IMG/VR virus record: IMGVR_UViG_3300009497_000006
Span: 1 to 56,104 of that record
Length of the DNA stretch: 56,104 nt
DNA from: a virus
Reading direction: 5' to 3' (one strand)
Position numbers and translations under genes: made by a program. This document shows, piece after piece, positions 1 through 56,104 of the stretch (positions are counted from its first letter, which is position 1; every line of letters starts with the position of its first letter). Below the pieces are notes generated by a model. The model had not been told where the DNA came from and did no database searches. It worked only from the letters and a program-made list of their open reading frames with translations.

Positions 1-822
1 GAAGGTAAATCTGTAAATATAATTCCTAGAGCTAAAGGTTCTGAAACTAATATTGATAAAAATGGTAGAAAATTTGATGTTGGATTAGTTAGTCAATTTA
101 CTGCAGATGCCAGACCTTATTTAATGTTTGAATTAGGTCATTGTGAATGGCAACAAGATTCAATTGCAGACATGTTTGCAGATGCATCTAAGATGCCTGA
201 ATTAAAGAGACCTAAATTAAGTTTTACATGGGAAACTGCATTATTAACTAATCAAAAATTCGGAGAAAATATATCGTTAGTTGATGATAAAGATCTTATA
301 CCCGGGGCAAAACCCGGAGATGGTTTATATCCAGAGTCTCCATTTAATCCACTGGCAAATGCACAGAATGCAATTAGTGATAAGGTAAATGGTATCGCCG
401 GTTCGCTGGTAAATAGATTTAATAATTTAAAAAATAGTTTGCCTGGTTTTGGTAAAAATCCAATGGGTGCTGTTTATCCTGAAAGATTAACGGGGGCGGC
501 AGCTAGTTTGGCGAATGCTGGTATGGATAAAGTAAAGGCGCTAATTTTAGATAATGTACATGGCGCTAGTGGTGCATTAGGAACACTCAGTGATATTAAT
601 ACCGCACTTGAAGCTGGTAGTATTAATGGTGTTATAAATTTAGCTAGACAGTTTACACAAAGTAAATCTAATAAACCTAAAAAGGGTAATATTACTCCTA
701 ATAACATGTACGACAGTCCTGCTGTTGATAGTAGCCCAGACGGAAACTTAGGCGAAAGAGTTTATACACCAGGTGTTGACAGTAGTGCAGATAATTCACT
801 TAACGAAAATGTATACGAATAA
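1..822 (+). CDS. Tail/baseplate-associated protein, 5' end outside window
   Basis: The frame is open from base 1, so the gene starts upstream; the first ATG in the window (124) is probably internal. At least 273 residues are seen. The first third looks like a beta-rich domain (around FELGHCEW and KLSFTWETALL). The rest is low in complexity, and the C-terminus holds two imperfect copies of a VDSSxDxxLxExVY segment. The stop overlaps the ATG of the gp5-type spike gene (TAATG), so the two are likely translationally coupled. This suggests a tail-tube-cap or baseplate-hub role, but I do not recognise the family. A structural role is inferred from context. Confidence 0.55.
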   Translation, partial: EGKSVNIIPRAKGSETNIDKNGRKFDVGLVSQFTADARPYLMFELGHCEWQQDSIADMFADASKMPELKRPKLSFTWETALLTNQKFGENISLVDDKDLIPGAKPGDGLYPESPFNPLANAQNAISDKVNGIAGSLVNRFNNLKNSLPGFGKNPMGAVYPERLTGAAASLANAGMDKVKALILDNVHGASGALGTLSDINTALEAGSINGVINLARQFTQSKSNKPKKGNITPNNMYDSPAVDSSPDGNLGERVYTPGVDSSADNSLNENVYE

Positions 823-1535
823 TGGCTGATGAACTTTTTAAAGATAATTTAAGGGATCAACACTGGCTTGGGGAAGTTGTAGTTAACGAAGATCCTCTTT
901 TAAACGGAAGATGTAGGGTTAAAGTTTATGGTAAATTTGATAAACTAACTGATGATGCAATTCCGTGGGCAACCCCTATGAATAGGGATCAAGTTGGTGC
1001 ACATGCAGTACCTAGAGTTGGTGATATTGTTGCAGTTCGTTTTGACAACGGTAACATCTACCACCCTGAATACTGGTTTCAAATAGATCAAAATACAGAT
1101 CTTAAGTCAGATATTTTAGAAACTTCTGATGCACCACATGATGTTATATCGCTAGTATATGATGCTGTGCGCAACGTAAGGATCTATCATTCTCCTGAAG
1201 ATGGTTTAGTTATCACAAGAGGTAGCGGTGCCAAAGAGCGCCCAATCATTCAAATGGACGAAGAGGGATTTATAAAAATCAGTACAGATGCTAAAATGTT
1301 CTTAGACTGTGGTGATATATTCGTTTCAAATACGGGCGAGCCGGGAGCAGATGAAACAGAACCAGCAGTGAGGGGTCAATCTCTACAGGATTGGTTACAA
1401 ATGTGGTTAGACGATTATAATGCACATATACATCCAACTGGCGTGGGTCCTTCTGGACCCCCAATGCCACCAACTCCAATAACAGTAGGAAAATTATCGA
1501 GCACTCATATTAACTATCAACAAAAAGGTAAATAA
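822..1535 (+). CDS. Baseplate central spike protein, gp5-type OB-fold domain
   Basis: A 237-residue protein. Residues about 14-90 match the N-terminal OB-fold of T4 gp5 and phage spike proteins: a short beta entry (WLGEVVVNEDPLLNGRCRVKVYG), then a segment ending IPWATPM, then VGDIVAVRFDNGNIYHPEYW. The rest is a beta-rich stalk-like region ending in a proline-rich tail (PSGPPMPPTPIT). It lacks the lysozyme domain found in the middle of T4 gp5, so any cell-wall-degrading activity must lie elsewhere. The family attaches the membrane-piercing spike to the hub. ATG overlaps the upstream stop. Confidence 0.75.
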   Translation: MADELFKDNLRDQHWLGEVVVNEDPLLNGRCRVKVYGKFDKLTDDAIPWATPMNRDQVGAHAVPRVGDIVAVRFDNGNIYHPEYWFQIDQNTDLKSDILETSDAPHDVISLVYDAVRNVRIYHSPEDGLVITRGSGAKERPIIQMDEEGFIKISTDAKMFLDCGDIFVSNTGEPGADETEPAVRGQSLQDWLQMWLDDYNAHIHPTGVGPSGPPMPPTPITVGKLSSTHINYQQKGK

Positions 1536-1537
1536 TT

Positions 1538-3262
1538 ATGCCCGCACTTTGGCCATCATTTATACCAGCATTAGCGTCCGATATATCGGGGCAGTCGTTT
1601 ACTAAACCGGGTGGCGGTATGGTATCTTATGATCTGCCAAAAGTTGGCAAGGATCAAGTGCCTATTTTCCCCCCATCTTCAGAATTAATAGAATCTATTA
1701 AACCCGGAAATCCAGTTAATGCTAACTTGACGACTGATCCGACATCGATGATTAATGCTATTAATTTAAACCCATTAAGTGGTCGATATGATTTTGGTGT
1801 AAGAGTAGCAGAAAGATATCTAGAGGCAATAAAGGGATTAGCAATGACACCATTTGGTGCAACACATACTAATAATCCAGCGGCAGAGTTTCTTTTAAAA
1901 CAGGGTTATGGCTTGGTGTTTGAAAGAATATTAAGAGAGGGCGATATTCCTTTATTAGACCAGAAAGATAAAGACGGTAATATAATTGAAATGGGCAAAG
2001 AGTCTCATCCAGCATATGCCGATTTTTGTCCAGAACCCATTGAAGAGCCAGATCCAATCGAAGAAGAAAAGAAACAACAAAAGAAATTTAATAAATTTGT
2101 TGAAGATTACAAACAGAGTTTAAACTTATATAAGTTTAGATTTTTTGAGTTTGAATGTTTAGACGGTTCAGAAACTGTATCAGATTTGGCCAAGTCATTT
2201 GCAAATAGATTATTACAGCAATATCACAATTTGTCCAGTCAAGAAGAAAAAGACAAGTATAAATTATGGGCCACCAGTTTAGGTAAATCAAAGTACAATA
2301 ATCTTACTGAAATACAGCGAGCGGTTGGAGGTACTTATTTTGTCGGTAGATTTCCATACGTTAATGTGAGTGAAAAAGCTAGAACAGATATAGAGGGCGC
2401 AGGATATGATTGGCAAGCCCTGGTTGATGGTGTAAGTTCGGCGTTTGAAGCCGGTTTAGACAATTTTAAAATGTCAGACTGTCCACTCTCTGAATACAAA
2501 ATACAGGTTTCTTTTGACAGGGAACATAATTTGCCAGATTATCCAAGCAAAAGACCTAAAATTTTAACGGACCATGTAGTTGCTCTTTTTTCATATGACA
2601 ACGGATCTGAAATGAGTTTTAAATACGGTGTATCCGACGATACTAAAGTGATTTGGTGGAAAAAAGACAACACATATGTAACGGCACAATATGAAAAATT
2701 AGAGTACGATATACATTGGGCAAAAATTCCCGGAGCCATTAAAAATGTTAAGTCAGCTGATGATATTATTAATATAAGCCCAAACGCCGGCGGTACTATT
2801 TTTAAGTTTCAAAGACAACAGGTTATTGATGCTAAAAAAGCAGCTGACGAATGTGACACGGCAGAGGAGGATGTTGATATAAATTTTAGTTGGCCAGGTG
2901 GAGATCCATATGAAGAAATGGCTGAAATAACTATTGCGTATTGGTATGCATGTTTAGTTAAACCATTTGCTCCATCACCATCTGCTTTGCCAGCTTTAAT
3001 TCCCCCACCATTAACTGGTATTTATATACCGATTTATTATGGTGGTAAAAAGAGACTAGCTAAAAATCTTAGAAGAGCTTGGAATACTGGTAAAACATTT
3101 AGTGTATTGCCAGCACCTCAACCACCAGCACTTGCGGTTTCTACAGCAGTTGCCGCGGCATATGCTCTACACTTGTTAGAATTTAAATTACTCTATTTAG
3201 GAGGTATACCAACACCAGTAGGTCCCGTGCCGATGGTAGGTTTTGTACCGGTAGTCTTCTAA
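1538..3262 (+). CDS. Uncharacterised virion/baseplate-region protein
   Basis: A 574-residue protein of unknown family. The N-terminal 100 residues are proline/glycine rich. A charged helical stretch (about residues 165-200, rich in E and K) follows, then a central mixed domain. The C-terminal about 100 residues are unusually hydrophobic and proline-rich, with runs such as SALPALIPPPLTGIYIPIYY and a glycine/proline/valine end. That tail could insert into or cross a membrane, or form a buried core. It lies 3 bases after the spike gene and before a promoter-like motif, so it probably ends the hub transcript. A role in the hub or in ejection is a guess. Confidence 0.55.
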   Translation: MPALWPSFIPALASDISGQSFTKPGGGMVSYDLPKVGKDQVPIFPPSSELIESIKPGNPVNANLTTDPTSMINAINLNPLSGRYDFGVRVAERYLEAIKGLAMTPFGATHTNNPAAEFLLKQGYGLVFERILREGDIPLLDQKDKDGNIIEMGKESHPAYADFCPEPIEEPDPIEEEKKQQKKFNKFVEDYKQSLNLYKFRFFEFECLDGSETVSDLAKSFANRLLQQYHNLSSQEEKDKYKLWATSLGKSKYNNLTEIQRAVGGTYFVGRFPYVNVSEKARTDIEGAGYDWQALVDGVSSAFEAGLDNFKMSDCPLSEYKIQVSFDREHNLPDYPSKRPKILTDHVVALFSYDNGSEMSFKYGVSDDTKVIWWKKDNTYVTAQYEKLEYDIHWAKIPGAIKNVKSADDIINISPNAGGTIFKFQRQQVIDAKKAADECDTAEEDVDINFSWPGGDPYEEMAEITIAYWYACLVKPFAPSPSALPALIPPPLTGIYIPIYYGGKKRLAKNLRRAWNTGKTFSVLPAPQPPALAVSTAVAAAYALHLLEFKLLYLGGIPTPVGPVPMVGFVPVVF

Positions 3263-3271
3263 AAATAAATA

Positions 3272-3284
3272 GATATATAATATG
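3272..3284 (+). promoter_or_regulatory. Putative phage promoter box GATATATAATATG
   Basis: This box sits 24 bases before the S1-domain gene in a 45-base gap. The same GATATATAA core recurs in other intergenic gaps in this window (18346, 32346, 33486, 37918, 53153). It resembles the T4 late box TATAAATA. I see no conserved -35 element. Confidence 0.45.
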
Positions 3285-3307
3285 TTACACCTTTAATATA
3301 AAAATAA

Positions 3308-4603
3308 ATGAACAACGAAAAAAACAAAAGGATCAGAATTGGCGAAACTAAAGTCAATACTGTAGAAGTTGAAGAACTAGACATCACGGTCGAAAACTTA
3401 AAAGATCTTAAATCAGATGGTGGTGATATATCGGATGATTATTACGATGAAGAGGGAAACTTCATGTGGGATGCTTATGAAGCTAGTTGCCCATCAAAAA
3501 CCAAAAAACCAAATCCACATATTAAAACCATGAATGGCGATAAGGTCTTTTCTAGAGAATCATATGCTCAAGAAATGTACGACATGCTTACCGCACATGA
3601 TGCTGCTTTGGGTAATATGGTAACTATTGTAGGTGTTGGAGAAATTCATACTGGAACGGTTTATGGTATTAGCTCAGAGTTTATTAGTGTCGATATTGGT
3701 TACAGAGAACTAATATATGTTAAATATGATAAGGAACCTGCTGCGATTCAAGCCTTAAAACCGGGTGAAGAAACATCAGTTTTAATTACCTCAACTGATA
3801 ACAACTCACATGTAGTCGGATCAATTAACGGTGGTATAAAACACAGAGTCTTTATGGATCTTAGAGAAGCCGTTGAAGTTGGTGGAACCGCATGGGTTGG
3901 TAAAGTTACACATATGATTGAGAATGGTGGTTATATGGTAAATATTCAGGGAATTGATTGTTTTATGCCAGGTTCATTAGCAGGTATTAATAAACTACAT
4001 GACTTTAGTTCTATTATTGGTACTGAAATCTATGTTGTTCCTGTAAGTTTCTCACCAGATAGAGGTACATTGGTAGTTTCTCACAGAAAATATCTACAGG
4101 CTTTAATTCCAAACGAGATTGAAAACATAAAAGCAAATCAAGGTGCTGAAATTACAGGTAATGTAACAGGTACTGCTAAATATGGTATATTTGTTGAATT
4201 TAATGGTTGTTTGACTGGTATGATCCATAATAACGACTTAGATGAGGAAACTCTTATTAAATTCAAAGCTAGACAGATTCAGCCTGGTGATGAAATCACA
4301 TTTATCGTTAAGGATATTATCAGTGATACTAAGATCACGCTTACTCAAAAGGCTAATGCTACTGTTAATCCATGGAGTGATATTCAATCTAGATATCAAA
4401 TTCCTTCAGTAGTTGAAGCTACTGTCAAAACTAAAAAAGACTACGGTTTATTTATTAGTATTGAAGAAGGAGTGACTGGACTACTACATGTAAGCGAAGT
4501 TGGTGAAGAAGTTATGAGCGTATTTAAGAACGGAGATCCAATCACGGTACAAATTACCAGAATTGACGTTGAGTCAATGAAAGTATTTTTGAAAATGCCT
4601 TAA
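3308..4603 (+). CDS. Protein with four S1 RNA-binding domains (ribosomal protein S1-like)
   Basis: A 431-residue protein. After an acidic N-terminal extension (about 90 residues) come four consecutive S1/OB-type repeats at about 93-172, 188-270, 273-350 and 354-431. The last two are clearest: GxVTGTAKYGIFVEFNGCLTGMIH, and ATVKTKKDYGLFISIEEGVTGLLHVSE. Bacterial S1 has four to six such repeats and brings mRNA to the 30S subunit; cellular S1 is usually longer. Here it is likely an mRNA-binding or translation factor, or a polynucleotide-phosphorylase-type RNA binder. A recurrent promoter box lies just upstream, and the gene is set inside structural genes. The fold call is firm; the role is inferred. 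Confidence 0.85.
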   Translation: MNNEKNKRIRIGETKVNTVEVEELDITVENLKDLKSDGGDISDDYYDEEGNFMWDAYEASCPSKTKKPNPHIKTMNGDKVFSRESYAQEMYDMLTAHDAALGNMVTIVGVGEIHTGTVYGISSEFISVDIGYRELIYVKYDKEPAAIQALKPGEETSVLITSTDNNSHVVGSINGGIKHRVFMDLREAVEVGGTAWVGKVTHMIENGGYMVNIQGIDCFMPGSLAGINKLHDFSSIIGTEIYVVPVSFSPDRGTLVVSHRKYLQALIPNEIENIKANQGAEITGNVTGTAKYGIFVEFNGCLTGMIHNNDLDEETLIKFKARQIQPGDEITFIVKDIISDTKITLTQKANATVNPWSDIQSRYQIPSVVEATVKTKKDYGLFISIEEGVTGLLHVSEVGEEVMSVFKNGDPITVQITRIDVESMKVFLKMP

Positions 4604-4624
4604 TAACTATCGCATCGAGAGCGT

Positions 4625-4633
4625 GATATATAT
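4625..4633 (+). promoter_or_regulatory. Weak copy of the GATATATA promoter-like box
   Basis: GATATATAT lies 35 bases before the amidoligase-like gene in a 56-base AT-rich gap. It matches the core of the recurrent box less well than the others. Confidence 0.25.
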
Positions 4634-4659
4634 TCAAACGATAATATCATAATCTTAAT

Positions 4660-5967
4660 ATGCAAAAATTAACTATAGATTCCTCAAGAGAATCAATTTT
4701 GAACGCGGCACTTATGGGTGTTGAGTTTGAATTCTATTCTAATTTCGATCTAGAAGCTACCCAAAAATCATTGGCAAAGCTTCTAGATCGAAAAATTAGG
4801 TTAGAAGATAAGGCACATTCTGATTTTCAACCTTCAGCTGAAGAGTTTAAAATGGAACCAGACATGTCTGGTGGTAAAGGCCTAATCGAGTTAGTTACTG
4901 GTCCTATTCCGTATAGAAACGCTAGGATTATGGTAATTAAAATGCTTAATTGGATATCTGAAAATGGATATACCAATGATAGGGCGTCAATCCACATTAA
5001 TTTATCTTTCGATAAAAAATATTTAGAGGATCCTGCACTTATTTCTAAGATGAATGTTCTTAAATTTATCTTAGACTTTGATGAGCAACAAATCTATAAG
5101 TTTTTTCCAAACAGAGAAAAATCAGCATACGCTAAAAGTATTAAATGGGTAATGCCAAAATGGGAAGCATTTCACTTTGATGCAAATCAAGTAGCATCAA
5201 ATAATTTTAAATTTGCCGATACGAAATATTATGGTATAAACTTTTCTAAAAAAGAAAAGAACTATCTTGAGTTTAGATATTTGGGTGGTGCAGATTATGA
5301 GGAAAAAACGGATAATATTTTATACCTAATTGAAAGGTTCCTAATGCAAATGTGGAACTCTTGTAACGATCCTCGTTTTACTGCTGAAAATAAAATTGAA
5401 TTACAGAGAATTATAAATAAGAATAAACCCATAATGGATATGCTCAAAGATTACTCTAAAGTATCTGAGCACTGGCCAGATATACAAATATTAGTCGATC
5501 TACAAGATAATCCAACTATTATACGAGTACAATGGGAAAGGTTTAAAAATAGAGTTATGGATCTTATTGTAAATGGATCAATGACCGCTGGTGTTATAAA
5601 CTACGATTCAGATTATGGCGCGGTACAGGTTAAAGATGGTAAATTTCCAACTGTTTATCTTTTAGAAAATTTTGAATTTATTGATTGTGAACTTGCAGGT
5701 AATTTAACTAATTGTAGTTTTTATAACTGCAATATCACGAGTTCTGCTGTTATGTGGGGTAGTTTATATAGAGCTACTAAAGTGAAAGACTCTAAAGTTG
5801 AATCTAGTTATACGCATGGTAGTTGTGAATTAACCAACTGTTATGTTGCCGGCAGAGACACTATGTTTAGGGGTAAAATGATAGGTGGTATATTTAGAGA
5901 GGGCTTCACTAGCAAAGATGCTAGGTTTGAAGAAACAGAAATTGTTGTAAGTAAAAAAATAAAATAA
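4660..5967 (+). CDS. Amidoligase-like enzyme with C-terminal beta-helix-like repeats
   Basis: A 435-residue protein. Residues 1-300 carry the marks of the amidoligase_2 family (glutamine-synthetase-like COOH-NH2 ligase fold): G20-V-E22-F-E24 at the start of the fold, IE77LVTGP, the SIH112IN114 segment, and a late YLE204FR206 strand. The family joins a carboxylate to an amine using ATP; the substrate cannot be told. Residues about 325-430 form short Cys/Asn-rich repeats (CELxxxLTNCSFYNC), suggesting a right-handed beta helix or pentapeptide-like solenoid. Its neighbours are structural genes, so it might modify a virion or host surface protein. That last point is inference. Confidence 0.6.
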   Translation: MQKLTIDSSRESILNAALMGVEFEFYSNFDLEATQKSLAKLLDRKIRLEDKAHSDFQPSAEEFKMEPDMSGGKGLIELVTGPIPYRNARIMVIKMLNWISENGYTNDRASIHINLSFDKKYLEDPALISKMNVLKFILDFDEQQIYKFFPNREKSAYAKSIKWVMPKWEAFHFDANQVASNNFKFADTKYYGINFSKKEKNYLEFRYLGGADYEEKTDNILYLIERFLMQMWNSCNDPRFTAENKIELQRIINKNKPIMDMLKDYSKVSEHWPDIQILVDLQDNPTIIRVQWERFKNRVMDLIVNGSMTAGVINYDSDYGAVQVKDGKFPTVYLLENFEFIDCELAGNLTNCSFYNCNITSSAVMWGSLYRATKVKDSKVESSYTHGSCELTNCYVAGRDTMFRGKMIGGIFREGFTSKDARFEETEIVVSKKIK

Positions 5968-5974
5968 ATAAAAA

Positions 5975-6817
5975 ATGGGTGAAATTATAAGCGGCTCAAA
6001 TAATGATTTAACTACCGGAAGGTATTTTGATCCTAACTGTTTAAATCTATTCTTAGACGAAGTAGCAGATGATATTACTGGAGCCTGTATGGTTCCTATC
6101 AATCTACCACAAAAAGAAATCATTAATATTATTAAGAGAGCTAAAAAATGGTTCTATAAAAAATATGAGTACTCTGTAAAAGAGAATTTCTATCATATAC
6201 CAAGTAATGTATTTAGTACTGATTACTTTAAATCACACCGAGCACTTAATTTACCAGGCCCTGGTTTAGATGGTGGCGGTGGAGTATACTCGGTTTATGG
6301 TTTATATGACTTAGCTTCTGGATGGAATGGCGGCGGTGGTGGAATGGATTTAAGATTCCAATCTGGTTCTGACTTTTCTATGGAAAGAATGCTATTTAGA
6401 GGTATGTATGAAGGTTCTGGAATGGCTGAGGCTGCAGAAGAATTACAATATTATGTATTGAATGCTTCGATGGCAGACTTATCTAGACAGATTCTAGAGA
6501 ATCCCATATCATATAATTATTCAAGTTTAACCGGTGAATTAAAATTCTTAGGTGATACACCTAAAGGAGATGTTATTCTTGAGGTGTATGAGACGATACC
6601 AGATTGTGCGCTATATAGCGATGAAATTTTCTTTAGATATGTTAGTGCTAAAATTAAACAATCAATCGGTACTAAATTAGGTATTTTTAAATTTGCTTTA
6701 CCCGGAAATGTTGATTTTGATTACGATGCTATTAAATCCATGGGAGATGATGAGTTAGCAGCCATTGACGAAGAGATCAAAGGAGATGAAGGTGTTGATT
6801 GGATGATGCACTCTTAA
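5975..6817 (+). CDS. Neck/connector-like structural protein (gp13/gp14-type, tentative)
   Basis: A 280-residue protein. An N-terminal helical segment (LPQKEIINIIKRAKKWFYKK, then YEYSVKENFYHI) resembles the start of T4-like gp13 neck proteins, where a helix with paired aromatics precedes the first strand. The middle contains two glycine-rich loops (GPGLDGGGGVYS and GWNGGGGGMD). The C-terminus is acidic. It lies 20 bases before gp25. The neck call rests on a local resemblance and could be wrong; a baseplate accessory protein is the alternative. Confidence 0.4.
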   Translation: MGEIISGSNNDLTTGRYFDPNCLNLFLDEVADDITGACMVPINLPQKEIINIIKRAKKWFYKKYEYSVKENFYHIPSNVFSTDYFKSHRALNLPGPGLDGGGGVYSVYGLYDLASGWNGGGGGMDLRFQSGSDFSMERMLFRGMYEGSGMAEAAEELQYYVLNASMADLSRQILENPISYNYSSLTGELKFLGDTPKGDVILEVYETIPDCALYSDEIFFRYVSAKIKQSIGTKLGIFKFALPGNVDFDYDAIKSMGDDELAAIDEEIKGDEGVDWMMHS

Positions 6818-6838
6818 ATAAATAAGATACATAGATAA

Positions 6839-7195
6839 ATGGAACTATATATAAAATATCCGAGCGACCCGAATTACGATGAAACACAGGTTCAGACTAA
6901 TAGTGAGATAGAAATGTTGATCACGCAGATACAAACGTTGCTATTCACTAATAAGCGAGAGGTAATGGGTACTCCTAATTTTGGTTGCAGTTTAGAGGAA
7001 CTTATATATGACTTTGGATCAAATGAACACAACATAAGATCTAGAATAACTGATCAAATAAATCACTATTGTCCGCTTGCGACAAAATATAACATTAAAA
7101 CTGAGGTGAATTTTATGAAAGGTGAAGTTAGAGATATTGCATATATAGATATTACGATAGATAGTAGATATGCTATTAAAGTAAGTATGCTATAA
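6839..7195 (+). CDS. 25: Baseplate wedge subunit gp25 (gp25-like lysozyme family)
   Basis: A 118-residue protein, close to the family length (T4 gp25 is 132). It shows the family pattern: an N-terminal helix (IEMLITQIQTLLFTNKREVMG), then TPNFGCSLEELIYD, an RSRITDQI helix and two closing strands (VRDIAYIDITIDS, YAIKVSML). gp25 joins the wedge to the sheath and inner baseplate. It directly precedes gp6, the same order as in T4. The lysozyme name is historical and no catalytic role is implied. Confidence 0.85.
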   Translation: MELYIKYPSDPNYDETQVQTNSEIEMLITQIQTLLFTNKREVMGTPNFGCSLEELIYDFGSNEHNIRSRITDQINHYCPLATKYNIKTEVNFMKGEVRDIAYIDITIDSRYAIKVSML

Positions 7196-7212
7196 AAAAG
7201 TAAAGACAAATA

Positions 7213-9042
7213 ATGGCCGAATTAAAATTTTTAAGTACAATTAGAACCAGCGCTGATAATATTACTAGCGATGCGAGAACCTATATTTCTAGAGTGTACA
7301 ATAGAGCTAATACTCTATTTACCGTGGCATCTCCATTCGCACAAATAATCAGTGTTCTATCAGAAATGGTAGAATTAATCATGTTCTATATTGAAGATTC
7401 TGTAGTAGAGCAGAACATATACACTGCACAACAGCCGGAGTCTATTTATGGAATGGCTAGATTAACTGGTCATGATGCAACCAGGGGTTTTGCAGCAACT
7501 GGTGAAATTGAATTTAGATGGAAACCGGGAGCTGATTTAAGTAAAGTAGCCGGGAATTCGTTAAACATAGATGCAAGAGCTCAACTTAAATTTGATATTA
7601 ATGGCCTAACATACACGCTTTTAAATTCTAAAGATAAGTTTAAATTAGAGAAAACAAATTACAATTCATTTAAGACTGCTATTATTCAAGGTAAATTTGA
7701 AAAACAAACAGTAACCAGTGATGGTAATAAATTGCAGTCATTTAGTATTAATACTGGTGGTATTACTGATCACAGCAAAGTTGCGGTTAGTGTTAATGGT
7801 GAACTTTGGACCAAACACAATTCATTATATGACTTAGGTTCAAATGAAAAGGCATACTTAATTAAAACAGGAATTAGTGGAGGTCTAGACCTTTATTTTG
7901 GTAATGGTAGTTTTGGTATGGTGCCACCGGTTGGTGCAATTATTGAAGTAGAATATGTAAAACACGGAGGTTTAGCTGGTAATCTTGATGATTCGCCGGA
8001 TTTAACTATTAAATGGGATGCAACGGGTACTGATTCAAATGGAACTGAACATGACTTAAATGAATTCTTAGACGTAACTATTACTTCATCACCAAAAATG
8101 GGCAGTGATAGAGAGAATACACAATTCACTAAGATTATGACTCCGATGGCAAGTAAGTCTTTTGTACTGGCAACGCCAGACAATTATGAATATTTCTTAT
8201 CAAGGTATAACATGTTCTCTTATATAGATGCATATAACACAACCGATGATCAATATTTAGATGACGATAATGTTATCTATATTTTTGCAGTACCAGATAT
8301 TAAAAAGAAATTGGCTAAAAATCAAGACTATTTTACAATACCACAAGAAGAGATGTTTTTAGATCAGGGCGAGTATGATGCAATGCATAAAGTTCTTGAA
8401 GATAGTGGCCAACAAATGGTAACTACTGAAGTTGTTTTTGTTAAGCCACAAGTAAGATATTATAGTATTGATATTAATATTAGATATTTCGAAGGTTACA
8501 CTAAAGATGAAATCTATAATGCAGTTAGAGCTAAAGTGTCTGAATATTTACTGAATATTACAAGAAGAGATAAACTACCAAAATCTGATATCATCTATAT
8601 CTTAGAAGAGATTGAAGGTATTGATGCGGTTAACGTTAAATTTATTTCAGAAACTGAAGAGACTGCTAGAAGATTAGGTTATTATGAATCAGTTAATGTT
8701 ACAATTGCTCCACAAGAGCCCGTGACGTTAGAAACTGTTGGTAATGGTAAACAAAAGTATGTTTACTTTAAAAGAATTGAAGATGTTAAAGTAGTACCTG
8801 TTACGGACACCACTGAAATACCTTATACTGTTAAAGGCCTTGATCAATGGGGTGACATTATAATGGAAAAAGAAGAAGTTGCAGTATTTAGAGGTGGCTG
8901 GCAAGACAGAGACGGTGATGAAATCGTTGATGATGTTTTGATTAATTCCGAGGCTGCTGTTAGTATAAACTTCGAAGCAGAACCAGTTCCTAGAACGATA
9001 TACACTAGAATGCAGGCTGGAAATAGAAAAGCACTTAAATAA
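7213..9042 (+). CDS. 6: Baseplate wedge subunit gp6 (baseplate J-like)
   Basis: A 609-residue protein, near T4 gp6 (660). It begins with the helical FLSTIRTSADNI segment and a predicted helix over the SPFAQIISVLSEMVELIMFYIEDS region. A gpJ-like middle domain follows (VTTEVVFVKPQVRYYSIDINIRYFEGY, then EIYNAVRAKVSEYLLNITRRDKLPKSDIIYILEEIEGIDAVNVKF, quoted only in part elsewhere). That pattern of a beta strand, then helix, then 'IxxxIxxIxGVxxV' is typical of baseplate J/gp6 proteins. It follows gp25 by 17 bases and overlaps the next gene by one base. gp6 forms the iris-like ring of the wedge. Confidence 0.75.
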   Translation: MAELKFLSTIRTSADNITSDARTYISRVYNRANTLFTVASPFAQIISVLSEMVELIMFYIEDSVVEQNIYTAQQPESIYGMARLTGHDATRGFAATGEIEFRWKPGADLSKVAGNSLNIDARAQLKFDINGLTYTLLNSKDKFKLEKTNYNSFKTAIIQGKFEKQTVTSDGNKLQSFSINTGGITDHSKVAVSVNGELWTKHNSLYDLGSNEKAYLIKTGISGGLDLYFGNGSFGMVPPVGAIIEVEYVKHGGLAGNLDDSPDLTIKWDATGTDSNGTEHDLNEFLDVTITSSPKMGSDRENTQFTKIMTPMASKSFVLATPDNYEYFLSRYNMFSYIDAYNTTDDQYLDDDNVIYIFAVPDIKKKLAKNQDYFTIPQEEMFLDQGEYDAMHKVLEDSGQQMVTTEVVFVKPQVRYYSIDINIRYFEGYTKDEIYNAVRAKVSEYLLNITRRDKLPKSDIIYILEEIEGIDAVNVKFISETEETARRLGYYESVNVTIAPQEPVTLETVGNGKQKYVYFKRIEDVKVVPVTDTTEIPYTVKGLDQWGDIIMEKEEVAVFRGGWQDRDGDEIVDDVLINSEAAVSINFEAEPVPRTIYTRMQAGNRKALK

Positions 9043-9323
9043 TGGGTTTATTTGATAATTTACTTGGATATAAACGTGTTAAAAGATATGACACTACTAA
9101 GGCTAGAAAGGACGAAAGACTTCATGTTGGTTACAACTATGATGCTTTGCCACCTAGTGAATTTATAGGTAGATCACTTTCTGGTCACATTCAAAGAAAT
9201 CAAACAATGCAACATTTTCTAATCTTTTTAGAAGATGCGATCAAGAACCTTTTAAAGGGAACTAGGTATTTAAAGAATTACAAAAATTATACCGTTAAAA
9301 AAGACGACAATCAAACTAGATAA
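9042..9323 (+). CDS. Small uncharacterised baseplate-region protein
   Basis: A 93-residue basic protein with TAATG overlaps on both sides, tying it to gp6 and the large wedge gene. It has an N-terminal short hydrophobic segment (MGLFDNLLGYK), a central helix (MQHFLIFLEDAIKNLLKGTRYLK) and a charged tail. I do not recognise a family. Coupled translation suggests a fixed ratio with the wedge proteins. Confidence 0.6.
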   Translation: MGLFDNLLGYKRVKRYDTTKARKDERLHVGYNYDALPPSEFIGRSLSGHIQRNQTMQHFLIFLEDAIKNLLKGTRYLKNYKNYTVKKDDNQTR

Positions 9324-12058
9324 TGTATAATAATTTAAGATTTTTTAAGGGATTAGAATATGATTTAAACTTCGAGAAAGATAACCTCGGGGTATATCAG
9401 GGCACGATCCACTTAGCAGAAGTTTCCGCTGGTTTATACGAGACAGTCAATCTGTTTATTCTAGAAGAGTGTATCTTTAATGGTGATCCAAACATAAATT
9501 TCCCAGTCGCGGAGACTGCTAATGCAACTAAGTTTGTGTTTGAGTGGGAAGAATTTAATAGCAGAGATAGCAAAGATATTACCCTATATGATATAGATCA
9601 CACTGGTAATATTCCTGTTGTTAAAGAATTAAAAACATATGTTACTGATTTAATTGATAACTCAAACGTTGATCAAATTACAGATGGTGTTAAACATTTA
9701 AACACACAGAGCAATGTAGCTATTCAACTTAATATAGCGCTAAATTCCACTAAAGAGGGACCTCATCTTAGAAACTTAAACTTATATGAATTATCTGGCG
9801 GTGTTAAAACTCTTATTGCCGTAATTGAATTTTATGGTGAAGTGGTTGCTGAAGATGAGAGGCTTAAAGTTTTACTTTCTAATTTCGGTGCAACATTAGG
9901 CGAAGCTGATTTTATGTTATTTAAAGATCATGACATTAGCGAAATGTCGCCTGATTATATTCTTTTAAACAGAAAAAGAAAAGAGTTACTTTTAGAGTTA
10001 CATAACATTAAGCCATTTGTTGGTACATATAAAGCTGTTTTAAATGCAATCGACTTTTTCGGTTATGATAAAATCACGTTAAAAGAATACTGGTTAAATA
10101 TAGATAATTCTGTTAAGAATTTTGGTAAATTATTTGCGGTGCCAGTTCCACATTCTTCAGTTAGAGGTGAAGCTACTAGAAAAAGATTAGCATTTAAGTT
10201 ACCATCTAATACAATGAAGAAGACTAGCAAGTTTAGTCTTGTCTATAGATTAAATGAACCTAATGGTACTTTTGATCAATGGGATATTCCTAATGTAACT
10301 GAAACGTTTGATTACACGCCAGAAGAAATCCTAATTAAACTATATGGTTTAAAGAACAAATTACAAAAAGAGTATTTACCATTACAGGCTAGGATTATAG
10401 ATATTACCGCTGAAGGTGATTATTTTGATCAAAGAAATTTAAACGTTTGGAACAATCAAAACCCAATTAGTTTCTTTAGTGAAGGTCACGATATTAAATT
10501 TAATGTTTTTCCCAACGATAGACAATTATTTATTGAAGATATGTCAATGGTCCTTAAACCTAGTTTGGACCAAAATAATGATACTAATAATTATAACTTA
10601 TTCTTAAATTTAGGGATTGGTAATGAAGATGATTTAACCACTGCAAATAGAACTGAATTAAAAAGTATAATTAGTACTTTTTATGAAACATATCACGATA
10701 GAGAACTTTATTCCTATAACCCTAATATTCCAATTGGATGTCCAGTTCTTTTAGATGGGACAGAGTCTTTTGATGATATTTGGGACGAAGCTCTTTTTAC
10801 ATGGGAAGATGCAGTGGATGCCAATTCAAATCTTAAGGTAACTTGGGATAACTGGTGGAAGGCATGGGTTTATGAAATTGAATGGGTTATTACAAGTAAA
10901 GACAGGGGCTATAACCAGACATACAGGGGAGCCATTGATGACTACTTAATACTTCCATTGATATTACCATATGCTGACACCTATAGCGTGGAAATGAGGA
11001 CGTATGACCTATTTGGACATAGATCTCACTATAGGATGAATGATGTTATCGATATTAAATTAAAGAATTTAGAACTTTACGGAATCTATAAGTGGTTAGA
11101 AGATCAATCATGGGATGCTAAAAAACTGCCATGGTCAAAATCAGGTGGTTATTGGAATTCACCACAGGACAATCTTACTACGATTGACGAAGACATCGCT
11201 ACGTTATATCTAACGCTAGACAGGGCAAACTATATTCATTTTGAAGAAGATCAAGGTATAAGATTCTCTACTGTTAGAAGATATATGGATATTTATTCTA
11301 ATTCAGGTTTTAGTGAAACTACGGGACCTTACACATGGGACGAATCTACATTTACATATAGCGATAGTAAACATCTAGCTTGGAATTTTATGAGAGTTGG
11401 CCCGGATTTAACTTCTAGTTTTAAAATTAATGATGTCCAGCAATACGATACATTAGTGATAACACACAAAAATCCTAAAACAGGCGTAATTTCTACTGGA
11501 CAGCATACTATAACAAATGCAACACCTACTACTGTTAATGACGTAAATGGATGGAAACAAATAATGGATGAATTAAATGCTAGTATTGATCCCGTTATTA
11601 GTAAGTTTAACTACAATGCGGTCTTTGAGGATTTAGATGACAATGATATTAGCGACGTATTTAGATTTATTTTAGCAGTAGGTCGTGAATATTCAAAAAC
11701 ATATGATTTTGAAACTGTTTTTTTTAGAGATAATTCTGATTCAAATGTATCCGGTGAGACTCATGTTGAACATTTTAACCCAACATGGGATGATACTCGA
11801 GTGTTTACAGACTATGCTGAAGTTGAAAGATCAACACATATTACGATTTCAACTGATATTTCAAAGTTCCCTGGTAGAAAAAATGCCAAATGGACTATCA
11901 CAAATATAACTAACCCAGAAATCACTGATATATACTATAATAATATGTGGCTGACTTACATCTTTAAAGAACCTGGATACTATTCAATTCAATTAGAGGC
12001 GGAAGACACTCACGGCAATAAAAATGTTGTAAAACGAAACATGTTAAAAGTAAAATAA
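9323..12058 (+). CDS. Large baseplate wedge protein, gp7-like, with C-terminal PKD-like domain
   Basis: A 911-residue protein. Residues about 215-300 contain a segment like tail protein I / gp7: a helix-rich LLLELHNIKPFVGTYKAV, then AIDFFGYDKITLKEYW. In this family that segment docks the wedge on gp6. The C-terminal about 70 residues look like an Ig/PKD fold (a KWTITNITNPEI strand, then YIFKEPGYYSIQLEAEDTHG). Size and position right after gp25-gp6 fit T4 gp7 (1032 residues). I infer gp7 equivalence from order and this one segment. Confidence 0.5.
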   Translation: MYNNLRFFKGLEYDLNFEKDNLGVYQGTIHLAEVSAGLYETVNLFILEECIFNGDPNINFPVAETANATKFVFEWEEFNSRDSKDITLYDIDHTGNIPVVKELKTYVTDLIDNSNVDQITDGVKHLNTQSNVAIQLNIALNSTKEGPHLRNLNLYELSGGVKTLIAVIEFYGEVVAEDERLKVLLSNFGATLGEADFMLFKDHDISEMSPDYILLNRKRKELLLELHNIKPFVGTYKAVLNAIDFFGYDKITLKEYWLNIDNSVKNFGKLFAVPVPHSSVRGEATRKRLAFKLPSNTMKKTSKFSLVYRLNEPNGTFDQWDIPNVTETFDYTPEEILIKLYGLKNKLQKEYLPLQARIIDITAEGDYFDQRNLNVWNNQNPISFFSEGHDIKFNVFPNDRQLFIEDMSMVLKPSLDQNNDTNNYNLFLNLGIGNEDDLTTANRTELKSIISTFYETYHDRELYSYNPNIPIGCPVLLDGTESFDDIWDEALFTWEDAVDANSNLKVTWDNWWKAWVYEIEWVITSKDRGYNQTYRGAIDDYLILPLILPYADTYSVEMRTYDLFGHRSHYRMNDVIDIKLKNLELYGIYKWLEDQSWDAKKLPWSKSGGYWNSPQDNLTTIDEDIATLYLTLDRANYIHFEEDQGIRFSTVRRYMDIYSNSGFSETTGPYTWDESTFTYSDSKHLAWNFMRVGPDLTSSFKINDVQQYDTLVITHKNPKTGVISTGQHTITNATPTTVNDVNGWKQIMDELNASIDPVISKFNYNAVFEDLDDNDISDVFRFILAVGREYSKTYDFETVFFRDNSDSNVSGETHVEHFNPTWDDTRVFTDYAEVERSTHITISTDISKFPGRKNAKWTITNITNPEITDIYYNNMWLTYIFKEPGYYSIQLEAEDTHGNKNVVKRNMLKVK

Positions 12059-12071
12059 TAAAAACAATAAA

Positions 12072-12638
12072 ATGGCAAACATCACTGAAATTTTAGGTAC
12101 TGATTCAGTATCTTCATCGAGACCGATCATCAATAGCAATTTTGAGTTGCTAAATGATGAGTTAGCTTCTGTTACGGCTCTATTAAACCCAACGACTTCG
12201 GCTTTGAGCGGAGTATCTAAAGTAACGACCGCTGAGTTGTTAGTTTTATTAAACGGCACAAGTCTATTGTCTGTTAATAGTTTAGGAGCTGCGTTTAATA
12301 CACCAGTTACTATTAGCAATGTTGCTAAACTTAACGGAACATTAGTTAAAAGTGGGGTATTGGGTACAGCAGCTGTACCGACTACACAAGTTACACCAAC
12401 TGCAATCACTGCGATTACATATTTTGTTGAAGCTAACTTTACATTACCTGAAGCTGTAGATGGCCAAGAGGTTACGATTATCAATACATCGGATACTTCT
12501 AAATCTGTTTCAGGCCTAAGTCAAGAATCACTTGGAGCAACTACTATCTCGCTTGTAGGTAAAAACTCAACAGTAACACTAAGATGCTTTAATAATGTAT
12601 GGTATGTTATTTCAGCATACAATACTGACATAGTATAA
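12072..12638 (+). CDS. Short virion protein, fibre-type N-terminus
   Basis: A 188-residue protein. The start (NITEILGTDSVSSSRPIINS) has the form seen at the N-termini of many T4-like structural proteins, where the chain docks on the virion. The middle is Thr/Ala/Val-rich and low in complexity. The C-terminal 80 residues are a beta-rich domain ending in a VTLRCFNNVWYVIS strand pair, as in small capsomer or fibre caps. The ATG follows an AT-rich run (aataaaATG) with no Shine-Dalgarno. Function beyond structural is not known. Confidence 0.55.
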   Translation: MANITEILGTDSVSSSRPIINSNFELLNDELASVTALLNPTTSALSGVSKVTTAELLVLLNGTSLLSVNSLGAAFNTPVTISNVAKLNGTLVKSGVLGTAAVPTTQVTPTAITAITYFVEANFTLPEAVDGQEVTIINTSDTSKSVSGLSQESLGATTISLVGKNSTVTLRCFNNVWYVISAYNTDIV

Positions 12639-12657
12639 AACAAAATTTAATTAATAA

Positions 12658-14613
12658 ATGGCAACTCCACTAGTTAGAATACCACAGCCCATGGGTGGCA
12701 CAATGTATGCTTTTGCGTCTTCTGCGAGGGATATGACTAGGGCCTTTAATAGTTCAGACTTAAATTTTGAGTTTAGCAAATATGCTTTGTTAGATCTTCC
12801 AGATTTTACTGATTCGGTTAATGGTTCTAACACAATAGACTTTGAATTAAATCTTAAGCAACCTTCTGGTCAAGCTTATGTTGCTGGCATGCCTAACGTT
12901 GATTTCGCACAAACATTCCAGAACTATGCGTTAAACATGGAAGAACTTTTGTTAAAAGATGACGATTATGATCCAATTCTTTTACAATCTGATTCTGAAA
13001 AGATTTTCTTTAAATGGCTATCTTCGTTAGGCGCTATTGATTTTATTACGGCAGATTCTAATCAAACTCTATTAGGTAATTATACCGAAAAGGTTAATGG
13101 TGTACTTGCTAGTGAGAACTATGATAAAGTTGTTAAATATTTAGGAACTATTGATGTTGAGAATGATGTTGCATATCAAGGCAATACATATCACGAGGTT
13201 TATATTAATGTTCCTACTTCAGTTGGTTATACACCTACTGTTTTATTTAAACCAACAAACTACAATACTACAGCTACTAAATTATATGCATCTGATTATA
13301 TCGAGGGCAGAGAGGGTCAAACACACCCTGATCCTAATATTGATATTAATGCAATTGTTGATAGCTATACGTTAAGTAGCGGGGCTTATTATGACATCCA
13401 AACTAATGCTACTAATAGTGTAGGTATTCAGTTTGATGCTAATGCATATGAGGAGATTAATACAAATCCTGAAATTAAATCATTACTTGACTTTGCTAAA
13501 AGGGGTCAACAGTTTACTTTTAATGCCATTCTTGTATACTATGACATCTATAGCCAGTCAGTGCCAGCCAATAGAGCTACAAACTTATACGGTATCTTAA
13601 TTCTTGATGATATTCAAGATTCTTATGGACCCGGTTCTAAAATTAACGAACAGATTAAATATAAACCAAATGAAGTTACTGGTCTTAATGGTAACGCATT
13701 CTCGTTAAAGTTAAATCTAAAATTTAATTCATCACTTGATAATGTTGGTGTAGAAACTAGCGTAAATGACTTTACGACGTTTTCTATGGATTTATTCATG
13801 GATACTACAACTGCATTAGAAAATGCAACAGAACTTTTATTACAAGCAAACAATAGATATGCTAAAATAGGCGAGAGGCTTGACAGTATTGAAAATCTGG
13901 TTACGGCATCCGAGCAAAGTGCATCTTTATTAAATAGGGTTGCGTCATTGGAACAGGAATTTCAAGATAGTTCAATTCAACTAGCGGACTCAAATTCGCT
14001 TTTAGATCTAATTACTAAAGCGCATAATAAAATTAACTCTTTAATTGACGGAACTATTCCAGTAGAATTACAATATAACACTGATGTTTTGTTTGCCGGC
14101 AAGGGTACAGAAGTTGATAAGACTATTCCTAATAAAATTAAAATTAATAGCACTGTAGATGGCTATACGTTAAATAATGTTTACTTATGGAATATAGCAG
14201 GTAAAGCGGTAGCAACTCAATTATCAGATAACGTGTGGTTTGACGCAGGTGATGCTGGTAACGGTTCAGTTAAATTTGCTATTTGGACTAGACTGGATCT
14301 GTTTACAAATAGATTAAGTCTTAAGGGTTTAATTAGAAAACCAGATGGAACAATTTCTGATCCTGAAAGTAATCTTAATATATACATTGATGATAGTTTA
14401 GTCGCTTGGAAAGGTGGACAAACTTTTAAAATTACATTTGATGCAATAAACATGTCAGGCAATAATATTAAAATCTGGACTGGTGGAACTACTGGATATG
14501 ATCAATTGATAGCTGATATAGATGCAACACAATTAATAACAAATAAACCATATATTGAACTAGTATGCATTGATCCTGCAAACTATCAATTTGAAGCCGA
14601 TATTTTAAGATAA
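12658..14613 (+). CDS. Uncharacterised virion structural protein
   Basis: A 651-residue protein. Residues 1-390 are beta-rich with many Asn/Thr/Tyr residues. A predicted coiled coil lies at about 395-470 (heptad-like LENATELLLQANNRYAKI, then ERLDSIENLVTASEQSASLL, then RVASLEQEF). The last 150 residues form a beta domain (WFDAGDAGNGSVKFAIWTRL). The coiled coil suggests a trimer. It occupies the place where T4 carries gp8-gp10, but no sequence link was seen. Confidence 0.5.
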   Translation: MATPLVRIPQPMGGTMYAFASSARDMTRAFNSSDLNFEFSKYALLDLPDFTDSVNGSNTIDFELNLKQPSGQAYVAGMPNVDFAQTFQNYALNMEELLLKDDDYDPILLQSDSEKIFFKWLSSLGAIDFITADSNQTLLGNYTEKVNGVLASENYDKVVKYLGTIDVENDVAYQGNTYHEVYINVPTSVGYTPTVLFKPTNYNTTATKLYASDYIEGREGQTHPDPNIDINAIVDSYTLSSGAYYDIQTNATNSVGIQFDANAYEEINTNPEIKSLLDFAKRGQQFTFNAILVYYDIYSQSVPANRATNLYGILILDDIQDSYGPGSKINEQIKYKPNEVTGLNGNAFSLKLNLKFNSSLDNVGVETSVNDFTTFSMDLFMDTTTALENATELLLQANNRYAKIGERLDSIENLVTASEQSASLLNRVASLEQEFQDSSIQLADSNSLLDLITKAHNKINSLIDGTIPVELQYNTDVLFAGKGTEVDKTIPNKIKINSTVDGYTLNNVYLWNIAGKAVATQLSDNVWFDAGDAGNGSVKFAIWTRLDLFTNRLSLKGLIRKPDGTISDPESNLNIYIDDSLVAWKGGQTFKITFDAINMSGNNIKIWTGGTTGYDQLIADIDATQLITNKPYIELVCIDPANYQFEADILR

Positions 14614-14614
14614 T

Positions 14615-17600
14615 ATGAATACTAACAACTCTATTTCTAATTCGCTCAAGAAACTACTTGAAATCAATACAAATTCCTTAAAAACATTTGAGAGAATTAA
14701 TGAGGCGATTACAACTGATCAGAAAGATGTACCCCTTGAGATACTAACTACTGATGGGACTAAAACTGTTTATGTGCCATCGTTCGGTTACATGAAGAGA
14801 GAATTGGAGAGATTGGACACGAATTTAAAATCATTATCTGGATTAGGTAAAGGTAATACTAGGATTAAGTTACCAGACGGTACTTATCAAAATATTATTA
14901 CTTCTACACTTAAAACACCAGCTAATGATATTACTAGTTTCACTAGACCTGTAAACTTTGCAACTAAAGCAAACTATTTCTTTGAGGATTTCTTAAATCC
15001 GTTGTTAACTACTAGTATTAATGTTAGTGGTCAAATTCCTAATAATACAGAAAGAGTCTTGGTTAAAAGAATCTTAATTGATTCTGCCAGTGCCGTATCG
15101 GTTGAATTTTTCAATGCTAATTATAAAAACAAAGAGGGTTTAAATTACTCAAATATAATTAAAGAAATTAGTAATAACAATATTTCATACACACTAGATG
15201 AGGACACTCGTGATATGCCATATAGAAATGCGCAATTTACCGGTAAGTTTGATGTTTTAAAAATTAACAACTCTAAAAGGGAAATTGTGGTTGATGGTGT
15301 TACTACCAAAAAAGCTATAAAGTTATACACACTAGATAAAATAACATATACTGATGCCACTAAGGATCTTAAAGATACTGAGGTATTAAAAGCAGGTGAT
15401 GAACTTATGGTTCAGAGCGGCACTAAGAACACTAGATATAAAATTACAAGAGTTGATGGTTCAACTAATCAAGTTGAGTTATTAACGGTTGAGGGTTATG
15501 AGTCTATTAAAATCGGAGCGAATCAATTAGGTATCTATAAAAACGATGTTGCTAATTTAAACATCGACCTTAATGTAGGATTTAACGAGAGGATGATAGT
15601 TTTTGTTAAGGCAATAGATCCGGATTCAAAAATATTAGCTGAAAACTGGTCACCTGGTATTGGCTTATATACAAATGAATTAACGCTGATTCAGGCTGAT
15701 GGCTCAGAAATTAGACTTGATGACTATTACAAAACTGAAGTTGCTGACTTTGGTAGATACATCAGCGCTCTTAAAGAGGATGCTATCCCACCGGCAGCAC
15801 AGGGTATTACCCCAGACTCTCCAACCTTAAATCTTAACAACTTTAAGGTAGTACAAATTAACTCGCACCTAACAGCGAATGATGCGGCTGACAAGATTAA
15901 GAAACTTTCAGCTGATAAGGTTAACGTTGAAGAAAAGATTAAGAAGTTAGATGAAACTATTGTTAAAAAGAGATCTGAGATTTCTACTAAGAAATATGAA
16001 TCTAATATTCAAAAAGATAAAGACAAAAATGAATTAAGCTCTCTTATTACTGAGAGGACTAGTGAAACTAATCTTTATAACAGTATTGTTAATCAAATTC
16101 AATCTTTAGCATCAGGTACTAATGCAACTAATGTTACGCCTAAATACAGAGTTAGAGGTTTCTGGTCTGTACCAAGTGCAAAAAAAGTTGCAGATACAGT
16201 AGATCAAAATATTGTCCAATTTGTTATACAATATAGATACTTGTCTACTAGTGGAAAAGCAGGTGAAGTTACTCAACTTCCATTTACCGAAGGTACTAGA
16301 GAGAAAACAGCTGTATTCTCAAATTGGAATGAAATTAAAACTAAAGCTAGGGACAGATATAGAAACTCATTTACAAATAAATTTGAGTGGCAAAATAGTT
16401 TGGTTGAAGATGCGCAAGAGGTTAACTTTAACCAATTAGATATTGCAATTAACGAAGGTGAATTAGTAGAGATTAGAGTTAAATCCGTTTCTGAAGCTGG
16501 TTATCCTGCTAACCCGATTTATTCTGATTGGTCAGAAGCAATCACTATTGATTTCCCTATTACAGAAATCGATACAACTAATGTTGAATCTTTATTATTA
16601 TCAAATGCTGCTGAAACCGCGGCTGTTAAAATTTCAGAAGAATTAACATCTAAAGGCGTATTTACACATATCGATGATAGTTTTAGTGCTAATGAAAAAT
16701 ATTATGCGCACAACGCTACAAGTATTGCGTCTGGTTTTCTTTCAGCTGAACAAAAACCAATTTCAGTATATGATAAGATTGCCGAATTAGAAGCACAAAT
16801 AGCAGCACTTAAAGGTACTGTTGAAGTTGAAATCGGTGAATTGGTTGTTAAAATCATGGACGAGGATGGTACGGTTACTGTTATTAATAACGGTACTAAA
16901 AATCAAATCTTCGCTGGATATTACGCAGATGAGGTTGCAAGTTTAACAGTTAAGAAAGGACATATTGTTACTAAAACATTTAAACTTTTATTAGAAAACA
17001 CCAAGGCCACTAAATTAGAATTAGTTTCTAGATTGGTTGGTGATAGAAATCTACCGGCATACAGATCTTCTGCAGCAGGTTCTGCTATTGCAGATAACGG
17101 GTTTGGTGTTACCTTAAATGATAATGGAGCAAATGACACAGATAATAAAATAAGCTCAGACAACTATTATACATCAGAAGGTAAATATGATTTGGTTCCT
17201 ATTCAATATCAAAATATAGATTCTAAGTCGATTCAATCTTATGATTTGTTGGCTGAAGCACCATACCAATCGGCACAAAGACGTGGACAATTTGTATACT
17301 CTAGATTTATGGATGTTTCTAATCAAAACCCACTATACATAACAGAGTCTCTATTATCTACTACGGGATCTTCATTAAATAATTATGAATACTCACTAAA
17401 TTACGCGGAATTCCAACCATTGACGTCAAATGTAGATTTAATTACTCCAACTGGTAATGGTACATCTGTTGATTTTATATGGACAGGAACTTTTGGCAGA
17501 TACAATAATGGCGGAGTAACTAACTTAAGCGGAGAATTTTCAGCAGCAAAAGTTGATGTGTGTAGTATTTCATCGTCTGCATTAATAGGTTCTGCAAATT

Positions 17601-18337
17601 ACAACAACGGTTTGTTTATTCATAAAGACCACCCGGATTTAGAAAACCTATACGCTGATGCACAGGAAACTGCAGTAAACGAAAATAATGTTAGTGATAC
17701 TGAGCAAAGGGCTAATATACAATCAATGGTTAACAATGCAATATATACGATGCCTATAAGTGCAACGTATGCGAGTGGAACTTCGTTTGTATATAGTAGT
17801 CCATTAATTGGAAATTCTTTTTCACCATCTGCTGTTAATTCAATTAAAGCTACTAAACAATTAGCATTCCAAAAAACTTCTAATTTAATAACAGAAGGCG
17901 ATAGGACTTTTAAAATGTCGTTTGGCGCTAATGATCAATATCTTTTAGGTGGTCGTTCTTGTGGAGCTTTCTTATTCTTATCACCGATTAACTTAAATAC
18001 ATTAAGTGTTGGCGGTGACAGCAAGCAGAGTAGAAAAGAAATTAAGGGTAGAGTAGCCACATTAGATAATTCCAATGCATTGTCTGTTGATATCATATTC
18101 CAATATAGAATGACTGATTATTACGGTAACGATGCTTCAAGTGATATTGGTAGAATCGGTGGACAGGCTAAACTAAAATTCCCTAACTTAACATATACCA
18201 AAAAGATTGGTTTAGATATATTTGATAAATATGATCAACAGTTCTCATTTGATCTAGAAGTATTCGCTAAATACAGTCCTAAGGGTAAAAACTTAAATTC
18301 TATTAGAGCCGCAAAGTTGACGAGATTCGCCACATAA
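14615..18337 (+). CDS. Large virion protein with coiled coils and Fn3-like segment
   Basis: A 1240-residue protein. The N-terminus is helical (SISNSLKKLLEINTNSLKTF). A long charged coiled coil spans about residues 420-500 (repeats of K/E-rich heptads). A second helix lies near 730-760 (IYDKIAELEAQIAALKG type). Between them a fibronectin-III-like strand set is seen (YRVRGFWSVP, VQFVIQYRYLSTSG, LVEIRVKSVSEAGYPANPIYSDWSEA). Fn3 domains in phage tails often face the host surface. The exact role (baseplate pin or fibre connector) is unknown. Confidence 0.5.
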   Translation: MNTNNSISNSLKKLLEINTNSLKTFERINEAITTDQKDVPLEILTTDGTKTVYVPSFGYMKRELERLDTNLKSLSGLGKGNTRIKLPDGTYQNIITSTLKTPANDITSFTRPVNFATKANYFFEDFLNPLLTTSINVSGQIPNNTERVLVKRILIDSASAVSVEFFNANYKNKEGLNYSNIIKEISNNNISYTLDEDTRDMPYRNAQFTGKFDVLKINNSKREIVVDGVTTKKAIKLYTLDKITYTDATKDLKDTEVLKAGDELMVQSGTKNTRYKITRVDGSTNQVELLTVEGYESIKIGANQLGIYKNDVANLNIDLNVGFNERMIVFVKAIDPDSKILAENWSPGIGLYTNELTLIQADGSEIRLDDYYKTEVADFGRYISALKEDAIPPAAQGITPDSPTLNLNNFKVVQINSHLTANDAADKIKKLSADKVNVEEKIKKLDETIVKKRSEISTKKYESNIQKDKDKNELSSLITERTSETNLYNSIVNQIQSLASGTNATNVTPKYRVRGFWSVPSAKKVADTVDQNIVQFVIQYRYLSTSGKAGEVTQLPFTEGTREKTAVFSNWNEIKTKARDRYRNSFTNKFEWQNSLVEDAQEVNFNQLDIAINEGELVEIRVKSVSEAGYPANPIYSDWSEAITIDFPITEIDTTNVESLLLSNAAETAAVKISEELTSKGVFTHIDDSFSANEKYYAHNATSIASGFLSAEQKPISVYDKIAELEAQIAALKGTVEVEIGELVVKIMDEDGTVTVINNGTKNQIFAGYYADEVASLTVKKGHIVTKTFKLLLENTKATKLELVSRLVGDRNLPAYRSSAAGSAIADNGFGVTLNDNGANDTDNKISSDNYYTSEGKYDLVPIQYQNIDSKSIQSYDLLAEAPYQSAQRRGQFVYSRFMDVSNQNPLYITESLLSTTGSSLNNYEYSLNYAEFQPLTSNVDLITPTGNGTSVDFIWTGTFGRYNNGGVTNLSGEFSAAKVDVCSISSSALIGSANYNNGLFIHKDHPDLENLYADAQETAVNENNVSDTEQRANIQSMVNNAIYTMPISATYASGTSFVYSSPLIGNSFSPSAVNSIKATKQLAFQKTSNLITEGDRTFKMSFGANDQYLLGGRSCGAFLFLSPINLNTLSVGGDSKQSRKEIKGRVATLDNSNALSVDIIFQYRMTDYYGNDASSDIGRIGGQAKLKFPNLTYTKKIGLDIFDKYDQQFSFDLEVFAKYSPKGKNLNSIRAAKLTRFAT

Positions 18338-18345
18338 TAAATCTG

Positions 18346-18357
18346 GATATATAATAC
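18346..18357 (+). promoter_or_regulatory. Putative phage promoter box GATATATAATAC
   Basis: A recurrent box lies 36 bases before the 2502-residue adhesin gene, in a 55-base gap. Confidence 0.45.
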
Positions 18358-18392
18358 AGACAGGTGGACTGTGTATAAAAAGATTTAACTAA

Positions 18393-21300
18393 ATGGCATC
18401 AATCATATTAAAAACTGATCTAGGTTATTCAAGTGCTATAACAGCATGTGGCGCAACCGGAACAACTGAATTATCTGAATTATTTCATGAAGGCGCGCTA
18501 GGGGCAGGTACACTACTATTTACGACTCCTGGATTAGAACTTGGGACACAATTTGATGGACAAGATCTTTGGTGGCGATTAAGTGATGATACTGTTGTAT
18601 TACTTATCAGTTCCGTTGGTGAGGTCATTGAAATTGAGGAGTGTGCGGTAGTAACTCCGACACCAACTGCGACAGAAGTTGAGCCTACACCTACGCCGAC
18701 AGCGACAGAAGTTGAGCCTACACCTACGCCGACAGCGACAGAAGTTGAGCCTACACCTACGCCAACTGAAACTGAAATTGAGCCTACGCCAACTGAAACT
18801 GAAGTAGTAACTCCAACTCCGACACCAACGCCGGAACTTACAGCGACTGCAACACCTGAACCTACAGCGACTGCAACGCCCACACCAACTGCAACATCAG
18901 ATAATCCACCAGTTGCTATTAGTGCAACATACGATGTGGCATGGAATGATATAGTTACTATTACACTATCTGGTTCTGATGATTTTGATACTAATAATTT
19001 AACGTACAATATAGTAACGGCGCCTACCAAAGGAACATATACTATTGTAGGTAATATAGTAACTTATACACATACCTCAACACTGGCAGGTTCTGATTCG
19101 TTTACGTTTACCGTAACAGATTCTGCAAATCAAACATCTGCACCTGCTATCATAACTATTAATCCAGAGAATTCTGCACCAGTTATAACCACAACCAGTA
19201 CGAGTGTTTTACAAAATACCACTAGTATGTTTATTGTAAATGCGACAGATGCTGATGGTGATCCAGTATCGTTTATACAAATAACAGCAACCCCTAATGG
19301 AACTATATCATTTGTTCAAAACGATAACACTTCTATAAAGGCTACATATACCCCTAATGCAGGTTATTTTGGTAATGATAGTTGGGTAATTAAAGCAATT
19401 GATTCCAAAGGCGCTGAATCTGCACCAACAACTATCAATATTGCGGTTGAATATTCTCCTGTATTTAGTTTTCAGATAAGCTCGTTCGGTAGTGATCCTA
19501 ATACAATGTGTATCGCTCCAACACTGGCGACTGGCTACGGAAGTACCGTGCAGGCAAATAATGTTGCTCAATTATCTGGCGGTGATTCTATTTTTTATGA
19601 TCAATCTTTATTAAATAAATTTACACCACCAAACGCGACAGATGTGTATATTACTGTCTCAGATAATAGTGCCACAAGTGTATTAAAAATTAACAGCAGC
19701 GGTCAAATTGTAACTAATGGTATTATTCCATGTACTGTTTCGGTAAACTCTAGTTCTACTGCGGTTTTATATGCAACTAACACAATAACACATTGTGCTG
19801 AAGATTATCAAGAAATAACAGTATGGTATGACGGCGCGTCTCAAAAAACACTTTCTCAATTAGTAGCTGACAACACACCTCTGTTTATTAGTGAATATTA
19901 TTCAGATTTATATACAAGTACCGGAGGCGCTAGTACGATAGGTTTAATTGATAGTGGTATTTACAGCGAAGCTCCTGCTGGCACATATTATAAAAGATCT
20001 TTGATTAATGATTGGGGATTAACTTCTATCGGAACACTTGAATGGTATTGTGAAGAGGATATTGTTAACGTTACATATAGTTTAGTAGCTAACAAATCAA
20101 ATTTATCAGATCCTAGTATAAATGAATTTTGTAACGGCGTTGTTACGAACACCACTTTGTGGTATGTTAGACCAGAGGGTACTGCGCCTTTTACTGATCT
20201 TTTAGGATTAGCTAAATCTAACACACCTGTTTATAAAACTGAATTAGGTGCAACTAGCGAAGATCAAATAGATTTATTTGAATCAAATGTGTTTAATGAT
20301 CTTTCTGGCTATTTAATTTGGGAAAATCCAGGCGATGGCGCTAATTTAAAATGGTATGGTTATGACTCAGACGGACTTACTGTTTCCGGATTGAGTATAG
20401 TATCGAGTGGTCAGTGTTCGACTTATATAAAGCCCAACATAACTAATAATACCATATCTAGACCGGAACCTGGTGTAAATGATATAAATGTATTTTATGG
20501 TTTTTATTCATTAAATCCGGAAATAGAAGGGCCTGAGGCTGGTAATAATACAGAAACTTTATTCTGGCCAATATATGTTATTAATGGACTACACACGGAC
20601 GTTTCTAGTGATGCTGGTAGCTATATAAAAACATTTATTGATACTTTATCATTTGGTAATGTAATCAAGACCAGCGGCTTTGATAGTTGTTTAGAGTATA
20701 GTGTTAAAATAACCGCAGAAGATATTGACGATGCCATTGCCCTGCTTAAGGATTCAGGTATCACATCTCAACAAAGGCCAGTTGTTTCAGCTGGCGTTGA
20801 AATAGGTTTAAGTAGTGAAGTTAAAGTTGATGTATATGAAAGTATAGCATCTAGTTTCTGTGTTATAGGTGATAATTCAAGCGTTACAACTACATATACT
20901 TTCCCGTTTGTTGAGGGTTATGAAACTGTTTCTGCTGGACCAAACTTTAAAACAGAAACTAACTATAAATTAGACAATGTAGCTAAACCATTATTAAGAA
21001 CTAACCCCAAATTATCAGGTAACGTTAAACTAGTTACAAGTTCAGATGGTTCAGTTTATATGGAAAGTATCAGTGCTAGTAAAGATTTAGCTGGTATAAA
21101 ATACAAGAAGAGTCCAATAAATCCTAATGGTAATTATTCAACCGATGTTGCTAATTTCTTTAAGAAAAACGGCACCACATCTGATCTTGTTTATTTAACT
21201 AAAAGATCCGAGTCGGACTTGACAGTATTAGATTCTTATAATAAACAAATAGAGGAAGAGTATCAATATGGTACTACATATAATTATTCTAAAAACTACG

Positions 21301-24300
21301 ATGAGAGTTATAGGATGTTGGCACCTATTTGGGCTGATAATAACATGCCAAACAATTTTGTTATATTTAAAGTTAAAAACCCAGGGGGTGTTGATGCATC
21401 TGGTGTTACTTTAGACAATGCTAGGAGGATTCAAGAGATATTAAGGAACGCTGAGATTATCAAAACTTTTGATTTATCTAAAAAATCAAACCTGGGTAAA
21501 TACATCAGGGCACATGTACAACAGGAAACATTCCCTAAATCACCTATTACTGTTTCGCTTGGCAAAAATGAAGTTACTAACTATAATGGTATTGATTTGT
21601 CTTCTGGTGAATTAACTAGTAAGGGTGAATATATCTACAAAGACTTCGTAGAGACTGATAAAGCTTTAATTGAAGCTAATGACTTTATCACAGACGGTTT
21701 TAGAAGAAACAATATTTTATGTGCCAATCTTTTAAACTTAGAATTTTTATTTGATGATAATGATTCTAGCGATTATAGCATTAATAGGTATTTCGGTCTT
21801 TACGTAGATGATATAGATTCGGGCTTTGGTGAAATAAGTTCAATATCTAATAATGTTATTAAATTCGCAGGGGTTTCGTCTTTGGTAAATCCAAGTAAAC
21901 CAACAACTGCAATTCCAACACATAAACAAATGAGTACTACGCCAACACTTGGTTATGTATTAATTAATGGTGTATACTATAAGATATCTAATTCAGGTCT
22001 TTATGATTCTCTAAATCTAGAAGTTAGAATTGATGATTCTACTGGAGATATTCCTAGCACTATAGGTATATCACATACTGGCAAATCTGTCGATCTAATA
22101 AAAAATGACGAAAGAGGCTACGATTTTGTTAAAATGTCTATTGTAGATGTGCCAGACAGTAATGATAAAATTGCTGTGGTAGCATCAAGAGAGGAGTCTT
22201 ATAAATTTACTTTTATTAAACAAACACCGGGAGAGGGTATTAATATTCGATTAGAAGATTCACAGGGAACTCACAATTTATTTGATAATTCTTTATTGTT
22301 AGGGTCTACTCTTCAGGAGACTGCTGGTAATATTGAGTCGGCGATAAGTGATCCAGATAAAATAACAATCTACAGAAAGACTAGTGCTGTTGGTAATTAC
22401 CACATTAGTTTTGATTATCAATCACAGTCTATTGTTTTAACTGAGATTGAAACAAACCTAGGTGATCTAAACATGGCGGTAACCGGAGCTATAAGTTCTA
22501 TAATAAGAGTTGATCAAATTCAAACCAATATTAATATTCAAAACAGAACATATTCTGCTAATTATACTTTACCGAAAGGAACTTATAGTGGAAAATTCTT
22601 CTCTAACCAAGGTACATTAAGTGATATTGCCTCTGCATTAGCAGGAGTTATTCATGCAGATGATAGTCCTTTAGATGCTTATAATATCGGGTCTGATCTT
22701 TGGGTTAAAGCTAGGGTTCCTGGATATAGGTTATTACAACATGCTGTTTTAGTTAACAAAGAAAATGTAATTGATTTTATAGATGTTGACAATATTGATT
22801 TTAATAATATTTTAAAATTAAGAAAAGGTGCGGGTTACATTCTTTCTAAGTGGGATGCTCATTATTTGAACGGAGGTAATTCTACTAGTAAATCAGTTTA
22901 CATAAACAATACAACATTAAGCGAAATTTCAGTAGGAGATTATTTAGAAACTAAATATGCTGGTATATTTAACGAAGTAATAGATATTGTAGAGGATATA
23001 AGTATACCTAATTCTACTAGATCAAAATTAATATTAAGCTTAAAATCCGATATTAAAGACGGGGAGGCTAGAGTATTTAGTGAGAATATTGTAAAAATTG
23101 GTTTATTTTCAGCATATAACATATACGATATGAACTTTGACTTTTATGATACTACTAACTCAGATCTAAAAGAACTAGATTATGAAACTACGGCAAATAT
23201 TGCATATGAACCATATGAAAATGCCATACTTAATATTGATCCAATTACGGGAGAATACAATACAACATTATCTGCTAATGATATTTTTAGCGATAATTAT
23301 CCACTAAAACCTATTAATTATTTCTCTAATTTATCTGGTATTTTATCAGAAGAATCTGTTGATGATATTTCTGCTGAAATTATAACTAGTGAATTTGATA
23401 GACTAAAAGAGAATCAATTAAAAGAGTTTGCCACTAATTCGAGAGTGGTTCCAAATATAAACAAATGGGTTTTAAAAGATTCTTTAACAGTTAGAGATCA
23501 ACCTTATTATCTAAATACTAACGAAGCATTTGGTAGAACAAACTTTTCACCTGATTTAAGTGCTACTGAACGTAGTAAAGATGATATGACACATGAGTGG
23601 TTCTATATGGAGAAGAAACCTAGTTATTTAAGATATGATGAATTAAACAACACATTCTCATATATTAATTTTATAGAGGATTTTGAATTAACTCCAAATT
23701 TATTTAAGAGTACTAAGAATAATTATTTTGATAAATTTATGATTACTGAAGGATTTGAAAAGAATCTAAACAGTGATGATGTTCAGGGCATATATGATAC
23801 ATTCGGCGGGTATACTAGGGGTTATTTAAACCCAGATGATATTAATAACACGTTTTTTAAGACTGACCTTAAAAAGAAATATACTTTAATTGACGGCGGA
23901 GATACTGGTGCCTTTGCGAGTACTATATTTAAAGGTTTAAAAGTTGTCTTAAAAAATAGAAAAGAATTTACCAATAAAACCGCGCTAGACTTTGTGAAAA
24001 GCAGTGAGTTTAATGGATATAAGTTTAGTATTCTATTAAAAACTAATAATGATGTTACTAATAACGATGTTGAATTTGAAATAATACAAAATAAAAAGTT
24101 TAAGTTTGTAATATTCTTCATTACTTTAAATCTTGGTGATTACTGGATTAAAGGTAATATGAACAGAAAAATGTTATATGAATTAAAACACAAAATCGTA
24201 TACGATCACACAATAGAAGATTATACTTATGCGAATACACCATTTGACGGTGCATTAAGTTGGAATACTGCAAATTTCTCTGAAGGTTCACCATATACGA

Positions 24301-25901
24301 TTGAAGGTATAAATCATTTTGACGGAAGTATCCCTGATTTTGAAAATCAAATTGTTTTAGGTGAAAATGGATTATACGGTGATGTGTTAATGGATTTATA
24401 TCCAACTACGCCTGGTAATACTATCTATAAGTTTAAAGTGTACTCTGTTGAAAACTCAAGTACCATTAAAGTTGTTGGACCTCCAGTTAATGTAAACGAT
24501 CCAGACGATGTTTTAGACGTAGCATATTTACCTAATAACATCCAAAGAAGAATAAAATATTCATATGTCGATGGAGGTACTAATATACATGAAACTATTT
24601 TAAATAAGATTTCTATAAACAGTGTAGCCAACATGATTAACTTAAACGATGATAGTGTTACATATACTACGGTCGAGGAAGATGGTACAATTAATAATAA
24701 TAGATTTACTATTAATTTCGAGGATGGTACTGAAATAGTTAAATATGCAACTCTTTCTGTGGAAGAAGATAATGATAAACCTAAAAGTTATAAACTGTTT
24801 AAAGGTATTATTGGATATAATTTGACTAGAGAGGATGATGCTTTATATTATCCATTCTTGATTAGACACGCTGGAGCATATACGGTAGATTTTAGACCAG
24901 TTGTTACATTCACAGACATGTATACTCATTTTAAATCTAATAGAATTCAAGCAAGTGCAGATCAAAGAGAAGTTGGTTTTGAATCAATAATGTACAAACA
25001 CTCTCTTACAAATAGTTACGAATTAACTACGGCTAAAGCTTATTATGAAAGATACAATCGATGTGGTACTACATTTAATATTGGGTTTATACAAGACGGT
25101 GGCGTACATGACGGTAGCTGGGGATTAATTAAAAATCATTTCTATCATAAAATAAATGAAACTAATCCTACTGGTATTACTAAATTGTCAGAGTCTTCTG
25201 ATAAATTACCACTATATCCATTAATTGATGAGATTGCAATTTCTAAAAAAGATGTTAATGTATTTAGATCTTCATGGGATTTTGGTTACTACACTAGATC
25301 TCTTTCAGGTGGAAAAAGCGAAGATGTTCCAGGAACCGTAGACAATACAGAAGAAAGATCTTACTTAGCATCAACTGCTATGAAAGTTAAGAATGAATAT
25401 AATCTTTATTCGTTTAACTATCAAGTTATTGAAAGTAAAGAAGAATTGGATGAGATCTTAAAAAACTCTATCAATGATACAGAAGTATTAATGTTTGAAG
25501 ACGAAAATGAAATTATTGCTGATTTCTATATCACAGACGTTGCTACTAGAATTCTAAGGACTGATGGTGTATTAAATGCCATTAGAAATTATGTAAGCGC
25601 ACAAAATTCTGCCGGAGATAAGACTACGCTAAATGACGACGCTGATTTCTATATTAATAAAAATGTTATATCACAGTTTGTTGTTGATTCTATTCAATTA
25701 TACACTAAACGTTTTAAGGGTAGTGCTTCGAGTATTGTAAACACTGTAGATATTAATTTAATTGGTGACGGAGGATTTTCCCCTGACAATAATTTTACTT
25801 ATAAATCACATAAACAAAAGCCTATGAATTTTAGGTTGATATATAATAAAAGATTAGGATATTCTTACGACATCAAACCTATGATAAAAATAAAGTCATA
25901 A
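18393..25901 (+). CDS. Giant tail fibre/adhesin-like protein (2502 residues)
   Basis: The largest gene in the window. Residues 1-85 form a small N-terminal domain. Residues about 86-170 are a proline/threonine/glutamate linker built from PTPTATEVE repeats, followed by two cadherin/Ig-like repeats at about 175-265 and 266-355 (NPPVAISATYDV..., then NSAPVITTTSTSVL..., each ending in a TDxxGxxSxP-type strand). Residues about 475-680 contain two diverged copies of a W-Y-containing unit (ITVWYDG...LSQLVADNTPLF and TTLWYVRPEG...LLGLAKSNTPVY). The remaining 1800 residues are beta-rich with no family I recognise. An exposed host-binding role is inferred from the linker and the Ig domains. Confidence 0.6.
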   Translation: MASIILKTDLGYSSAITACGATGTTELSELFHEGALGAGTLLFTTPGLELGTQFDGQDLWWRLSDDTVVLLISSVGEVIEIEECAVVTPTPTATEVEPTPTPTATEVEPTPTPTATEVEPTPTPTETEIEPTPTETEVVTPTPTPTPELTATATPEPTATATPTPTATSDNPPVAISATYDVAWNDIVTITLSGSDDFDTNNLTYNIVTAPTKGTYTIVGNIVTYTHTSTLAGSDSFTFTVTDSANQTSAPAIITINPENSAPVITTTSTSVLQNTTSMFIVNATDADGDPVSFIQITATPNGTISFVQNDNTSIKATYTPNAGYFGNDSWVIKAIDSKGAESAPTTINIAVEYSPVFSFQISSFGSDPNTMCIAPTLATGYGSTVQANNVAQLSGGDSIFYDQSLLNKFTPPNATDVYITVSDNSATSVLKINSSGQIVTNGIIPCTVSVNSSSTAVLYATNTITHCAEDYQEITVWYDGASQKTLSQLVADNTPLFISEYYSDLYTSTGGASTIGLIDSGIYSEAPAGTYYKRSLINDWGLTSIGTLEWYCEEDIVNVTYSLVANKSNLSDPSINEFCNGVVTNTTLWYVRPEGTAPFTDLLGLAKSNTPVYKTELGATSEDQIDLFESNVFNDLSGYLIWENPGDGANLKWYGYDSDGLTVSGLSIVSSGQCSTYIKPNITNNTISRPEPGVNDINVFYGFYSLNPEIEGPEAGNNTETLFWPIYVINGLHTDVSSDAGSYIKTFIDTLSFGNVIKTSGFDSCLEYSVKITAEDIDDAIALLKDSGITSQQRPVVSAGVEIGLSSEVKVDVYESIASSFCVIGDNSSVTTTYTFPFVEGYETVSAGPNFKTETNYKLDNVAKPLLRTNPKLSGNVKLVTSSDGSVYMESISASKDLAGIKYKKSPINPNGNYSTDVANFFKKNGTTSDLVYLTKRSESDLTVLDSYNKQIEEEYQYGTTYNYSKNYDESYRMLAPIWADNNMPNNFVIFKVKNPGGVDASGVTLDNARRIQEILRNAEIIKTFDLSKKSNLGKYIRAHVQQETFPKSPITVSLGKNEVTNYNGIDLSSGELTSKGEYIYKDFVETDKALIEANDFITDGFRRNNILCANLLNLEFLFDDNDSSDYSINRYFGLYVDDIDSGFGEISSISNNVIKFAGVSSLVNPSKPTTAIPTHKQMSTTPTLGYVLINGVYYKISNSGLYDSLNLEVRIDDSTGDIPSTIGISHTGKSVDLIKNDERGYDFVKMSIVDVPDSNDKIAVVASREESYKFTFIKQTPGEGINIRLEDSQGTHNLFDNSLLLGSTLQETAGNIESAISDPDKITIYRKTSAVGNYHISFDYQSQSIVLTEIETNLGDLNMAVTGAISSIIRVDQIQTNINIQNRTYSANYTLPKGTYSGKFFSNQGTLSDIASALAGVIHADDSPLDAYNIGSDLWVKARVPGYRLLQHAVLVNKENVIDFIDVDNIDFNNILKLRKGAGYILSKWDAHYLNGGNSTSKSVYINNTTLSEISVGDYLETKYAGIFNEVIDIVEDISIPNSTRSKLILSLKSDIKDGEARVFSENIVKIGLFSAYNIYDMNFDFYDTTNSDLKELDYETTANIAYEPYENAILNIDPITGEYNTTLSANDIFSDNYPLKPINYFSNLSGILSEESVDDISAEIITSEFDRLKENQLKEFATNSRVVPNINKWVLKDSLTVRDQPYYLNTNEAFGRTNFSPDLSATERSKDDMTHEWFYMEKKPSYLRYDELNNTFSYINFIEDFELTPNLFKSTKNNYFDKFMITEGFEKNLNSDDVQGIYDTFGGYTRGYLNPDDINNTFFKTDLKKKYTLIDGGDTGAFASTIFKGLKVVLKNRKEFTNKTALDFVKSSEFNGYKFSILLKTNNDVTNNDVEFEIIQNKKFKFVIFFITLNLGDYWIKGNMNRKMLYELKHKIVYDHTIEDYTYANTPFDGALSWNTANFSEGSPYTIEGINHFDGSIPDFENQIVLGENGLYGDVLMDLYPTTPGNTIYKFKVYSVENSSTIKVVGPPVNVNDPDDVLDVAYLPNNIQRRIKYSYVDGGTNIHETILNKISINSVANMINLNDDSVTYTTVEEDGTINNNRFTINFEDGTEIVKYATLSVEEDNDKPKSYKLFKGIIGYNLTREDDALYYPFLIRHAGAYTVDFRPVVTFTDMYTHFKSNRIQASADQREVGFESIMYKHSLTNSYELTTAKAYYERYNRCGTTFNIGFIQDGGVHDGSWGLIKNHFYHKINETNPTGITKLSESSDKLPLYPLIDEIAISKKDVNVFRSSWDFGYYTRSLSGGKSEDVPGTVDNTEERSYLASTAMKVKNEYNLYSFNYQVIESKEELDEILKNSINDTEVLMFEDENEIIADFYITDVATRILRTDGVLNAIRNYVSAQNSAGDKTTLNDDADFYINKNVISQFVVDSIQLYTKRFKGSASSIVNTVDINLIGDGGFSPDNNFTYKSHKQKPMNFRLIYNKRLGYSYDIKPMIKIKS
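18669..18767 (+). repeat. Three tandem 33-bp units coding the PTPTATEVE linker
   Basis: Units lie at 18669-18701, 18702-18734 and 18735-18767. The first two are identical; the third is changed only at its 3' end. Each starts GCGACAGAAG and codes eleven residues (ATEVEPTPTPT). Less regular CCNAC-rich repeats continue to about 18897. Near-identity at DNA level suggests recent slippage or recombination that changes linker length. Confidence 0.9.
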
Positions 25902-25902
25902 A

Positions 25903-27579
25903 ATGGCAATTAACATTCAAGAGATATTACACCCAAGCGATTCGGACTCTATAAAGTTTGAAAAGATTAATTATAATTTTGATCAAATCTTAGCAAATGG
26001 CGGCGGGCCTGCTGGACCTAAAGGCCAAAAGGGTGATCAGGGCCAGGTCGGTTCGACCGGACAAAAAGGTCAAAAGGGTGAAGTTGGACCAATTGGTGAA
26101 AAGGGTGTAGCAGGATCTACTGATAGCCCATGGTATACTGTTGAAGTAGATACAAATAATGATGGTAATAATGAAGTTAGCATTCTAAAACCTAAAGTTG
26201 GGACTGATCTAAATATGCCAATTATATGGTTAGGTGATTCTGATTTTGAAGAAGGCTTAACAGACGGTGATATAGAAACTAATGCTAGACTAAATATCGG
26301 TAGAGATGTTATTTTTGAAAATTATATAAAATTACGTCATCACGATCTAGGGGGTATTAGTAAAAATTTAGTATTAACTAGTACTGTTTTAGATGGGTAT
26401 ACCAGATTTAATTGGCAAAATGCATTTGGCAATACTTTAATAGAATACGGTGTCAATACTGATAAGATAACTTTAGTTGCTAATAGTTCTTCATTTAACT
26501 TAAGTGGAAATTTCGTAAATATAAATTCTTTAGCTGATACAAATATAAAATTGTCAACATTAGGATCTGGTATCTTAGATGTTGATATTAATGCAGAATT
26601 TAAAGGATATCTAAGATTGCCGGCAGGGACAACCGGTCAAAGACCTATTGTGCCTCAGATTGGTATGATTAGATTTAATACTGATTTAGATATTGTAGAA
26701 GCTTATTATAATAACAGCGGTACTCCTGAGTGGAGAGAACTATGTACTGATTGTGGCACTCCAGTTGGTGATAGTATTGGTATTGTTGGTGGTGATATTG
26801 TAGCAAATGCCGACGGTTCACCTGCTTCAGATACTATTAGTATTTCTGGTGGTGATATTGATGCAAAAGCAGATGGTAGTCCATTTAGTTCAGCAGAATT
26901 AACAATAAATGGATCTAATGTTCTAACTGCACCATATAACACACCAACAACATTATACTTAAATTACGGAATTACACCTGCCGGTGTAGATCCAAGTTCT
27001 AGTAACGTGTCTGTTGATCAGGCTGGTTTAACGATTACAATGGAACCAAGTCTGAATAGAATAAGAGTGGTTACAAGTGCATCAACGCTTGGAAAGGTAT
27101 ACAACGTAACTGTAACACACCCTAATGATTCTAATGTTAAAGTAGTGTGGACGATAACGTTGATTAATGTTGCTCCAACTCCAACGCCAACTAGTGGCTC
27201 AGGTGCAGGCCCAACTCCAACACCTACTCCAACTTCGGTTCCACCGACTCCAACGCCAATTCCAGCAACAGCAGTATTAAATAGGGTATTGTCTGACCTT
27301 GGATCTTTATCATATCCTGATGAAGTTGATGTCGATTGGACATTGAGCGATATCGAAAATTGTACAGGAGTTACCGTGCAAAACTCATTATCACCGACAG
27401 GCCCGTGGGGTAGTAATACCGGCGATTGTACTTCACCTAGGAGATTAATTTTTGCAAACTCATGTGATACTACTAAATATTTTAGAATAATACAACTTAG
27501 GTCAGGCTTACCAGACGTTATATCAAATGTTTATACATTCACGTTTGATGCATGTGGCGGAGGTGGCGGTTTAAGCTAA
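25903..27579 (+). CDS. Collagen-like tail fibre protein with PT-rich linker
   Basis: A 558-residue protein. The N-terminus (MAINIQEILHPSDSDSIKFE, then KINYNFDQIL) has the virion-docking form seen in T4-like fibres. Residues about 36-73 are Gly-X-Y collagen triplets (GPKGQKGDQGQVG type), which trimerise. A beta-rich head region follows, two near-repeats around GDSIGIVGGDIVANADGSP and DTISISGGDIDAKADGSP, a PTPTPTS-rich linker near 430, and a C-terminal domain with paired cysteines. It ends in a GGGGGLS tail. It is probably a short fibre or adhesin whose product sits next to the Hint protein. Confidence 0.65.
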   Translation: MAINIQEILHPSDSDSIKFEKINYNFDQILANGGGPAGPKGQKGDQGQVGSTGQKGQKGEVGPIGEKGVAGSTDSPWYTVEVDTNNDGNNEVSILKPKVGTDLNMPIIWLGDSDFEEGLTDGDIETNARLNIGRDVIFENYIKLRHHDLGGISKNLVLTSTVLDGYTRFNWQNAFGNTLIEYGVNTDKITLVANSSSFNLSGNFVNINSLADTNIKLSTLGSGILDVDINAEFKGYLRLPAGTTGQRPIVPQIGMIRFNTDLDIVEAYYNNSGTPEWRELCTDCGTPVGDSIGIVGGDIVANADGSPASDTISISGGDIDAKADGSPFSSAELTINGSNVLTAPYNTPTTLYLNYGITPAGVDPSSSNVSVDQAGLTITMEPSLNRIRVVTSASTLGKVYNVTVTHPNDSNVKVVWTITLINVAPTPTPTSGSGAGPTPTPTPTSVPPTPTPIPATAVLNRVLSDLGSLSYPDEVDVDWTLSDIENCTGVTVQNSLSPTGPWGSNTGDCTSPRRLIFANSCDTTKYFRIIQLRSGLPDVISNVYTFTFDACGGGGGLS

Positions 27580-27618
27580 TATAAAAAACAAGATAAATAT
27601 AAAAACATAAATAATAAC

Positions 27619-28896
27619 ATGGCAGCAAACGATTATACAAGAACGGTAAATATCACACCTTTAGGCACATCCTATTCGTGGGATACTCCGCCTAGCTGGA
27701 TTACCATAAATCAAGTAGGTACTAGTAATGATTGGATTATTACTGTGGCGGCTAATTCTGGTACATCCAGATCTGCCACGTTAACGGTTAGGCACAGTAA
27801 TACAACTACTACTGATACTATATCAGTTTCTCAAGCGGGTGGTACGGTAATAACACCGACTGCAACTCCGGCTTCACCGACTGCAACTCCGGTTGTACCG
27901 ACTGCAACTCCGGCTTCACCGACTGCAACTCCGGTTGTACCGACCCCAGCGTTCACGTTCGCAACTAATACAACGTCTGGTAATAGATTTGTATTTACAC
28001 CTCAGACATTTAGTACTGATGTAGCGTATACAATTGTAGCTGATGGTGAGACTAGTCCAGTGGCACCTAGTGATTTTAATACTGAGGGCGTTGATGGAAC
28101 AAACGTATTTGGTCCAAATGTAACAATAGACCCTAATGTATTTAATGGAACTTATAGGTTTACTAAAACTTTTTCACCTATAAATAATACGAATGTTGAC
28201 TGTACTGTAATTGCACCCTATGGCACAAGCGACACATGGTACTGTGTACTCGAATCTGATTCTGGAGAAATTATGGGCCCAACTTCTGAAGAAATTATAA
28301 ACCCAACACCAACACCATTCCCGACAGCAACAACTTATGTGGACACCGGCGGTGGCGGTACCGGTGGTGGTGGATGTCACTTAGCTGGTGATTTACTTAC
28401 TTTAGCGAATGGAGAAACTAAAAAAGTAGAGGATATTGTATTAGGAGATGCACTGTTATCGTTGGCTATTAACGGCTTAAGCGATGTAGAAACAATATAC
28501 AGAGAGTTTAATATTTCAGCCGCTGACTATTCTGATGAATATACAAGTGCTGTGGTAAATGACATATATGTAGATACTTATTCTTCATATTATGACATAA
28601 ACAATGGAGAACTACAACTTACGTTAGAACACCCAGTTTTAGTTAAAACATCTGACGACATAGTTGTATTTAAAGTAATTAAAGATGTCTTAGTTGGTGA
28701 TAGTATGTTAAATCAAAACAATGAATGGGTATTAGTAAACTCTAACGTATTGGTTCAGACAGAAGCGCCTTTTACGACTTATGCATTTAATGTTGAAAAT
28801 AAAGATGTATATTTTGCAAGCGGAATCCTAGTACATAACGTAATGGATGAGGACGTACTTGGTAAAGACGATGGTTTTAACGGAATTCAAGAATAA
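27619..28896 (+). CDS. BACON-domain adhesin with C-terminal Hint (bacterial-intein-like) domain
   Basis: A 425-residue protein. Residues about 5-75 fit a BACON domain (WITINQVGTSNDWIITVAAN, then SRSATLTVRHS and TISVSQAGG), a Bacteroidota adhesion domain. Two identical 14-residue PTATP linkers and a beta domain follow. A GGGGTGGGG hinge precedes C253, which opens a Hint fold: block A C253HLAGDLLTLANGETKKVEDI and VLGDALLS, block B LTLEHPVL, and the end VYFASGILVH406N407. Residue 408 is Val, not Cys/Ser/Thr, so standard intein splicing is unlikely. Cleavage at C253 or after N407, as in BIL or hedgehog proteins, is possible. Confidence 0.8.
   Translation: MAANDYTRTVNITPLGTSYSWDTPPSWITINQVGTSNDWIITVAANSGTSRSATLTVRHSNTTTTDTISVSQAGGTVITPTATPASPTATPVVPTATPASPTATPVVPTPAFTFATNTTSGNRFVFTPQTFSTDVAYTIVADGETSPVAPSDFNTEGVDGTNVFGPNVTIDPNVFNGTYRFTKTFSPINNTNVDCTVIAPYGTSDTWYCVLESDSGEIMGPTSEEIINPTPTPFPTATTYVDTGGGGTGGGGCHLAGDLLTLANGETKKVEDIVLGDALLSLAINGLSDVETIYREFNISAADYSDEYTSAVVNDIYVDTYSSYYDINNGELQLTLEHPVLVKTSDDIVVFKVIKDVLVGDSMLNQNNEWVLVNSNVLVQTEAPFTTYAFNVENKDVYFASGILVHNVMDEDVLGKDDGFNGIQE
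27855..27938 (+). repeat. Two identical 42-bp tandem units coding a PTATP linker
   Basis: The units at 27855-27896 and 27897-27938 are identical and start ACCGACTGCAACTCCGGCTT. Each codes fourteen residues (PTATPASPTATPVV). They form the linker between the BACON domain and the middle domain. Confidence 0.9.
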
Positions 28897-28902
28897 ATAA
28901 AA

Positions 28903-29706
28903 ATGAATATAATTAAAAAAATAATCAGCAATAGGAACACCCTTACATTTGTATTGGGTGCTCTTTTTGTTTTATTGTTTCTAAGACAGTGTAATCAAAC
29001 TGAAAATCTTAAACATGGTTTAGAGGTAGTTCAACAAACAGCAGATAGAAATTTAAATAATTATTTAGCTTCAAAGGATTCTGTTAATCAATTGGTAGCA
29101 GAAAATGGTAATTTAATATCGAAAATAAGATCTTATGAATTTGATATTAACGATTTAAAGGATGATCAAAATGAATTAGTTTTAAAATACAGAAAGGCTC
29201 TTAATTTAAATAAGGATTTAAACAAAGTTAATACTCTTTTATCAGCTGATATAGATATCAAAGATAGTTTATTGGCTAACGTAACATCATCTGAAGTGGA
29301 TTCAACGACAACTAAATTAACATTTTCTAAGTTCGATGATTTTGGTAATGGTAATTCTAGAAATTTAATGGGTAATATGTTGATAACAAGACATGATACT
29401 GGATTAAATTATGGAAATGCTTCTTTTGATATAGAACATACGATTAGTCTATTAGCAGCCATAGAAAGAATAAACGGAGCAGATCAATTAAAAATTTCTA
29501 CATCATATCCAGGATTAACTTTTAGTAATATAGAAAATATTAATTTAATTAATACTAGACTTAATCAAAAGCCTACCAAAAAAGGTGGTTGGGCAATAGG
29601 GATTGGTATCGGTTATGGAATCAATCTAAACAACAATCAAGTAATAAGTACTGGTCCATCAATCGGATTAGGATTATATTATTCTCCTAAATGGTTAAGA
29701 TTTTAA
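28903..29706 (+). CDS. Membrane-anchored coiled-coil protein, possible spanin-like
   Basis: A 267-residue protein. Residues about 11-28 form a single N-terminal membrane helix (NTLTFVLGALFVLLFL) after a basic start, so the chain would sit in the inner membrane with the rest outside. A long helical coiled coil spans about 35-120. The C-terminal 40 residues are glycine-rich and amphipathic (WAIGIGIGYGIN, PSIGLGLYYSPKWLRF), ending in an aromatic as in outer-membrane beta segments. A helix spanning the periplasm between the two membranes would fit a spanin, but no holin or endolysin is seen next to it. Confidence 0.5.
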   Translation: MNIIKKIISNRNTLTFVLGALFVLLFLRQCNQTENLKHGLEVVQQTADRNLNNYLASKDSVNQLVAENGNLISKIRSYEFDINDLKDDQNELVLKYRKALNLNKDLNKVNTLLSADIDIKDSLLANVTSSEVDSTTTKLTFSKFDDFGNGNSRNLMGNMLITRHDTGLNYGNASFDIEHTISLLAAIERINGADQLKISTSYPGLTFSNIENINLINTRLNQKPTKKGGWAIGIGIGYGINLNNNQVISTGPSIGLGLYYSPKWLRF

Positions 29707-29720
29707 AATTAATATAAATA

Positions 29721-31787
29721 ATGGCACAATCATCAAGATATTTTTATTTAGATTCAGACATCTTACTTGAATTTATATACCACGACCAAGGCAATCCTTC
29801 TAAGTATCAAATAGAAGTTGATGACAACGGTAGTGAGGTTAAATTCTTAGATACAGTTAAAGGTGATGCTTCACAACAGCGACACTTAATTAATGAATTA
29901 GGTAGCGCGGTAGTAAATTTTGATGTAACTTCGGTAAGTGGCTATTTAGCTGTTGAAAATTTTGCAGCGAGAACTCTCTTATTGCAAAATGGTAAAACTT
30001 ATAAGTTTAATCTAAGTGCTTTGCCCAATCCCGAATTATTCAACATCGGTGGATCTTTAGGAATTTACTCTTATTCAAGCGTAACTCAAATCGGACAATT
30101 TACACCAACTCAAAATGGTACGGTTTCATATACATATGAAGGACTGAAGGGTGGTAAAGTAATCGTTGATACTAGAGCCAATCCTCTGTTTGCAAGTCCT
30201 GATGAAAATACAGGCAATGATATTAACCAGACTATCGGTAGATATCATGCTGTGCAGTCAGATAACACAGGCACAAAGTATGCATTAATAGGTTATGATT
30301 CAACCGGCGATTATGATATGTTTAATTATATCAACAACAATGTTAATTGGGCCGGTGGAAATGAAACAGACCTTTTAAATTCACAAACTAATGCAACTGC
30401 TAATATTAATTATATTAAGTATGATAGTATTAGACTACACCTGAGAAGTGGTTATAGTTTTGCTGCCAGGGGTTATGAAGGTTTCTTATTTCAAATCGGG
30501 GCTAAAAGAAATAGTGGTATAAGTAATTACCTAACACAGTTGGTTTATTTAAATACTAGTAATTATGAATATGCAAATCCTAAACCTTTTATTTTAGGTG
30601 AGACTTTATATAGTAAATTTATTGAAGTTAAAGTTCCAACCTTAATAGATCAGAATGCTGAATTCGAAGACCTTTTTTATGGTGATGGCAGTATCGGTTC
30701 AAGCGACTTAGATTCAACTTCAAATTATAATGTTACTTTTAAATTAATAGATAGATTAGAAACTCTAAACGGTTATGATTATTTTATTACTGGTGAAGAG
30801 AATAAATTTACTATTTCAAGAGAAGATGAATTTCAAGATTTCACGGTTGTTATAGAGGATGCTGCAGATGGAGATTATTTTAAAATATACGGAGAGAAAG
30901 ATAACTCTATTGGTAATTTTGAAGCATATATTTTAAATCAAATTACTTCAACATCAGATGATATAACAGTTTTATTCGATGTTGATGTGTTCGAAAACAT
31001 AGGTACTACTGAAGTTAAAACTTTTCAAACAACATACACACAATACGAGGACTTTAATACTCCTATTGTTTTTAGACCAGTTATTGTTAATAGTAATATA
31101 GCATCTAGCTTTTCTATTGATGTAACTATGAAAATATGGAATCAAACCGATAATACACAGATTGTAAAGAGGGCTAGTCTATCAGTTAATCAAGCTGCCA
31201 AATATGGTAAAAAATTAAGTAAACTTAAAATTGATTCTCCTAATCAGTTGACAGAGGTTTATAACGTACTACCACAATTAGCGTCTAATAAAATTATAGC
31301 TGGAATATTCACAGACAATTTACCTAGAACTGTAAAATATGTACCTGCATTTGTTGAAAGACATAACGTTATTGCTTCAAGTGCTAAAATTCAATTTGAT
31401 AGCTCTAATGAAAACATTATGACTCAAAGTATTACTGAGGTAGACACATCATCTTTTAAATCAGAAGGCGACCTAGTTATTAATATTCCACCATTTACAT
31501 CTTACTATAAATTTGTAATTGCTAAGAAAAAAGAGGACGACGTTGAGTTCGTTTCATTTGAAAATGCTGAACACTTAGTTATGACATTTGGTGATGGTAA
31601 ACAAAAATTAAAATTTAATCACGTTTCTAATAAAGATATAAACATGGGTGAAGGTGAAGTACTTTTTAAAATTAGTGAAGCTAACGCAAACACTATTAGA
31701 GGTATGAAGAATTCTACATTTTATATTAGCGTTAATAATGGAGTGGATGAAACAATGATTTTATCTGGTAAATTTAATATTAACTAA
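29721..31787 (+). CDS. Uncharacterised virion structural protein
   Basis: A 688-residue beta-rich protein. The start (SRYFYLDSDILLEFIYHD) and the segments KYALIGYDSTGDYDMFNYIN and FRPVIVNSNIASSFSIDVT look like stacked beta-sandwich domains. No cysteine-rich or catalytic motif is seen. TATAAATA (29713-29720) abuts the ATG, identical to the T4 late box, but in such AT-rich DNA this may be chance. It is followed 2 bases later by the tail-tube-like gene. A baseplate or tail role is inferred from neighbours only. Confidence 0.5.
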   Translation: MAQSSRYFYLDSDILLEFIYHDQGNPSKYQIEVDDNGSEVKFLDTVKGDASQQRHLINELGSAVVNFDVTSVSGYLAVENFAARTLLLQNGKTYKFNLSALPNPELFNIGGSLGIYSYSSVTQIGQFTPTQNGTVSYTYEGLKGGKVIVDTRANPLFASPDENTGNDINQTIGRYHAVQSDNTGTKYALIGYDSTGDYDMFNYINNNVNWAGGNETDLLNSQTNATANINYIKYDSIRLHLRSGYSFAARGYEGFLFQIGAKRNSGISNYLTQLVYLNTSNYEYANPKPFILGETLYSKFIEVKVPTLIDQNAEFEDLFYGDGSIGSSDLDSTSNYNVTFKLIDRLETLNGYDYFITGEENKFTISREDEFQDFTVVIEDAADGDYFKIYGEKDNSIGNFEAYILNQITSTSDDITVLFDVDVFENIGTTEVKTFQTTYTQYEDFNTPIVFRPVIVNSNIASSFSIDVTMKIWNQTDNTQIVKRASLSVNQAAKYGKKLSKLKIDSPNQLTEVYNVLPQLASNKIIAGIFTDNLPRTVKYVPAFVERHNVIASSAKIQFDSSNENIMTQSITEVDTSSFKSEGDLVINIPPFTSYYKFVIAKKKEDDVEFVSFENAEHLVMTFGDGKQKLKFNHVSNKDINMGEGEVLFKISEANANTIRGMKNSTFYISVNNGVDETMILSGKFNIN

Positions 31788-31789
31788 GT

Positions 31790-32341
31790 ATGGTTCTTAA
31801 TAGTAGAAATAATGCATTTGATTTTAAATTCCCCAGAAAATTTATTCCTGAGGAAGTGGCACAGAAGTATAAGAAGTATTTAAATAAAGTACCAGGTGGA
31901 CTATTATCTGAACCTATTGATTTTGTTAACTATAGTATTCAAGGTATTAATATCCCAGGTGTTTCATTTGATCCACTATCACAAGAAGATAATGATGGTA
32001 CTAAAAGATATCACAGAGGTGCTTTACCGATTCAAAATGTAATTAATAGAGAATTTACGGTGACTATGCAGTTACTAGATGGTTTTATTAATTATTGGAT
32101 TATGATGGATACATTACTGTATTATTACGCAAGAACAACTAAACAAACACATATAGAACCGTTGACTTTAAGAATCTTAGATTCTGAAGGCGCATCGGTA
32201 GCTTATATGGAATTTACAGATTCAATTATGAATTCTATTAATGAACTCAATTTGAATTTTGCAGAGAATGTGGCGTCATTTAATACATTTGATGTTACCT
32301 TCTTTTACAATAGATTAAATCTAAGATTAGAAGTAGAATAA
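31790..32341 (+). CDS. Tail-tube-like protein (gp19-type fold, tentative)
   Basis: A 183-residue protein. The C-terminal half follows the tail-tube pattern: FTVTMQLLDGFINYWIMMD, LTLRILDSEGASVAYMEFTD, then a loop and the closing NEIxTFxVTF-type strand (NVASFNTFDVTFFYNRLNL). T4 gp19 is 163 residues. The N-terminus has a basic extension (FPRKFIPEEVAQKYKKYL). It could be the tube protein itself or a tube-related baseplate protein such as gp48/gp54. Confidence 0.45.
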   Translation: MVLNSRNNAFDFKFPRKFIPEEVAQKYKKYLNKVPGGLLSEPIDFVNYSIQGINIPGVSFDPLSQEDNDGTKRYHRGALPIQNVINREFTVTMQLLDGFINYWIMMDTLLYYYARTTKQTHIEPLTLRILDSEGASVAYMEFTDSIMNSINELNLNFAENVASFNTFDVTFFYNRLNLRLEVE

Positions 32342-32345
32342 AAAC

Positions 32346-32357
32346 GATATATAAAAT
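32346..32357 (+). promoter_or_regulatory. Putative phage promoter box GATATATAAAAT
   Basis: A recurrent box abuts the ATG at 32358. The distance is too short for a normal leader of that gene, so it would serve a leaderless mRNA or downstream genes, or is chance. Confidence 0.35.
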
Positions 32358-32726
32358 ATGAAAACATTTAATACATACTTAGTTGAAAATGCTGTCACAG
32401 AACAGGATATCAAACTTATTAACGAGGGTCTACAAGAAGAATGGACACCTGAGTTAGAGACTAAGATTGATGCCGCCCTAGAATCATTCGCATTAGAATA
32501 TAAAAATGAAGATGGTACCTTTGATATTGAAAGGCTTAATGAAGAAATTACAAATGAAGGTTTCTTTGGTTCAATTATTGGTGGTCTTACTGGTTTCGCT
32601 TTAGGTAAATCAGTTGGTAAGATGATTGCTAAAGTATTAGGTATTGAAAAAGGTATTTTCTATGATTTATTAACCTCAAGACTTGTTGGCGCTGCACTAG
32701 GTGCTAGTCTTGGTAAAAGAATCTAA
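32358..32726 (+). CDS. Small protein with capsid-targeting-like N-terminus and glycine-zipper segments
   Basis: A 122-residue protein. The start MKTFNTYLVENAVTE resembles the T4 capsid-targeting peptide (MKTYQEFIAEA), which sends internal proteins into the prohead. The middle is acidic and helical. Residues about 70-122 hold glycine-zipper-like hydrophobic helices (GSIIGGLTGFALGKSVGKMI and LVGAALGASLGKRI) that could insert in a membrane. Packaging followed by membrane insertion during ejection is possible, but inferred. The stop directly abuts the RuvC-like ATG. Confidence 0.6.
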   Translation: MKTFNTYLVENAVTEQDIKLINEGLQEEWTPELETKIDAALESFALEYKNEDGTFDIERLNEEITNEGFFGSIIGGLTGFALGKSVGKMIAKVLGIEKGIFYDLLTSRLVGAALGASLGKRI

Positions 32727-33377
32727 ATGAATTTTTTAGCAGTAGACTTTTCTCTTAATTCCCCAGGAATTTGCTTATATAATGATAAAGGTAAGAAATA
32801 CCATTTCATTAGTTATATAAAACCAAAAACAGGTACAAAGGCAGAACAAAGGCTTCAAGAAGAGATATCATTATTAAGTGATGTCACTTTAGTTGATCAA
32901 CCTGACTTTACAAATAACGAAACGTTTTCAAGTGCTGAACTCCTCAAGGTTAAGCGCTATGATAGAATGGCAGATGACATAATAAACCTGGTCTTACAAA
33001 ACAGTTTTGAAGGTGATGGGTTTACTATTGGATTCGAAGGCACTTCATATGGTTCTAACGGTGGGACTAATAATATGATTGACATGGCAGCCGGCGCTGC
33101 AATCTTAAAACTTAAACTCTTAAAGACCTTAAATCCCGAAGACATCATGACGGTGGCCCCGACTACTATTAAGAAGTTTGCTGGTAAAGGTAACATGAAC
33201 AAGCTCCAGTTGTTTGAGGCTTTTCAAAGAAATGTGAATGAAGACCCGGTCTTAGCTAAAAGCCCTTTGTGGAAAATTGTGAAAGACCTTGAAGTCGGGA
33301 AGAAGATCCCAAAGCCGTTAGACGATCTAGTCGACGCTTATTTCCTAGTTGCCTTTATGGCCAACCCTCCAGCCTAA
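32727..33377 (+). CDS. RuvC-like Holliday junction resolvase
   Basis: A 216-residue protein with the RNase-H-like resolvase fold. The first acidic residue is D7 in FLAVDFSLNSPG, the second is E104 in TIGFEGTSYG, and the C-terminal cluster is KPLDDLVDAYFL (D199, D200, D203). These four acidic positions match the RuvC metal site. The family cuts four-way DNA junctions. In T4 this step is done by the unrelated gp49, so this is a replacement. The second half uses more C- and G-ending codons (CTC, GAC, GTC) than most genes here. ATG directly abuts the preceding stop. Confidence 0.75.
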   Translation: MNFLAVDFSLNSPGICLYNDKGKKYHFISYIKPKTGTKAEQRLQEEISLLSDVTLVDQPDFTNNETFSSAELLKVKRYDRMADDIINLVLQNSFEGDGFTIGFEGTSYGSNGGTNNMIDMAAGAAILKLKLLKTLNPEDIMTVAPTTIKKFAGKGNMNKLQLFEAFQRNVNEDPVLAKSPLWKIVKDLEVGKKIPKPLDDLVDAYFLVAFMANPPA

Positions 33378-33485
33378 TCTGTCTCTGACTTAAAGAACAT
33401 TTATTATATGCTAGTTGCTCAGAATTGTTTCAATTTATTTAAAAAAAAATAAAAATAAGCTCTAGATGAAACAAAAAGCAATTCA

Positions 33486-33498
33486 GATATATAATATG
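33486..33498 (+). promoter_or_regulatory. Putative phage promoter box GATATATAATATG
   Basis: The box is identical over 13 bases to the one at 3272. It lies 31 bases before the 58-residue gene, in a 151-base gap that has no other feature I can support. Confidence 0.5.
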
Positions 33499-33528
33499 TA
33501 TACTAATAAACAGTAACAATTATTTAAA

Positions 33529-33705
33529 ATGTTAGCTACAACTGAACTCATCCATCTCAATAAAGCCCTCATAACGATGGTGCGAGAAAATAGGATCACA
33601 ACAACTGAGCGTGAAGAACTACTCCACAAAGCAGGGCTGCTTAAGCTCGAGGACGGTAGATGGAAAGAGAACGGTAATAGTATTTTAACATTGACTAATA
33701 GTTGA
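33529..33705 (+). CDS. Small protein of 58 residues, unknown
   Basis: The reading frame runs from ATG 33529 to TGA 33703. It is highly charged and helical (KALITMVRENRIT, then TEREELLHKAGLLKLEDGRW), with the look of a small winged-helix or regulator fragment, but no firm family. A recurrent promoter box lies 31 bases upstream and gp32 starts 79 bases downstream, so it may head the replication transcript. Codon use is richer in CTC and GAG than in most neighbours. Confidence 0.5.
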   Translation: MLATTELIHLNKALITMVRENRITTTEREELLHKAGLLKLEDGRWKENGNSILTLTNS

Positions 33706-33784
33706 AACTTTTTTTAGTACGCGATTATAAGAACTGAAAGTAATTTCAAGGTAAACAATTTAAAAATTTAAACAACTAAAAGGT

Positions 33785-34699
33785 ATGAGTGATTCATTTG
33801 ACATTTTTAACTTAGGTGTGGAAGACGTAGAAACCCACCAAGTACAAGCAAGTAGTTCTACTAACGAGATCTACAAACCAACCGCAGACGACGGTAAAGA
33901 CGGAACTTACAAAGCATTAATTCGTTTTGTTCCTAATCCAGAAAACCCTCGCAATTCCCTAATCCAAAAATACGTACACTGGCTAACTAACTCAAGCGGT
34001 GATGGTAAACTAGTTGATAGTCCATCTACTGTTGGTGAGAAATGTCCTATTGCAGATGTATTTTGGAAGCTACGTAAATCAGATTCAGCTGTTGACCGCA
34101 AGTCTTCAGAGAAATTGAAAAGACGTCAGCAATATTATGCACTAATCAAGATCATTAAAGATCCACAGAACCCAGATCTAGAAGGTACTTACAAAGTATT
34201 TAAATTTGGTTATAAGATCAAAGAGAAGATTGATGCAGAATTGAAACCAGACTTTGGTGAACCAACACAAGTATTTGACCTTTTTGAAGGTAAGAACTTT
34301 GAGTTAATCATTACTCGCCAAGGTGACTACAACAACTATGACAAGTCTAAATTCTCAGCAAGTAAATCAGCTATTATTATGGGTGATGCACCAGCAGAGC
34401 GTAACAAAGAGACCATGACAACAATTAAGGCTGAGCTAGAAGCTGCTCCTTCCTTAAAGGGTTATGATTACCAAGCATGGGATGAAGATACAAGATCTTT
34501 CGTTAATGACGTATTGAGAATGTACATCAATCCAGGCAGCTCTATCGCTGAGATGACATCGAGTGCTCCTAAAAAAGCAACACAGTCGGCAACTGCGGTA
34601 GCAGAAAAGCCAGTGGAAGCTCCAGCAAAAACAGAATCAACTTCAAGCGTTTCATCTGATGACGATCTAGATTCTTTTTTGAATGACCTCGACATCTAA
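33785..34699 (+). CDS. 32: Single-stranded DNA-binding protein (gp32-like)
   Basis: A 304-residue protein, matching T4 gp32 (301) in layout: a short N-terminal part, an OB core (YKALIRFVPNPENPRNSLIQ, then YVHWL, then RRQQYYALIKIIKDPQNPDL, GTYKVFKFGYKIKEKI, and NFELIITRQGDYNNYDKSKF), and an acidic tail ending DDDLDSFLNDLDI. That tail recruits partner proteins in T4. The T4 zinc site needs His and three Cys. Here only H65 and C87 remain, so zinc binding is probably lost. The end overlaps the primase start by 17 bases. Confidence 0.88.
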   Translation: MSDSFDIFNLGVEDVETHQVQASSSTNEIYKPTADDGKDGTYKALIRFVPNPENPRNSLIQKYVHWLTNSSGDGKLVDSPSTVGEKCPIADVFWKLRKSDSAVDRKSSEKLKRRQQYYALIKIIKDPQNPDLEGTYKVFKFGYKIKEKIDAELKPDFGEPTQVFDLFEGKNFELIITRQGDYNNYDKSKFSASKSAIIMGDAPAERNKETMTTIKAELEAAPSLKGYDYQAWDEDTRSFVNDVLRMYINPGSSIAEMTSSAPKKATQSATAVAEKPVEAPAKTESTSSVSSDDDLDSFLNDLDI

Positions 34700-35759
34700 T
34701 ATACAACTTACTGAAGAGTTAAAGGATAAAATAAGGTATGCACTTAAAGAAGTAGTATCTCAAAAACATCCTGAACCTAACAAGAAGCTACTAAAGGACA
34801 TGCATGGGCGAATAACCCTTGCATGTCCCTATTGTGGCGACTCCTACAAAGATGATACCGCCAAGCGTGGTAACATATTCTGGGATACATTACAGTACCA
34901 TTGTTATAACTGCAACCACCACACAAATCTTTATACTTTTTTAAAGGATCATGATATTAAAATGTCGAATAGCGATGACTCTTTTTTGGTCATTGACTAC
35001 ATTCAACAAAATAAGATACAGGTAAATCCCGAGTCAGTTTTAAAACATCAAGGTCTTGAAGAGATCCATAATTTAGCAATTGATATCGATGACTTTAAAA
35101 AACATTTTAAGGCAAAACCGATAGTACCCGGTGACTGGATATGGTTTCAATTAAAGGCAAGATTACTCCACAATAGAGTAGATGATTTTCTTTATTCAGA
35201 AAAAGAACATCGTTTATGGATATTAAACTTTAGTACTGATAACAAAATTATAGGAGCACAAACACGTAGAATGAAAGGTTATGGTCAAAGATATCTAACA
35301 TATGATTTACCTAAAATATATGAAGAAATGGGTAAACCACTAGATATGACAAATGATGAGTTAAATAACTTGACCAAGATATCTACACTATTTGGTATTA
35401 TGCAATTAAACTTTCAAAGACCCATTACAATGTTCGAGGGGCCATTAGATGCTAAGTTTATGACCAACTCACTGGCGCTAGCTACCGCTGGTAGATCAAC
35501 AGATGATTTTGATGAGATACCAACAGTCAGGTACATGTTTGATAATGATGTAACAGGTAAAAAGAAGATGGCTGAGAAGCTTAAGAAAGGACGACCAGTA
35601 TTTATGTGGTCTAAATTTCTTAAGGAAAATAAGCTAGATACATATAATATTAAAGATCTAAATGACTTAATATTGAAATGTTTTGAGCTTAAAATCAACG
35701 CTCACAAAAAGATCGATCAATATTTCACATCAAGTCAATTGGATCTATGGTACGTATAG
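34683..35759 (+). CDS. 61: DNA primase (gp61-like, zinc ribbon plus TOPRIM)
   Basis: A 358-residue protein, near T4 gp61 (342). The N-terminal zinc ribbon has C48xxC51 and C74xxC77. The TOPRIM domain has E252 in ITMFEGPLDAKFM and the D287-N-D289 pair in YMFDNDVTGKKK. It makes short RNA primers for lagging-strand synthesis with a gp41-type helicase, which is not in this window. The start lies 17 bases inside gp32 in another frame, and its end overlaps the next gene by 13 bases, so the block is tightly coupled. Confidence 0.85.
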   Translation: MTSTSNIQLTEELKDKIRYALKEVVSQKHPEPNKKLLKDMHGRITLACPYCGDSYKDDTAKRGNIFWDTLQYHCYNCNHHTNLYTFLKDHDIKMSNSDDSFLVIDYIQQNKIQVNPESVLKHQGLEEIHNLAIDIDDFKKHFKAKPIVPGDWIWFQLKARLLHNRVDDFLYSEKEHRLWILNFSTDNKIIGAQTRRMKGYGQRYLTYDLPKIYEEMGKPLDMTNDELNNLTKISTLFGIMQLNFQRPITMFEGPLDAKFMTNSLALATAGRSTDDFDEIPTVRYMFDNDVTGKKKMAEKLKKGRPVFMWSKFLKENKLDTYNIKDLNDLILKCFELKINAHKKIDQYFTSSQLDLWYV

Positions 35760-35968
35760 AAGATATTAGTAATATGGTTGAAGACAACTTAGACGATTTT
35801 CAAAGAGACAGTGATAGATTTAAAGGTATGAAACTCTTAATTGATTTTCAACCATTAGATCTTACAGTTAATTCACCAGATATAGAGTTTCCAAAACCCA
35901 AATTTAAAAAGAGACAAATAATCTCTAAGTTTATCAAACCAGATCCTAGCAAGAAATCATTATTTTAG
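35747..35968 (+). CDS. Small protein between primase and UvsY-like gene
   Basis: A 73-residue protein, unknown family. It has an acidic first half and a basic second half (FPKPKFKKRQIISKFIKPD). The C-terminus KKSLF resembles a sliding-clamp-binding tail (the SLF type), which in T4 is found on the late-transcription factors gp33 and gp55. That likeness is short and could be chance. It overlaps the primase by 13 bases and stops one base before the next ATG. Confidence 0.55.
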   Translation: MVRIEDISNMVEDNLDDFQRDSDRFKGMKLLIDFQPLDLTVNSPDIEFPKPKFKKRQIISKFIKPDPSKKSLF

Positions 35969-35969
35969 T

Positions 35970-36392
35970 ATGAGCAAAGAGAATATATTAGCATTAGATA
36001 GGAAATTAAGTAGTCAAAGAACAGAGTGGACCAATATTATTAAAGGGCTATCTCAGAGTTTAAGAAACTTAAATACCATGGAGGAAACTATTGCTGAAGT
36101 TCTTTCTTCTCGCCAATCATTAGTTGAGCAGATATCATACTTAAATATGAAAGTTAAGGAACAAAAGAATAAAGTTAATGTCAGGTACCGAGAAGCGTAT
36201 ATTAGATATTATGAATACGATTACAAATTAGGCGAAAAACAAAAAGAGAAGTTTATTGAAACCGACCTCGCCGACGAAAATATGATACTATCTCATTTAG
36301 AAAACCAAGTGGAATTCTTTAGAGACTCGGTTAAGACCCTAGATAATATGGGCTTTGCCATTCGTAATAGACTTGCATTAAAAGATCTATAA
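35970..36392 (+). CDS. uvsY: UvsY-like recombination mediator
   Basis: A 140-residue helical protein, close to T4 UvsY (137). The best match is the C-terminal half: an acidic ETDLADENMILSHLENQVEFF helix (shown in part), then TLDNMGFAIRNRLALKDL. UvsY has an equivalent acidic stretch followed by a RGFAIKxxxxxxxF end. It lies just before uvsW, as uvsY does in T4. UvsY loads the UvsX recombinase on gp32-coated DNA. Neither similarity nor order alone would settle the call. Confidence 0.6.
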   Translation: MSKENILALDRKLSSQRTEWTNIIKGLSQSLRNLNTMEETIAEVLSSRQSLVEQISYLNMKVKEQKNKVNVRYREAYIRYYEYDYKLGEKQKEKFIETDLADENMILSHLENQVEFFRDSVKTLDNMGFAIRNRLALKDL

Positions 36393-36417
36393 CGAAAAAT
36401 AAAAATGCTCTAACAAT

Positions 36418-37926
36418 GTGGAGCTTAGTTTAACTGAAAACAAACAGTTGCTTCGTATTGATGTAGCAACTGAATTAGAATTAGAACAACTCAATATTTC
36501 TCTTAATAAGAGGATTGAGTCATGGCGTTTCAACCCCTTAGTTAAAAAAGGGTTGTGGGACGGTTATGTTTCCTATATTAAAGATGATAAGTGGATTCCT
36601 TCCGGTCTATGGAGAGAAGTCATGGGTATATGCAAGGACTATAAATTTGAGTTTAAACTCGAAGGTATTACAGAAATATTCGATACCAATATTAATCAAG
36701 AAAAGTTTACCCAATGGGCAATTGATTTCTTTGAAAAATCAGAAATTACCCCGAGAGACTATCAAATAGAGGCTGCATTCAATATTCTAAAATTTAAAAG
36801 ATGTTTAAGTGAATTGGCAACTTCTGCTGGTAAAACACTCATCTCTTTTTTAACAGTTGCATATCTACTAGAAAAGCAAAAGGCAGGAAAAATACTATTC
36901 ATCGTGCCCAATGTTTCTTTGGTTGTACAGGCTAGCGAAGATTTCCTAGATTATAATTACAGGAATGCAATAGATATTAAAGTACAGCAGATTTATAGCG
37001 GCCAAAAAATTAGGCCAGGTAGAAATGTTATTATCGGTACATATCAGTCTCTTGTTAAAAAAGAAAAGGCATATTTTGAACAATTCGACGCAGTTATTGT
37101 CGATGAAACCCACAAAGCAAAATCAGCTTCTATTAAAACCATCTTACAAAAATGTGTTAACGCAGAATACAAGTATGGTTTATCTGGTACTATACCAAAA
37201 GAAGGTACATTAGATAGGCTAACACTTATGGCATATACAGGTCCATTAATTACAGAGATTAGTGCAAACTATCTACAAAATGAGGGGCATATCGCAGGAT
37301 GTAAAGTAAAAATTATAAAAATGGACTATGCTCCGCAATCTACTAAAGATGCGTTTAGAGAAATGTCCCAAAACAGATATGAAAGCAAAGATGTTTTTAA
37401 GTTTGAGCAGAATTATGTTATCAATTCACCAGGCCGCCTTAACTTTATTACTAGTATTATTTCCAGAGTACGCGGTAATAGTCTCGTCCTTTTCCATCGC
37501 ATTGAGCATGGTAAAAAAATATATGAAAAACTTCGCAGAGAAAGTGATAAAACAGTTTACTATGTTGATGGAGGTATTGATCAAGATATTCGCGAAGAAC
37601 ATAAGAAAAAAATGGAGGCAGGTGAAGATGTCGTCATAGTCGCTTCATACGGTACCTTCTCTACGGGTATCTCGATTAAGAAAATACATAACATCTTCTT
37701 TACAGAATCATTTAAATCAGAGGTAATTATTAGACAATCAATTGGTAGAGGTCTGAGACAACATAGCTCAAAGGACTCTGTTAATATTATTGATTTTGTA
37801 GATGATTTATCTTCTCAGGACTGGGATAATTATTTAATGCGACATGCAAAGGAGCGTCAACGCATCTATAGAGAACAGAAATTCAAATACGATATTAAAA
37901 ATGTCGATTTTGAAGGAGATATATAA
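36418..37926 (+). CDS. uvsW: UvsW-like RNA/DNA helicase (superfamily 2), GTG start
   Basis: A 502-residue protein, full length against T4 UvsW (503). The N-terminal domain has RFNPLVKKGLWDGYVSYI, matching the T4 RFNP...NWDG block. Motif I is S136AGKT140, motif II is D229ETH232, motif III is SGT at 256, and motif VI is RQSIGRGLRQH. It unwinds branched DNA and R-loops and switches off origin-type replication. The start must be GTG 36418: an in-frame TAA sits at 36400 and the next in-frame ATG falls past residue 60. An out-of-frame ATG overlaps it (ATGTG). Confidence 0.93.
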   Translation: MELSLTENKQLLRIDVATELELEQLNISLNKRIESWRFNPLVKKGLWDGYVSYIKDDKWIPSGLWREVMGICKDYKFEFKLEGITEIFDTNINQEKFTQWAIDFFEKSEITPRDYQIEAAFNILKFKRCLSELATSAGKTLISFLTVAYLLEKQKAGKILFIVPNVSLVVQASEDFLDYNYRNAIDIKVQQIYSGQKIRPGRNVIIGTYQSLVKKEKAYFEQFDAVIVDETHKAKSASIKTILQKCVNAEYKYGLSGTIPKEGTLDRLTLMAYTGPLITEISANYLQNEGHIAGCKVKIIKMDYAPQSTKDAFREMSQNRYESKDVFKFEQNYVINSPGRLNFITSIISRVRGNSLVLFHRIEHGKKIYEKLRRESDKTVYYVDGGIDQDIREEHKKKMEAGEDVVIVASYGTFSTGISIKKIHNIFFTESFKSEVIIRQSIGRGLRQHSSKDSVNIIDFVDDLSSQDWDNYLMRHAKERQRIYREQKFKYDIKNVDFEGDI

Positions 37927-37929
37927 TAA
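37918..37929 (+). promoter_or_regulatory. Putative promoter box GATATATAATAA overlapping the uvsW stop
   Basis: The box covers the last two codons and the stop of uvsW, 31 bases before the next ATG. It is spaced like the box before the 58-residue gene. Confidence 0.4.
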
Positions 37930-37959
37930 AATAATAACATATAAAAATAAAACAATAAT

Positions 37960-39687
37960 ATGCAAAAGTTAAAATCATTTGATCAATTTGCTACCGAAGC
38001 AAAGATTTCTCAAACTAGACACTTAGAAGAAGAAAAGATCGTAAAAAGAACTAATGAAGCAGAGGCTTTTAAAGCACTCTTATCTGAATTTAAAGTAGCT
38101 TCAATCAAAGAATTGACAGAAGAGCAAAGATCAGAATTTTTTAATAGATTAAGAGGTGCTGAAATTAACGAAGCAGTTACACTTATCGAAGAGGGCACAA
38201 GAGGTCAATTTGGTAAAATAGATAAGAAAGGTAATATCACTTCAATTTATACACATTACGATTCTTATCCAGAAAACATGTTACCTATTATTAAGAAATC
38301 TTTTAAAAACCCAAAAGCAGTTGATGCTGTTATTGCAAAGGGAGATTGTTCAGGTTTAGAAGATAGTATTGATAAGATGAATTTTTACGGAGATAAAAAT
38401 GCAATGACACCTTCAAAGGGTTCAATCGCTAACGTTTCTAAATATTTGAGAGATGTAGCTACCAATAGCAGCGCAGAATTCGTTTACCTTTGGGACGAAG
38501 CTAACAAGCAATGGTTAATGGCTGATATTTATGGCAATGGCTATGATGACTTATATCCAGCATTTGAATCTGTTTCTGTTTCAGTAAATGAGGCGATTCA
38601 GGTAAAATACAAGAGAGATGCTAAGAAAGTTGTTACAGTTTACAATAACTTGTTTGCAAAAAAACTAACTGACTTGGGTGCAATGTCAAATGAATCAGTA
38701 TTAGGATGTATTAAGTACTTATTTGAAATGGCAATGGAAGATGCTAACTTCTCAAGAGAAGGATTTGCAATCTCTAAAAATATTAAAGGTTCTATTAGTA
38801 CCTTTGAAGTTAAAATGCCAGGTTTAGGTAATCACTTTATTAAGATCGGTGCAACTACAGTTAAGAGAGTACTAGACAAATACTATTCTGATATTGCTAA
38901 CGCAGCAGGATGGTCAGGTATCGGTATCGTTGAAGGTACTGCACTTTACTTAGAGCAAATTAAACAAGAGGCAGCGGGTCAATCTTTATTGAACGCATTT
39001 AATGGATTCTTTAACGAAAGTATTGTTATTGAAAACGCTGATATTTTATGTGAAGCAACTGTTGAAATGGATGCAATGGATCCAGATGATAAAGACTTTT
39101 TAAAATTCTTAAAGAAACACAAGGTTACTATTATTGATAAAAAGATGGACGGTCCAGGTGGCGGAACTCCAGTTATCACAATGCAAGGTAAGAGAAAAGA
39201 TCTTGAAGCAGTATTAGCTGATGAAGAATTAGGATGGGCTGATGCAGATCTAGCTGAATACATCGAAGAATCAGTAGTTAACGAAAAACTATCTAAGTCT
39301 GAATTAAACAAAATTGAAGATTTTCTTTATGACCAAGATGCAGATACTTTAAGAGATATTTGTGATGATTTATTAATGGACGATGAAGATTATGCAGAAA
39401 ACAAGTACGATCTAGATTCAGATGATTTAGTAGGTATGGCAATGGATTACATTGACAGCGAAAGCATCAAACTAAAAGATGTTAAAGCAATTGTTGAATC
39501 TAAAGTAAACGAAGCTGAAGTTAAATCTGATGAAGAATTTAACGAATATGCAACCACGGTTTTACAAAAAGCATTTGGTGAAGAATTTGATGAGGCTAAA
39601 GCAAAAAAAGTAATTGATGGCATCTTAGCTAAATCTAAGGGTGATTATGGCGTAGCAGTCGGTATGCTGACTAGCTCATTAGGCTAA
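37960..39687 (+). CDS. Probable internal virion protein with capsid-targeting-like N-terminus
   Basis: A 575-residue protein. The N-terminus MQKLKSFDQFATEAK matches a pattern (M-K-x-x-x-x-F-[DE]-x-[FY]-x-x-E) shared by several nearby genes and resembling the T4 capsid-targeting peptide. Residues about 82-185 contain an IYTHYDSYPENM block with VIAKGDCSGLEDS, a domain I have the impression recurs in phage proteins (HWDGYP type). The C-terminal half is acidic (DDLLMDDEDYAENKYDLDSD). Several INEA/VNEK/VNEA sites resemble T4 prohead-protease sites (x-x-E then small residue). The packaged-in-head role is inferred. Confidence 0.55.
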   Translation: MQKLKSFDQFATEAKISQTRHLEEEKIVKRTNEAEAFKALLSEFKVASIKELTEEQRSEFFNRLRGAEINEAVTLIEEGTRGQFGKIDKKGNITSIYTHYDSYPENMLPIIKKSFKNPKAVDAVIAKGDCSGLEDSIDKMNFYGDKNAMTPSKGSIANVSKYLRDVATNSSAEFVYLWDEANKQWLMADIYGNGYDDLYPAFESVSVSVNEAIQVKYKRDAKKVVTVYNNLFAKKLTDLGAMSNESVLGCIKYLFEMAMEDANFSREGFAISKNIKGSISTFEVKMPGLGNHFIKIGATTVKRVLDKYYSDIANAAGWSGIGIVEGTALYLEQIKQEAAGQSLLNAFNGFFNESIVIENADILCEATVEMDAMDPDDKDFLKFLKKHKVTIIDKKMDGPGGGTPVITMQGKRKDLEAVLADEELGWADADLAEYIEESVVNEKLSKSELNKIEDFLYDQDADTLRDICDDLLMDDEDYAENKYDLDSDDLVGMAMDYIDSESIKLKDVKAIVESKVNEAEVKSDEEFNEYATTVLQKAFGEEFDEAKAKKVIDGILAKSKGDYGVAVGMLTSSLG

Positions 39688-39711
39688 TAATTAAATTACA
39701 ATATATACATT

Positions 39712-40998
39712 ATGAAGATCTACCATAATTTTGAACAGTTTGTAACTGAAAAATTACATTCAAATATAAAAGAAGCTTTAATTTTAGAAGGCGGGGCTGC
39801 CGGTCATATGGCACATCCATTTGATGATAAGTCATTAACATTTACAGATTTCAAAGCTCTTATAGAAGCTGGTTTAAGTGGTGAACTTAATTTTGAAGAG
39901 GACGCTACTGAAAAAACAGATGGACAAAATGTATTTGCAACTATTCAAGATGGTGAGGTTAAATTTGCTCGTAACAAGGGTGAACTTATAACACCAATGG
40001 ATCTTCAAACGTTTAAGCAAAAATTTGATGGACATGCATCTGCAATGGTTGAAGAAACTTTTAAGTTTGCTGCAGAAGATTTAGCCAATGTGTTGATTAA
40101 ATTACCAGCTAAAGTTCAACAAGAAGTATTTGAAAATGGACTCAATTGGATGAACATGGAATTGATCTATTCTAAAAATCCAAATGTAATCTATTATGAT
40201 AGAGATATTATTCAATTTCATGGTATAAAAAAGACAGATGGTAATGGTAATATAATTGGTGAAGATAATAAACCTGCATCAGTAATAGCAAAAGCCTTAG
40301 AGTCTGTTAAAGCAAATGTCGGTAAAACATTTACTATAATTCCACCTCAAATAATTAAATTAGGTAAGGACCTTAATTTTGAAGAAAATAAAAATAAATT
40401 TATTAAGAAGGTTGAAGCGCTCCGCGACAAATATAATTTGACAGACGCTGATGAAGTTAGCCGCTATCATGAAATGTGGTGGAGGGAAACTATAGATTCA
40501 AATTTCCCAGATTTAACACAAGACTTTAAAGAAGGTTTATTATTAAGATGGGCATATGGAGATAAAAAGACCCTTAATTTAAGATCTTTAGACAAAGAAC
40601 TTGGAAAAGACAAGGCAGCTATTATTAAGAAATTTGACAAAGAAGATGTTGCTAAGAAATACAAAGAGAATATTAGACCGTTTGAAGATCTATTCTTAGA
40701 ACTAGGTTCTATTATTCTAAAAAACGCTTCTAATTTTGTTGCTGCGTCACCAGATGCTGAAATGCAAAGATTACATAATCAAATTAGAACCGAAGCTGAT
40801 AAAATTAAAAAAGGTGGATCAATCGAACAGATACAAAAAGTTGAAGCTGAATTAGCTAGATTAGAAAGAATAGGTGGAATTGATTCAATTATGCCAACTG
40901 AAGGGATTGTCTTTGTTTATAAAGGCAAGACATTTAAGTTAACAGGAACATTCGCTGCAATTAACCAGCTTATGGGTATTATTAAGTACGGAAGATAA
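39712..40998 (+). CDS. Nucleic-acid ligase-like nucleotidyltransferase with targeting-like N-terminus
   Basis: A 428-residue protein. It starts MKIYHNFEQFVTEK, the shared targeting-like motif. The ligase core shows motif I E67-K68-T-D-G-Q-N (the lysine takes AMP), a motif III-like NWMNMELIY, and motifs IV/V near the C-terminus, T396E397GIVFVYKG then FK409LTG. This is the DNA/RNA ligase superfamily. The pieces between motifs are long and helical, and I see no separate OB domain. The next gene codes for a second ligase-like protein. The substrate (RNA or DNA) cannot be told. Confidence 0.65.
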   Translation: MKIYHNFEQFVTEKLHSNIKEALILEGGAAGHMAHPFDDKSLTFTDFKALIEAGLSGELNFEEDATEKTDGQNVFATIQDGEVKFARNKGELITPMDLQTFKQKFDGHASAMVEETFKFAAEDLANVLIKLPAKVQQEVFENGLNWMNMELIYSKNPNVIYYDRDIIQFHGIKKTDGNGNIIGEDNKPASVIAKALESVKANVGKTFTIIPPQIIKLGKDLNFEENKNKFIKKVEALRDKYNLTDADEVSRYHEMWWRETIDSNFPDLTQDFKEGLLLRWAYGDKKTLNLRSLDKELGKDKAAIIKKFDKEDVAKKYKENIRPFEDLFLELGSIILKNASNFVAASPDAEMQRLHNQIRTEADKIKKGGSIEQIQKVEAELARLERIGGIDSIMPTEGIVFVYKGKTFKLTGTFAAINQLMGIIKYGR

Positions 40999-41008
40999 AC
41001 AACACAAC

Positions 41009-42856
41009 ATGGCTTTACAAAACTTAAGAACATATTTTGAATCAACTAATACCAATGACTTTTTGGCTATGTTGGACCTGACATGCGTTGTATCTGAAAA
41101 GATTCAAGCATCTTCATTTCATGTTAAAAGAACTGATACAGGCTTTAACTATTATAAAAGCGGTTCTAAATACCAAATGGATAGAGTAGATAGAACCATG
41201 GTTAAATACTATGAAAATGGTATTAAATATTTTTCAACAATATTAAAAGAAGTTACCGAAGAGATGCCATTAGATTGGAAATTCGGCTTTGACTACATGT
41301 TGGATAATAAAACGGTAAGCATTGAATATGATGTACTACCTAAAAACCACTTAATCCTAACACATATACAAGTATTAAACCCAAATGATCCTACTCAAAT
41401 TAAAAAAGTAATTAGAGATCCACAGGTTCTAAACAAATGGGCGGATAAATTAGGAGTTCAGAGACCGCCAATTGTATTTGAAGGTAAACTACAATCTAAT
41501 CAAAAGGACGACATTATATCGCTTCTAAACACATCTGATCAAGACTTCATAACTAAGTTTGAATCACAATCATTTACTAGAACAATATACAATATATTTA
41601 ATAATGGTCTTAATACTCCTGCGTTAAACTTTACACTAGATAAAGATATTGATGGGTTAATAATCAATTTCTACGAAGGTAAAAACATTAAGAGTTTTAA
41701 GCTAGAGAGATTTGACAGAAAACCACAAGAGGAAAGAAGTCCATCTGACATGTATCAGATTTCAATTTTAGATCTAGTAGAATTTATTACTAACTATGAT
41801 TTATTAGCTATTGAAATATCAGAAGAAGAGTCAGACCTTAGATATATTGAATTAATCTCAAATATATTTAATGCATACATTGAAAAGAATGCCTCTAAAT
41901 ATATTGGAGCTAATTTTGATTCAGCTGATTTCTCAGACAACAAAGGATTTGATCTTAATCGTACATTTATTAAAGATGAAAAAACAATATCATTAATTCA
42001 AAATAAAGTTTTGGCAGAGTTATTTAAAATTGCGTTAGGTAGTTTTAGAAAGAAGAGAACTAGAGAAACAGACATTATTAACACTGACTTAATGAACCAA
42101 ATCAATGAAATAGTTGAAACTATAGAAGGCATTGTAATGGCAAAAACAAATGAAAATGACGTTATGACATTTAAAACATATTTAGTTAACCAAAAACTTC
42201 AACATGAAGTTAGTCCAGTTTTAGAGGGGCTTACAGTTAAATACCCAGAACAAGGTAAAACACCAGTCAACATGTTCGTTGGTAGATTCCAACCATTTAC
42301 GCTGGGCCATGCTAAAGTAGTTGAGACTATTAATAAACAAAACGGTTATCCGGTAGTTGTTTTTCTAGTTAAATCAAAAACTAAAAAGAAAGAGGATGCT
42401 TTTTCTAGACCATACGACGAAGAAACTCAACTTCAAATGTTAAACCAACTAAAAGGTAAATATCCAATTGAGAAGGTTTATATTATTGACAGGGGAGCAA
42501 TTGACCTAATGTTTAATACAATGAGAGCCGATGGTTATGAACCCGTATTATGGGGCACTGGAAGTGATAGACTTAAAACGTATTCATATCAAGTTGATAA
42601 ACCAGAATATAGAGAAGACTTGGGTGTAAGGACTGATTTTGGTCTTTTTGAAATTCCAAGAACTGGTAAAAATATTTCAGCTACGCAAGTTAGAAATGCA
42701 ATGCTAGATGGTGATGAGAAGCTATTTAAGAAACTAACACCTAAAGAGATACACAACATGTATGGTGAATTAAAGTCTAAATTAGAAGACAGTATGGGTG
42801 TTTTGGCAGAGTCAAAATCTGTTATGACCTTCGATCAATTTATTAAGAATATATAA
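41009..42856 (+). CDS. Ligase-like domain fused to NMN-adenylyltransferase-like domain
   Basis: A 615-residue protein. Residues 1-240 look like a second ligase-type domain: motif I S29E30K31IQASSFHVKR, a SIEYDVLPKNHLIL strand, and motifs IV/V D215GLIINFYEG with FKL. Residues about 418-590 are a nucleotidyltransferase of the NMNAT/NadR type: GRFQPFT431LGH434, then I556SATQVR562. The fusion would link RNA or DNA end joining with NAD or nucleotide chemistry. Two targeting-like segments appear, MTFKTYLVNQ at M386 and MTFDQFIKNI at M606 (the very C-terminus). Cytidylyltransferase activity is the main alternative to NMNAT. Confidence 0.65.
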   Translation: MALQNLRTYFESTNTNDFLAMLDLTCVVSEKIQASSFHVKRTDTGFNYYKSGSKYQMDRVDRTMVKYYENGIKYFSTILKEVTEEMPLDWKFGFDYMLDNKTVSIEYDVLPKNHLILTHIQVLNPNDPTQIKKVIRDPQVLNKWADKLGVQRPPIVFEGKLQSNQKDDIISLLNTSDQDFITKFESQSFTRTIYNIFNNGLNTPALNFTLDKDIDGLIINFYEGKNIKSFKLERFDRKPQEERSPSDMYQISILDLVEFITNYDLLAIEISEEESDLRYIELISNIFNAYIEKNASKYIGANFDSADFSDNKGFDLNRTFIKDEKTISLIQNKVLAELFKIALGSFRKKRTRETDIINTDLMNQINEIVETIEGIVMAKTNENDVMTFKTYLVNQKLQHEVSPVLEGLTVKYPEQGKTPVNMFVGRFQPFTLGHAKVVETINKQNGYPVVVFLVKSKTKKKEDAFSRPYDEETQLQMLNQLKGKYPIEKVYIIDRGAIDLMFNTMRADGYEPVLWGTGSDRLKTYSYQVDKPEYREDLGVRTDFGLFEIPRTGKNISATQVRNAMLDGDEKLFKKLTPKEIHNMYGELKSKLEDSMGVLAESKSVMTFDQFIKNI

Positions 42857-42859
42857 ATA
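42852..42859 (+). promoter_or_regulatory. TATAAATA, identical to the T4 late promoter box
   Basis: It overlaps the stop of the ligase/NMNAT gene and lies 16 bases before the next ATG. One exact 8-mer in AT-rich DNA is weak evidence on its own. Confidence 0.3.
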
Positions 42860-42875
42860 AACATAATACACCAAA

Positions 42876-43286
42876 ATGAAGAATATAAAATCATTTGAAA
42901 GTTTTACAGAAGCCAATAACATATCAGTAGATGAATCTATTCAATTTGGGTCTTATCACTATAATTCTAGAACTGAATTCGGTGAGCATGCCGATAATCT
43001 ACCAGAAAAAGGTGAGACTAAATACTTAGTATTTGCCCATAATTCTGCAGATTTTTATGGTCAAAGAATTAGATTAGAAGCAGGATATACAATTGGTTCT
43101 GCTGGCTCAAAACAATACATCGGTGTATTTGATGACGAGGCCTCTGCAACTGACGCATACAACACTGCTATGAAAAAACCAGATGGTGTATTAGTATCGT
43201 TCTCAATGGGAACTCTTTATGCAAAGTCTAAGTTCTCATTCCAGTATGAAGAAACAAACGGTCATTTAGCAAAGATTAAGAAATAA
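42876..43286 (+). CDS. Small protein with capsid-targeting-like N-terminus
   Basis: A 136-residue protein. The start is MKNIKSFESFTEANN, again the shared motif. The rest is a compact mixed domain (KYLVFAHNSADFYGQRIRLE, then AGYTIGSAGSKQYIGVFDDE), a family I do not recognise. A helical linker of about 20 residues separates the motif from the domain, as if the motif could be cut off. Packaging in the head is inferred from the motif alone. Confidence 0.5.
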   Translation: MKNIKSFESFTEANNISVDESIQFGSYHYNSRTEFGEHADNLPEKGETKYLVFAHNSADFYGQRIRLEAGYTIGSAGSKQYIGVFDDEASATDAYNTAMKKPDGVLVSFSMGTLYAKSKFSFQYEETNGHLAKIKK

Positions 43287-43297
43287 TATATCAAAAA

Positions 43298-44863
43298 ATG
43301 GATAATAATCAACCAATAGAAGAAAGACACATCACTGTCAAAAGAAAATATACTGAAAACTACCCAGCTGTTAAAGTTGGCAAGGCTGCTAGAATTAGAA
43401 ATAAAGTTTTAGAAGCTATTAAAGATGGTAAACTTACTAAAGAAGAGTTTGATACTATTTTAAAAGAGATGACAGTTGATAGTACGAGATGGATTAAAAG
43501 AAACGCTACTTATTTTAATGTTAGTGAAGAGGGTATCACACTTTCTAAAACGGGTAAGAAAATTCTAAATGAATTAACAACTACTATAGATATTAATGAA
43601 AAAGCAACTCCCTTTAAAATTGCAAACGCAAGAGCTGAAGAGATTTTTGGAGAGTTTGGCGTTGCAACATTAGATTACAGTCAAGTGGCAAGAGTAATAG
43701 ATATCAAGTTAGCTGATAAACTAGCTAAAAAATATGGTGAAGATAGTTTTATGGCCTTGTCAGAATTAGACATGGAAGAACTTCTTAATAAGAATCCAAA
43801 ATTAGTAAAAGAAAATAAAACAAATAATAACATGAAAACAAACTTTGTATTTGAAAGTTTTGGTGACTTTGTAAATTCACTAAACACCACGAATAAATCA
43901 AAAGAATTAGTTACCGAAGCATTTAAGTCTAGTATGCTTGCTAGTTTATTTAGAACTAAAGGCGCTAAATTCGACGCTACTTTAGCGAAAGCATTTTATG
44001 GTACAGCTAAAATTAAAATGGACCTTGTTGAAGACGAAGATATTTTAGTAGTTAATCCAGAGACTGCTTATAAAAATAAGCAAGTGGATTCAATTATTTT
44101 CTATGTGTCTGATGTACCAAAAGAAAATCCATATGCACCTAGTGATGCATGGTATGATCATAAAACAATCCCAGGCGAAGGCTACTTATTAGCGGTTGCT
44201 TCTGGTGAAAATGCATTTTACACTAAATCTTGGGGTAAATATGATAAACAATATAAATTAACTAAAGGTAGCGAGTCTGATTCAGTTGGTATTTCTAAAA
44301 AGTACAAAGGATGGGACGGAACAGGTCTTTATAACGTAAAAAGAATTGCCGAAGTTGCAGATAGAGCTATTGTTTTAAACATGGCACTTTTAAGACAGAA
44401 ATATTCTGCTGAAGCTGAAAGAGCCTCAAGGGCTGATGCTAAAAAAGGTGCAATCGCATTTAAGTCAGATAAAGACTTCAAGAAAGAGAACATGGACAGA
44501 TACCACCAAATTTTAGCTAATAAAGCGGCTTCTTTACCATTAGACAAAATGGTTGCAGACGCTATTGAATCTCTAACTACTCAAATTAAAGACGGTTTAG
44601 CTAAAGGTGAAAAAGGACGTTATGAAGATATTATCATTGGTCGTAAAGCAAATGGTAGCGAAGCTAGATTAAGAGATGCTTCTAATCATATGTCAAGCAT
44701 CTTAGACGATTATAATAGATATGTTAGTTATATTGGGCAGGCTGAAGAGTCAGAAAAACAATATGGCGACAGAGAGTCTTACTACGAAAGAGAAGCTAAG
44801 AACTACGCTAAGTCAATTAAAGATAGAATCAATCAGATTGAATCATTTGATTATGTCTGGTAA
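43298..44863 (+). CDS. Two-part protein, targeting-like motif inside at residue 179
   Basis: A 521-residue protein. Residues 1-170 are basic and helical (VGKAARIRNKVLEAIKDGKL, then EEFDTILKEM). Residue M179 begins MKTNFVFESFGDFV, the same motif found at the start of neighbouring proteins. Before it, the codons read like an intergenic leader (AAATAAAACAAATAATAAC). Residues 179-521 form a separate domain of unknown family. Two readings fit: a fusion of formerly separate genes, or an internal start at 43832 giving a second product. Confidence 0.55.
   Translation: MDNNQPIEERHITVKRKYTENYPAVKVGKAARIRNKVLEAIKDGKLTKEEFDTILKEMTVDSTRWIKRNATYFNVSEEGITLSKTGKKILNELTTTIDINEKATPFKIANARAEEIFGEFGVATLDYSQVARVIDIKLADKLAKKYGEDSFMALSELDMEELLNKNPKLVKENKTNNNMKTNFVFESFGDFVNSLNTTNKSKELVTEAFKSSMLASLFRTKGAKFDATLAKAFYGTAKIKMDLVEDEDILVVNPETAYKNKQVDSIIFYVSDVPKENPYAPSDAWYDHKTIPGEGYLLAVASGENAFYTKSWGKYDKQYKLTKGSESDSVGISKKYKGWDGTGLYNVKRIAEVADRAIVLNMALLRQKYSAEAERASRADAKKGAIAFKSDKDFKKENMDRYHQILANKAASLPLDKMVADAIESLTTQIKDGLAKGEKGRYEDIIIGRKANGSEARLRDASNHMSSILDDYNRYVSYIGQAEESEKQYGDRESYYEREAKNYAKSIKDRINQIESFDYVW
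43832..44863 (+). CDS. Possible internal-start product of the preceding gene (343 residues)
   Basis: The ATG at 43832 is in frame with the longer gene and follows an AT-rich run that looks like the leader of other genes here. The product would start with the shared targeting-like motif. Its separate expression is an inference. Confidence 0.35.
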   Translation: MKTNFVFESFGDFVNSLNTTNKSKELVTEAFKSSMLASLFRTKGAKFDATLAKAFYGTAKIKMDLVEDEDILVVNPETAYKNKQVDSIIFYVSDVPKENPYAPSDAWYDHKTIPGEGYLLAVASGENAFYTKSWGKYDKQYKLTKGSESDSVGISKKYKGWDGTGLYNVKRIAEVADRAIVLNMALLRQKYSAEAERASRADAKKGAIAFKSDKDFKKENMDRYHQILANKAASLPLDKMVADAIESLTTQIKDGLAKGEKGRYEDIIIGRKANGSEARLRDASNHMSSILDDYNRYVSYIGQAEESEKQYGDRESYYEREAKNYAKSIKDRINQIESFDYVW

Positions 44864-44915
44864 ATTCAAAAGAGTATTCTTTGAGTATTGGATTAAACCA
44901 TGGTACTCTGCTTAA
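44853..44915 (+). CDS. Micro-gene of 20 residues, overlapping upstream stop
   Basis: It runs from ATG 44853 to the TAA at 44913 and codes MSGKFKRVFFEYWIKPWYSA. It overlaps the last 11 bases of the upstream gene, in another frame, and lies in the gap before the next gene. The sequence is strongly amphipathic and aromatic. It is short, so it may be chance. Confidence 0.25.
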   Translation: MSGKFKRVFFEYWIKPWYSA

Positions 44916-44931
44916 TTATAGAATTAAAACT

Positions 44932-45342
44932 ATGAAACACATACAATTATTTGAACAATTTTTAAACGAACAAAGTATTCCTAAGAGATTTGGATCAGAA
45001 GAACAGTTTGACTGGAAAGACGTAGAACAAAAATTAGTATCATCTTTTATTGGTACATTTAAACACTATAAATATAACGATATGAAGGTCCCTGACATGA
45101 AGCTCTTATTCATAGAAACATTCGATGTTCTAACAAAGAAATTTGGATATGAAGATCACCACGCATTAGATTACTTGAATAAAAACGGGCGCAGCATATC
45201 ATACTACGTCATTAATAATCATGATGGTGTAGATGGAAAGAGGCGTTATGCGTACTTCAATGATGCATTGGGAAGAATGGAAGAAATATTATTAGGATTA
45301 GAAACATTGTCTAACTGGAAAAAACTGGCAAAAAACTATTAA
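44932..45342 (+). CDS. Small protein with capsid-targeting-like N-terminus
   Basis: A 136-residue protein. I chose ATG 44932 because it begins MKHIQLFEQFLNEQSI, the shared motif; an upstream in-frame TTG (44881) would add 17 residues unlike it. The rest is a helical-mixed domain (FKHYKYNDMKVPDMKLLFIE, then HHALDYLNKNGRSISYYVIN). No family is recognised. Confidence 0.5.
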   Translation: MKHIQLFEQFLNEQSIPKRFGSEEQFDWKDVEQKLVSSFIGTFKHYKYNDMKVPDMKLLFIETFDVLTKKFGYEDHHALDYLNKNGRSISYYVINNHDGVDGKRRYAYFNDALGRMEEILLGLETLSNWKKLAKNY

Positions 45343-45399
45343 TAAAAAAACAATACAATTATGAAACATACTATTAAAACAATACGCTAGGAAGTAATT

Positions 45400-46578
45400 A
45401 TGCCAAGTACAAGTAAATCACAACAAAGATTAATGGGACAAGCGTACGCTTATAAAAAGGGTGAGTTAAAATCTGATGAAGTTAGTGCTGAAATAAAAGA
45501 ATTAGCAGATAATATGACTCTTAAGCAGTTGAAAGATTTTGCAAGTACAAAGCATACTGGTTTACCAGAGACGGTAGATGAAGCATTTATTGGACCGTTT
45601 GTATTTAATGATAGTATGTCAGATGAAGAATTACTAGGAATGTATAACGGAGCATTAGACGGTTATGCTAATTATGCTAAAGGAATGCACTATACTAAAT
45701 CCGATTATAAGAAAGCTTATCAAGAAATTGAAAAGATCTTAAAGAAGAGAGGAATTACAGTAGACGAAAACATAACCCCTGCTAATTTAACGGGTATGGG
45801 TCCAGTAGTTTTACCAGGTAATGGTACAGTTGGATCAGGTGATGTTCCAGCAGGTTCTGGTGATGCCGAAGAAGAATATAAAAAGAAAAGAAAAAAAATG
45901 AAATATATCAAAACGTTCGAGGCATACTCACAAGATGATATTAATATGTCATATGGTTTTTATGGTCAAATAGAAACTAGCTTTAATGAAAAGAAAGCTA
46001 AGACTCTTTTTGATCAAGGCGTAAAAGATCTTCAAAAAAAGTATAAACTAACCGAAACAGGGGCATTAGGTGTACTTAATTCAAAAATGGGTAGAAAGGC
46101 GGCTGATGAGATTTATAATAACAGTGCTAAAACTGCAGTTGAGGGACTAGAAAGCTATTATGGTAAGTCACTCCAAAAATATATCGCTGAAGTACAAAGA
46201 TCTCTGGTACACGAATCAAATGAAATTATTGAAGAGGCAACAGATATTAATGATCCAGTTCTAGTGGCAATGAGAGCAATGAAATCAACAATGGCAGCTA
46301 AAAAAGCTCAAGCAGCGCTGGACAAAAAGAAAAGAGTTTATGGTAAACAAAGGGATGTATTAGAAGATCAACTTTGGGATATTGCAAATGAACTTAAAGA
46401 TTTAACTTCAGAAAGATCTCAATTGTATAAAGATATGGAATCAGAGGCTGGCGAAAGGGGTACTGAATGGTCTGATGAAGATGCTAACAGATATGGCGGT
46501 GAACTAAATGCAATCGAAGATCGCATTGATGCTTTAAAAACTAAAAGAAAACAGATAGAAGATAGATTATCTTACTAG
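45400..46578 (+). CDS. DUF3008-like N-terminus joined to an internal-protein-like domain
   Basis: A 392-residue protein. Residues 1-57 match the DUF3008 pattern (MPSTSKSQQRLMGQAYAYKK and MTLKQLKDFASTKHTGLP). A central linker (GTVGSGDVPAGSGDAEE) runs to a lysine-rich stretch. M167 then begins MKYIKTFEAYSQDD, the targeting-like motif. The C-terminal 100 residues are a charged coiled coil. The ATG at 45400 has AGGAAG 8 bases upstream, one of the few Shine-Dalgarno-like sequences here. This looks like a fusion or a nested start at 45898. Confidence 0.55.
   Translation: MPSTSKSQQRLMGQAYAYKKGELKSDEVSAEIKELADNMTLKQLKDFASTKHTGLPETVDEAFIGPFVFNDSMSDEELLGMYNGALDGYANYAKGMHYTKSDYKKAYQEIEKILKKRGITVDENITPANLTGMGPVVLPGNGTVGSGDVPAGSGDAEEEYKKKRKKMKYIKTFEAYSQDDINMSYGFYGQIETSFNEKKAKTLFDQGVKDLQKKYKLTETGALGVLNSKMGRKAADEIYNNSAKTAVEGLESYYGKSLQKYIAEVQRSLVHESNEIIEEATDINDPVLVAMRAMKSTMAAKKAQAALDKKKRVYGKQRDVLEDQLWDIANELKDLTSERSQLYKDMESEAGERGTEWSDEDANRYGGELNAIEDRIDALKTKRKQIEDRLSY
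45898..46578 (+). CDS. Possible internal-start product of the preceding gene (226 residues)
   Basis: ATG 45898 is in frame with the longer gene and is preceded by an A-run (GAAAAGAAAAAAA) like a leader. The product would start MKYIKTFEAY, the shared motif, and end in the same coiled coil. Separate expression is an inference. Confidence 0.35.
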   Translation: MKYIKTFEAYSQDDINMSYGFYGQIETSFNEKKAKTLFDQGVKDLQKKYKLTETGALGVLNSKMGRKAADEIYNNSAKTAVEGLESYYGKSLQKYIAEVQRSLVHESNEIIEEATDINDPVLVAMRAMKSTMAAKKAQAALDKKKRVYGKQRDVLEDQLWDIANELKDLTSERSQLYKDMESEAGERGTEWSDEDANRYGGELNAIEDRIDALKTKRKQIEDRLSY

Positions 46579-46612
46579 ATCTAAGGTTGTTAATAACTTT
46601 TTGAAAATAATT

Positions 46613-46643
46613 GGCCAAACATTTTTTTGTTTGGCCTTTTTTT
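46613..46643 (+). terminator. Rho-independent terminator
   Basis: A perfect 9-bp stem, GGCCAAACA (46613-46621) and TGTTTGGCC (46628-46636), with a 6-base T loop and seven T after it. It ends the block of targeting-motif genes and separates it from the nucleotide-metabolism block. Confidence 0.9.
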
Positions 46644-46645
46644 AT

Positions 46646-46653
46646 TATATTTA
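46646..46653 (+). promoter_or_regulatory. Weak Bacteroidota-type promoter candidate
   Basis: TATATTTA differs by one base from the Bacteroidota -7 box TAnnTTTG, and a TTTG lies about 16 bases upstream within the terminator. Because it lies directly behind a terminator and 25 bases before the next gene, a promoter is expected here. The match itself is weak. Confidence 0.3.
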
Positions 46654-46678
46654 CACTGTAATTAAAAGATAGACCGAG

Positions 46679-46840
46679 ATGGCAAAGAAGAAAAAAGATA
46701 TTGATGGATATAACGAGAGGCATCTCGCTGCCATGATACGTCGTAAAATGATTCAAAAGGACCATGGCGACGAATCTAAATATAATAGAAAGGACAAGTC
46801 TTGGAAAAAAGACATAAACACTAATAAAGACAATGATTAA
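46679..46840 (+). CDS. Small basic protein of 53 residues
   Basis: ATG 46679 to TAA 46838. It starts MAKKKKDIDGYNERHLAAMI and contains a further basic stretch (RRKMIQKDHGDE). It could bind nucleic acid, but no family is seen. It is the first gene after a strong terminator. Confidence 0.5.
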   Translation: MAKKKKDIDGYNERHLAAMIRRKMIQKDHGDESKYNRKDKSWKKDINTNKDND

Positions 46841-46906
46841 TAATTTAGAACTTAAATAAAACTAAACAAATCAAAAATATACCATATAACAATAAACCAA
46901 TTACAC

Positions 46907-47218
46907 ATGAATATTTTAAACGAAGCAGACAAAATTATTAATCATCGTTCAGAAGAGAAAGAACGCATGTATGGTCCTTTTGAAGAAGGCATGCGCCGAG
47001 CTGCAATGATTTGTGGCGGAATGACTGGTAAAGAATTCACCGGAGCGGACATGTACGCAGCACTTGTTGCATTAAAACTAAGTAGACATTCATATAATTA
47101 TAAAGAAGACAATCTACTTGACGCAGTGGCGTATATCGGTGGCTTAGATAACTATATTAAGAAGTATGGTTATGGTGAAACTGAAAAACCAATGGGTACA
47201 GAAGATGCAGAACTTTAA
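46907..47218 (+). CDS. DUF6378-like phage protein
   Basis: A 103-residue protein. The pattern fits this family: ILNEADKIINHRSEEKERMY, then GPFEEGMRRAA, EFTGADMYAALVALKLSRHS, and DNLLDAVAYIGGLDNY. The helical layout with acidic residues resembles small nucleotide-handling proteins, but no activity is known to me. Its stop lies inside the next gene. Confidence 0.5.
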   Translation: MNILNEADKIINHRSEEKERMYGPFEEGMRRAAMICGGMTGKEFTGADMYAALVALKLSRHSYNYKEDNLLDAVAYIGGLDNYIKKYGYGETEKPMGTEDAEL

Positions 47219-48275
47219 ATACTTTACAGATTATGAATCTGACAAGTCAATTAAGATAGCAATATCTGCACTTGTTGGTAAATTAAGCCCTAAGCCAAGC
47301 TCACATAAGTCTGGTTGGGCTTTTATGCTGTGTAACCAATTGGTAAATGCTGGTTATAAGAATGCTACTGTAATTACAGATTGGACTACGGACTGGTCGG
47401 AATTTGATGTAGTCCTTCTTGAGCATGGTATGGAATATAAAGGTGCGTTCAATATATTCGGCGGGGCTAACGACGAGTTATTCCACCAGATTAATAGACT
47501 TTTTACTAAAGGTCCTAGGATGTATTCACTACATCATGATATGCCTTCAATTGCAGAATTAATTGAGAAGAGATTAAAGACTGGCTCGGAACTATTTAAA
47601 ACACTTGAGACTAGAATTGAAGAGGCTAGAGAGATTTGCTCTGGAATCCAAAGAGTAGACCATATTGAAAAGACCGATAAGCTTTGCTTTGGAGACTCAC
47701 ATAGTTTTAGTCAATATACGCCAGGTTTTATGGTCAATCGTAATGATGGTTTAACTCTATTTGGAACTCTAAAGAGAGGTCTATTAGATTATGTATACCC
47801 ATGGACTAATGAGCTTAGGATATATCTTGGTAATATCGACATAAGACATCATTTAATGCGACAGGATGATCCCGTATCAGCACTGACTAAGATGATGGTG
47901 CAATATGAACAAACACTTCAACAATCGGGTATTAAAACCATTGAAGTTATACAAGCATTGCCAATTGAGAATGAGTCTAGGCAATTACCAAAGACTGGTT
48001 ATTATAAAGACACCCCATTTGCTGGTTCTTGGCAAGAGAGAACTGATCTTGTGAAACTTATGAATGAAATGATTGTTGATATGTGTACTCGCAATGGATG
48101 GAGTACATGGAAACACTCAGGTGCATATAAAAATCCGATTGGTGAGTTAAGTTTTGATGTAATGGAAAAACCTAAATCAGTTCACATCGCTAGAGAATTT
48201 TATCGATGGGATCTTGTTAATAATGAACCAAATAAAAAACTAAAAGTAGTACAAATACAAACAGCATTATTTTAA
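47205..48275 (+). CDS. SGNH-hydrolase-like protein
   Basis: A 356-residue protein when read from ATG 47205, which overlaps the upstream stop. An upstream in-frame start at 47166 would add 13 residues in the coding part of the upstream gene. Residues 150-240 show two SGNH-type blocks: CFGDSHSFSQ (nucleophile Ser in GDS) and LGNIDIRHH (Gly-Asn-x-Asp, block III). An N-terminal domain (VVLLEHGMEYKGAFNIFGG) precedes it. The C-terminal His-Asp block is not clear. The substrate is unknown, and its place in a base-modification-like cluster is noted. Confidence 0.45.
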   Translation: MQNFKYFTDYESDKSIKIAISALVGKLSPKPSSHKSGWAFMLCNQLVNAGYKNATVITDWTTDWSEFDVVLLEHGMEYKGAFNIFGGANDELFHQINRLFTKGPRMYSLHHDMPSIAELIEKRLKTGSELFKTLETRIEEAREICSGIQRVDHIEKTDKLCFGDSHSFSQYTPGFMVNRNDGLTLFGTLKRGLLDYVYPWTNELRIYLGNIDIRHHLMRQDDPVSALTKMMVQYEQTLQQSGIKTIEVIQALPIENESRQLPKTGYYKDTPFAGSWQERTDLVKLMNEMIVDMCTRNGWSTWKHSGAYKNPIGELSFDVMEKPKSVHIAREFYRWDLVNNEPNKKLKVVQIQTALF

Positions 48276-48276
48276 A

Positions 48277-48441
48277 ATGAAATACACTAAATTATACAAG
48301 ATAGAGATAACACCATATCATGCTACGGATGCATCATATAGTATAGAAATTACCACTGGTGATATAGAATGGTCAATGGATGAATATGCTAGAAATAGAG
48401 ATCCATTTGCATGGAAAATAATTGAGCAAAATGAAAATTAA
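48277..48441 (+). CDS. Small protein of 54 residues, unknown
   Basis: ATG 48277 lies one base after the SGNH-like stop; TAA is at 48439. It codes a beta-alpha sequence (SYSIEITTGDIEWSMDEY). It overlaps the next gene by 11 bases. No family is recognised. Confidence 0.5.
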   Translation: MKYTKLYKIEITPYHATDASYSIEITTGDIEWSMDEYARNRDPFAWKIIEQNEN

Positions 48442-49639
48442 GACAACCCAATATTATGACGAATTTATTAGGTATTTTAATTTAGCATTAAAACAACAAG
48501 AGCTTAGTAATTTAGGCATGGTGCCACATGATGAAAGTGGTATGAATGATCCTTTAATGGAACATATACAACTGTATGATGTTGTGGAACGAAAGTATGC
48601 TGGTTTTAGTCAAATTATAAATGATTGTTTTTATGGATGGACAGATAAACATCCGTATTGGCAACATATGCAAGCTGGTAAAATTTACCCCCAAAGAGAA
48701 GAGGTTGCAAAAAATTGGACTAGTCGACAAGATATTTTTGGCCTAGAAGAATGGTTGTATGTTTTTATTCTCCATCGAGTTTGTGGCTCAGCAATTAACT
48801 ACGCTACCAAACCATCTGGTTATCATAATACAATCCTATTTGATCTACACGATTGCGATACAATTGAAGAAATGTGTGAAAAGGTAAAATACCACCCAAC
48901 GCCATTCTACACTTCAGTTGGTTATCAATTTCCAGCATTTCCTAAACCTCCACAACCAACTCAAAATGAGGATAGTTTTGTTGGTATGTCATCATTTAAA
49001 GAACCAGAATATGTCTATAAACGAGGCGGGGATTATTTCTTGTGTGAATTTGCACCAAGATTGGCTAGAGACATGTCAGGTTATTTGAGAGATGGTGGTA
49101 AAAAAGACTTAAGACAACTTGGTCAATGGATGTTTGATTGGAATGTTGCAAACGGACTGAGACAATATAAATTCCAATACGCAGCTGTTATTGCAGACGT
49201 GGCTGACTGGTACCCAGAATATATCAACAGAGAATCAATGTTCTATTACGGCACAAATGCAGTAGAATGTATTGGTTATTTAGCAGATCCGGTCGATTAC
49301 AAAGGTAAAAGAAGTGAACCGTTTCTAGATGCAGTAATGACTAAAATATACGAAGACACTGGTTCATTGCCATATAATGCAGAAGATGTTGCATGCGACT
49401 TTATTAGATGGATTGAAAACTATCTAAGACCTGGTGCTGATTATGCACATATTAACATGGATACTTTATGGAACTCGTCTTCTATCAAAGACCATCCGTA
49501 TGGTAGACAAAAAGCAATGTTAGACTTAGGTCTAGTTGAAACATTTAATGGCATGACTTCATTCCCGTCAGATGATAAAATACTACAATCTGCTAATGTT
49601 TCAGTAGAAGAATATAAAAAAATGGTAGCTAATATATGA
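48431..49639 (+). CDS. Candidate alpha-glutamyl/putrescinyl thymine pyrophosphorylase-like protein
   Basis: A 402-residue protein from ATG 48431 (a TTG 9 bases upstream is possible). Features that resemble the DNA-modifying, HhH-glycosylase-like pyrophosphorylase clade are a LYVFILHRVCGSAINY helix, a later WNVANGLRQYKFQYAAVIAD segment, and a YYGTNAVECIGYLADP segment. In characterised phages, such proteins help turn 5-hydroxymethyl-uracil in DNA into hypermodified thymine. I have no alignment, so this is a likeness only. Neighbours are a LOG-family and a PLP enzyme. Its ATGA end overlaps the next gene. Confidence 0.4.
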   Translation: MKIKTTQYYDEFIRYFNLALKQQELSNLGMVPHDESGMNDPLMEHIQLYDVVERKYAGFSQIINDCFYGWTDKHPYWQHMQAGKIYPQREEVAKNWTSRQDIFGLEEWLYVFILHRVCGSAINYATKPSGYHNTILFDLHDCDTIEEMCEKVKYHPTPFYTSVGYQFPAFPKPPQPTQNEDSFVGMSSFKEPEYVYKRGGDYFLCEFAPRLARDMSGYLRDGGKKDLRQLGQWMFDWNVANGLRQYKFQYAAVIADVADWYPEYINRESMFYYGTNAVECIGYLADPVDYKGKRSEPFLDAVMTKIYEDTGSLPYNAEDVACDFIRWIENYLRPGADYAHINMDTLWNSSSIKDHPYGRQKAMLDLGLVETFNGMTSFPSDDKILQSANVSVEEYKKMVANI

Positions 49640-50307
49640 GAAATAAAGCAGAAGACGCATGGCAGATCATGCGAATCCAGGGTGAATTTACCAAAGGATT
49701 TGATACATTCAGTGAATTAGGACCCTGTATTTCCGTTTTTGGAAGTGCTAGAACAATGACAGGAACTAAATGGTATGAAGAGGCGAAACTATTCGGTAAG
49801 CTAATAGCCTGTGAAGGGTTTGGAGTGATTACTGGAGGTGGACCTGGTATTATGCAAGCCGCAAACCACGGCGCTAAAGAAGTAGGTGGAAAATCTATTG
49901 GAATTGGAATTGAATTACCATTTGAATCTGGCATGAACAAATATGTTGACCTCGGAGTAGAATGTAGATATTTCTTTACTCGTAAAGTAATGTTTCTTAA
50001 ATATTCACAAGCCTTTGTTATTTTTCCAGGTGGAGTGGGTACATTAGATGAAATGTTCGAAGCCATAACCCTTGCACAGACCGGCCATAATATAACATAT
50101 CCAATAGTCCTAGTCGGTAAAAAGTACTGGGGCGGTTTAATTGATTGGATGAAGGATCAATTATTGGGTTCAGGTAGAATGAGTGAAAAGGATTTTGATC
50201 TATTTAGAATTGTCGATAGTGCAGATGAAGCTAGAAACAAAGTAATGGAATACCATAACAAATATATGACTAGTCCAGAATATTTAGGACCTAAAACAAA
50301 CTTTTAA
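49636..50307 (+). CDS. LOG-family nucleotide phosphoribohydrolase
   Basis: A 223-residue protein. Key signatures are the glycine-rich TGGGPGIM (67-73), R116K117 in the FTRKVMFLKY helix, and P131GGVGTLDE139. This is the LOG (lysine-decarboxylase-like) family, which splits nucleoside 5'-monophosphates to base and ribose 5-phosphate. It could remove a modified or host nucleotide. Start ATGA overlaps the upstream stop. The family call is firm; the substrate is not. Confidence 0.85.
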   Translation: MRNKAEDAWQIMRIQGEFTKGFDTFSELGPCISVFGSARTMTGTKWYEEAKLFGKLIACEGFGVITGGGPGIMQAANHGAKEVGGKSIGIGIELPFESGMNKYVDLGVECRYFFTRKVMFLKYSQAFVIFPGGVGTLDEMFEAITLAQTGHNITYPIVLVGKKYWGGLIDWMKDQLLGSGRMSEKDFDLFRIVDSADEARNKVMEYHNKYMTSPEYLGPKTNF

Positions 50308-50308
50308 T

Positions 50309-51205
50309 ATGGCACATGATACCCACACAACAAGTAAAATGAACCAAGACTTAAATCTAATGATGCCAAATAGACAAGCATGGTTAGATTTAGCTGGTGA
50401 CTGGAAAGATCCACTAGAAGATCCTATTATAATGAATCACGATGGTTTCAATGTAGTCAGAGATGATATGATGGGGTTTGGATCCAAATGTAGATTCGGA
50501 GATATTTTAGTTCAAAAAGCACCAACAGATACATTAGTTTATGTACAGCCCAGATTTGGATTTGCGGGAATTTCTCTTGCTTATTTGGCAAATAAGTATA
50601 ACAAGAAACTGGTTTTATTTATGCCTTCAGGTAAAGTAATTTCAGATCATCAAGCTATTTGTATTGAGAGGGGTGCAATACCTAAGTTCAGAAGAATTGC
50701 TGCCATGCCAAATTTAAATAAAATAGCAAAAGAATGGGCGGAAGCAAATAATGCAACTTTTATACCATTGGGTTTAAAACATGAATTAGTAACAGCAGCG
50801 GCTGTTAAAGTAGCGTATGATATTGCAGAAAAACATGGATACCCCGAAGAGGTTTGGTCTGCTATTTCAACAGGCGTATTACAGCGCTCTTTGCAGATTG
50901 CATGGCCAGATGCTCAATTTAACGCAGTAGCAGTATCTAGGAATATTAAAGATGGTGAATTAGGTAAAGCAAAAGTTTGGTCACATCCTAAGGCATTTGC
51001 CGCTGATGTAAATCCTAAATACGCACCACCATTTCCATCTGCAATGAACTATGATGCTAAAGCTTGGGAATTTATGAAAAAACACGGAACGCCCGGTGCA
51101 TGGTTTTGGAATGTAGGTGGACAACCCTATCCAGAATCAGAAGAAACTAAAGAAAAAACTAATTCTCAAAGAGAATGGGGAGAAGTTTTAGAAATGGACA
51201 AATAA
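50309..51205 (+). CDS. PLP-dependent enzyme, fold type II
   Basis: A 298-residue protein. VVRDDMMGFGSK60CR resembles the PLP-lysine block of ACC deaminase / D-cysteine desulfhydrase (RDDxxxxGxKxR). A glycine-rich loop follows (PRFGFAGISLAYLANKYNKK). The family rearranges or removes amino groups from small amino acids. In phages that hypermodify thymine, PLP enzymes can act on an amino acid attached to the base, which fits the neighbours. This link is inferred. Confidence 0.6.
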   Translation: MAHDTHTTSKMNQDLNLMMPNRQAWLDLAGDWKDPLEDPIIMNHDGFNVVRDDMMGFGSKCRFGDILVQKAPTDTLVYVQPRFGFAGISLAYLANKYNKKLVLFMPSGKVISDHQAICIERGAIPKFRRIAAMPNLNKIAKEWAEANNATFIPLGLKHELVTAAAVKVAYDIAEKHGYPEEVWSAISTGVLQRSLQIAWPDAQFNAVAVSRNIKDGELGKAKVWSHPKAFAADVNPKYAPPFPSAMNYDAKAWEFMKKHGTPGAWFWNVGGQPYPESEETKEKTNSQREWGEVLEMDK

Positions 51206-51255
51206 CAATGAAACTATCTCACAAATTAGCATACTAATAATATAACAAATTACAT

Positions 51256-51723
51256 ATGGCAAATATAGATAACGAATGCAAAGATCTTGAAGTAAAAGAT
51301 TTTTACAATGATTCAACGACACACTTAGAAGACATTATGTCTCATCAAAAAGAGATGCAAGAAAAAACTTATGGCATTAAGTTTGAGAACATGTCTATTC
51401 GCGAGGTAATGGACTTCTGGCATGTTAACACACATGCAGTGATAGATGAACTACACGAAATGACAGACGCATTAGGAGGCATTAAAGATGGCTCAGGGAA
51501 CGCAGTTTGGAAATACTGGAAAGCAGACTTTAAAAAGTACGAGACAATAAAAGTTTCTGATCTATCAGAAGATGATCGTAAAGAACTTTTTATGGAGTGG
51601 ATTGATGTATTGCACTTCTTTATTAATTATGCGGCATCAATTGGCCTCGATGCAAAGACAGCATATAATTATTATTTCGCAAAAGCAGAAGAAAATAAGA
51701 ACCGTCAAAAAAGAGGCTACTAA
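51256..51723 (+). CDS. Dimeric dUTPase-like all-alpha NTP pyrophosphatase
   Basis: A 155-residue protein. Metal-site motifs are E65LHE68 and E114WIDVLHF, with the WKYWK (85-89) and NRQKRGY end typical of dimeric dUTPase_2. It hydrolyses dUTP to dUMP, keeping uracil out of DNA and feeding thymidylate synthesis. The stop overlaps the polymerase ATG by one base (TAATG). It stands apart from trimeric dUTPase, and the call is by motif. Confidence 0.82.
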   Translation: MANIDNECKDLEVKDFYNDSTTHLEDIMSHQKEMQEKTYGIKFENMSIREVMDFWHVNTHAVIDELHEMTDALGGIKDGSGNAVWKYWKADFKKYETIKVSDLSEDDRKELFMEWIDVLHFFINYAASIGLDAKTAYNYYFAKAEENKNRQKRGY

Positions 51724-53126
51724 TGCTATTAGACATTGAACAAACTGACAAGGAACTTATCATCTCTTATTATGACAAAGAGGGTAAAGTTTCCTTTAAA
51801 AGATACACTGTAAACCAATTCCAAAATTGGGTAGTTACAGAAGAAAAAGATAAATATAAGGATAAGACTTTTAGAAACTGGGACAATCGCCCACTAAAAA
51901 GAGGTATCGCTAAGTCATTTAATAAGTTCAGTCTACTCTATTTTATGGATAGCCTGCCAGCGGCAGATAAAGAAGAGATTTATGAATTCAATATGCCTCG
52001 AACATATTTCGTCGATATTGAAACAGAAATCGTTGATGGTTTCCCAAAACCAGAAGAGGCTAAGTCACGTATCTTAACCTTCTCGATCATCACGCCTGAG
52101 CGTAAAGCAATTGTATTAGGTCTTGAAGATTTAACATCAGAGCAGATTGCTAAAATTGAGAAAGATACTAATGCCCACCTAAAGAACTATGATCAAGATT
52201 GGGAATTCTCATATCATAAATTTGATAATGAGTACAATATGTTATATACATTCTTGCATAAGTTTTTACCTAAGTTCCCAATGATGACTGGATGGAATTT
52301 TATCAACTATGACTGGCAGTATATAGTTAATCGTTGCAAGAGACTTCAGATCGACCTGACTGATGTGGCGATCACTGGATCACTTGACAGAAATGATAGT
52401 AGACCTCTTCATATGGGTATTTTAGATTACATGCAATTATATGACAAATATGACAGATCAGTTGCGGTAAAAGAATCTAACTCATTAGACTTTGTGTCAG
52501 GTGCAGTTTTAGATGTTACCAAAATTAAATACACAGGTTCATTACAAGATCTTTATGAAAATGATTTTACTAAATATGTCTACTACAACGTAATTGACTC
52601 CTGTTTGGTTTATTATATAGACAAGCAATTAAGATCAATGGAAGTTCTATTAACATTGGCCACTATTACTAGAATGCCTCTTTATAAAGCCTCATCACCA
52701 GTGGCAATTACAGAATCACTATTAGCCAGAAAGCTAGCTGAAACAAATAAAAAAATTGGAGTAGAGTATGGTAAAGCGGATTCTCTTAAAGATGGTAAAT
52801 TTGAAGGAGCATTTGTAAAGCAACCTATTGTTGGATACTACAGTGGAGTAAGTGCATTTGACTTTGCCTCTCTATATCCATCTATTATGAGACAATTTAA
52901 TATTTCCCCCGAATCCTATGTTGAACAAATACCACAAGCAGATATTAACGAAAGACGAAAAGATGAGTCGGTAATCGTTTGTGAGAATGGTGTAGTCTTT
53001 AAGAAAGAAGACTCTATTCTTAAGAAAATTCTGAGTGATTTATATGCTCAACGTAAAGACTATAAAAAGACCTCATACTCATATTATGAGAAGGCACACG
53101 AAATTGAAAAAAAATTTAAACTGTAA
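51723..53126 (+). CDS. 43: Family-B DNA polymerase, N-terminal part (gp43-like), split before motif B
   Basis: A 467-residue protein. The 3'-5' exonuclease motifs are ExoI D98IE100, ExoII N192xxxYD197, and ExoIII Y288xxxD292. Polymerase motif A is D380FASLYPS387. It then ends at EIEKKFKL. Motif B (KxxxNSxYG) and motif C (DTD) are missing, and nothing in the 57 bases before nrdB supplies them. A complete T4 gp43 has about 900 residues. The rest of the polymerase must be coded elsewhere, as in split gp43 genes of some T4-like phages. No frameshift restores it here. Confidence 0.88.
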   Translation: MLLDIEQTDKELIISYYDKEGKVSFKRYTVNQFQNWVVTEEKDKYKDKTFRNWDNRPLKRGIAKSFNKFSLLYFMDSLPAADKEEIYEFNMPRTYFVDIETEIVDGFPKPEEAKSRILTFSIITPERKAIVLGLEDLTSEQIAKIEKDTNAHLKNYDQDWEFSYHKFDNEYNMLYTFLHKFLPKFPMMTGWNFINYDWQYIVNRCKRLQIDLTDVAITGSLDRNDSRPLHMGILDYMQLYDKYDRSVAVKESNSLDFVSGAVLDVTKIKYTGSLQDLYENDFTKYVYYNVIDSCLVYYIDKQLRSMEVLLTLATITRMPLYKASSPVAITESLLARKLAETNKKIGVEYGKADSLKDGKFEGAFVKQPIVGYYSGVSAFDFASLYPSIMRQFNISPESYVEQIPQADINERRKDESVIVCENGVVFKKEDSILKKILSDLYAQRKDYKKTSYSYYEKAHEIEKKFKL

Positions 53127-53152
53127 ATTACCAATACCCTCAACCACTAACC

Positions 53153-53162
53153 GATATATAAA
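53153..53162 (+). promoter_or_regulatory. Putative phage promoter box GATATATAAA
   Basis: A recurrent box in the 57-base gap before nrdB, 22 bases before its ATG. Confidence 0.4.
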
Positions 53163-53183
53163 TTACTAAAATAAACTAACTGT

Positions 53184-54164
53184 ATGAATAAGAACATTTT
53201 TGCACCAAGGGTTAATATCCTACCATACGAATATCCACAACTATTAGCTTATAAAGACGCTATTAGACACTCATACTGGATCCACACTGAATTTAATTTT
53301 ACCACAGATATTGACGACTTCAAGACAAAAATTTCTAAACAAGAGAGAGAAGTAATTAAGAGAGCGATGTTAGCTATTGCTCAAATTGAAGTTAATGTTA
53401 AAACTTTTTGGGCAGATCTTTATAAAAGAATGCCAATCACCGAAGTAGGTGATGTTGGTATGACATTTGCAGAGTCTGAAGTAAGACACAAAGATGCATA
53501 CGCTCAATTACTTAGAGTTTTAGGTTTGGAAAAAGAATTCCAAAATGTTGTAGAAATTCCAGCTATCAAAGACAGGATAGCTTATTTAAGAAAGTATTTA
53601 GACGGTACAAGAAGTAGAGATGATAAAATGTACACCAAATCAGTACTTCTATTTTCATTATTTATTGAACATGTAAGTTTATTTAGCCAATTCTTAATTA
53701 TGATGTCTTTCAACAAAGAGAAAAACCTATTCAAAGGTATCTCAAATGTAGTTGAGGCAACATCTAAAGAAGAAGAAATTCACGGTAATTTTGGATCTGA
53801 AATAATCAATATAATTAAAGCAGAGAACCCTGAATGGTTTGATGAAGAGTTTGAAGAACTTATTGATTCTGCGTGTAGAAAGGCATATGAAGCCGAAGTT
53901 AAAATCCTTGATTGGATCTTTGAAAAAGGAGAGCTTGACTTTCTTTCTAAGGATACCATTAAGAATTTTATACAAAACAGATTTAATAATTCACTAACTC
54001 GTATTGGAATGAAACCAATATTTGATGTTGATTTCACCGAACTAGAAAAAACACTATGGTTCGATGTAGAAATCACAGCTACTAAAGAGGGTGATTTTTT
54101 CTATAAAAAGCAGGTTGACTATAACAAGAAGAGCAAGTCAATTACCGAAGACGATTTATTTTAA
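53184..54164 (+). CDS. nrdB: Ribonucleotide reductase small subunit (class I beta)
   Basis: A 326-residue protein. Diiron ligands and the radical tyrosine are seen: E69 in QIE69VNVKTFW (likely first ligand), E99xxH102, and Y106 (ESEVRHKDAY). The second half has FIEHVSLFSQF and KEEEIHGNFG. It holds the tyrosyl radical that NrdA needs. There is no N-terminal ATP cone, so it would not carry that allosteric switch. The C-terminus (ITEDDLF) is the likely NrdA-binding tail. nrdA follows after 25 bases. Confidence 0.93.
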   Translation: MNKNIFAPRVNILPYEYPQLLAYKDAIRHSYWIHTEFNFTTDIDDFKTKISKQEREVIKRAMLAIAQIEVNVKTFWADLYKRMPITEVGDVGMTFAESEVRHKDAYAQLLRVLGLEKEFQNVVEIPAIKDRIAYLRKYLDGTRSRDDKMYTKSVLLFSLFIEHVSLFSQFLIMMSFNKEKNLFKGISNVVEATSKEEEIHGNFGSEIINIIKAENPEWFDEEFEELIDSACRKAYEAEVKILDWIFEKGELDFLSKDTIKNFIQNRFNNSLTRIGMKPIFDVDFTELEKTLWFDVEITATKEGDFFYKKQVDYNKKSKSITEDDLF

Positions 54165-54189
54165 TTAACAAAAACATTTAACATACAAC

Positions 54190-55899
54190 ATGGAAAAAGC
54201 CAGTGAAGTTCTTGCTGAAAAAGAGCAAGATTTACAAACTCCGCGCGCGGAGAACAGAGAAGAAAATTTAATAAATACCAGAGAAAAATATTACTGGCTA
54301 AATGATGAAAGTAGATTATTTTTATCAAGAGGTTATATTACAGAATCTCCAGAACAAAGAATTAAAGACATTGCAAATGTCGCAGAAAAGTATTTAAAGA
54401 TTGAAGGTTTTGCAAAGAAGTTTGAAGACTACATGGCAAGAGGCTTTTATAGCATGTCTACTCCGGTTTGGATTAACTTTGGAAAGGACAAAGGACTTCC
54501 AATCAGTTGTTATGGTTCAAATGTTGATGACACATTAGATAGTATCTTGAACGGAAGTAGAGAAATTGGAATGATGTCAAAATATGGCGGAGGAACCTCA
54601 ATTTTCTTAGGTAATATTAGAGAAAGAGGTGCTACTATTTCTACAGGTGGAACAGCAGATGGTCCAGTTCACTACGCAAGAATGTATGACACTACAGTTG
54701 ATGTGTGTAAACAATCAGAAGCTAGACGTGGTGCATGTGCAGCATGGTTACCAATTGAACACCCAGATGCATCTGAATTCTTAGATATGGGAACAGAAGG
54801 TAATCCAATTCAAAATCTTCAATATGGTATTACAGTAACTGACCAATGGCTAGAAGAAATGAAAGCCGGAGATGCTGACAAGCGTAAATTATGGGCTAAA
54901 GTTATCCAAAGACGTAACGAGTTTGGTTTTCCATACATTATGTTTAAAGATACTACAAATAACAATTCACCATATAAAGATCTAGGTCTTGAAATCACAG
55001 CATCTAATTTATGTAGTGAGATTCAATTACCAACAGATTCATTCAATTCATTTGTGTGTTGTTTAGGTTCTATTAATCTTCTACATTGGGATGAATTAAA
55101 AGACACTGACGCAATCGAGACTTATACTCTATTCTTAAACGCAGTTATGGACGAATTCGTTAAGAAGTCATATAATATGCCAGGAATGTCAAGAGCACAC
55201 CGTTTTGCAGAACAACACAGAGCATTAGGCGTTGGTGTTTTAGGTTACCATTCTTTATTCCAATCTAAATTGATTGAATTTGAATCTTTGGAAGCAAAAC
55301 AATTAAACTACCAGATATTTAAAACTCTTAAAGAAAAAACTGATGCAGCTTCCATGTGGCTCCACGACGAAAAAGGATATAGATCACTTAGAAAAGGTTT
55401 TGCTAATACAACATTAGTTGCTATTGCACCTACTAAATCTAGTTCTTTTATTCACGGTGCTGTAAGTATGGGAATTGAACCAATCAAATCTAATTATTTT
55501 ATTAAAGATTTGGCTAAGTCAAAAACTATCTACAAAAATCCATTCTTAACAGAGGAATTAGAAAAATATGGTTTAAATACACCTGCGGTTTGGGAAGATA
55601 TCTTGAAAAAAGATGGAAGTGTACAACACCTAGACTTTCCAACAAGGGCAGTTTTTAAATCATTTATTGAAATCTCTCCAAGCGAATTAATTTTACAAGC
55701 AGGTCAAAGACAACAATTTATTGATCAGTCTCAATCTCTTAATTTAATGATTCACCCTTCAGTTTCTGCTAAAGATATCAATCAATTGTACTTAAAGGCA
55801 CATGAACAAGGAGTTAAAACGTTATACTATCAATTTAGTCAAAGTTCAGCACAATCATTTTCTAGAAATATTTTAGAATGTGCAAGCTGCGAAGCATAA
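54190..55899 (+). CDS. nrdA: Ribonucleotide reductase large subunit (class I alpha), no ATP cone
   Basis: A 569-residue protein, shorter than E. coli NrdA (about 760). Catalytic positions are C107 (ISCYG), N273-L-C275-S-E277, a redox partner C290/C291, and Y546-Y547 (TLYYQ). The C-terminus has C564xxC567, the tail that takes electrons from glutaredoxin or thioredoxin. The first 30 residues are a charged lead, not the about 100-residue ATP cone, so dATP inhibition by that domain is absent. With nrdB it makes dNDPs for phage DNA. Confidence 0.93.
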   Translation: MEKASEVLAEKEQDLQTPRAENREENLINTREKYYWLNDESRLFLSRGYITESPEQRIKDIANVAEKYLKIEGFAKKFEDYMARGFYSMSTPVWINFGKDKGLPISCYGSNVDDTLDSILNGSREIGMMSKYGGGTSIFLGNIRERGATISTGGTADGPVHYARMYDTTVDVCKQSEARRGACAAWLPIEHPDASEFLDMGTEGNPIQNLQYGITVTDQWLEEMKAGDADKRKLWAKVIQRRNEFGFPYIMFKDTTNNNSPYKDLGLEITASNLCSEIQLPTDSFNSFVCCLGSINLLHWDELKDTDAIETYTLFLNAVMDEFVKKSYNMPGMSRAHRFAEQHRALGVGVLGYHSLFQSKLIEFESLEAKQLNYQIFKTLKEKTDAASMWLHDEKGYRSLRKGFANTTLVAIAPTKSSSFIHGAVSMGIEPIKSNYFIKDLAKSKTIYKNPFLTEELEKYGLNTPAVWEDILKKDGSVQHLDFPTRAVFKSFIEISPSELILQAGQRQQFIDQSQSLNLMIHPSVSAKDINQLYLKAHEQGVKTLYYQFSQSSAQSFSRNILECASCEA

Positions 55900-55906
55900 T
55901 TTAGGT

Positions 55907-55947
55907 GTGGTTTAAAGACCACGTCTTAGGACCGTTATAGTTAACGG
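55907..55947 (+). ncRNA. Two hairpins after nrdA, possible structured 3' RNA
   Basis: Hairpin 1 is GTGGT (55907-55911) with ACCAC (55918-55922). Hairpin 2 is CCGTTA (55932-55937) with TAACGG (55942-55947). They precede the terminator hairpin, giving three stems in about 75 bases. The RNA may protect the 3' end or act as a small RNA; no known family is recognised. Confidence 0.4.
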
Positions 55948-55950
55948 GTT

Positions 55951-55988
55951 GGGCAGAGAAAGTTCGCTACTATCTCTGCCCTTTTTTT
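55951..55988 (+). terminator. Rho-independent terminator after nrdA
   Basis: A perfect 9-bp stem, GGGCAGAGA (55951-55959) and TCTCTGCCC (55973-55981), with a 13-base loop, followed by seven T. It closes the nrd transcript. Confidence 0.9.
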
Positions 55989-56024
55989 GCTTCATTTTTA
56001 ATGAAACTATTCCACAGATCTCTG

Positions 56025-56030
56025 TATAAT
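56025..56030 (+). promoter_or_regulatory. TATAAT promoter-like hexamer
   Basis: It lies behind the terminator and 30 bases before the last gene start, where a promoter is expected. A single hexamer in AT-rich DNA is weak evidence. Confidence 0.25.
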
Positions 56031-56060
56031 ATTCAAATATCATTATCTAAAAATAAATTT

Positions 56061-56104
56061 ATGAAATTACAAATCGATCGCATTGATCAACATGCATTAA
56101 CAGA
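56061..56104 (+). CDS. Start of a further gene, cut by the window end
   Basis: ATG 56061 follows an AT-rich leader (aaataaattt). Fourteen complete codons are open (MKLQIDRIDQHALT). It follows a terminator and a promoter-like hexamer. Too short to name. Confidence 0.45.
   Translation, partial: MKLQIDRIDQHALT

Follow-up and report, generated by a model that had tools for sequence, protein, structure and literature searches.

The closest described system is the capsid targeting sequence of phage T4. In the part of PMC9026906 available to us, residues 4 and 7 of this tag are assigned to targeting and residues 8 and 10 to processing, and the tag is put forward as a possible means for T4-like phages to incorporate a variety of proteins. 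Also comparable are the cyanomyoviruses S-CREM2, S-SZBM1 and S-SCSM1, which have NMNAT-like or cytidylyltransferase proteins in their virions according to the accessible portions of their virion papers. No title in the literature covered, which includes PMC9026906, PMC3012670, PMC9391042, PMC9146016, PMC10665884 and PMC9602691 (each available in part), dealt with such tags in Bacteroidota phages or cyanophages, or with polyprotein cargo; a list of this kind leaves absence unproven.

Our window, from an uncultured T4-like phage, is a stretch of 56,104 nucleotides, positions 1 to 56,104 of IMG/VR record IMGVR_UViG_3300009497_000006. An earlier note on it had claimed a shared start motif at five gene starts (32358, 37960, 39712, 42876 and 44932) and two internal methionines (43832 and 45898), and all seven sites exist at the coordinates given. 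The relevant features are these, with a slash marking a candidate cleavage point.

32358 to 32726, plus strand: small tagged protein, 122 aa; tag MKTFNTYLVE/N, 10 residues in T4 register, then LINE/G.
37960 to 39687, plus strand: tagged polyprotein-like ORF, 575 aa; tag MQKLKSFDQF (37960 to 37998).
38194 to 38592, plus strand: module starting GTRGQFGKI of the 37960 ORF, after LIEE/ and ending SVNE/; phrog_1987.
38593 to 39054, plus strand: module starting AIQVKYKRDAKK of the same ORF, after SVNE/.
39055 to 39285, plus strand: module starting ATVEMDAMDP of the same ORF, after ILCE/.
39286 to 39513, plus strand: module starting KLSKSELN of the same ORF, after VVNE/.
39514 to 39684, plus strand: module starting AEVKSDEEF of the same ORF, after KVNE/.
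39712 to 40998, plus strand: tagged nucleotidyltransferase-like protein, 428 aa; tag MKIYHNFEQFVTE/K (39712 to 39750).
41009 to 42856, plus strand: RNA-ligase-2-like plus NMNAT/cytidylyltransferase fusion, 615 aa, without N-terminal tag.
42164 to 42193, plus strand: tag-like MTFKTYLVNQ at the ligase/NMNAT junction; the aromatic pair is conserved and P1 is not Glu.
42824 to 42853, plus strand: C-terminal MTFDQFIKNI of the 41009 ORF; F608 and F611 unchanged throughout an alignment of 25 sequences.
42876 to 43286, plus strand: small tagged protein, 136 aa, starting MKNIKSFESF; possible delayed site VDE/S at residue 20.
43298 to 44863, plus strand: two-module ORF, 521 aa; N-terminal module starts after PIEE/.
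43832 to 43918, plus strand: internal tag-like stretch, MKTNFVFESF to ELVTE/, directly preceding module AFKSS.
44932 to 45342, plus strand: small tagged protein; near-consensus tag MKHIQLFEQFLNE/Q.
45400 to 46578, plus strand: ORF with DUF3008 domain (about 45409 to 45573), linker, internal tag and payload.
45769 to 45864, plus strand: linker NITPANLTGMGPVVLPGNGTVGSGDVPAGSGD, similar to the major capsid protein's N-terminal arm in relatives.
45898 to 45936, plus strand: internal tag MKYIKTFEAY, after the linker and a lysine-rich run.

The start motif is real. A de novo search, run on protein starts representing 418 families of the window and its relatives, returned K-H-[IV]-[KQ]-L-[FY]-E-[QE]-F-[IVL]-N-E at a log-likelihood of 747 nats, far above the controls (198 for residues 31 to 60, 290 for C-termini and 282 for shuffled sequence). 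A regular expression for the tag, composed after the relatives had been inspected, matched 72 gene starts in six relatives when 16.3 were expected from internal methionines, with 7 to 18 matches per relative, some of them by chance. Run on T4, the same expression recovers MKTFKEFIKED and a pair of ORFs with MKTYQEFIAEA. Even at 33% identity, a huge phage retains the tag, as MKFLKSYEEFLNE; Tenacibaculum phage PTm1 lies near chance (6 matches, 3.5 expected), and in Mel-JY01 the homolog of the 39712 protein is present with no tag on it.

Within the window, sites were ranked with a 14-residue profile. Its first version, which set aside the window and L001 to L013, drew on 38 families of the remaining loci, but orthologs of window genes were among these families, which had been held out by locus only, and so training was repeated with 35 families, leaving out three homologous to window cargo. 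Over 371 Met-anchored sites in the 43 called window genes, the second profile placed at the top 44932 (42.3 bits), 39712 (16.3), 42876 (14.7), 37960 (13.2) and the internal 45898 (12.3), with E 0.003 to 0.017; the sixth site, internal 33195, had an E of 0.24. Five of the seven named sites are thus the profile's own first five, and 32358, whose tag is in another register, and 43832 are not significant in that scan. The ORF of 44932 opens formally at TTG 44881, with an ATG at 44932. Otherwise unrelated proteins carry the same N-terminal peptide above chance by the de novo, regular-expression and profile routes alike. The tag is independent of cargo family and is selected at the peptide level.

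That this start, M-K-x-[IVL]-x-x-[FY]-E-x-[FY]-[IVL]-x-E, is a capsid targeting sequence of the T4 type, as had been proposed, we consider very probable; residue register, P1 Glu, the relatives' protease, tagged neighbours and a cyanophage virion proteome all agree with it. The 39712 family has aromatics at positions 7 and 10 and Glu at 13 (P1) in 35 of 35 members, with L, I or V at 11 in 34, and the 32358 family keeps the core in 36 of 39 distinct members, in T4 register. Both families therefore combine the aromatic pair with [LIV]xE at T4-like spacing. The aromatic pair is also present in most rows of the 37960 family (32 of 36) and the 42876 family (8 of 11). A full core adjoins the tag in 8 of 36 and 1 of 11 rows, respectively, and the adjoining Glu is absent in most rows of both (at residue 13 in the 37960 family); since the core beside the tag is so seldom kept, any cut in these proteins would lie further in. 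Elsewhere in the tagged set, the 32358 protein ends in a glycine-zipper-like stretch (Gly-zipper at E 4e-4, short of the Pfam cut-off), the 38194 to 38592 stretch by itself matches hypothetical proteins of Streptococcus phages, and the sole match to defence-system families (PADLOC) was a weak one, of the 37960 ORF, at E 0.002. With an E threshold of 0.001, neither Pfam nor PHROG linked any of the eight block ORFs to a family of the T4 internal proteins IPI to IPIII.

The two internal motifs exist, although they are better read as junctions in fused proteins than as starts. With the 38-family profile 43832 (MKTNFVFESF) reached an E of 11, and its support comes from homology, because the domain downstream of it follows a true N-terminal tag at loci L024, L027, L033 to L036 and L076. 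That the same domain is there a tagged gene of its own also suits a different idea, namely that 43832 and 45898 are real alternative starts yielding short, properly tagged products, much as T4 gene 21 has a second start at Met45 (PMC9026906, in the part available). By eye, most of 25 linker-bearing ORFs have a Met ahead of the internal tag, and A-rich sequence lies upstream of both sites. Internal methionines need not be starts, however, because some relatives keep the internal motif without one: six homologs (L013, L043, L061, L064, L065 and L073) have no Met directly before the 43832 motif, and the [LIV]xE junction is kept even where the aromatic motif is missing (e.g. L047, L062 and L075). 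We think alternative starts rather unlikely.

What is new here is that cargo ORFs of this group are mosaics whose exchanged domains mostly start at [LIV]xE, the gp21-type cleavage rule. Over 88 domain combinations the mean fraction of domain starts with [LIV]xE is 0.74, against 0.31 at random positions, a 2.4-fold enrichment (z 10), so that the consensus recurs at junctions of different composition. These ORFs look like polyproteins processed in the head and separated by the protease, a reading that the sequences make fairly likely. Linkers generally tend to be charged, and Glu alone is 1.22-fold enriched at junctions; the glutamates could then be ordinary acidic linkers and the mosaics fused proteins that stay whole. 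We regard this as rather improbable, given that [LIV]xD (0.72-fold), [LIV]xK (0.56) and [DEKN]xE (1.08) are not enriched ([LIV]xS stands at 1.46), that averaging over 25 downstream families still leaves 0.64 against 0.30, and that 46 of 48 distinct homologs, varied in what lies upstream, have [LIV]xE directly before the module at the 43832 junction. Inside tagged proteins the enrichment of [LIV]xE[AGS] is modest (79 sites against 47.9 shuffled; 916 against 679 in other proteins), and for that reason it is not our main evidence.

A gp21-type S77 protease, which the earlier note had suggested looking for, is encoded by 13 of 15 relatives; the 56 kb window gave no S77 match, and the same search gave none in control genomes either. 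A match to the tag expression lies just upstream of the protease in relatives G002, G004, G006 and G008, and in G005 and G008 a tagged gene sits between those for protease-scaffold and capsid. The two T4 ORFs richest in [LIV][NT]E[AGS] sites match gp22 and gp21 in length, and we take them to be these proteins. In S-CREM2, four of the six ORFs bearing the tag by the expression are in the published virion proteome (P 0.03), and T4-type tags open virion NMNAT-like or cytidylyltransferase proteins of S-CREM2 (MKNFSSFLTEA) and S-SZBM1 (MRFRQFIIEA). S-SZBM1 ORF 122311 has a good-looking tag, and no protein of its length is in the 30-protein virion list. Conservation of a peptide, taken alone, shows just a common binding partner, and that partner might be some structure or complex other than the capsid, in replication, transcription or membrane assembly for example. 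Such a docking motif is a poor prospect: the peptide ends in a gp21-type cleavage site in T4 register, tagged genes adjoin protease and capsid genes, and the same kind of start occurs on proteins detected in S-CREM2 virions. Least probable by far is a DNA-level effect (recent duplication, a target of recombination or an enhancer of translation). Tagged genes do form clusters and vary from one relative to another, and codon identity at same-residue positions slightly exceeds expectation (0.618 against 0.563; 440 codon comparisons among 12 tags from a single genome). Values so close to expectation mean, however, that the peptide was preserved over DNA that diverged, on which ground duplication was rejected, and the printed upstream sequences look different by eye. 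A late promoter was rejected too, GATATATA-like sequence near some starts being no commoner than chance (2 matches, 1.39 expected) and not specific to tagged genes.

Of the two ligase-like enzymes that the earlier note had placed in the tagged set, the 39712 protein is tagged, and the 41009 protein, the better supported as ligase-like, lacks an N-terminal tag. The 39712 family has invariant KTDG (residues 68 to 71), EG and lysine positions, and the protein has a second candidate site, ILE/GG, before nucleotide 39790. Sequence and fold searches gave it no significant match (best fold match 2hvr, E 0.95, model pLDDT 66), and we do not call it a ligase. The 41009 model, of middling confidence (pLDDT 72, pTM 0.41), matches 2hvr at a Foldseek E of 1.4e-8 and 4yp5 at 4e-4; E30 and K31 of its EKIQASS motif are invariant in 25 sequences, and K31 would be the nucleotidyltransferase lysine. 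With ligase fold and lysine motif together, it is predicted to be an Rnl2-like RNA ligase.

Taken as a whole, the best explanation is a targeting tag with a cleavage site, mosaic cargo and early delivery, and we hold it with good confidence. The two aromatic residues would bind the prohead core, and a gp21-type S77 protease would cut at [IVL]-x-E, freeing the cargo in the head before DNA packaging. For this phage, packaging and cleavage are what we infer. The cargo set would be large and fast-changing, from small proteins to enzymes such as the nucleotidyltransferase-like 39712 protein. Since domains swap between ORFs and mostly start at [LIV]xE, one tag may bring in several of them, to be separated by the same protease. 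Injection is likely; cargo would presumably arrive with the DNA and act at the onset of infection. That the entire set is carried in the head, as had been supposed, fits the tag, the relatives' protease and the cyanophage proteome, and does not fit the untagged 41009 protein. We lean slightly towards a broader picture in which phages of this group use the head as a processing compartment, with a single tag leading a chain of unrelated effector domains cut at [LIV]xE by the prohead protease, cassettes reshuffled, untagged additions possible, and the capsid-arm-like linker of one cargo class perhaps docking it to the shell.

Phage-delivered proteins are difficult to spot in sequence data, given the great diversity of their bodies. 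A tag readable in sequence would allow genome-wide prediction, each tagged gene being a candidate first-minute effector, and many of these candidates belong to no known family. Judging by the cyanophages, the same tag would account for the NMNAT-like enzymes, SAM hydrolase, kinase and perhaps Cas9-like nuclease of virion proteomes. Polyproteins cut in the head, if real, would be an unexpected route to several effectors with one signal, and the tags may double as packaging signals in engineered phage heads.

How, then, does this locus compare? Like the T4 capsid targeting sequence, its tag is a short N-terminal peptide common to unrelated proteins, with the same spacing of aromatic pair, hydrophobic residue and Glu, and with a delayed-site variant, the VDE/S of the 42876 protein being comparable to T4 ORF MKTFKEFTSTTTPVSTITE/A. 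It differs in that the consensus of this group, MKHIKLFEQFINE, is three residues longer, and in that the tag is found also on enzymes and mosaic multi-domain ORFs, with tag-like stretches inside ORFs too. T4 gp21 and other S77 prohead proteases share with the relatives the S77 domain (in those 13 of 15) and the [LIV]-x-E rule, whereas in G002 a single 820-aa ORF joins the protease to a long acidic region resembling a scaffold. The 41009 model resembles both T4 RNA ligase 2 (2hvr) and an archaeal NMN adenylyltransferase (4yp5), here on one polypeptide. The virion enzymes of S-CREM2, S-SZBM1 and S-SCSM1 are NMNAT-like, as is a domain of 41009; their virion papers, in the portions available, mention no targeting tag, and the NMNAT domain of the window, unlike theirs, follows an RNA-ligase-like domain.

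The claim of an earlier note on this DNA, that several of its proteins share a repeated N-terminal motif resembling the T4 capsid targeting sequence, holds up once a motif model is built over gene starts. Relatives came from a search of viral contigs with ORF 39712 (window ORFs are named by start coordinate), which gave 236, the best 80 being kept. The window, contigs L001-L080 and genomes G001 and G002 supplied 1,990 gene calls, or 1,315 non-redundant proteins, grouped into 418 families with their first 25 residues taken off beforehand. Searching a single member per family de novo, start Met left out, we found K-H-[IV]-[KQ]-L-[FY]-E-[QE]-F-[IVL]-N-E at family starts with 747 nats, well above residues 31-60 (198), C-termini (290) and shuffled starts (282). 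Its listing holds 44 families, the last few doubtful by eye. When window-related families were withheld from the profile, 44932, 39712, 42876, 37960 and internal 45898 ranked top in the window.

A single tag regex, set before the cyanophage test yet composed after the relatives had been seen, was then applied to gene starts. Matches exceeded the internal-Met expectation in six related genomes (G001, 12 vs 2.95; G002, 14 vs 3.79; G004, 12 vs 1.96; G005, 18 vs 2.44; G006, 9 vs 3.07; G008, 7 vs 2.05), and in two of the three control phages, T4 (5 vs 1.29, two being the MKTYQEFIAEA ORFs) and P-SSM2 (7 vs 1.71); PTm1, the third, with 6 vs 3.49, was near chance. Codon sharing among 12 tags of G005 is hardly above the codon-usage prediction.

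The window, a viral record of 56,104 bases, carries the gene set of a T4-like myovirus (names partly by eye). Tail genes run up to about 32 kb, followed by ssDNA-binding protein, primase and a UvsW-like helicase with matches in 3,201 phage records, and then the cargo block. A Bacteroidota bacterium is the probable host, since the T4-type capsid protein of G002 finds its closest named matches in Tenacibaculum and Prevotella (Lak) phages. A PF03420 protease is present in 13 of 15 relatives (absent from G001 and G011), in 10 of the 13 within an open frame of 570-831 aa. The 820-aa ORF G002:C1:147160-149622, between a portal-like gene and the capsid gene, begins with the S77 protease and continues into a long acidic, scaffold-like tail. 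In G002, G004, G006 and G008 a regex match sits immediately ahead of the protease, and a tagged gene separates protease-scaffold from capsid in G005 and G008, the latter a variant, FEQFLIAE, missed by the regex.

The [LIV]xE consensus of gp21-type cleavage also stands at domain junctions inside ORFs, which are putative polyproteins. The C-terminal domain of ORF 43298 is found again in 70 ORFs, preceded in some by a true N-terminal tag and in others by unrelated domains. With duplicates removed and five more ORFs without anchor left out, [LIV]xE directly precedes it in 46 of 48; the exceptions are L053 (ITE a few residues earlier) and a fragment from L039. For an unbiased test we took internal homology starts among the 1,315 proteins, each with at least two supporting homologs, obtaining 315 junctions in 119 proteins. 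[LIV]xE[AGSKRN] lies near 179 of them; randomly chosen positions within those proteins gave 73.5 (sd 7.3). The [LIV]xE fraction, averaged across 88 upstream/downstream combinations, is 0.74 vs 0.31 at random, and [LIV]xD and [LIV]xK are rarer than random. Because a single downstream cluster, with 170 junctions, links several modules into a chain, we also averaged over 25 downstream families (0.64 vs 0.30, sd 0.07; 0.64 vs 0.31 without that cluster). By eye, a frequent junction form is ES-[VL]-[LIV]-[NT]-E|A. The eight block ORFs of the window, 2,925 residues in all, contain 22 copies of [LIV]xE[AGS], against 30 in the 15,130 residues of the 34 others. Of the eight [LIV][NT]E[AGS] sites in those 34 ORFs outside the block, four fall in a single ORF of 1240 aa (14615-18337). 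The phrog_1987 module (38194-38592) matches hypothetical proteins in 20 Streptococcus phage records, residues 79-187 being covered in 12 of 12 among the matches listed.

In 25 ORFs, including window 45400, the internal tag-like stretch follows a linker, ENITPA..GMGPVxLP..GSGDVPAGxGD. The features compared were:

Window 45769-45864: linker between DUF3008 and internal tag, resembling the major capsid N-terminal arm of relatives
L095:9727-11184: G002 capsid gene, its N-terminal arm compared with the linker

Searched over 10,817 ORFs, a linker profile ranks major capsid proteins directly below true linkers (G006, 1.6e-4; G002, 5.8e-4; G005, 0.0014; G004 and G008, 0.01; PTm1, 0.032; G007, 0.068), with a further PTm1 ORF (0.0013) and a further LR756500 ORF (0.0099) in the same zone; the capsid protein of LR756500 itself reaches no better than 1.3. 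The likeness spans about 20 residues.

Cyanophages allowed a comparison with virion contents. The S-CREM2 virion proteome has 52 proteins (PMC10665884). The same regex picks 6 of 219 S-CREM2 ORFs, and 4 of the 6 are in that proteome (P 0.03 vs 52/221 genes): a SAM hydrolase, a cytidylyltransferase, hypothetical ORF13 and a kinase, for which the matching start lies five residues before the annotated GTG. The other two, starting MNWLKNYLIE and MNQVEYLQQYVTE, are absent from the proteome. Two further proteins listed there, Cas9-like ORF12 and ORF136, bear tag variants by eye. For S-SZBM1, one of five regex matches could be placed in the virion list, a cytidylyltransferase starting MRFRQFIIEA; ORF 122311, with a good tag, has no protein of matching length there. 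The Cas9-like virion protein of S-CREM2 (OR473000, 7704-10313) and the P-SSM2 cytidylyltransferase (158143-159417) have a post-tag stretch in common (query residues 12-159, E 5e-10), which suggests that cyanophages share a post-tag module.

As for the enzymes themselves, the model of 41009 combines an RNA-ligase-2-like domain with NMNAT. The KTDG and EG motifs of 39712 are invariant, but neither its sequence nor its fold gave a significant match. Our guess would be early RNA repair or NAD supply. Among ten proteins of relatives picked by hand, the tagged enzymes include an RNase HII and ATP-grasp ligases (G002 41838, G002 42869, G004 10600, G005 100694 and G001 82781), four of the five over a Pfam cut-off. 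Three match a phage family whose name refers to modification of ribosomal protein S6, and the ATP-grasp enzymes are candidate injected modifiers of host proteins. Mel-JY01 (L081 11243-13162) joins an NMNAT-like domain and a 39712 homolog in one ORF with no visible tag, an arrangement different from the window's.

According to PMC9026906, the first ten residues of T4 IPIII are enough for targeting, residues 4 and 7 serving targeting and 8 and 10 processing, and gp21 cleaves after L/I-x-E. Among 35 aligned 39712 homologs, 17 of whose rows begin at residue 6 or 7, having been taken from the match start, [FY]7, [FY]10 and E13 are each kept in 35/35 and [IVL]11 in 34/35; E26-G27 shows no variation either, and residues 14-22 are variable. 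Two other families count against this reading: no more than 8 of the 36 distinct rows for 37960 have the full core beside the tag (aromatic pair, 32/36), and for 42876 just 1 of 11 does (8/11). Both sets include rows matching other parts of the query or with a mis-cut start. With the core mostly absent there, cutting would need a later site, as in the T4 ORF MKTFKEFTSTTTPVSTITE|A. Aligned at the Glu, T4 Y4, F7, I8 and E10 correspond to [FY]7, [FY]10, [IVL]11 and E13 of the window group, and the 32358 tag has the same length as T4's.
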